Shown here piece by piece: positions 1-28,207 of a stretch of DNA of 28,207 nt (position 1 is its first letter; every line of letters begins with the position of its first letter). The DNA lies in IMG/VR virus record IMGVR_UViG_3300035703_000352, positions 1 through 28,207 of that record; one strand, written 5' to 3'. This DNA is from a virus. Under the pieces are notes generated by a model. It did not search any database. It was not told the origin of the DNA and saw only the letters and a program-made list of their open reading frames with translations. A program made the translations under genes and the position numbers.

Positions 1-246
1 TGATCGGACGCGGTGACACGGCGATACTCGCCCGCGTTTGGCCCTGTATCAAACCGCACGACCCAGTTCACGTATCGGCCAGAAGTGGACAGGTTCAAAA
101 CGCCCGTTCCGCTGACATCGAATCGAGTTGTCGATACCGTTCCCTGAGCCGTGAACGGGACGCACTCGCTTTCGAGAGGCTGATAGAACTTGTTCACGTC
201 GGAAGGATCGCAAGCGTATTGCTCGATGTCCAGAACCCCGTCATAC
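1..246. repeat. Left copy of terminal overlap (circular assembly)
   Basis: Bases 3-246 match 27964-28207 at a constant offset of 27961. Within the match there is one substitution (C at 119, T at 28080); base 2 also differs but lies at the extreme edge. The overlap falls in the middle of a protein-coding gene, so it is best read as the closure overlap of a circular or circularly permuted genome of about 27,961 bp, not as a biological terminal repeat. Confidence 0.93.
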
Positions 247-1463
247 GCCGCGTTGCCGCCTCTGATGAGTTGGTTCAACTGCAACCGCTCCGATGCACGT
301 ACCGTCGTTTGACCTGCAACCGTAGCCCATCGAGTTGTAGACGTGGACTCAGGAATCAACGTAGCGACCACGATCTTCACCGCGCCAAGTGAACGCAGCC
401 ATGCGCAGATGTCCAAAATCTCGCTGTACGTTGATGCCGCAGTCTGTGCTTGCGCTAGATCGTTCCGACCGTAGGCCACGATAGCGACGAACGGAGAGCC
501 GTTCATCATGTTCTGAATGAGTCGTTGCCGACGCGGGGTATCGGTGTCACTGTTCCACCTAGCCTCATCGCCGCCGACGCCAATGTTCAGGACCGCCGCG
601 CCTCGTTCGGTGTACGTGTTTGATGCGCCCGCCGAGTAAGCCGAGAGCGTCCCAGAGAAAGCCCGGTTCGCCCATGCCGTCCACGCCGCCGCGTAAGGGT
701 AGAACGGCTGCGCCACGTCGCCGGTGCCCGCCGCGATGGAGTCCGATAGGACGACGCACGGAAGGAAGTTAGGCTTGCCGCGACCTCGGACCGCGTTAGC
801 CCGAACTAGGTTCGCCGTTGCCGTTGCCACCCCGCCCGTACTGTTGCTCGTGAGCGTCCCCGCGCCCGCCGCCGGAACGTTTGCCGGGTTCGTGTCATTG
901 TCATAGATGGTGAACGCCTTTCCGTTGATTGTTGCCGATGAGTTGAACTGGTTCTCCATCGGAATGAAGTATTCGCCCGTTGCCGTTTGGACCCGAAGTT
1001 GATACCGGATAGCTACTCCGGGAGTGAACCGGATGTTTACTTCATCGGTTTCAACGTAGCTGTCTACCGGGACCGTGATTGACGACGCGCCGTTGAATGT
1101 GCAGTTGACCCACGAAGATGTATCATCATTGAATACCGATGCGGTGAGCGTGACGGTGTTGAATCCGTTCGCTTCATTCCATCCGCTTGCCGCCGTTCCC
1201 GACACCTTGCCGAATCCGTTGTAGATGAGAGTGATCCCTCGCCCAGTGAACGACGGCTGAACGCACGTTTGAATAAGGCACGTCGCCGAAGCGTCAGACC
1301 GGAACAAAGAGCCGTTCTGAATAGACGTGTATCCGTTCTGGCCTCCGAGAATCGAACCCTTCCCCGTGTTGTACGCCGCCTTGGACGCTCCCGCGTTGGC
1401 TAGGTTGTTCGTCAGAGCCTCAATCAAGCCCGCTACCTGCGGACGGTTAAGCCCCTTCGCCAT
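1..1463 (-). CDS. SGNH/GDSL-family hydrolase, probable tail protein (N-terminal 487 codons; continues at the other contig end)
   Basis: The gene starts with ATG at 1463, overlapping the previous stop as TAATG, and stays open to base 1. It then continues in frame at 27961 down to 27757, giving a 555-residue protein. Residues 1-230 look like a beta-rich virion part (Ser/Thr/Asn/Gly-rich). Residues 237-250 hold block I of SGNH hydrolases, VVLSDSIAAGTG, with Ser242 the expected nucleophile. Block II is NIGVGG near residue 292, and block III is YGRND with Asn334. Family members remove ester-linked acyl groups, often from polysaccharides. As the third gene after the fibre-like protein it probably acts at the tail tip on a host surface glycan, which is inference. 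Block I has Ser where Gly is usual (SDSI for GDSL). Confidence 0.87.
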   Translation of the reverse strand, partial: MAKGLNRPQVAGLIEALTNNLANAGASKAAYNTGKGSILGGQNGYTSIQNGSLFRSDASATCLIQTCVQPSFTGRGITLIYNGFGKVSGTAASGWNEANGFNTVTLTASVFNDDTSSWVNCTFNGASSITVPVDSYVETDEVNIRFTPGVAIRYQLRVQTATGEYFIPMENQFNSSATINGKAFTIYDNDTNPANVPAAGAGTLTSNSTGGVATATANLVRANAVRGRGKPNFLPCVVLSDSIAAGTGDVAQPFYPYAAAWTAWANRAFSGTLSAYSAGASNTYTERGAAVLNIGVGGDEARWNSDTDTPRRQRLIQNMMNGSPFVAIVAYGRNDLAQAQTAASTYSEILDICAWLRSLGAVKIVVATLIPESTSTTRWATVAGQTTVRASERLQLNQLIRGGNAAYDGVLDIEQYACDPSDVNKFYQPLESECVPFTAQGTVSTTRFDVSGTGVLNLSTSGRYVNWVVRFDTGPNAGEYRRVTASD

Positions 1464-1804
1464 TAGTTCCCACCTCGGCCAAAGACGTTGTAGCCGCTCG
1501 TCACCGCGATTTCGATAGGGTACCGGGACTTGTTGGTCTCAAAGTCGCTTTCGTACGTCGCCCCGCCCGTGCTGATTCGCACATCGCCGGTAAGCAATAC
1601 GCGAACGAAAGAGCCGTTCGCCGGGATCGCCAATGCGTCGGCAAACTCGAACGCCGTCGTCGCGCTGATGGTCGCCGTGAACGACGCGGAAACTTGGTTT
1701 CCGAACTCGTCGCAGTAGTAGCCGCTGATGGTGACGGAACCCGCCGAGCCTAGTAGCCGGATGGATTCGAGAGTCGCGCTTGAGTCAACAATGTTTGTAG
1801 GCAT
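1463..1804 (-). CDS. Small tail-associated protein, beta-rich
   Basis: A 113-residue protein, rich in Ser, Thr, Gly and Ala with alternating hydrophobic residues, so probably an all-beta fold. It has no signal peptide, membrane segment or known catalytic motif. It lies 4 bases after the 1006-residue fibre-like gene and overlaps the SGNH hydrolase gene by one base (TAATG), so it is almost certainly made with them. A fibre-attachment or tail-tip accessory role is inferred from position only; I do not recognise the family. Confidence 0.75.
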   Translation of the reverse strand: MPTNIVDSSATLESIRLLGSAGSVTISGYYCDEFGNQVSASFTATISATTAFEFADALAIPANGSFVRVLLTGDVRISTGGATYESDFETNKSRYPIEIAVTSGYNVFGRGGN

Positions 1805-1808
1805 GGCT

Positions 1809-4800
1809 TTATGAGAAGGTTATCCCGTCCTCGCTAGTCTTACAGACGGCTGAGCCGCCCACAAGGTGCAAGAGGCCAATACGAACCAGCCCGCCCGCCC
1901 CTACGCTGTCCCTGGCGTCGATTTCCGCATCGTCAACGCCGGTAAGGTTGGTCGTCTGTTCAGCGAAAAGAGCATTTAACTCCGAGTCGTAAGCGCGAAC
2001 GTAGACCGTTCCCGCGTTCAGACGGTAGGTGAAAATCAGACCGTCCGCCCTGATGCACGTTGTCGCGTGGTCCGCCGTTCCTATGGTAATCGCCAATGTC
2101 AGTACCCCGTCCTCGTCCTCGGCCCGATAAACGTAAGCCGTGCCCGCTTCGACCGTCGTCACATACAGGACGTTTTTGGTCCCCTGCTTGGCGTACTGGA
2201 TGCTCACGGATTCGACATCCGTCTTTCCGGTGTCCAGTTCCGACCATGCGAAGACCTCGTTTTCGGAGTATCCAATCCTCAGCGTCCCGTCCCGCACGTA
2301 GGCCCGCGCATGACGCAAAGACCGGCTGACATCATAGGCCAATGGCGGTTCTGCGGTGCTAGGTGCTTGTCTGAATGACGTTCGATCCCGTTCACGGTTG
2401 ACCAGAACGCGGTTCGCCGATAGGAATGGGGACGTGCCCTGCCTCAGCTCGGTCGTGATGTCCCGGTTCCCCTTCGCGTAGTCCGTCCCTGTCTCGTACC
2501 GTCCTATCGTGTCCGTTTGGTCCGTGCCGGTCGTCGCGCCGCCGGTCGTTTCGTACTGAACGATGGTCGCATCGTTGTAAGGTTCGGCATCATCCTCGAA
2601 TACAATGCCCTCAGACCGTGCCCGGAATAGCTTTCCGAACGCCAGTGGCGTCTCCGGCTTGAGCGGGTCGTATGCCGAACCGTCCCAAACGCCGCGCCCC
2701 GCGCCGGGATAGGACGACACCACGTCAAACATCGCCTGTGCTTCGATGGTGATCGTGCCGCTAACGTCAACCTGCACCCAGTCCGTCCACAACTCGGAAG
2801 CGTAATTCCACGTCATGCCGCCCGCGCCAGCGTGGAGAAACTCCAGCCCGTTTGTATGGTAGGTGTCCGGGAAACTGCCTGCCGCCGTCGCCGTCCAGCC
2901 GGTGACGTAGTTCGCGAAGCTGATTCCCTCGGTGATGCTGAACCATCGGTAATAGTCCGTTCCCGTGTTGACGTTCACGAACGCCAGGTGAGGCCAGTCC
3001 GACTCACGTCCGTCGGATCGAAGGAAAAGGAAAGGGGTTAAGGTCGTCGTGTCACTCGGCGAAGTCCAGCCCGAGCCGAGCTTGGCGAACGGAGCCAGAA
3101 GCCGAAACGATGAATCCACTTTTCGTTCTAATCGGATGTAGTCGATCTCGTACGTTTCGCCGTCCACCAGACCGGTAAGCGCAATCGAGTCGATGAAGTC
3201 GACGCCCCAGCCGAGTTTGTACTGATCCTGCGGATCGGTCGCGTCCGGGTTTCCGCCGGGGTTGTCGATGGGAAAACGGCTGTCCTTTTCCTCAACGTCG
3301 TCAACTTCGGAAGTCGCGCAAGCCAAGTCGATGTCCACGTCAACGTAGGTTCCCGCGCCGCCCGTCTGCGCATCCCACGTTTCGCCCGCGATGCCGACCG
3401 TGAAAGGTTGGTTCGCGTTCACGGTGGATCTGATCCGAAGCCTCAGATACCGATACCCTTCACTGACGATCTGCGTTGGCGTCCACGTTGTCGAACCCGC
3501 GCCGCCCGCGATAGCAAGCCGCAATGCACCGGAGACGATAGACTGAGTGGTATTCGCGCCAGCCGTCCAGTCCGTCGTGCTTGACCCGTCGTAGAGCTGC
3601 ACGTTTGACGCATGGGCCAGCGTGAACGAATTGAAGCGTCGGCCAAGAATCATCAGCCGCCAGTCCCGCGTATCCTCGCCCGCGTTGGTGAGCGACGATG
3701 GTTTGAGCCACACCCGAATAGGCGTCTTCTCGTCCGCGCCGATGCCGGATTGTAGGACGCCGTTCACCGTGGAGCCGATGGTATAGCGTTTCTGCGTGAT
3801 GGTCTGGTCCGAGTCGTTCAGGTTGATGGTCGTTAGGTTGATGTCCGGTCCGCCAGCGTAGAGCGTTGATAGTGCCCACGCTTGCAGCGTTGAAGGGTAG
3901 CTATCAGTCCACCGTCTCGACCGGCCCCGAAGTTTGTACACTGTGTCTGGTTCGCCGATCGCGGTGAGTGACCCGGTAGCGGTTTCCATCGGTCCCGCAA
4001 CGCACGTAACGGAAAGGTCGTTTCCGTTTGCCGTGTTGGTCACTTGCTTCGGAGCCGAGCCGGTAGTCGTGTACGCCGGGAAACTCAGATCGTCGTACGT
4101 GATCTCAGTTACGCAAACGCCGGTTCTGGTCCCGCTGTCCTGACTTGTCTGGTTGGCAAGCGTCCACACCGCGAGCCGGTCAACTTCCCACGTCGTCGTG
4201 ATGGTTTCAACGATGGTCGCCGTGGCCGTGTGCGGTGCCGGTCGCCCGTTCGTGATGGTCGCGCCAGCCTCGCCGCCTACCTGCGCTTTCTCGTAAAACC
4301 GGCAATACCGGCCCGCGATGCCGTCAGGATAAGCCGATCCGAAGTCGAACTCGAACCGCCCCGCGTTGATCGCGCTTTCGAGAGGTTCATAGGGGAACCC
4401 GTCCGTGTCCACCGCGCCCGCGTCCCACTCGTCCAAGGTAAGGATGTCTACCCATTCCTCGACGTCGAGCCAGACCTCGTATGAACCGTCCGACTGGCTG
4501 AACGAATCATCGAATACGAGCGGAGTAGGTGGACCGGACACGTACCTTTCGTCATCCGTCGCCACGCCGCCAAGTCCGCTTTCGGCTTGCGCTAGGTACT
4601 CACGCTCCCGAGCCGTGCCGGAGATTATGCGAACTACGCCGATGATGGGCGGCGGAATGATCGTGTCGCGCCACGTCACTTCCAGACTGAACTGAGATTC
4701 TGAGCCACCGTTCGGTGACGGGTCAGGAAAGACGACGATCTGGTTGGTCACGTTCCGCGACATCCCAAGATCGCCGGAGACGCTAAGACGACGAGTCCGA

Positions 4801-4829
4801 CCGGTTGCGAATGAAGCGATGACGGCCAC
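1809..4829 (-). CDS. Large tail fibre-like / host-contact protein
   Basis: A 1006-residue protein of mostly beta character. Residues about 430-560 resemble a carbohydrate-binding jelly roll, with repeated aromatic residues and a segment on 'regions of the axis' type (WTPTQIVSEGYRYLRLRI). The last 200 residues show short recurring strands (NVLYVTT, TAYVYRA, GLIFTYR, TVYVRAY) like blades of a beta-propeller. Together with its place after the tape measure and tail-tip genes, this fits the main fibre or receptor-contact protein of the tail. The start is GTG at 4829 with an in-frame TAA two codons upstream and no clear Shine-Dalgarno sequence. An intrinsic terminator lies only 23 bases upstream. 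Exact family not recognised. Confidence 0.8.
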   Translation of the reverse strand: MAVIASFATGRTRRLSVSGDLGMSRNVTNQIVVFPDPSPNGGSESQFSLEVTWRDTIIPPPIIGVVRIISGTAREREYLAQAESGLGGVATDDERYVSGPPTPLVFDDSFSQSDGSYEVWLDVEEWVDILTLDEWDAGAVDTDGFPYEPLESAINAGRFEFDFGSAYPDGIAGRYCRFYEKAQVGGEAGATITNGRPAPHTATATIVETITTTWEVDRLAVWTLANQTSQDSGTRTGVCVTEITYDDLSFPAYTTTGSAPKQVTNTANGNDLSVTCVAGPMETATGSLTAIGEPDTVYKLRGRSRRWTDSYPSTLQAWALSTLYAGGPDINLTTINLNDSDQTITQKRYTIGSTVNGVLQSGIGADEKTPIRVWLKPSSLTNAGEDTRDWRLMILGRRFNSFTLAHASNVQLYDGSSTTDWTAGANTTQSIVSGALRLAIAGGAGSTTWTPTQIVSEGYRYLRLRIRSTVNANQPFTVGIAGETWDAQTGGAGTYVDVDIDLACATSEVDDVEEKDSRFPIDNPGGNPDATDPQDQYKLGWGVDFIDSIALTGLVDGETYEIDYIRLERKVDSSFRLLAPFAKLGSGWTSPSDTTTLTPFLFLRSDGRESDWPHLAFVNVNTGTDYYRWFSITEGISFANYVTGWTATAAGSFPDTYHTNGLEFLHAGAGGMTWNYASELWTDWVQVDVSGTITIEAQAMFDVVSSYPGAGRGVWDGSAYDPLKPETPLAFGKLFRARSEGIVFEDDAEPYNDATIVQYETTGGATTGTDQTDTIGRYETGTDYAKGNRDITTELRQGTSPFLSANRVLVNRERDRTSFRQAPSTAEPPLAYDVSRSLRHARAYVRDGTLRIGYSENEVFAWSELDTGKTDVESVSIQYAKQGTKNVLYVTTVEAGTAYVYRAEDEDGVLTLAITIGTADHATTCIRADGLIFTYRLNAGTVYVRAYDSELNALFAEQTTNLTGVDDAEIDARDSVGAGGLVRIGLLHLVGGSAVCKTSEDGITFS

Positions 4830-4851
4830 GATTTACAGACGGCTCAGACGC

Positions 4852-4881
4852 AAAAAAGCCCCACCGGTTAGGGTGAGGCTT
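4852..4881 (-). terminator. Intrinsic terminator reading leftward
   Basis: On the minus strand AAGCCTCACC pairs with GGTGGGGCTT (one T-G wobble) around a 6-base loop, followed by a run of six T (counting the last two stem bases). It stands 6 bases after the stop of the 58-residue gene at 4888-5064 and 23 bases before the GTG of the fibre-like gene, inside what otherwise looks like one late transcription unit. Confidence 0.85.
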
Positions 4882-4887
4882 GTTCCG

Positions 4888-5064
4888 TTAGCCGTTGTTG
4901 GGGTGGTCCGCGTATTGGTTCAGCATCTTAATGATGCCTTTGATCGTCGGATCAAACTCAATAACTTCGATCTCGCTGCTGTACATACTCTCTCCATCGC
5001 AATCCCGCACCATCGCCGCTATCGCCGGGATCGACTTCAATTCGGAGTCACTGCCGGCACTCAT
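4888..5064 (-). CDS. Small acidic hypothetical protein in a two-gene cassette
   Basis: A 58-residue acidic protein (SEIEVIEFDPTIKGIIK in its middle) with no recognised motif. The ATG at 5064 is preferred; an in-frame ATG at 5082 would add six residues. Neither has a strong Shine-Dalgarno site. Support for a real gene is the intrinsic terminator right behind its stop, protein-like composition, and the absence of another minus-strand gene in the 555-base gap. It points away from the HTH gene at 5173, forming a divergent pair. It could be a small virion protein or an accessory (moron) product. Confidence 0.5.
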   Translation of the reverse strand: MSAGSDSELKSIPAIAAMVRDCDGESMYSSEIEVIEFDPTIKGIIKMLNQYADHPNNG

Positions 5065-5172
5065 GCGACTTCGCGCCACCATCCCGCACCATGAACGGCC
5101 CCGAGCCGACGACGTTCGAAACTGGGTCGGAGCCGAGCCGCAAGACGCAACACGAATCAGGACAGAAAGACA

Positions 5173-5388
5173 ATGAGCATCGAACTCATTGATGTTTCCA
5201 TGACCTACGGAACCGCCGTCCAGATCGCCGAACGCTGCGGACTCAACTGCGCCACCGTTCACCGTGCTTTCAGCGAAAGCCGGTTCCCGACATTCAACAT
5301 TTTCGGCACGACCGTCGCGAGATTGGCCGACGCCGAAGCGTATTTTCGGTCCACCAAACGGGGACCACGACCAAAGAACCAACGCTAA
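5173..5388 (+). CDS. Helix-turn-helix DNA-binding protein on the strand opposite the tail genes
   Basis: A 71-residue protein. Residues 14-40 (AVQIAERCGLNCATVHRAFS) form a helix-turn-helix, followed by a beta-turn-like wing (FPTFNIFGTTVARL) and a short helix (ADAEAYFRS), the layout of excisionase/MerR-like small phage regulators. It ends in a basic GPRPK tail that may touch the minor groove. The start ATG at 5173 follows an AGGA at 5158-5161. Its stop overlaps the stop of the convergent tail-tip gene by three bases. Being the only plus-strand gene within the structural block, it is likely an independently expressed accessory regulator. The target is unknown; regulation of its divergent neighbour is one option. 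Confidence 0.72.
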   Translation: MSIELIDVSMTYGTAVQIAERCGLNCATVHRAFSESRFPTFNIFGTTVARLADAEAYFRSTKRGPRPKNQR

Positions 5389-7736
5389 GGCACTTCAACC
5401 GTTCGCCCCGGTGTCTGAGCCGCAATAAGCTCGCCGCCGGGGTAGATCATGCTTTTGGTAACGCTAGCTCGCTGCTGCATCATCGAAACGATAGCAACCG
5501 AACTACCGCCACGGTTCAAGATCGTTCCGCCCGTGTAGCTTGCCATGCGCGTCTCGAATCCCGATTCTTCCAGAACGAACTCCACGGTGAGAGCCGAGAT
5601 ACGCAACGTCCGCCGACCGTCCAGCGCAACCAAGTCGCCACGCCAAACCGGAGAACCGTCGGACTTGTAAAGCATCCGCGAAGTGAAGCTACCGATCCAG
5701 TACCGCGCGGACACCTTGGGATAGATCGACTCGACCGCCCGAGAACAAGCATCCTCGCTGGTGAACCTCGGATCAATCACGCCGAAGATGCGCGGTTCCC
5801 CTAGCCAGTTGTCCGGTCTAAGGCTTGGCACAGTGTCCACCTCCTGAGAAGCCGTATCGACTTTGTAGGCTTGCACGACCTGCCGCGTCCGTGGATTGTA
5901 GCCTGTACAACGAACCTCGTTGGCCTCGATGCTGAGCGGCTGGTCCGTGTACGTCCAGTAGAGTTGTGTCGCCGGTTTGCTCGCTGCTACCGCGTCGTCG
6001 CTTGTCCGGTAAAGCGTAATGTCCGGAGTCGTGCTGAGGGTGTCCGGGTCCAGAAATACGGCTTTCGGATTCGCGCCCGATGATTGCGGGACCATGCCCC
6101 AGACGAAGCCGCCAGCGTAGGTGCCGACCAGCCGCGCAATTTCCTCATAAGGCGTCGTGCCGATTTCGGACTGAGCGTTGAACGCTACGTTCGGATCTGA
6201 ATTGGGAATGGAAGGAAGGATGAACCCCAACGCTTCTAGGTCCATGTCCGCGTTCGCCACGCCGCAGGAGTAGTACAGAAACTGAATGATCGAATCCCAG
6301 AAGACGGACGGGTCCGCCGCTTCCGATAGGCTGATCCCGTCGTATGGGATGCGCTCGCGCAGTTGCAGGTTCTGCGCGATGTACATTCGGTCCCGAACCG
6401 TGCATCGAAGCCGCGCCGCTTCGTCGTAGCTGGCGTCCTCGAATTCCGGTTCGGTCATCACGCCATCGAGAAGGATGTTCGTGCCGTCCATGACGCGAAC
6501 CGGCCGATTTCCGAGAGTGAGCAACAACGCCACGTCGGACGATTCAACGGTTTCCGGTGCCTTGATCGTGAACGCGAACTCCACGCCGCCGGGATCATCC
6601 GGGACCGATAGCACGGGAGCGGGATTGGCGAGGATGTACGGAGTGATGTCGAACTCTTCCGAGTCGTCCGTGTCCTCGAAAGTCGCGCCGTATGCCGCAT
6701 GGACGCCGTAGACGAATGGCGTGTAATCCCCATCGCCCGCAAGCGAAACTTTCAGTAGCACGTCTCGATCCGTCCCGTTTGGCGTGAAAGCCGATCCCGC
6801 CGGGTCAACGACCGCAACCGCTGAGACGACGTTCGTCGTGTCCGGTGCCCCGAGATACGGCTGATCGCCCAAGACATAGGCGTTCGTGACCGATGGAGCG
6901 ATAGCCCCGTTCGCCCGAGTCTCAAGCGTCCGACCGACTTCTGGAGCGACCGCGAGACTGATAGACAGTGATGTCAGGTAGCCCGAAGTCTCGAACTGCA
7001 ACGGTGCCAGCTCCCAGTTTGGCGATGCCGTTGGGGAATAGACCCAGAACGGTTCGTGAGCAAGAATGACCGGGTTCACCGCGTCTTCCGCGATGTCCTC
7101 GAACGTAAAGATGAACCCGTCGCCCGAAGTCAGCGAGTAGATCAGAAGATCACGCCGCCGCATGGGGATGATCAGGTAGTTAGCGTACACGTTATTCTGA
7201 GCCGCGCCGCCCTGAATCCCGATGTTCCCGCCGCCGAGGATCACGCCGTCTTTCTGAACCAGAATGTCGCCGTTCGTCTGGAATTGGAGCGACACGCCGA
7301 CCGCGCCGGTTCCGCCAGAATCCCATCCGCACTCGAAGTACACACCGTCCGAACTGTTCTCGATGTTGTACGTGTAGAAGCTAACGAACCATCCACGATT
7401 CACGCCGTATGACGCCGTGGTGACGATGCTCGATGCACCCATCTGAGTACCGCGAACGATGCGAACCGGCCCCGCTCCCCGGTTGTCTACCATCATCCAA
7501 TCAGTACCCGCGGTGATGCCGAAGTCCGTAAGCGTGAGCCGCGTGTAAATGCCCGTGTTCGACGTATCCCACGCCGGATAAAGCGGTGCCGGTCGCAGCA
7601 TCGCCGTCCCGCCTACCGGTTCTACCCATGCGTCTTGATTGTCCTGCCCGTTCAGGAATAGCTTCTCCGCCGTCATCCCGATGCGTGGCTTATCGAGCCG
7701 CCGTTGGGACGTGTCGATCAGAACCTGAATCGCCAT
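5385..7736 (-). CDS. Tail-tip / baseplate hub-like protein
   Basis: A 783-residue protein encoded right after the tape measure gene (TAATG overlap at 7736), the usual place of distal-tail and hub proteins. Residues about 65-260 look like a jelly-roll (LamG-like) domain with many aromatic and Gly residues. Residues about 420-580 contain a segment (GTTPYEEIARLVGTYAGGFV) of the type seen in hub proteins of the gpD/XkdQ kind, where a short helix-rich insert follows beta strands. The C-terminal 150 residues again look beta-rich (RISALTVEFVLEESGFET). It probably combines Dit-like and hub-like functions at the tail tip. The family assignment is by architecture and position. Confidence 0.72.
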   Translation of the reverse strand: MAIQVLIDTSQRRLDKPRIGMTAEKLFLNGQDNQDAWVEPVGGTAMLRPAPLYPAWDTSNTGIYTRLTLTDFGITAGTDWMMVDNRGAGPVRIVRGTQMGASSIVTTASYGVNRGWFVSFYTYNIENSSDGVYFECGWDSGGTGAVGVSLQFQTNGDILVQKDGVILGGGNIGIQGGAAQNNVYANYLIIPMRRRDLLIYSLTSGDGFIFTFEDIAEDAVNPVILAHEPFWVYSPTASPNWELAPLQFETSGYLTSLSISLAVAPEVGRTLETRANGAIAPSVTNAYVLGDQPYLGAPDTTNVVSAVAVVDPAGSAFTPNGTDRDVLLKVSLAGDGDYTPFVYGVHAAYGATFEDTDDSEEFDITPYILANPAPVLSVPDDPGGVEFAFTIKAPETVESSDVALLLTLGNRPVRVMDGTNILLDGVMTEPEFEDASYDEAARLRCTVRDRMYIAQNLQLRERIPYDGISLSEAADPSVFWDSIIQFLYYSCGVANADMDLEALGFILPSIPNSDPNVAFNAQSEIGTTPYEEIARLVGTYAGGFVWGMVPQSSGANPKAVFLDPDTLSTTPDITLYRTSDDAVAASKPATQLYWTYTDQPLSIEANEVRCTGYNPRTRQVVQAYKVDTASQEVDTVPSLRPDNWLGEPRIFGVIDPRFTSEDACSRAVESIYPKVSARYWIGSFTSRMLYKSDGSPVWRGDLVALDGRRTLRISALTVEFVLEESGFETRMASYTGGTILNRGGSSVAIVSMMQQRASVTKSMIYPGGELIAAQTPGRTVEVP

Positions 7737-9166
7737 TACCGCACCTGAACCCGGTTTCCGCCCGTGCGAACCGCGGCAATTTGAAGCCCGATGGTCTCCG
7801 CGAGAATGGCTTTCACTGCCTCATTCAAGTGATGCTGAGCCTTGGCCGATGCCGACGCGCCGGGATTCAGTCCGCCCATTGCCCTAGTTAGGTTGACTTG
7901 AGAAGCCGCGTTCCTTCCCGCCGTGCCACCGCCTAGGATTTGCTCCGATAGATCAACCTGTCTCTGTTGAAGGTCAACCAGCTTCCGCGTGTTTGTTGCG
8001 ACTTGGGTCATGGCAGCCTGAACCGGATCGCCCGGCTTACGCTCAACCGGCCCGGAATCCTTGAGGAACTCCTTTTCCGCATTGGTCAACCGCTTCATGG
8101 TCAGTTCGCGGGTCATCTGAAGGATGTTCTCGAACCCGCCCATATTCTCGGAAAGAGCCTGCATCTCAGCTATGCCCTTCGCGACGCGCTCCTTATTGAA
8201 CGCTGCCGTGCCAAGAACAATGTCAGCCGCCGCAGACATGGACTGAGCGAAGTTCTCAATGCGAACCGGAAGCGTAGACAACTCGGCGATGAATGATCGC
8301 ATGGCGCCCTTCACGTCCTTTTCCCCGAATATGCCAACCGCGCCCATGACCTCGCGGGTAAACGACTGAACCACTCCAGACTGCGAAAGCACGTTCAACT
8401 CCTTTCCAAACTGACGCATGAGAGGCAGTAGAACCGCGTTGATCTCGTTGCCGATGCTAATGAACGCCTCGTTTATGTCGGTCTCGATGTTCTCGCGCTC
8501 GTTCTTGATGGAGTTCCCGGACCTCGGAAGAGCCGCAAGCCCCGCCACAATCTCACGGATAAACCGATCCGAAGTGACGCCCATGCGTTGAAGCTGCTCA
8601 GTGTCCGACGTGCCAAACCGTTGCGCCACGACTTGCCGAATCTGCGGCACCCGCTCTTGAATTTGAAGAAGTTCTTCCGCGCTGATCTTGCCTTTTGCCG
8701 CGATTTGGGTCAGAGCCAGCAAAACGCCGTCTAGTTCGGCCTTGCCGCCACCAACGAGCGCAAGAGCGTTCCCGAATTGGGTAATCGCGGATGCCGCAGT
8801 CTCGAATCCGATGCCCGCCGCTTGTAGCCGAACCGCGCCCTGAATAGCCTCTTGAAATCCGAGTCCCGGAGCCTTGGCCGCTTCCTTCAATACCTCAAGC
8901 TGATAAGCTAGATTCTCCGCCGATCCTGCGTAAGCCTCAAGTCCCTTGAGAAGCGCTTCACGGTCGCCCGCCGCTTTACTCGCAGCGTCGGCGAACAAGG
9001 CGATACCGCCAGCCGCGACCGCCATAGGCAGAGCTATACCAGCGATGTTCGACTTGAGTTTCCCCATCTGGCCGGTGAACGAACGGACCTCGGCCCCCAT
9101 GCGCTTCATTCCCGCGCTTATCCGGTCGTGAAGCCGAAATTCTGTTACCAGTACCTCTTCTGCCAT
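7736..9166 (-). CDS. Tape measure protein
   Basis: A 476-residue, mostly helical protein. The N-terminus (residues 5-60) matches tape-measure proteins: a short conserved block (FRLHDRISAGMKRMG), then an Ala/Gly-rich hydrophobic stretch (IALPMAVAAGGIALFADA). Residues about 85-215 fit the conserved tape-measure domain, including GISFxxA-like and EELLQIQERVPQ segments. It sets tail length and fills the tail tube before DNA ejection. At about 0.15 nm per residue it would specify a tail near 70 nm. Its ATG overlaps the stop of the -1 frame of the chaperone gene (TAATG), as expected for the G/GT-tape measure order of siphophages. Confidence 0.9.
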   Translation of the reverse strand: MAEEVLVTEFRLHDRISAGMKRMGAEVRSFTGQMGKLKSNIAGIALPMAVAAGGIALFADAASKAAGDREALLKGLEAYAGSAENLAYQLEVLKEAAKAPGLGFQEAIQGAVRLQAAGIGFETAASAITQFGNALALVGGGKAELDGVLLALTQIAAKGKISAEELLQIQERVPQIRQVVAQRFGTSDTEQLQRMGVTSDRFIREIVAGLAALPRSGNSIKNERENIETDINEAFISIGNEINAVLLPLMRQFGKELNVLSQSGVVQSFTREVMGAVGIFGEKDVKGAMRSFIAELSTLPVRIENFAQSMSAAADIVLGTAAFNKERVAKGIAEMQALSENMGGFENILQMTRELTMKRLTNAEKEFLKDSGPVERKPGDPVQAAMTQVATNTRKLVDLQQRQVDLSEQILGGGTAGRNAASQVNLTRAMGGLNPGASASAKAQHHLNEAVKAILAETIGLQIAAVRTGGNRVQVR

Positions 9167-9779
9167 TAGATCAAACCTCGCCGCCCGTCCTTAATCGCCT
9201 TAATCTCCGCCGCCACAAACTCGATCAGATACTTTTCTCGCTTCGGGTCCAGTTCTTCCGGGTGACATCCATACACGCGACCGCAGACCTCGACTTCCAA
9301 CGCCGTTAGGACGTTGGACTCGAATCTTTTCCCGCCTCCTCGTAGAGCTTGGAACGCAAGTCGAAAAGGAACTTGGCATTACCGAAGGTCAACTCATCCG
9401 CGAACTTCTGAATCAACGCCGGAGCCTTACAGAGCTGCAACGCCTCGGCATAGTCAAACCGCGGTTCGATAAGCCGGTTCACTAGATCGTACGCCGCTTC
9501 TAGGTTCTCCCGGTGGATCAGGTTGACCAGCGGACGAAGAGCCGGAATCGCAATGGCGTTGATGTCCTGTGACTTCAGGTATGCGTTATGCTGCGCTACC
9601 ACGTCGTTAACCCAGCGCGTCTTCGCCCGGTCGTATGCCGCCTTCTCAGCGTAGGTGCCGAGCCCCTTAACCTTCCAGACTCGATTCCCCGGAAGTTCGA
9701 TGGTGAACGTCTCCAGCGCCTCGAAGTCCGCTAGAAGGTCGTCAATCAGGTTGCTCGTCGCCGGTGTCTCGTTGCTCAT
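9166..9779 (-). CDS. Tail assembly chaperone, -1 frameshift product (gpGT-like)
   Basis: Ribosomes that slip back one base on GGGAAAA (9333-9327) leave the short frame after residue 151 and read AGA TTC GAG onwards for 53 more codons, ending with TAA at 9168-9166. That stop overlaps the tape-measure ATG. The predicted product is 204 residues. The extension (ALEVEVCGRVYGCHPEELDP and on) has normal protein composition with a helical, charged end, and it fills an otherwise empty 139-base gap. In lambda the GT extension links tail tube protein to the chaperone-coated tape measure; the same role is inferred here. Confidence 0.85.
9296..9318 (-). promoter_or_regulatory. Frameshift-stimulating hairpin
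   Basis: On the minus strand TCCAACG (9318-9312) pairs with CGTTGGA (9302-9296) around a 9-base loop. It starts 8 bases after the slippery heptamer, the spacing usual for stimulatory structures. Confidence 0.75.
9306..9779 (-). CDS. Tail assembly chaperone, short form (gpG-like)
   Basis: A 157-residue, helical protein between tail tube and tape measure genes, the invariant location of the tail chaperone. The ATG at 9779 is chosen because AAAGGAG stands 5 bases upstream; an upstream TTG at 9800 lacks this. N-terminal residues 12-45 (LLADFEALETFTIELPGN) resemble chaperones that bind the tape measure. The reading frame ends with TAA at 9306, 18 bases past a slippery heptamer, and a longer product is predicted by frameshifting (see the entry for 9166-9779). 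Confidence 0.85.
   Translation of the reverse strand: MSNETPATSNLIDDLLADFEALETFTIELPGNRVWKVKGLGTYAEKAAYDRAKTRWVNDVVAQHNAYLKSQDINAIAIPALRPLVNLIHRENLEAAYDLVNRLIEPRFDYAEALQLCKAPALIQKFADELTFGNAKFLFDLRSKLYEEAGKDSSPTS
9327..9333 (-). promoter_or_regulatory. Slippery heptamer for -1 programmed frameshifting
   Basis: Minus-strand GGGAAAA is read as G GGA AAA in the chaperone frame, exactly the X XXY YYZ pattern, and differs from lambda's G GGA AAG only in the last base. I checked the frame: codons end at 9333, 9330 and 9327 counted from the ATG at 9779. Confidence 0.87.
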
Positions 9780-9918
9780 TTTGCTCCTTTGAGTTGTCAA
9801 GTTTTACTTGACTACTGTTCTGTTCGGTTTCCGAACTATTCGAAATTTCCGAATAGTTGCCTCCGAACCCCGCGCCCAATTTCCATTCTGGCCTGATGTC
9901 TTTTCGTTCGATGTCCAT
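9742..9918 (-). CDS. Small hydrophilic ORF between tail tube and chaperone genes
   Basis: ATG at 9918 begins 2 bases after the tail tube stop and runs 58 codons to TGA at 9742, overlapping the chaperone start by 38 bases in another frame. The product is hydrophilic, rich in Ser, Asn, Gln and Glu in its second half, and has no known motif. Without it there would be a 141-base gap in an otherwise gapless operon. No Shine-Dalgarno sequence is seen, so it would depend on reinitiation after the tail tube gene. It might be only a spacer holding the hairpins at 9796-9858. Confidence 0.45.
   Translation of the reverse strand: MDIERKDIRPEWKLGAGFGGNYSEISNSSETEQNSSQVKLDNSKEQNEQRDTGDEQPD
9796..9858 (-). 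promoter_or_regulatory. Three adjacent perfect hairpins ahead of the chaperone gene
   Basis: Arms: GTCAAGT/ACTTGAC (9796-9812, 3-base loop), GTTCGG/CCGAAC (9822-9836, 3-base loop), AACTATTCG/CGAATAGTT (9834-9858, 7-base loop; its arm shares three bases with the second). They end about 6 bases upstream of the chaperone Shine-Dalgarno site, so they may set messenger stability or lower chaperone output relative to tail tube protein. Confidence 0.65.
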
Positions 9919-9920
9919 GA

Positions 9921-10742
9921 TTAGCTAGATGCCGCCGTCGTGATGGTGCCGTAAGTCTTGAAGCTGTACTCCTCGTTAACCAGTTGGCCGTCTGACGACT
10001 GGATGCTGAACGACTCAAAGACGCAGTTTCCGGTAAATCGAACCCCAGCGGTGTCGCCGCTCGGGACGTGCTGGAAGCTAAACGCCATTTCCGTCGTCGG
10101 AGCGTTGAGAGCCTTTTCCAGAAGGGACGTGGTGCCCGTCGGTGCCGTTGGGTAATCACCGGTTCCGGGGTCCGCGCCATTGAAGGAAAGCGTGATTCGT
10201 TGAAGGTCGTATCGCGGGACGCCGAGCGAGTAGGTGAAAAGGTTCATTGGGATAGTGATCGTCGTTCCCTGAATCGTGATGCTGACCGCTTGGTCAACGC
10301 CACTGAAGTCCGTTCCGCCGATCATGTCAGCGAGCGTCTTGGCGTCCGTTGCCTCAACGTCCAGCGCGATAGTGACCTCATAATCCTTGGCTACTACCTG
10401 TGGTTTGGCGAACTTTTCACCGATTCCGGCTTGCATGACCTGATCGAAAGAGCCGTTAAGCGTGAACTCCCGAAGTACGTTCAGGTAGCTAGTCCCACCG
10501 ATAGTGAACGCCGATACGTCCGTATGGCTGACACGAGTCGATCCGCTTACAATGCCATTAAATTGTATTCGAAGCGTTCCGGATTGCTTCACTGGCTGAT
10601 TGTGCTTTCCGAGCCGCGTGACCAGACCAGCGTCTACCGTTTCGTTTGACGCCTCAAAGGTAAAGTCATAGCCGTTATTCACCAGCGCAATACCTGCGAC
10701 GGTGTAGAGGCTGATGTTATTGCCCGCGTATCTGACTGCCAT
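9921..10742 (-). CDS. Major tail tube protein
   Basis: A 273-residue, beta-rich protein. The ATG at 10742 is used; the frame is open further upstream but that part overlaps the preceding gene. It shows the pattern of siphophage tail tube proteins: N-terminal strands (MAVRYAGNNISLYTVAGIAL), a central sandwich with Thr/Ser-rich hairpins, and a segment (EYEVTIALDV-like, KDYEVTIALDVEATD) typical of tube monomers. It precedes the chaperone and tape-measure genes, which fixes the role well. It polymerises as hexameric rings around the tape measure. A CDS end at TAA 9921 leaves two bases before the next small ORF. Confidence 0.82.
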   Translation of the reverse strand: MAVRYAGNNISLYTVAGIALVNNGYDFTFEASNETVDAGLVTRLGKHNQPVKQSGTLRIQFNGIVSGSTRVSHTDVSAFTIGGTSYLNVLREFTLNGSFDQVMQAGIGEKFAKPQVVAKDYEVTIALDVEATDAKTLADMIGGTDFSGVDQAVSITIQGTTITIPMNLFTYSLGVPRYDLQRITLSFNGADPGTGDYPTAPTGTTSLLEKALNAPTTEMAFSFQHVPSGDTAGVRFTGNCVFESFSIQSSDGQLVNEEYSFKTYGTITTAASS

Positions 10743-10746
10743 GTTT

Positions 10747-11259
10747 CTAACTCTTGATCGTCTTCTTGTAGACTCTCTTCGCAATAATAAGACGTTGATT
10801 GAACCGCTTTCGGATTATCCCCGTCGCCATTCCGGATTTTGCGCCTCCAATCGAGTAGAACTTACGATCAATCATTTTCCATGTGCCGCCAGGCCGCAGA
10901 AGATATTTGGCATATGGCGCGCTGAATCCCATTCGAGAAACTCTATCCCGGCCATTTTTGTCCTTTTTGTAAAATGATGCCCTCAAATCACCTTTTTGCT
11001 TGTTGATTGGCAATGGAAGTATTTTCCGCCGTTTGATCTTCTTGTTAATGTTTCCACGCTGTCCTCCGGCTGTCCTGCCGTAAGGATGGCCCATTCGGCG
11101 AAGCTCTTTCGTGCTTATGCCGCCGTCCGTAAATTCAAAGTGGTCCTCTTTCCCGCCGTCTGAAAGCAATTTATGAACTTGATGCGCCCCTAGAATTACC
11201 TTTTCAAGACGCTTCTCGAATGCTTTGCCGAACGAAGATATAGTCTTATGCGTGGCCAC
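10747..11259 (-). CDS. HK97 gp10-like neck / tail-completion protein
   Basis: A 170-residue, very basic protein (many Lys and Arg). A segment near residue 118 (FSAPYAKYLLRPGGTW) fits the 'APYA...GT' signature of HK97 gp10-like proteins, which sit at the head-tail joint. It lies between the tail terminator-like gene and the tail tube gene, the normal neighbourhood for that family. Hand counts give about 49% GC over 10801-11100, against about 63% over 11521-11640 in the next gene, so this gene may have a separate origin. The start is ATG at 11259, joined by one base to the stop of the gene upstream. Confidence 0.62.
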   Translation of the reverse strand: MATHKTISSFGKAFEKRLEKVILGAHQVHKLLSDGGKEDHFEFTDGGISTKELRRMGHPYGRTAGGQRGNINKKIKRRKILPLPINKQKGDLRASFYKKDKNGRDRVSRMGFSAPYAKYLLRPGGTWKMIDRKFYSIGGAKSGMATGIIRKRFNQRLIIAKRVYKKTIKS

Positions 11260-11684
11260 TACCGCTCTCCTGTGATGTCGATGACGAATGTCTGTTGCAT
11301 CTCGAACGCCCGCGAGCCGTCGTTATCCAACTCGGCAAACGTCACTTCTGGCGTGTCTTGGAGCGTCCCATACGCCGGAACGGAAAGCGTGGGCGACGTG
11401 ATAAGCGCATTATGCAAAGTGTTCGCCGCCGTGATCTTGGCGTCGGTTAGGTTCCCGGATGCCGGATATGCCGCCCGGTAGGTGATCACATACTCGTACC
11501 GGTAGGTTGTGTACGTCGGCGTCCCGCTCATCCGCCTAATGCTCCGCAAGTCCACGCGCACGTACGGAAGTGTGTCGGTCGTCGACTCAAGCTGTGGAAC
11601 GTCCTCGACGCGAGCCGTGGGGAACGCCGTAAGGCAAGCCGCCATGACATCCGCCGCCGCTGTGTTCGTAAAAGGTTGGCCCAT
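11259..11684 (-). CDS. Tail terminator / completion-like protein
   Basis: A 141-residue protein with an alpha/beta composition: an N-terminal helix (TNTAAADVMAACLTAFP), then strands containing YEYVITYRAAYP and a helix (DAKITAANTLHNALI). Its size and place between head-closure protein and tail tube fit tail terminator (gpU or DUF3168-like) proteins, which cap the tail tube and bind the head. The assignment rests on order and size; sequence similarity cannot be tested here. The ATG overlaps the upstream stop as TGATG. Confidence 0.58.
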   Translation of the reverse strand: MGQPFTNTAAADVMAACLTAFPTARVEDVPQLESTTDTLPYVRVDLRSIRRMSGTPTYTTYRYEYVITYRAAYPASGNLTDAKITAANTLHNALITSPTLSVPAYGTLQDTPEVTFAELDNDGSRAFEMQQTFVIDITGER

Positions 11685-12019
11685 CAGATCACCTTATCCA
11701 TGATTGCGAGCGTGTAGCTCATGTATAGTCCCGTCCCGTCTTGCCGCACCATGCTGTTCACGACTTCATACGTCTCGCTGTCGAACGTGACCCGCGTTCC
11801 TTGCGGATAATGAACGATGTCCGCCGCCGGAGCGTAGACGCGAGCCGGGTTCCGAAGCTCAACGCCGTATTCCTCGTAAGCCCTGCCCGGAGTCATCAAC
11901 TGAAAGTCAACCGCCCGCGACGTGCCCGATCCGACTGTGCTGATAGCCACGATCCCGGCTGTCGTCGCTTGCGTCACTGGATAGACCGTGACGGTATTCG
12001 GGTATCTACTCCACGCCAT
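11684..12019 (-). CDS. Head-closure (stopper)-like connector protein
   Basis: A 111-residue beta-rich protein. ATG at 12019 is chosen because it overlaps the connector gene's stop as TAATG; a longer frame upstream lies inside that gene. Segments such as PQGTRVTFDSETYEVVNS and a terminal TLAIMDKVI match the small barrel of head-closure proteins (SPP1 gp16 or lambda gpFII type), which seal the capsid after packaging. Position right after the gp6-like adaptor supports this. Confidence 0.6.
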   Translation of the reverse strand: MAWSRYPNTVTVYPVTQATTAGIVAISTVGSGTSRAVDFQLMTPGRAYEEYGVELRNPARVYAPAADIVHYPQGTRVTFDSETYEVVNSMVRQDGTGLYMSYTLAIMDKVI

Positions 12020-12651
12020 TAGATTCGCATCACCTTGACCCATCGAGAGACGCAAAGGTCGAACTCGCGTTGAAGTCGCTGAATGGTTGATTGTCCGTCC
12101 GACGTGCCGAACTTCACTTGACGGTCACCTTGCTTCTGGTCCGTGATGCTCCCCTCGGCCCCGGCAATCTGGGTAAGTACCTGCGCCGCCGCCTTCGCCA
12201 GAATCGCGTTGAATACGTCTCGCGGCATGGTCTGTTGGACGCCGAGTTTCCCCTTCACCATGATCGCGCCCGGTTCCGTCGTTGGGCAGTACCTAAACTT
12301 GATCGCTTCGATCGGAAGGTTTCGAAGCTCGTACTGCATGGGCAATACCTCGAAGTCCGTGTACTCGGTCAGCAACGTGCCGGAATCCACTGCTCCGGTC
12401 CATCCCGTTCGGACCTCGGACAACTCCCACACGTCGCGAATCTCCAGAATGACGCTTTCGCCCTGCGGCCACGGGAGCGTATACCGAACCTCGGTCAGCT
12501 GCGAGTCCCCTTCAAACTTGGTTCGCCCGGTTCGTTGCTCAAGTTCCGCCGTCACCGCGTTCAGGATGCCTTGCTCGTCTACCGCCGCTGGAGCCGTGAC
12601 GCCGATAGACGTTAGGTAGGTGGTTAGGTCGGTGGTGCTTGGGACTGCCAC
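12019..12651 (-). CDS. Head-tail adaptor (gp6-like connector)
   Basis: A protein of 210 residues from GTG at 12651. A TTG at 12678 in the same frame would add nine residues; neither has a clear Shine-Dalgarno sequence. It begins with a helical pair (TTDLTTYLTSIGV, QGILNAVTAELEQRTGRTKF), the 'xxVxxxLEExTGR' pattern of gp6-like adaptors that form the ring below the portal. It follows the capsid and decoration genes by a short non-coding gap holding a hairpin. Confidence 0.65.
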   Translation of the reverse strand: MAVPSTTDLTTYLTSIGVTAPAAVDEQGILNAVTAELEQRTGRTKFEGDSQLTEVRYTLPWPQGESVILEIRDVWELSEVRTGWTGAVDSGTLLTEYTDFEVLPMQYELRNLPIEAIKFRYCPTTEPGAIMVKGKLGVQQTMPRDVFNAILAKAAAQVLTQIAGAEGSITDQKQGDRQVKFGTSDGQSTIQRLQREFDLCVSRWVKVMRI

Positions 12652-12705
12652 AAAAAATGGACGCGCCGCCCAAGACAAACGACGCGCCCGAGAATCTCGT
12701 AGTAG

Positions 12706-12723
12706 CCCCGGTCTGCGCCGGGG
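12706..12723 (-). terminator. GC-rich hairpin, possibly an attenuator
   Basis: CCCCGG and CCGGGG pair around a 6-base loop between the decoration gene (stop at 12733) and the connector gene. No T run follows directly on the minus strand; a run of six T stands about 50 bases further on at 12652-12657. It could be a processing or 3'-protecting hairpin that keeps capsid and decoration messages abundant. Low certainty. Confidence 0.45.
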
Positions 12724-12732
12724 TCGGTTCGA

Positions 12733-13212
12733 TTATACCGTCGAGACCGTGACCGGAGCCGCGATGAAGCCAAGGTCACCAGTGGCTAAGCCAGTGATCT
12801 CTTGGTCAATCGTCTCAAAGGTCGGGTCGTAAAGGTGAACCATCAACGCCGCGAGCGCGGTGTCCGCCGTGCCTCGGTCGCTCTTGAACCGAACGTACCG
12901 ATACGCTGGGCTATACACCTCAACGCCGTGCAGTTCGTTGTCCGTGTCAGTCGCGCCAGCCGTGAAGCTGAACGATGCACCAGAGATTGCCGTCCATCCG
13001 GTTGAACCGTCGGCAGAACCTTCGATGGACCCGGTGAACGTTGCGCCATTGGCGTTGTCCCCGAAGATCGGAAGGAACGCCACGCCGCGATACCCTTGCG
13101 TATCAACAGGGGACGAGTTAACGTCTCCCGTGCCAGCCGAAAGTGCCCACGTCGTTGCCGCGCCAGAGTCCGGTGCTACCCGGAGAGTTTTGATTTGCTT
13201 GAAGAAGTTCAT
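12733..13212 (-). CDS. Probable capsid decoration or head-associated protein
   Basis: A 159-residue, all-beta-type protein (many Thr, Ser, Gly, Ala), encoded 2 bases after the major capsid gene. A segment (SADGSTGWTAISGASFSFT) and the repeated YRYVRF/ALMVHLYD strands resemble discoidin- or Ig-like surface domains. Position after the capsid gene fits a decoration protein that stabilises or displays domains on the head. No catalytic residues are visible. The assignment is by position and composition. Confidence 0.55.
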   Translation of the reverse strand: MNFFKQIKTLRVAPDSGAATTWALSAGTGDVNSSPVDTQGYRGVAFLPIFGDNANGATFTGSIEGSADGSTGWTAISGASFSFTAGATDTDNELHGVEVYSPAYRYVRFKSDRGTADTALAALMVHLYDPTFETIDQEITGLATGDLGFIAAPVTVSTV

Positions 13213-13214
13213 CG

Positions 13215-14474
13215 TTAGCTCACCTGCAAGATGCTGACGGCATCTTGGTTGTACGGTCGTGCGTCATAAGCCGTGACCAAACCCCATTGTTTGGCAGGGA
13301 AGGCCGCTTGGTCAAGCTCGACGATTTCGGTAGCGATAGAGTCAGCGATGGCGTAGCCTTGCCGGAAGTCTCCGAAAGCCACGACGCGCAGACCGGTCGT
13401 GATCGAGCCGCTTCGGCCCGGATCAGGAGCGTACTCACTGGCAGCGAAAACCGGATAACCGATCAGCAACTCAGGAGCCGCGCCCGTCAGGAACTGAGCA
13501 TTGTAAATGCCCTGCCCGATGCCCGACCACATATAGTTGTTGTTCGTATCCTTCGCCTTGCGAATTCGACCGTACGTGTTTCGGTGCATGATCCATGCCG
13601 TGTTCGCGGTTCGGAATTGCGACCGAAGGGACGTGTACATATCGAGGATATCATCCGGCCTGATGGTGTTCGCCGTGCCCGTGCTGACGGTTCGGGAAGA
13701 GCCGAAGCCGAGAACGCTGGACGTGAAGATACCGAGAGGTTCGCTTGCGCCGTTGCCGGCCAAGAACTCCCGCTCTTCCTTTTCAGCCTTGACGTAGGAC
13801 ATCTGTTCCGCGATGAGATTCCAGATGTCGATGCCGGACTGAACATCCATGAGCCGACCGACCTTGATCTTCACCGCACGAAGTCGCGGACGGAGAACCC
13901 GGTCGCCAAACTCCAGCTCGGTGTCGTCAACTGCCGTGCCGACTTCCGAAGCCACCGCCGGAAGGGTCATGTTTCGCTCAACGGTCGGAAGCGTGAACTC
14001 GCCGACCCCGTTGTTAAGCGGGAAGACCGTCGCAAGCCGACGAACGTAGTTCGCGTTCATCACGATTTGAACAATTTCGTCGTAAACCTCGCGGCCCACA
14101 AGCAAGCCGCCACGGTCGGACAATCCAACGGTGAGAGACTTCAGTGCCGGGTCATTCCGGTCAACCTTGCCAGCCATGTAATCGCCGATGAGTTCCTTCA
14201 CGCTCACGTTCTTTCGAGCGTTCGCGCCGGTCGCCGCAACCTGCAAAGCGTTAGACGCCTTGTTCACGGCCTCATCAACGGCCAATAGCTTCTCGATGCG
14301 CTTAATTTCATCCTGAGCCGCGTCGAAGTCCTTAACTGCCTTGTCGAATTTCTCTTGGTCGTCAGCCGGCATCTCGCCCGGCTTACCGTTCGTTTTGTTT
14401 TGAAGCTCTTGAAGGAAGATTCCCGCCGCCTTCATTCGCTCAACTGCTTGATAGTGTTGCTCTTTGAGTGTCAT
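13215..14474 (-). CDS. Major capsid protein, HK97 fold
   Basis: A 419-residue protein. Residues 1-75 form a charged coiled coil, the delta domain that acts as scaffold and is removed by the prohead protease. The mature part begins near residue 90-110. Residues 122-136 (GGLLVGREVYDEIVQ) and 240-250 (GNGASEPLGIF) are hallmark segments of HK97-type capsid proteins; the P-loop/E-loop region with VASEVGTAVDD is also present. A long E-loop crosslinking Lys/Asn pair cannot be judged here. It overlaps the protease gene by four bases (ATGA). Confidence 0.93.
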   Translation of the reverse strand: MTLKEQHYQAVERMKAAGIFLQELQNKTNGKPGEMPADDQEKFDKAVKDFDAAQDEIKRIEKLLAVDEAVNKASNALQVAATGANARKNVSVKELIGDYMAGKVDRNDPALKSLTVGLSDRGGLLVGREVYDEIVQIVMNANYVRRLATVFPLNNGVGEFTLPTVERNMTLPAVASEVGTAVDDTELEFGDRVLRPRLRAVKIKVGRLMDVQSGIDIWNLIAEQMSYVKAEKEEREFLAGNGASEPLGIFTSSVLGFGSSRTVSTGTANTIRPDDILDMYTSLRSQFRTANTAWIMHRNTYGRIRKAKDTNNNYMWSGIGQGIYNAQFLTGAAPELLIGYPVFAASEYAPDPGRSGSITTGLRVVAFGDFRQGYAIADSIATEIVELDQAAFPAKQWGLVTAYDARPYNQDAVSILQVS

Positions 14475-15610
14475 TTGATGCTCGCTAGTGCTTTGGCTAC
14501 TCGGTCCATGACCGCCGCCCGTCGTTGAATCTCCGCATCATCCACCGGAGCCGAAAGGGAAAGGATTTTTCCCGATAGCTCGTTGATGTCGCGAATGATT
14601 CGCAATCGAGAGTCATTGAGCCGCCGACCGTCTTCCGATCGCAACTCAGCTACGTCGAGTGCCCGTTCAATCCCAGCAAGCGAGATTTCGAGTTCCTGTT
14701 CGAGAGTCAAACCATGCGCCGACTCTCCTGTAAAATCTTTGACGGTTCTGGTCTTGGCTTTCGGGTTCGCGCCGACCAGAACGATGCTCCATTCGAATAG
14801 TTCGGTAACCGAACGAATCAACCGGCACCCGGACTTCCATGCCGTGATGCTCTTGGTGTCGAACGCCGCCGTATCCATGCCCATCTCCTCACAAGCGTCC
14901 ATCAGTGCCTTACCGGAAGGGTAGAACGACATCGAATCATAGTCCGGCATGAAGCCCACGGACACGCTCACCGATAGACCGGCTTCAATCCGCTCCATCG
15001 CAATCTTTCGGAAGTCCTGCCCCTTCTGGGTCGTATGGAATTGGCCGACGCTCACAAGCTCGTTTCCGCGCATGGCCGCCGACACCGGCATCCCAATCGG
15101 TTCGTCGTCCCACTCATGGAACGCGAGCAATGCGCCGTTCTGAACGAAGTCCCGCAGCACGCTGGACTTGAAAGCACCCGGCGCAATAACATCGCCCGTC
15201 CGGTCCATGTTGCCGGTCGTGCTTGCCACGGCCTCGATCTGGTTATCCGTGATCGAGCCACTAGCCTTGAAACGTGCGGACATTCGGTCCATATCACCCT
15301 TAGACGATTGTTCGGAATCCGAAGTATCCAACTCGTCGTAAAGGTCGCGGAACCACGTCATGCCCGGTCGCCCGCCCCAAAGGTTCGCCGCCACGTCAGC
15401 CGGGGTGTCCTCGTCCGCGCTAAGAAACCGTTCATTCCGCGCCCACCATCGGTAGGCTTTTCGGATCTTCGCTTCAGTCGGCATATCGCCCGCCGCAAGT
15501 GAGCGAGCCTCTTTCACGGTCGCCGCTTCCAGACCATCGCCACCTAGCCCCTCTTCCACTTGGGCGATACCCTTCCGGCAAGCACGCCTAACCCCCTGCG
15601 GAACCGGCAT
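14471..15610 (-). CDS. HK97-family prohead protease with an extra N-terminal domain
   Basis: A 379-residue serine protease that cleaves the capsid delta domain. The protease domain spans about residues 108-290, with DRTGDVIAPGAF (136-147), His165 in LLAFHEWDDEPIG, and SVGF (217-220), where Ser217 is the expected nucleophile; LFEWSIVLVGANP (271-283) closes the domain. Residues 1-105 are a separate domain (RRACRKGIAQVEEGLGGDGL, KAYRWWARNERF, NLWGGRPG), seen in some phage head proteins, of unknown function. Residues 300-379 are helical. Family proteases are usually near 200 residues, so this is nearly double. Starts within the portal stop (TAATG). Confidence 0.88.
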   Translation of the reverse strand: MPVPQGVRRACRKGIAQVEEGLGGDGLEAATVKEARSLAAGDMPTEAKIRKAYRWWARNERFLSADEDTPADVAANLWGGRPGMTWFRDLYDELDTSDSEQSSKGDMDRMSARFKASGSITDNQIEAVASTTGNMDRTGDVIAPGAFKSSVLRDFVQNGALLAFHEWDDEPIGMPVSAAMRGNELVSVGQFHTTQKGQDFRKIAMERIEAGLSVSVSVGFMPDYDSMSFYPSGKALMDACEEMGMDTAAFDTKSITAWKSGCRLIRSVTELFEWSIVLVGANPKAKTRTVKDFTGESAHGLTLEQELEISLAGIERALDVAELRSEDGRRLNDSRLRIIRDINELSGKILSLSAPVDDAEIQRRAAVMDRVAKALASIK

Positions 15611-17652
15611 TACGCAGACACCTCAAGCGGACCGAACGGTGCCATTCCGTCAGATCGGACCCATCGGCATTTGCAATTTCCGAGACAGACCGTATCGCCC
15701 TCTCGCGGATTCGTGAAAATCGTTTCTTTGTCGAACGGGCCTAATGCCGAGATGTATAGGCAATCCTCGCAATGCTCCGTCGGGCCTAACTCCCAATCAA
15801 ACTCCGAGTCATCTGGAGACCCCTCAATAAATCCAGCCGATGCGCTTGACGATGACTGAAGCGCGTAGAGTTTCGACCTTTGCCTCAGCGCGCCATCTAC
15901 GTTTAACTTGCCGTCGGCATCGTTGTACCGCCCGTTTTCGATGTCATCCAGAAAACCGAGCATATAACCGCTTTGGCGATCTGTCATGATGCGAGCGTAT
16001 GCGTCCAGTTGCTCGTCTGTCGGCGTACCTCCGCCCGTTCGGAACCCTAGACGATATTGCGCACGGTGCCAATCGTAAATATGCTTGCTCTGACGCTTTT
16101 GCAGATCTTCCATAGTGATCCGCCCGTCGGCATACTGCGTAAACCCCTGCATTAAATCCTCTTCAAAGAGGGAAATTAACTTATCATGTTGGGATTGAGC
16201 AACGGTCGAACGATTGCGAGGCTTTTTAGTGACTGCTCCAGGAACGCGGCCTAGATTTGCAAGCCGAGCGACATTTGCAATCCCCATTTTTAGAATTTCA
16301 GGACGGACGCCCGTTTTCTGGTCGTCGGTCGTCCCGAGCCGCTTCGCGTCGTGGATCAGTTCCCCGAACGTCTGGTACTTCTTTTCGCTGTCTGAAGGAG
16401 CCAATACGCCCCGCGCTTGCGCTTGAAGCTGGAAGTACGTGACGCCCTTATCCGCAGGCGTCGGTTCCATCCCGATGCCGATTTTCGCCTCGGCCCTGTC
16501 GATGATGCCCGCCTCAAAGTTCGCCCTCGTATCAGTGTTCCGGTCGTACTTCTCGTCTTTCAACCACGACACGCCGTCTGTTCGCCATGCCAGCCGGAAC
16601 ATATCAGGGTCCAGTCGGAAGTCAGGCAGAAGCGCTTCGCCCCACTGCCGCGCCCAACGGTTTGCCGTTGGTAGCACCGTGTTGTTTCCGAGCGCGTCCA
16701 ACGCCTCCTCTAGGTTGCTGTACGTCTTGGACGTTGACGGCAGACCGAACGCCATCGGGTCGCCGCCGAGAGCCGCGCAGATACGGTCCGTCGGAATCGC
16801 TCGCAGGTTTCCGAGGTCCATATCAGACGGCTTGAGTCCAATCTGGGTGATACTGGACTCGAACGGAATAACGACGAACTTGCCCGCCTTGTCTCGAGCC
16901 ATGTTGTTTATAAGGTCCATCGCCGCTTTGGTCTGGTCAACCGTTGGGTCAGACTTGCCACCCGTGGATTTCGGGGACAAGACGTTCCCCTCGGGACCGT
17001 TGCGGAGAAGGGTAGGCATCCGCGTCCCTGCCTCATTGTCCGTGCAGATTTCGCGCAGCTGAGCCGCCAGCGGAGAGAGCCCAGCCCGCATATCTCGCGG
17101 GTCGATGCCCTGCCGGATCATCACGCAGTCCTGCCACGGAATATCCTGTTGCGCGCCGCCCGGAGTGTAGTACCGGACGTGCGTAATCAGCTTGGTGCCG
17201 TCCGCGTTGTCCCGGTCGCTCATCAGCTCGCATAGGTGGTACGGCAAGACCCAGTAACCAACGACTTGCCCGCGCTCGTTCCTCGTCTTGTGCATGATCG
17301 AATGACCGCGACAGTCGTCGTTCAGCATGGTGAGCGCGATGATTTCAGGAAGCCCGTAGTAATCGTTCGGTTTCCGAAACGTTCGCAGTAGTTCGCTGGT
17401 TCGCTGGTCACTGAACGGGAGCCATTGCCCCTTCGACTCGTCCCACCGCTCAACGATCAGCGTAAGGTCGGAAAGCATCGTTGCCTTACGATTGATGCAG
17501 ATAGACGCCGGACTGTTGGTCCAGAGATCGCCTGCCTCGCGCACGTAGTCATACCGCGTGTTGGGGTAAAACGGCCAACTCCATCGAGTCGCGCCGCCGC
17601 GGTTCGGTTCCTGCGGTCGGAAGATTTTGAGGACACGATTAAGCAAACTCAT
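15610..17652 (-). CDS. Portal protein with fused MuF-like C-terminal region
   Basis: A 680-residue protein from ATG at 17652, 7 bases after the TerL stop. Residues about 20-440 are an HK97-type portal (SWPFYPNTRYDYVREAG; RQGIDPRDMRAGLSPL; KFVVIPFESS; ALGGDPMAFGLP; TYSNLEEAL). Portals form the dodecameric DNA gate of the head. The C-terminal 200 residues are helical and end in a cysteine motif (HCEDC, then CLGNCKCRW) characteristic of the end of Mu gpF-like minor head proteins. Usual portals are 400-500 residues, so the extra length fits a portal-minor head fusion. It probably carries what is elsewhere a separate MuF gene. Confidence 0.87.
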   Translation of the reverse strand: MSLLNRVLKIFRPQEPNRGGATRWSWPFYPNTRYDYVREAGDLWTNSPASICINRKATMLSDLTLIVERWDESKGQWLPFSDQRTSELLRTFRKPNDYYGLPEIIALTMLNDDCRGHSIMHKTRNERGQVVGYWVLPYHLCELMSDRDNADGTKLITHVRYYTPGGAQQDIPWQDCVMIRQGIDPRDMRAGLSPLAAQLREICTDNEAGTRMPTLLRNGPEGNVLSPKSTGGKSDPTVDQTKAAMDLINNMARDKAGKFVVIPFESSITQIGLKPSDMDLGNLRAIPTDRICAALGGDPMAFGLPSTSKTYSNLEEALDALGNNTVLPTANRWARQWGEALLPDFRLDPDMFRLAWRTDGVSWLKDEKYDRNTDTRANFEAGIIDRAEAKIGIGMEPTPADKGVTYFQLQAQARGVLAPSDSEKKYQTFGELIHDAKRLGTTDDQKTGVRPEILKMGIANVARLANLGRVPGAVTKKPRNRSTVAQSQHDKLISLFEEDLMQGFTQYADGRITMEDLQKRQSKHIYDWHRAQYRLGFRTGGGTPTDEQLDAYARIMTDRQSGYMLGFLDDIENGRYNDADGKLNVDGALRQRSKLYALQSSSSASAGFIEGSPDDSEFDWELGPTEHCEDCLYISALGPFDKETIFTNPREGDTVCLGNCKCRWVRSDGMAPFGPLEVSA

Positions 17653-17659
17653 AGGCGGC

Positions 17660-18946
17660 CTAGCTGTACAGACGCGCAACATCATCCAAATTTAGCCAGC
17701 ACGAATTCTGACGGTCATGCCAACACGCGAGAGCGAGCGCGATCACCGTATCGTCGTGCATCCCGGACGGTGCGTTCATCCTGATATTCCGGTTCGCCGT
17801 GATCTCATATTGATAGGCTTGCAGCTCGCTTGTCTGCACCGGATCATCGAGCAATCGTATCGCCTGATTCTCGATTTGCACAATCAGATGGTTGATGAGA
17901 GCCTCTTTCGACTGGTTGGTGAGCGTGTACGGTACCCACGTCGCCCCACGGATCGCCCGCAGTTGCTCGAATATCGGATCTCCGACGCCGGTCGCGTCGA
18001 CGTAGGCAGTACATCCGGGATACCGCCCGACGAACTGCGCGATGCGCTGGACCTGCACCGCCCAAGGCAAGTGATTGAACCGCTCGATCGCAACCTGAGA
18101 ACCGCTTGAGTCCATCGCCGAAAGCACGGTGAAGTCCTCGTATTTCGCCAAGTCCACGCCGACGCTCACCGCACCACGCGCCGGACGTGACGTTACGCCT
18201 CGGTCGACGATCTCGGAGACGCCCCGGAACACGCCGCCCGCGTCGTCGAGGAACTCAGCGAGATACTCTTGTCGGTAGATTCGGTCCGGCTTGCTGCGCT
18301 GTTGCTCGTCTAGGTACTCGCGGCTTATGTACGGGTTGTCCGACGTCGGAAAGTTGAAACTCGCATACCGCCGGTTTGACGGGTCAAGTCCCAGAAGGTA
18401 GTCCCGGTGAAAGTGATTCCGTCCCGCAGGGGTTGATATGTTCACCAGATACCCGTCGTAGTCCGCGAGCAACGGCCCGATGACGCTATCCACAATCTCG
18501 TCACTGATGTACGCCGACTCGTCCAGTACGACGCGGTGAGCCTTGTTCCCACGGATGCCGCGGCCTGTCGGACCTGCCGTCCGCGCCTTGATCGTCGTGC
18601 CCGTATGCAGCCCCGTCGCATCCATGAAGGTGATTCCGTGGTAAGGTGCCTGAACTTCGCGCATGGACTTCGCCATCCCCGGAATGTGGTTCAGAAAGCG
18701 CGACACCTGCGACATGATGATTTTCGACTGATCGTCTGTCGGAGCGATTACGAACTGAATCGTGTTCGGGTTCTCCAGCGCGAAAAGAACGATGTCCACC
18801 GCGACGGACTCAGACTTTCCCCAACGACGACCGCAAGCCGCCGTTTTAACTTTGGCCGGACATAGCATCCATTCCCTCTGTCCGGGAGAGTGCGGCTCCC
18901 AGTTGAAAAGCCGCTTAGCTAACGCAAGCCCGCGTTCAGTCGCCAT
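17660..18946 (-). CDS. Terminase large subunit
   Basis: A 428-residue packaging motor. The ATPase has Walker A CGRRWGKS (38-45), Walker B VVLDES (139-144, Asp142/Glu143) and a coupling motif NISTP (169-173). The nuclease domain has Asp265 in GVDLAKYED, Asp317 in YVDATGVGD and the Asp398/399 pair in HDDTVIA, the acidic set that binds metal. It cuts concatemeric DNA and drives it into the prohead through the portal. It overlaps the terminase small subunit gene by 11 bases. Confidence 0.95.
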   Translation of the reverse strand: MATERGLALAKRLFNWEPHSPGQREWMLCPAKVKTAACGRRWGKSESVAVDIVLFALENPNTIQFVIAPTDDQSKIIMSQVSRFLNHIPGMAKSMREVQAPYHGITFMDATGLHTGTTIKARTAGPTGRGIRGNKAHRVVLDESAYISDEIVDSVIGPLLADYDGYLVNISTPAGRNHFHRDYLLGLDPSNRRYASFNFPTSDNPYISREYLDEQQRSKPDRIYRQEYLAEFLDDAGGVFRGVSEIVDRGVTSRPARGAVSVGVDLAKYEDFTVLSAMDSSGSQVAIERFNHLPWAVQVQRIAQFVGRYPGCTAYVDATGVGDPIFEQLRAIRGATWVPYTLTNQSKEALINHLIVQIENQAIRLLDDPVQTSELQAYQYEITANRNIRMNAPSGMHDDTVIALALACWHDRQNSCWLNLDDVARLYS

Positions 18947-19556
18947 CGGTCAGGTAAGCCCGTAGCATTTCGAGAGTGCCCTTACCCACGCCGCCAGCAT
19001 CGGGATCATCAAGCTGATACGCCTTGCGCTCGATCTCCACCGCCGTCCGCCGAGTCGATGCCACGTTCGACACGCTAGACGAAAGGTCTTTCAACTCGCT
19101 GACGTCATACTGAGCCGCAGGGTTACCGCTCGCATCCAAAGGCATCGCAGAACGGACGTAGATTTCGAGCCGATTCGCAATGTCGTGCAGGTTCTCCGCG
19201 TGGCGTCGGTGCGATTCCACAATCCGGACGGCAAGATCAGCCGCCGACTCAATCGCCTTAGCTTCACTAATCGCCTCTCGTTTGTACTCGCGGCTCGCAG
19301 TCGCATCCCCTTGCGTCGCTTCTATTACTTCCTTAGGTATCGCACCCTCTGCGAGTTTTCTGCGAGTCTCGCAGCGAACGGCATGACTGATATCCCGCGT
19401 CCATCCCGCCTTGATCGCACGGTTTCGGATTGCGGACTCGGAGACACGGACCTGGTACTTCTCTTCGTGAGACTTGGCGATAGCGACGTTGGAGAGCCGC
19501 CCTTCCATCCAAAGGGTTTCGATGTAGTCCCATCGGATATGCTTGAAAGCGTTCAC
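18936..19556 (-). CDS. Terminase small subunit
   Basis: A 206-residue protein from GTG at 19556, with AGGA 5 bases upstream. Residues 8-55 form a DNA-binding HTH (WDYIETLWMEGRLSNVAIA then SESAIRNRAIKAGWTRD), the pattern of small terminase subunits. Residues 90-180 are helical and could oligomerise. It would recognise the phage packaging site and hand it to TerL, which follows with an 11-base overlap. The family identification rests on the HTH signature and the neighbour. Confidence 0.82.
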   Translation of the reverse strand: MNAFKHIRWDYIETLWMEGRLSNVAIAKSHEEKYQVRVSESAIRNRAIKAGWTRDISHAVRCETRRKLAEGAIPKEVIEATQGDATASREYKREAISEAKAIESAADLAVRIVESHRRHAENLHDIANRLEIYVRSAMPLDASGNPAAQYDVSELKDLSSSVSNVASTRRTAVEIERKAYQLDDPDAGGVGKGTLEMLRAYLTDGD

Positions 19557-19563
19557 GGTGTTC

Positions 19564-19737
19564 CTACTCCGTCACTTCGAGGAACCATCGAACGCCCGGA
19601 AAGACAACTCGCAACATGGCGAACGCTTCTTGTGCGTCGTCGAGTTGGTTCGTCTTGATCGTCCGCACGAACGTCGCCGCGTTGGGGAAAACCGGAATCC
19701 CCTTGATGCCGAAACGGACTCGGACGGTTTCGGTCAT
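19564..19737 (-). CDS. Small hypothetical protein
   Basis: A 57-residue protein; ATG at 19737 overlaps the previous stop as ATGA. It appears to be a small alpha/beta protein (TVRVRFGIKGIPVFP, AFAMLRVVFPGVRW). No recognised family. It is translated with the membrane protein upstream and TerS downstream. Confidence 0.6.
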   Translation of the reverse strand: MTETVRVRFGIKGIPVFPNAATFVRTIKTNQLDDAQEAFAMLRVVFPGVRWFLEVTE

Positions 19738-19919
19738 GCGCCCACCTGCACAGCCGGGTTGAATCCAAGTGAAGCCGCGGAACCTGCAATCGCTCCAGCA
19801 ATCCACCTAGGGACCGCTACCTGCCAGTCAAACCTGCCGCTACCCTTCCATGCGTCTAGGTCAACTAGAACCGCCGCAAGTAGTCCGCTGATTGCTCCAT
19901 AAAGTGCCTTTTCGATCAT
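19734..19919 (-). CDS. Small membrane protein, holin-like candidate
   Basis: A 61-residue protein with two hydrophobic stretches, residues 4-20 (KALYGAISGLLAAVLV) and 37-54 (PRWIAGAIAGSAASLGF), rich in Gly and Ala like glycine-zipper helices. The N-terminus and the loop between them are charged. Such two-helix proteins can act as holins, but none of the neighbours is a recognised endolysin, so lysis is only a possibility. The ATG overlaps the previous stop (ATGA). Confidence 0.55.
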   Translation of the reverse strand: MIEKALYGAISGLLAAVLVDLDAWKGSGRFDWQVAVPRWIAGAIAGSAASLGFNPAVQVGA

Positions 19920-20212
19920 TTCCCTTGCCCCTTCTCCGTTTGCCGCATTTGCTCGGCGATAAACTTAATGGTCGTCTCGATCACCGTCAATCGGTTTCCC
20001 AACTCGCTGATACTGTCAATAAGCCGACGAATCTCCCGAGCGTGTTCCGTTTCGGCTGAATCCTGTCGCTGACTGATACGGTCCATATCCTGCTTCAATC
20101 GAGCGTTATCTTCTCGGAGTTTTGCAACGTCGGCCCGAGACAGTCCCCATGCAACGCCACCGAAGAAGACTCCGGTCAGGACTGAGATTATCAGGTTAGG
20201 ATCAATTTGCAT
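19916..20212 (-). CDS. Membrane-anchored coiled-coil protein
   Basis: A 98-residue protein with one N-terminal hydrophobic segment (residues 7-24, LIISVLTGVFFGGVAWGL), then a long charged coiled coil (residues 28-90, AKLREDNARLKQDMDRIS). The shape is like a spanin or holin-associated protein, but it lies before the terminase genes and no lytic enzyme is near. It starts a three-gene set with the holin-like protein. The start at 20212 follows a 75-base gap with a folded hairpin. Confidence 0.6.
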   Translation of the reverse strand: MQIDPNLIISVLTGVFFGGVAWGLSRADVAKLREDNARLKQDMDRISQRQDSAETEHAREIRRLIDSISELGNRLTVIETTIKFIAEQMRQTEKGQGK

Positions 20213-20225
20213 GATGGATCGGAGT

Positions 20226-20262
20226 GCCGGTCTGGTCTAGCGGGGTATTGCTACCCACCGGC
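20226..20262 (-). promoter_or_regulatory. Branched hairpin with a GCAA tetraloop
   Basis: On the minus strand GGGTA-GCAA-TACCC forms a 5-bp stem capped by a GNRA loop (20256-20243). It sits inside an outer pairing of GCCGGT with ACCGGC (20262-20226). It fills most of the 75-base gap between the replication cluster and the packaging cluster, a likely place for a processing or regulatory signal. Confidence 0.5.
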
Positions 20263-20287
20263 TGGATGAAGCGATGAACTCGGAACG

Positions 20288-20479
20288 TTAATTCGTACGG
20301 TTGACTTGGGTTGAAAGTGTCAGAGGCCCGAGTAAACGACGGCGAATTTCCTCAATCGGCTTTCGTTCTTTCGTCGGCCACTTACGACGGTCGGTCGTCA
20401 TCGGTTCGTACCCGAGCGGGATTCGGTTCGGATTCGCAGCCAGCACGTCGAGAGTTTCGGGGTTGATTACTTCAATCAT
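20288..20479 (-). CDS. Small hypothetical protein after DnaB
   Basis: A 63-residue protein with ATG at 20479, overlapping the DnaB stop as ATGA. A basic centre (TTDRRKWPTKERKPIEEIRR) suggests nucleic acid or protein binding. No family recognised. It probably works with the helicase, judging by coupling only. Confidence 0.58.
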   Translation of the reverse strand: MIEVINPETLDVLAANPNRIPLGYEPMTTDRRKWPTKERKPIEEIRRRLLGPLTLSTQVNRTN

Positions 20480-21726
20480 GGTTCTACTAGCTCCAGTCGG
20501 TCGTTTAGATAGCACGATGTCGGCATGAACCGCCGAGCATGGCGCATCTTTTCGCAAGTCACTTTGATCGGGGTGCGCCCGCTGAATCGGTGAACAAACG
20601 ATGGGTCTTCTTTCGCTGCTACCCGCATTTGCGCTTGGTTCATCATCTCCAGCACCACGGTACATTCGCTTCCCTCGTTCCAGTGCTTGCCGCCCTTGGT
20701 GACCAAACCGCGCTCGCCCTCGGTCGCTTGGCTTGCGTACCAAAGCACAATTCCGAGCCGGTTCGCCAGAAGGGTCAACTCGTTTTCAGCGTTGAGCGAC
20801 GCTTGATACTCATTCGCCCGTTCGTCGTACTGGATCCGCTGCACGTAGTCCAGAACGACGACTTTCACGCCCATGCGGTGACGTGCCCTTTCGATCAGCG
20901 CGATCAGGTTGCCGAGCCGGTTCCCACCGCGATACCGGTACGGAGCATGAAGGTAAATCTCGATCTCGTTCAACTCCTTTTCTGCTAGGTTCCAATCATC
21001 CAGCGGCTTTCCGTGGTCCGGTTTCCGGGTCCATCCGGTCATAGCTTGCATCGCTCGCCGCCGCATCGCTTTCTCGTCTAGGTCCATCAGTGACAGGTAC
21101 AGAACCGGGAAACCCTGTCGAGCCGCGTGTATGGCACGGTGGATGCAGAACGCCGACTTTCCGCCGCCACTGTTTGCCAGAATGACCGCGGTTCCGCCAA
21201 GTCCGATCCCGCCGCTTTCGTTGTCGATCAAGCTAAATCCCGTCGGAACGATGACACGCGGCTGTTCCGCCCCTTCGACTTCGCCTATCCGAACTGGCTG
21301 AGTCGCTTCCATCGCGCCGACAAGCTGGAACAACGTCGCGTCGTCTACCTCGTATTCGTCGTCGGTCGCCATCCGGTTTCCGATCTCAACGATTCGCCGC
21401 CGCCGCCAGAGCCGCTCGATAATCCCGAGATACGTCGCCCAGTTCGCAGGACTCGGAACGAACTCGGCAAGTTTCAGAACGTAGTCCATGCCGCCCGCAG
21501 CTTCAACGGACGCGCCGAGTTCCGCCCGCATGGATACGATGTCCGCTTCGCCGCCACGCTCAACGATGTCCGCGATCGCACGGTAGATGATCTGGTGAGC
21601 CGGACGCCAGAATATGCGTTCATGCGCCCTCGCGATGATGTGCCGAGCCGCTGAACGGCTAAGCATCATGGACCCCAGGACGCCCATCTCAGCGTCGATG
21701 TTTACGTTTGAGTTCTGTTCGTTCAT
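20476..21726 (-). CDS. Replicative DNA helicase, DnaB-like
   Basis: A 416-residue protein with the two-domain DnaB plan. Residues 8-115 form the helical N-terminal domain (EMGVLGSMMLS, EADIVSMRAEL). The RecA-like domain has Walker A ANSGGGKS (184-191, Lys190) and Walker B VVVLDYVQ (289-296, Asp293). A later TKGGKHWNEGSE loop (residues about 345-360) fits the DNA-contact and arginine-finger region. It would be a hexameric helicase loaded by the adjacent initiator protein. ATG at 21726 overlaps the initiator stop (ATGA). Confidence 0.92.
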   Translation of the reverse strand: MNEQNSNVNIDAEMGVLGSMMLSRSAARHIIARAHERIFWRPAHQIIYRAIADIVERGGEADIVSMRAELGASVEAAGGMDYVLKLAEFVPSPANWATYLGIIERLWRRRRIVEIGNRMATDDEYEVDDATLFQLVGAMEATQPVRIGEVEGAEQPRVIVPTGFSLIDNESGGIGLGGTAVILANSGGGKSAFCIHRAIHAARQGFPVLYLSLMDLDEKAMRRRAMQAMTGWTRKPDHGKPLDDWNLAEKELNEIEIYLHAPYRYRGGNRLGNLIALIERARHRMGVKVVVLDYVQRIQYDERANEYQASLNAENELTLLANRLGIVLWYASQATEGERGLVTKGGKHWNEGSECTVVLEMMNQAQMRVAAKEDPSFVHRFSGRTPIKVTCEKMRHARRFMPTSCYLNDRLELVEP

Positions 21727-22511
21727 CTCATGTTCCTCAACTTCTCTAAGTCTGACGCGGTGAATTGCGGGTCACCTGCCCATTCCTCGCCCCAGCATTT
21801 ACCGTCTAGGAAGGTGGTCATTTGCTTGATGAACGGACCGCCTATCATCTCGTTCGACTCGCAGAATTGCCGGTACTTCCGAACCCCTTCGATGATCTCT
21901 TCTGCCGCCGCCGATGTCTTGGCGAGCCGATAGAAGATCGTTTTCGCTTTCGCTTTCCCTAGGTCCCCTTTGCGCTTGGGATATAGGGTCTGGAACTGGT
22001 CCCAGAACGATGAGGGATCAAACCGTTTCGGGAGTTCGGGAGATTCCAAAACGAAACTATCACTATCACCGTCAGGTGATTTCTGATCTTCTCTATTCTC
22101 TTCTCCTCTTATCTCCTCTCCTCTCCTCTGTTGAACATCGTGTTCAACACTTGTTGAGTGTTTGTTCAACATATGTTCAACACGTGTTGACGCTGATACC
22201 TTGCCGGCCTTGGATCGCTTCTCTCGGACCTGCTCGACGTGCCCGACCTGCTCACAGATTGAAGGGCAGAATACGCCGGTTTCATCGGACTCAAAGAAGG
22301 GTAGAACTTCATGCGCTACGGAGTCCCACTCAGCCCGTTCATAGAGGATCGATGTTGGAACCGCGCCCGGCTTGATGCTGTTTCCGCCGCGCCGCCATAG
22401 CGCATCCCGAAGCCGGATGATGGCTAGGTGAGCTAACTTGCTGATTTCTTGAAGGTCGTCGGAGTTGTGAAGTTCCTCGACGTCGTGTTTACGCCACGTG
22501 TATTTACTCAT
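21723..22511 (-). CDS. Replication initiator / helicase loader-like protein
   Basis: A 262-residue protein; ATG at 22511 is used because AAGGA lies 6 bases upstream. The N-terminal region (residues 3-75) is charged and helical with HTH-like character, followed by REKRSKAGKVSAS, a motif of DUF1376-like phage initiators. Residues 107-150 are low-complexity (HSTSVEHDVQQRRGEE, then an acidic stretch) and encode the repeats of the putative origin. Residues 175-262 (FDPSSFWDQFQTLYPKRKGD ... MIGGPFIKQMTTFL) form a conserved C-terminal domain of phage replication proteins. Position directly before dnaB fits an O/P-like or DnaD-like loader. Confidence 0.75.
   Translation of the reverse strand: MSKYTWRKHDVEELHNSDDLQEISKLAHLAIIRLRDALWRRGGNSIKPGAVPTSILYERAEWDSVAHEVLPFFESDETGVFCPSICEQVGHVEQVREKRSKAGKVSASTRVEHMLNKHSTSVEHDVQQRRGEEIRGEENREDQKSPDGDSDSFVLESPELPKRFDPSSFWDQFQTLYPKRKGDLGKAKAKTIFYRLAKTSAAAEEIIEGVRKYRQFCESNEMIGGPFIKQMTTFLDGKCWGEEWAGDPQFTASDLEKLRNMR
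22065..22128. other. Polypurine/polypyrimidine tract and inverted repeat beside the iterons
   Basis: From 22082 to 22128 the plus strand is almost all C and T, in runs such as CTCCTCTCCTCTC. Purine on one strand and pyrimidine on the other favours unwinding or unusual DNA structure. At 22065-22080 ATCACC and GGTGAT pair around GTCA. I read these as the unwinding element and a terminal stem of the origin. Confidence 0.65.
22129..22190. other. Iteron cluster: putative replication origin within the initiator gene
   Basis: Four perfect copies of TGTTCAACA (or complement) lie at 22129-22137, 22141-22149, 22163-22171 and 22174-22182. The first two form an inverted pair with a 3-base spacer. Partial copies occur at 22152-22157 and 22185-22190, the last forming the palindrome TCAACACGTGTTGA (22177-22190). 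The stretch is followed (22082-22128) by a nearly pure pyrimidine tract on the plus strand and by ATCACC-gtca-GGTGAT at 22065-22080, the same order of parts as lambda ori inside gene O. Confidence 0.75.
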
Positions 22512-22562
22512 TCTTTTCCTTCGCATGGCGGAGCCGGTTGATCCGGGGAGAAAACGAGAAAA

Positions 22563-22590
22563 CCCCTCCGACTCCGCTATGCTGGCGGGG
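22563..22590 (-). terminator. Likely intrinsic terminator before the initiator gene
   Basis: On the minus strand CCCCGCC pairs with GGAGGGG (one G-A mismatch) around a 14-base loop, followed by TTTTCTCGTTTTC. It lies after the 22608-22787 gene and about 50 bases before the initiator start, so it would end or attenuate messages from the upstream small-gene cluster. Confidence 0.6.
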
Positions 22591-22607
22591 ATCAATCCGC
22601 CGTTCGG

Positions 22608-22787
22608 TCATTTTACACAAACTCCCCGGATGATGTCCGCGTCCACCTCGTCAACGTGTCGGACGGAGCATTTACCGGACCGTGGCCCGTCGATCATGCG
22701 GACGATCCAGTAGGACTCTAGCCGACGTTCCAGCGTGTACCGGTCGTCTGCGTCCGGCTGCCGGTCTTCCGTCGGCCAGTTCGCCAT
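22608..22787 (-). CDS. Small hypothetical protein after RusA
   Basis: A 59-residue protein from ATG at 22787, which overlaps the RusA stop as TAATG. Composition is charged (DADDRYTLERRLESYWIVR), with a possible beta-rich second half (KCSVRHVDEVDAD). No family recognised. The last gene before a terminator hairpin. Confidence 0.6.
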   Translation of the reverse strand: MANWPTEDRQPDADDRYTLERRLESYWIVRMIDGPRSGKCSVRHVDEVDADIIRGVCVK

Positions 22788-23218
22788 TAGGTACCCGATA
22801 CCTTTCCGGTAATCACAATCCGCGGCTGTTGCGCGTGGCTTTTGCTCACCGTAAGCCGCCATACGATTTGATCCGAGGCTAGGTATCCGGCGGATACTAG
22901 GCAGTCCACGACGCCCTTAGCCCAGTTGTCTAGGTCCGGTTTCGTCATCTTCGGAACGGTCGCCATTAGATCGCGCTTCGCGGTTGATTTCAGGTGAGGC
23001 CAGTAGCCATCAATGATGAGTTCGACCGGACCATCAAGCGGCTTTCGTGGACGCATCGGGTTCGTGGACATGAGAAGGGTCAGAACCGCCATATCGTGCT
23101 GATGTTCCGGTGTATGGAACATCCGACCCGTTCGCCGGTTCAGACGCTTTGTCTGCGCCGTTGAGTTCGGCGGGGTGATGTCCAGAAGAATCTCAAACGA
23201 CTGATCCTGATCCATCAT
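22787..23218 (-). CDS. rusA: RusA-family Holliday junction resolvase
   Basis: A 143-residue protein. The catalytic core is KPDLDNWAKGVVDCL (residues 93-107) followed by AGYLASDQIVWRL (110-122). Asp95, Asp97, Asp105 and Asp116 are the expected metal-binding acids, and Lys101 the conserved lysine. RusA enzymes form dimers and cut four-way junctions symmetrically; in phages they clear branched DNA before packaging and may cooperate with the exonuclease/SSB pair on the other strand. ATG at 23218 overlaps the preceding stop (ATGA). Confidence 0.92.
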   Translation of the reverse strand: MMDQDQSFEILLDITPPNSTAQTKRLNRRTGRMFHTPEHQHDMAVLTLLMSTNPMRPRKPLDGPVELIIDGYWPHLKSTAKRDLMATVPKMTKPDLDNWAKGVVDCLVSAGYLASDQIVWRLTVSKSHAQQPRIVITGKVSGT

Positions 23219-23634
23219 CCCGGCACCTCTTCAATTAGTCCGATTGGCGCGAGCGGAATCGGCGCATCACCGCCGTAGGCTAGTGACTCACTGATGACCT
23301 TCTCCCAGTCAGCGACGGTAGCGCATGGCGGATCGTCCGGCTTTCGCCTAATGTGGCTCGCAACTCGCTGCACGTATTCGGCATGGTCATCAAGGTCATC
23401 ATCCAAGCCGCCGAACGGCACGGCGCACTCGCCGTAGTCCGCATTTGCCGCTCGCGCCAAGTGGAACCCGTGCAAGCTCTGCCGGTATGTTTGAAATTCC
23501 CCGGCCCACTTTCCAGCTATGTAAGCGTATTGTTCGCCGATATGGATATGGGTTCCTAGCTCGCAACAAACGTGAACTTTTCCGGCTGCCGGGAACCGCT
23601 CGGAGTAGAAATCTGGCAACTCGCAGTCGCTCAT
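23215..23634 (-). CDS. Hypothetical protein with clustered cysteines and histidines
   Basis: A 139-residue protein from ATG at 23634 (ATGA with the previous stop). It begins SDCELPDFYSERFP, then KVHVCCELGTHIHIGEQYAY and KWAGEFQTYRQSLHGFH. The N-terminal region of similar small phage proteins carries a C-x-x-C zinc knuckle; here the cysteines are CC plus a single Cys and several His, so metal binding is possible but not certain. Function unknown. Confidence 0.68.
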   Translation of the reverse strand: MSDCELPDFYSERFPAAGKVHVCCELGTHIHIGEQYAYIAGKWAGEFQTYRQSLHGFHLARAANADYGECAVPFGGLDDDLDDHAEYVQRVASHIRRKPDDPPCATVADWEKVISESLAYGGDAPIPLAPIGLIEEVPG

Positions 23635-23846
23635 TCGCACACCCCGAAGACATCCTCAGCACTCTCCCCGGCTTGCAGTCGTTCCGCCGCCCGAATTAGT
23701 TCGGTTTCCGAAACAACTTTGAGCCGCGTGTCATCCCGTCCGGTTTCGGGACAGGTGCCGTAGATCGCCCACGACCGACCGAGCGCACGGATCGGCGTGC
23801 ATCCCGATTCAACCATGACAATAGATTCGGCTTGGGTGACGGTCAT
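23631..23846 (-). CDS. Small hypothetical protein
   Basis: A 71-residue protein, ATG at 23846 overlapping the previous stop (ATGA). The second half is helical and acidic (SETELIRAAERLQAGESAEDV). The N-terminus looks like a small beta sheet (ESIVMVESGCTPIRAL). No recognised family. Confidence 0.62.
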   Translation of the reverse strand: MTVTQAESIVMVESGCTPIRALGRSWAIYGTCPETGRDDTRLKVVSETELIRAAERLQAGESAEDVFGVCE

Positions 23847-23974
23847 TCCTTGCCCTCGCGCTTTCGGATGATCCGTTCAATCGCTTCGACTGCGACGCCG
23901 CATATCGCGCAGGTCATGAAGAAGTTCATCACCAGAACGATGATGCCGCCAAAGACAAACTGAATCAGCGTCAT
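23843..23974 (-). CDS. Tiny membrane protein
   Basis: A 43-residue protein from ATG at 23974 (ATGA with the previous stop), stop TGA at 23843. Residues 3-27 are hydrophobic (IQFVFGGIIVLVMNFFM and on), with a CAIC dithiol in the helix, followed by a basic tail (ERIIRKREGKE). It is one membrane-spanning helix with the C-terminus in the cytoplasm by the positive-inside rule. It may work with the adjacent 33-residue membrane protein. Confidence 0.62.
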   Translation of the reverse strand: MTLIQFVFGGIIVLVMNFFMTCAICGVAVEAIERIIRKREGKE

Positions 23975-24072
23975 AGCTCCACGTCCTTCGACATCAGGTA
24001 GAGCAGCCCGATCATCATGCCGATGAGCGCGACGAAGACGACGAATAGGACGGCTGGATCAGTCTCTCGCAT
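23971..24072 (-). CDS. Tiny membrane protein
   Basis: A 33-residue protein, ATG at 24072 with GGGAG 5 bases upstream. Residues 7-27 form one hydrophobic helix (AVLFVVFVALIGMMIGLLYLM). It overlaps the end of the HTH gene by 14 bases and the next gene by ATGA. Two single-helix proteins in succession suggest a membrane complex; lysis or host-membrane control are possibilities. Confidence 0.62.
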   Translation of the reverse strand: MRETDPAVLFVVFVALIGMMIGLLYLMSKDVEL

Positions 24073-24247
24073 CGGTCTCCCTTTCCTTCTTTTCGTCTTG
24101 CTTGCCGAGCTGGACGCCGTATCTCCAAACCGTCGTCTTGCTGATGCCGAGTCTGGTCGCAATGTGAGACGGACGTTCGCCGCGCCGCAACGCCGCCCGG
24201 ATTTCCTCGATTAGGTCAATGTGAATTGCCATGCCAAGATGATACAC
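24059..24247 (-). CDS. Small helix-turn-helix regulator
   Basis: A 62-residue protein with residues 21-44 (GERPSHIATRLGISKTTVWRYG) forming an HTH of the resolvase/transposase-like type, and a charged tail (KQDEKKERETDARD). GTG at 24247 is preferred because AGGA stands 6 bases upstream; ATG at 24232 would give 57 residues but has no such site. The GTG lies in the left arm of the inverted repeat at 24239-24303, so it may repress its own promoter and that of the divergent plus-strand operon. First gene of the long minus-strand unit. Confidence 0.72.
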   Translation of the reverse strand: MYHLGMAIHIDLIEEIRAALRRGERPSHIATRLGISKTTVWRYGVQLGKQDEKKERETDARD

Positions 24248-24303
24248 AATTTTTCCTAAAAGTTTTCAGTTTCGTTACATTTTCGGTTTTTTTCGTGTAT
24301 CAT
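24239..24303. promoter_or_regulatory. Operator-like inverted repeat between the divergent transcription units
   Basis: ATGATACAC at 24239-24247 and its complement GTGTATCAT at 24295-24303 are 47 bases apart, in the only divergent gap of the genome, which is very AT-rich. The right arm contains TATCAT (24298-24303), a fair -10 for the plus strand, with GTTACA (24274-24279) 18 bases upstream as a weak -35. The left arm covers the GTG start of the HTH gene. The pair may be the binding sites of that HTH protein. Confidence 0.6.
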
Positions 24304-24305
24304 GA

Positions 24306-24470
24306 ATGATGATGAAACGACGAAACGATCTCACGATTAGGGATGCGGACGGTCATTCGATCCTCGACTCTCAACCTCGCCGGTCACGTTGGGCGATCTA
24401 CCTTTTTGCCGCGGTGATTCTCGCTTACGGCATCCTGCGCGGCATCGAGCAATGGAGCGGCAGACCGTGA
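24306..24470 (+). CDS. Small membrane protein opening the plus-strand operon
   Basis: A 54-residue protein, starting ATGATGATG, ending TGA at 24470. Residues 29-45 form a hydrophobic helix (WAIYLFAAVILAYGILR) after a basic N-terminus (KRRNDL, QPRRSR). No Shine-Dalgarno sequence precedes it; if TATCAT is the -10 box, transcription would start almost on the ATG, so it may be translated leaderless. Its stop overlaps the GTG start of the exonuclease gene (GTGA). Function unknown. Confidence 0.6.
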   Translation: MMMKRRNDLTIRDADGHSILDSQPRRSRWAIYLFAAVILAYGILRGIEQWSGRP

Positions 24471-25399
24471 CGAAAGCACAACTCGCCCGCGCCGAATGGC
24501 TTGAAGAGCGCAAGACGTACCTCGGAGCGACGGACGTTTCCGCCATTCTCGGACTCAATCCGTACGAGACCGCTCATAACGTTTGGTTGCGAAAGCGCGG
24601 ACTCATCGAAGAGAAAGAGTCAACGCTACCGATGGAGTTGGGCATCTATCTGGAGCCGTTTATCGCTCGCAAGTTCGCCGAGAAGACGGGATACCGACTC
24701 ACGAAGTCGAAAACGTACCGAGACAAGAAGTTCGAGTTCCTCGCTTGCAACCCGGACCGCGAGTACCGAATCAAAGTCGAAGGCAAGTCGTACCGCGGCG
24801 GTGTCGAACTGAAAAGCGTCGGCCATTGGGCAGCGCAGAACTTTGGGTCCGATGGTTCGGACGCGGTGCCCGAGCATTATCTGATTCAGGTTCTTTGGCA
24901 ACTGGTCATCGCTCGCTTTGACTTTGTTCACCTCGTCGCGTTGATCGACAATCGCGAGCTGCGGGTCTATACGTACACGCTGAACCCGGAGCTGTCAAGC
25001 GTTGGGCACGTTTTCCCAAAAGAGGAAGCCGTCAAGCTGTACAACGCCGCTATCGCATGGTGGAGAAAGCATATGGAAGCCGGGATCGAGCCGGAACTTT
25101 CGGGGCACGATGCGGATACTCGATGGGCGCAGTCGGAGCGACAAAGCGAGGGATACCCCAATGATCGACTAGCGTACGCCGACGATAAAACGGAATCCGA
25201 AGTCTTGAATTTGCGCCGAGCCATTAAGAGACTTGACCGAGCAAAAACCGCAGAAGCGGAACGAAAGAACCGGATTCGACACTACATGGCGCAGAACAAA
25301 GCCGACATCCTTTCAACGTCGCAAGGGAAGTTCACTTGGAAGCTGGACAAGAACGGACAGGCACGATTTAGAACCCCATTCTCATCGGAGAAAGCATAA
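24467..25399 (+). CDS. YqaJ / lambda exonuclease-family recombination nuclease
   Basis: A 310-residue protein with the YqaJ-type PD-(D/E)xK fold. GATDVSAILGLNPYETAHNVW (residues 20-40, first conserved block), GIYLEPF with Glu63, ACNPDR with Asp97, VELK with Glu114 and Lys116, then YLIQVLWQL with Gln141: the full active-site set. It would degrade one strand from double-strand ends to leave single strands for annealing. GTG at 24467 is chosen because GGAG lies 9 bases upstream and it overlaps the previous stop; ATG at 24452 adds five residues. Next to an SSB-like gene, the usual exonuclease/SSB pair. Confidence 0.92.
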   Translation: MTKAQLARAEWLEERKTYLGATDVSAILGLNPYETAHNVWLRKRGLIEEKESTLPMELGIYLEPFIARKFAEKTGYRLTKSKTYRDKKFEFLACNPDREYRIKVEGKSYRGGVELKSVGHWAAQNFGSDGSDAVPEHYLIQVLWQLVIARFDFVHLVALIDNRELRVYTYTLNPELSSVGHVFPKEEAVKLYNAAIAWWRKHMEAGIEPELSGHDADTRWAQSERQSEGYPNDRLAYADDKTESEVLNLRRAIKRLDRAKTAEAERKNRIRHYMAQNKADILSTSQGKFTWKLDKNGQARFRTPFSSEKA

Positions 25400-25401
25400 G
25401 C

Positions 25402-25935
25402 ATGAACAACGAACACGCTGGAGAAATCTCATACGACTACGCGCCGCAATCAAGCGGAGGCAAGTACCTTCGACTCAAGAACAAAGGCGATAGCGCAATC
25501 TTTCGCATTGTCTCGAACCCGTGCCGGTTTTACGCCGACATCGTGGACCAGAAGACCGGCGACACCATTCGGAAAGAGCGTTTCGGATGGATCGTCGCTC
25601 ACAAAGAACAAGTCACATCGGCCGATGGAACCAAGTCGATTCATACGACACTGAAAGGTTTCGAGGCTGGAGTTGCAATCTGGCTTGCGATTCGCAAGTT
25701 CGCTCAAGACGAGGAGAACTACGGCGACCCGCGCAACTATGATTTCAAGATCACTCGCACGGAAGCCGCTGGGAACTACTACGACGTGACCGTCATGCCC
25801 AAGTCCATCGGCAAGCCGATCGAAGGGCTTGACGCTCTCATGGCCGAATCAAGCCTCACGCTGAATGACCTATTCCTCAAAAAGACAGGCCAGGCCAGCG
25901 ATGACACCGCTTACGACCCCTTCACGGATGAATGA
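25402..25935 (+). CDS. Probable phage single-strand DNA-binding protein
   Basis: A 177-residue protein starting 2 bases after the exonuclease. The core (KYLRLKNKGDSAIFRIVSNP, then ERFGWIVAHKE, NYDFKITRTEAAGNYYDVTV) resembles the OB-fold phage SSB family with 'YDITRT...Y.V' strands. It ends DDTAYDPFTDE, an acidic tail like those used by SSB proteins to bind partners. The partnership with a YqaJ nuclease supports a role in recombination. A Redbeta-like annealing protein is less likely because of size and the tail. Confidence 0.72.
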   Translation: MNNEHAGEISYDYAPQSSGGKYLRLKNKGDSAIFRIVSNPCRFYADIVDQKTGDTIRKERFGWIVAHKEQVTSADGTKSIHTTLKGFEAGVAIWLAIRKFAQDEENYGDPRNYDFKITRTEAAGNYYDVTVMPKSIGKPIEGLDALMAESSLTLNDLFLKKTGQASDDTAYDPFTDE

Positions 25936-25936
25936 T

Positions 25937-26116
25937 ATGACAAAACGAATCATCGCCGGCATTAGACGTCAGTTTCCCCGCACGTGCGGGGACTGTTTCG
26001 CCGCTCTAGCGATTGCGCTGCAATCCGACGACCTTCCCGAGAAGTTAACCCGCGAGGACCGAGAGGCATTGGCCTTCGAATTTACCGTCGCGGCAAGTGA
26101 GGATAGACAAAAATGA
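25937..26116 (+). CDS. Small hypothetical protein
   Basis: A 59-residue protein. Start chosen at ATG 25937, one base after the SSB stop; ATG at 25928 inside the SSB gene is an alternative. Helical and basic at the start (MTKRIIAGIRRQF), with CGDC (residues 16-19), then acidic. No family recognised. Confidence 0.58.
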   Translation: MTKRIIAGIRRQFPRTCGDCFAALAIALQSDDLPEKLTREDREALAFEFTVAASEDRQK

Positions 26117-26277
26117 ACGAATTGCAAAAGACGCACGATCTTATCAGCGAATATGAAGGTTACATCCCTAACCTCGATGATGTAGTCGAAGGGGTAAACG
26201 GGACAAAGACCGTCGCGGAGTTGACGCACTGCGACGCCGAACCCTCACTCAGAGATACGGTCAAGCCAGCCGCTTGA
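26113..26277 (+). CDS. Very small hypothetical protein
   Basis: A 54-residue ORF with ATG overlapping the previous stop (ATGA at 26113-26116) and TGA at 26275. Acidic, no motif. Coupling by overlap and protein-like codon use support it; it is easily missed because of its length. Confidence 0.55.
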   Translation: MNELQKTHDLISEYEGYIPNLDDVVEGVNGTKTVAELTHCDAEPSLRDTVKPAA

Positions 26278-26304
26278 GCCTTGGGAACCTTGGAGGTTTC
26301 GAGT

Positions 26305-26520
26305 ATGAACCTTCGCGCAATCGAAATAATTCAGCGGCACGGCGGCGTGATCGTGCTAATGCCGCTTCGAGTAGGTGACAGCGTTACGATCACTGACGCA
26401 TTTAAGGAGAAAGATAAGATCATCGACATCGAACTTCAAGAAAAGACAGGTTTGCCGTGCATGGTCATCATCGGCAAGCGTGAAAGCGCATTAGCTCGTA
26501 AGGAGTTGGAGAGCGAATGA
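26305..26520 (+). CDS. Small hypothetical protein
   Basis: A 71-residue protein; ATG at 26305 follows GGAGG at 26292-26296. A TTG at 26281 in frame is not needed. It has a small alpha/beta look (IEIIQRHGGVIVLMPLRVGDS). Stop overlaps the next ATG (ATGA). Function unknown. Confidence 0.66.
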   Translation: MNLRAIEIIQRHGGVIVLMPLRVGDSVTITDAFKEKDKIIDIELQEKTGLPCMVIIGKRESALARKELESE

Positions 26521-26774
26521 ACGAAAACCTGTGTCGAATTGCGGTGGCAATAAACCTGCTCAGACTTTCCAGGAAACTTATGGAAGATGCAACAAACGAA
26601 ATGGGTAGGTCAACTTCTCCTGACGTGTCAACTGAAACCTATCGTCGGCTAACAAGTTCGGTTTACTCGGCGTCGAGAGAAATATCTGACCGCATTAAAG
26701 ACTTAAAGTTGACGCGGGACGAAATTGCGCAAGCTGAGTCCATAAAGATGCGTGAGAGGAGTGGGACCGAATGA
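26517..26774 (+). CDS. Small helical hypothetical protein
   Basis: An 85-residue, largely helical charged protein (RRLTSSVYSASREISDRIKD) with no membrane segment. GGAG stands 5 bases upstream of the ATG. Coupled to both neighbours by ATGA. No family recognised. Confidence 0.66.
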   Translation: MNENLCRIAVAINLLRLSRKLMEDATNEMGRSTSPDVSTETYRRLTSSVYSASREISDRIKDLKLTRDEIAQAESIKMRERSGTE

Positions 26775-27013
26775 ATTGGACTACCGAAGTACCAAAAAAG
26801 CCGGGTTACTACCTGCTTCGAACGCGAGGAAACGACGAAGACGCACCGGGGACTTCTTGGGAGTGGTCTTCTCCGCAATTAATCAACGTCGCGATGACGG
26901 AAACGGGACCGATGAATAACTTCGGTGGCGCGATGTACGCAGTGATGCAAACGAACAGCTACCGTACAGTCTATTGGTTCGGCCCTATCCCCATGCCGGA
27001 GGAAGAGGAATGA
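26771..27013 (+). CDS. Small protein resembling DUF551-type phage proteins
   Basis: An 80-residue protein with a beta pattern: MNWTTEVPKKPGYYLLRTR at the start and VYWFGPIPMPEEEE at the end. This 'W..P...G.Y/VLV ... W.P.P.PP' outline is that of small DUF551-like proteins common in phages, whose role is unknown. GGAG precedes the ATG. Confidence 0.66.
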   Translation: MNWTTEVPKKPGYYLLRTRGNDEDAPGTSWEWSSPQLINVAMTETGPMNNFGGAMYAVMQTNSYRTVYWFGPIPMPEEEE

Positions 27014-27225
27014 GAATTTCCTTCTGCGCGTTCACGATTACCGTTACGCGCAACAATTCAAAACCTAAGGCGGTGTTCCCGAATTGCAAAAAGCACGATT
27101 TGCTTTACGACCCGTTCGGAGATGATGCGGATGGAACAACTGGTTACTACTGTCGTGTTTGTGACCGCAAGTTTGGCCCGTTGAATATGCCGGGGGACAA
27201 AGAATCCGAAGGCGGTGAAGCGTGA
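27010..27225 (+). CDS. Small zinc-ribbon-like protein
   Basis: A 71-residue protein with Cys26-x-x-His29 and Cys48-x-x-Cys51, spaced like a zinc ribbon (NCKKHD ... YYCRVCDRKFG). ATG at 27010 with GGAGG upstream, ATGA overlap with the previous gene. A nucleic acid or protein-binding role is possible. Confidence 0.66.
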   Translation: MRISFCAFTITVTRNNSKPKAVFPNCKKHDLLYDPFGDDADGTTGYYCRVCDRKFGPLNMPGDKESEGGEA

Positions 27226-27413
27226 AGTTGTCGGTTTTGTGCCCAACGTGCGGCGGGATCGGAAAGGTCAACGCCGTATTCGCATCAATCTCACCTTTTC
27301 AACCGCAAAGGTGCCTAACCTGCAACGGAAAAGGCTGGATCACAGGGGAGAAGCAAAGGCGAATTGAAGTTGGGGAACGTTTAAGGAAGGCCCAGCTCAA
27401 GATGGACTTCTAA
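27222..27413 (+). CDS. Small DnaJ-type zinc finger protein
   Basis: A 63-residue protein with two CxxCxGxG motifs: CPTCGGIG (residues 7-14) and CLTCNGKG (31-38), then a basic helix (RRIEVGERLRKAQLK). GTG start overlaps the previous stop (GTGA). The repeats match the zinc-binding domain of DnaJ, but no J domain is present. Last gene of the plus-strand unit. Confidence 0.72.
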   Translation: MKLSVLCPTCGGIGKVNAVFASISPFQPQRCLTCNGKGWITGEKQRRIEVGERLRKAQLKMDF

Positions 27414-27430
27414 CCCCTTCCCTAAAAGGT

Positions 27431-27478
27431 ATCGAATTCGCTAGGTTTAATTCCCACGAATTCGATGGAATTAAAACC
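27431..27478. promoter_or_regulatory. Two mutually exclusive hairpins after the plus-strand operon
   Basis: Hairpin A pairs ATCGAATTCG (27431-27440) with CGAATTCGAT (27457-27466). Hairpin B pairs GGTTTAATTCC (27444-27454) with GGAATTAAAACC (27467-27478, one bulge). Each arm of one lies in the loop of, or next to, the other, so only one can form at a time. Confidence 0.7.
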
Positions 27479-27502
27479 CCGCCTCCCGGAAGCGACGGGG
27501 TT
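27473..27502 (-). terminator. Terminator of the late (minus-strand) unit
   Basis: On the minus strand AACCCCG (27502-27496) pairs with CGGGGTT (27481-27475) around a 14-base loop, followed by TTAATT. The stem's last two bases plus the next two make TTTT. It lies about 75 bases past the last late gene (stop at 27578). It could also stop messages from the plus strand, weakly. Confidence 0.7.
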
Positions 27503-27528
27503 CCCGTCCGTAGATCGGATGTAGTAAT

Positions 27529-27548
27529 CCCCTCCCCGAAAGGAGGGG
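27529..27548. terminator. Strong GC hairpin in the convergent gap
   Basis: CCCCTCC (27529-27535) and GGAGGGG (27542-27548) pair around CCGAAA. No T run follows on either strand, so it may block exonuclease or pause polymerase. A weaker CCCGA/TCGGG stem follows at 27552-27570. Confidence 0.6.
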
Positions 27549-27577
27549 TGGCCCGACTCATCGAATCGGGTGCAGAA

Positions 27578-27760
27578 CTAGGATTGCACCTCGGGGTATT
27601 TCGCCTTGATTCGCTGGACCTCGGCCTCGATCACTTTCGGATCATCCGTGTACCCTGCCATGACCTCTCGGAGCGCGTAGGTAGTTCGAGACTGGTATAC
27701 CGCCTCGAACATATCCTGAACGTCTTGACTGAACGGCGATTGTGCAGGTTGCTTTCTCAT
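27578..27760 (-). CDS. Small helical protein, last gene of the late unit
   Basis: A 60-residue protein; ATG at 27760 overlaps the SGNH hydrolase stop (ATGA). It is helical and charged (FEAVYQSRTTYALREVMAGY, EVQRIKAKYPEV). No motif. It is probably made with the tail genes. The gap of 164 bases to its right neighbour holds only hairpins. Confidence 0.68.
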   Translation of the reverse strand: MRKQPAQSPFSQDVQDMFEAVYQSRTTYALREVMAGYTDDPKVIEAEVQRIKAKYPEVQS

Positions 27761-28207
27761 GGTACTGGGATTAGGATTTGGTTGATTTGGCCGTCGTTGT
27801 TGATTCCGCGAGCGATTGCGTCGTGACCCTGCAAGGTCAAGTGAACGCCGTCAGACGTGGATGTTCCGATGCCGGTTCGGACAGGAATCAGTACGCCGGT
27901 ATCACCAGCGACCACTGCGCTACCAAAAGCATCGGTAAAGATTCGATGCGCTCCGCCCGATTCATCGGACGCGGTGACACGGCGATACTCGCCCGCGTTT
28001 GGCCCTGTATCAAACCGCACGACCCAGTTCACGTATCGGCCAGAAGTGGACAGGTTCAAAACGCCCGTTCCGCTGACATTGAATCGAGTTGTCGATACCG
28101 TTCCCTGAGCCGTGAACGGGACGCACTCGCTTTCGAGAGGCTGATAGAACTTGTTCACGTCGGAAGGATCGCAAGCGTATTGCTCGATGTCCAGAACCCC
28201 GTCATAC
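27757..28207 (-). CDS. SGNH/GDSL-family hydrolase (C-terminal part of the gene at 1-1463)
   Basis: This is the same reading frame seen at the right end of the contig; 27962-28207 repeat the beginning of the window. The new part ends with block V, DGVH, with Asp525 and His528 completing the Ser-Asp-His set of an SGNH hydrolase, then a short tail and TGA at 27757. Blocks III and V are about 190 residues apart, with a beta-rich stretch (about residues 435-515) between them, longer than in a minimal SGNH domain. A reader that starts at the ATG at 28158 would call only a 133-residue fragment lacking the nucleophile. The stop overlaps the next start as ATGA. Confidence 0.87.
   Translation of the reverse strand, partial: YDGVLDIEQYACDPSDVNKFYQPLESECVPFTAQGTVSTTRFNVSGTGVLNLSTSGRYVNWVVRFDTGPNAGEYRRVTASDESGGAHRIFTDAFGSAVVAGDTGVLIPVRTGIGTSTSDGVHLTLQGHDAIARGINNDGQINQILIPVP
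27962..28207. repeat. Right copy of terminal overlap
   Basis: Same sequence as the first 246 bases. The T at 28080 in place of C at 119 changes codon 449 of the SGNH hydrolase gene from GAT (Asp) to AAT (Asn). This suggests two closely related genomes in the sample or a sequencing error. Confidence 0.93.

Follow-up and report, generated by a model that had tools for sequence, protein, structure and literature searches.

The repeat array and adjoining polypurine tract in the phage DNA analysed here (a stretch of 28,207 nucleotides, hereafter the window) very probably form the replication origin of the phage, lying within the linker-coding part of the phage's initiator gene. By analogy, the layout is best read as that of an origin type working like lambda ori or the origins of RepA_N plasmids, without homology to lambda O. 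The larger finding, drawn from sequence comparison, is what appears to be a recurring design of iterons with an 11-bp pitch, in which the type of repeat and a short protein motif are associated.

The initiator gene was assigned to positions 21723-22511 of the minus strand. The open reading frame encodes 262 amino acids and begins with an ATG at 22511, which also starts the counterpart in the close relative L002; an upstream TTG start at 22595 is open as well. The product was initiator-like in comparison with the PHROG collection, the best match being phrog_270, replication initiation protein (2.4e-13), besides phrog_9327 (2.9e-12). No Pfam model matched it at E-values up to 1, including PF07120, PF14297, and RepA_N. 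The initiator gene overlaps at its end with the start of a DnaB-like helicase gene (20476-21726, minus strand; PF00772 at 9e-20, PF03796 at 3e-9, phrog_19 at 6e-48); used as a search seed, this helicase retrieved no relatives. The PHROG and Pfam matches agree with an earlier note on this DNA, which had located the origin inside the initiator coding region and next to dnaB. The two ends of the record (window positions 1-246 and 27963-28207) overlapped almost exactly, with at least one mismatch. The genome is therefore very likely circularly closed or permuted, and is probably complete at about 28 kb and circularly permuted.

Two domains were delimited within the initiator. The N-terminal domain (22191-22511, minus strand) is predicted by AlphaFold2 and Foldseek to be of the winged-helix type with a long C-terminal helix. 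The residues KRSKAGKVSAS precede the repeat array, and the AGKVSA motif therein (residues 102-107; 22191-22208, minus strand) is proposed as the element of iteron specificity. The C-terminal domain (21777-22034, minus strand) aligned to phrog_270 and to proteins of four phages, and presumably recruits a helicase or primosome.

The array consists of six 9-bp units with start-to-start spacings of 11, 11, 11, 11, and 12 bp, four being exact and two partial copies of TGTTSAACA (S = C or G). Read along the coding (minus) strand, its order is GCGTCAACA-cg-TGTTGAACA-ta-TGTTGAACA-aa-CACTCAACA-ag-TGTTGAACA-cga-TGTTCAACA. The partial iterons GCGTCAACA and CACTCAACA lie at 22185-22193 and 22152-22160, the exact iterons TGTTGAACA at 22174-22182, 22163-22171, and 22141-22149, where the plus strand reads TGTTCAACA, and the minus-strand iteron TGTTCAACA at 22129-22137. 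Shuffles of the whole window gave an expectation of 0.11 exact sites against the 4 found. When the encoded protein was kept fixed, four sites were obtained in 2 of 20,000 synonymous codon permutations within the gene, and in none of 200,000 sequences with codons redrawn from the usage of the phage. As the motif had been picked after being seen, the motif-blind figure matters: the most frequent 9-mer reached four copies in 1 of 5,000 synonymous permutations. The four perfect and two partial sites of the earlier note were thus recovered by exact search and withstood controls at fixed protein, and its proposal that the DNA is constrained beyond the peptide was supported by the synonymous controls. 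The helical pitch of 11 bp, which the earlier note does not mention, is the more telling feature of the array; in the window alone, the excess of identity at lag 11 was modest (z 2.1).

The array is followed by a polypurine tract on the coding strand (22087-22129, minus strand), a putative unwinding element. On the plus strand it forms a 43-nt pyrimidine run interrupted by 2 purines. No other run of this kind in the genome is as long, the next having 28. Nearest-neighbour energies placed 22077-22124 fifth among the least stable non-overlapping 48-bp stretches of the genome, although the tract is of the GA type and only about 50% A+T. The presence of a polypyrimidine tract, as noted before, was confirmed; its length of 47 bases was reached only by allowing 4 purines. 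An inverted repeat with 6-bp arms, ATCACC-GTCA-GGTGAT, was found beyond the tract as described (22065-22080). Inspection of L002 revealed no counterpart, and the repeat was therefore given no weight and is probably incidental.

The comparison drew on about 200 related viruses. Pairs of TGTTSAACA sites separated by 2 or 3 bases were present in at least 119 stretches of viral contigs, and most 11-bp pairs in long reading frames lay in genes for proteins with an AGKxSA-type motif, many of them DUF1376 or Lin1244_N proteins. Since this set had been chosen by its DNA, relatives were also gathered by protein: DUF1376 N-terminal domains from viral contigs and genomes, two sets of Lin1244_N domains, and named phages. 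Many pattern hits with a 12-bp spacing were rejected as origins, being VQQP-type protein repeats. Pairs of TGTTSAACA sites at 11-bp pitch also occurred in L012, L027, L038, and L103, within the gene of a protein unlike an initiator that we take to resemble a Mu I-like protease or scaffold; possibly these represent an origin in another gene. Arrays of 3-5 TGTTSAACA sites in L029, L058, and L090 fell within short open reading frames, close to the end of a contig or on the opposite strand.

Lag analysis was performed with 85 non-redundant genes, of which 83 had been collected by protein similarity without reference to repeats, the others being those of the window and L002. Linker identity at lag 11 was 0.475 versus 0.367 under synonymous permutation (z 27.5), and lags 22 and 33 were raised as well; a C-terminal control stretch of the same 85 genes gave no lag signal. 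Exact GTTSAAC sites were spaced by multiples of 11 in 91 of 94 intervals, and exact GCAWTGC sites in 34 of 37. Lags 7, 14, and 21 were also raised, matching AACCAWN repeats 3' of the iterons. In the linkers of L125-L204, these 7-bp repeats stand on the coding strand downstream of the iterons (lag-7 z 12.8) and may serve as a single-strand binding element.

The iteron classes were found by inspection. Reading of the DUF1376 linkers yielded three combinations of protein motif and repeat, namely AGKxSA with GTTSAAC, xxRW with GCAWTGC, and GGRP with GG/CC-type palindromes, and these were extended by the named phages. The rule was formed mainly on DUF1376 proteins and then held in the Lin1244_N sets. 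At least two GTT palindromes were present in 49 of 52 AGKxSA genes and 0 of 18 xxRW genes among DUF1376 proteins, and in 12 of 13 versus 0 of 78 among Lin1244_N proteins; these 13 AGKxSA genes include two seeds, L044 and L033, that had been selected beforehand for their DNA pattern. The reverse was seen for at least one GCA palindrome, with xxRW 15/18 and AGKxSA 1/52 in DUF1376, and 54/78 and 1/13, respectively, in Lin1244_N. Because the counts ignore phylogeny beyond the removal of close copies, Fisher values calculated from them overstate independence. The first count comprised 157 genes, including the first Lin1244_N set, and the motif expressions were adjusted before the final count of DUF1376 and both Lin1244_N sets. 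Three Lin1244_N genes with a GGIASA motif (L286, L287, and L291), counted as AGKxSA in the first count, had no GTT palindromes and are exceptions to the loose form of the motif rule. An alignment of six diverse Lin1244 sequences yielded no searchable pattern. Lin1244_N proteins of Vibrio and Pantoea phages (L238, L239, and L240) lacked the basic motif; their loci carried CATGA/GTCATG-type repeats followed by purine-rich tracts resembling that of the window.

Scanned in the opposite direction, from DNA to protein, 80 of 98 non-redundant places with GCAATGC pairs directly followed an xxRW motif. A finer hint came from the residue three positions before R: GCA accompanied A in 61 of 82 genes, GTA accompanied I or V in 4 of 4, and ACA accompanied M in 4 of 8. 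The sequences thus suggest that a few residues at the end of the DNA-binding domain go with the type of repeat. The earlier expectation that the repeats vary together with the N-terminal domain needs correction in that the co-variation is better ascribed to the short motif at the domain end than to the whole domain because the iteron type crosses Pfam families. The chances are about even, in our estimation, that many tailed phages with DUF1376, Lin1244_N, or window-type initiators share one kind of origin, with 7-bp pseudo-palindromes every 11 bp within the gene. The end stretch of the DNA-binding domain would then select the repeat residue by residue (AGKxSA for GTTSAAC, A-x-x-R-W for GCAWTGC, possibly I/V-x-x-R-W for GTA-N-TAC and M-x-x-R-W for ACA-N-TGT). 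The helix bearing the motif may resemble the basic region of bZIP proteins, and GTTSAAC may likewise resemble the AP-1 site.

The AlphaFold2 model of the window N-terminal domain was of moderate confidence (mean pLDDT 74.5). DUF1376 or Lin1244 proteins made up most of its top Foldseek hits among viral proteins (best E 5e-3, probability 1.00), but the alignment from which the model was made contained such proteins. In the model of a DUF1376 representative, a single long helix bearing the motif comes after the winged helix (mean pLDDT 88.9). Solved structures included no relative by sequence, and Foldseek against the PDB returned weak winged-helix matches only (best E 0.056). The window protein matches neither DUF1376 (PF07120) nor Lin1244_N (PF14297), and its probable place in this group rests on the motif, the iterons, PHROG similarity, and, tentatively, the predicted fold. 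It shares with these phage proteins the layout, the 11-bp pitch, and the AGKxSA-class iteron; DUF1376 loci typically carry AACCAWN repeats, whereas the window has a GA-rich tract. The Rac prophage of Escherichia coli K-12 encodes YdaU, with AGKAS and degenerate GTTCAAA/GTTGAAG sites. An active origin, oriJ, has been reported for Rac (PMC3945230).

L002 was the sole close relative found. Its initiator is 78% identical to that of the window in the N-terminal half (141 aligned columns), and the iteron array and purine tract are retained, so that the repeats proved conserved in a close relative as well as in distant ones. The C-terminal domain differs from that of the window by its PHROG matches, and a DnaB-like protein follows. 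Conversely, the phages DC1, ST846-OXA48phi9.2, Catfish, and SaltyDalty encode proteins similar to the C-terminal part of the window protein with different N-terminal parts, and their linkers, on reading, contained other repeats and T-poor tracts. A tblastn search of the named phages with the window N-terminal domain gave no match. A shared N-terminal half and iterons with a swapped C-terminal domain are what a single module of these two elements would produce; the sequences fit such a module exchanged separately from the C-terminal domain. On plasmid pPR9 the N-terminal domain and origin were exchanged as a unit (PMC5703833), which resembles the relation of the window to L002.

The term lambda-like, used previously for this origin, was appropriate for the layout only. 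In both systems the known or proposed origin lies midway along the initiator gene, the iterons adjoin a readily melting tract whose purines are confined largely to one strand, and a gene for a helicase-recruiting function is next to them (PMC7466680, PMC5043065). Homology to lambda O was not detected by BLASTP (E=0.35), and iteron length and pitch disagree: lambda iterons are 18 bp long (about 18-19) at a pitch of 20-24, versus 9 bp at a pitch of 11 in the window. In lambda, binding of O to the iterons is reported to open a neighbouring 40-bp A+T-rich tract with nearly all purines on one strand (PMC5043065); that tract is A-rich (A 0.62), in contrast to the GA tract of the window. With the RepA_N protein Rep of pSK41 the window initiator shares an N-terminal domain of winged-helix type (predicted for the window), boxes within the gene, and a C-terminal domain that recruits the primosome in Rep and presumably does so here. 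In pSK41, the N-terminal domain of Rep binds the boxes within rep, whose origin-encoded linker can be dispensed with (PMC5703833). RepA_N plasmids belong to Gram-positive bacteria, however, and the window protein has no RepA_N Pfam match. For phage P1, an origin (oriL) has been postulated within the initiator gene repL, and replication is inhibited when an A/T-rich stretch is recoded synonymously; oriL is apparently not an array of 11-bp iterons (PMC9948254).

By this analogy, the N-terminal domain with its basic AGKVSA helix end would bind the 9-bp pseudo-palindromic iterons. As the iterons are one helical turn (11 bp) apart, the initiators, one per turn, would stack on the same side of the double helix, straining or wrapping it. 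This strain could open the adjacent strand-asymmetric tract, in which the coding strand holds the purines; the C-terminal domain would then bring the DnaB-like helicase encoded by the neighbouring gene onto the opened strand. What the analysis established for the window is the sequence side: the array and its pitch, the constraint on the DNA beyond the peptide, the recurrence in relatives, the association of iteron and motif, the low stability of the tract, and the separate exchange of the C-terminal domain. Binding, unwinding, helicase loading, and origin activity are inferred.

Repetition in the DNA might simply be a by-product of selection for a repetitive peptide (the VEQ/LN/CST linker), and in many relatives the linker peptide does have a period of 11 residues, which equals three 11-bp units. 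This explanation is extremely unlikely. The same 9-mer is encoded in three frames as different peptides, all three reading frames being used by GTTSAAC sites; in one of these frames a central G would give a stop codon, and there C was present in 45 of 45 sites. Codon choice within the sites departs from that in the rest of the genes (the valine of linker V[EQ]Q was GTT in 56 of 56 cases versus 357 of 866 elsewhere), and much of the 11-bp signal was lost on synonymous permutation. A different reading treats the array as an operator through which the initiator or another phage protein regulates transcription of the replication operon. Binding sites within coding regions can block transcription, autoregulation is common among initiators, and an array alone does not prove origin function. 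Nevertheless, an operator would more often be expected upstream of the gene, while an array that is helically phased, sits in the interdomain linker, and adjoins an asymmetric tract of low stability suits an origin better. The layout also recurs in initiator genes carrying different iterons, and the operator is considered very unlikely.

The true origin could also lie elsewhere. One candidate is a divergent, A+T-rich region at 24.24 kb, which includes the least stable stretch of the genome (24236-24283). The turn in GC skew anticipated at the array was absent at that position; skew turned near 24.2 kb, where gene orientation flips, and its cumulative minimum was near 24.5-25 kb. One half of the refuting outcome named in the earlier note was thus observed. 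Skew tracks gene orientation on both sides, however, and because it follows gene direction it does not discriminate as an origin test. The region resembles a promoter region between divergent operons, and no iteron array was seen there in a non-systematic look. A location of the origin in this region is very unlikely, and the array and tract within the initiator gene are retained as the candidate origin.

Origins embedded in initiator genes were already known; the group with 11-bp iterons and the link between residues and repeats appear to be new. No description of either was found in the open-access literature searched, and none of the open-access papers naming DUF1376 was concerned with an origin according to titles and abstract openings. 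As mostly titles and abstract openings of open-access papers were covered, an earlier description is possible. If the interpretation is right, it would provide a function for two protein families of unknown function, and origins would become predictable by eye in many phage genomes. It would also offer a simple system in which to study the evolution of origin specificity under domain exchange.
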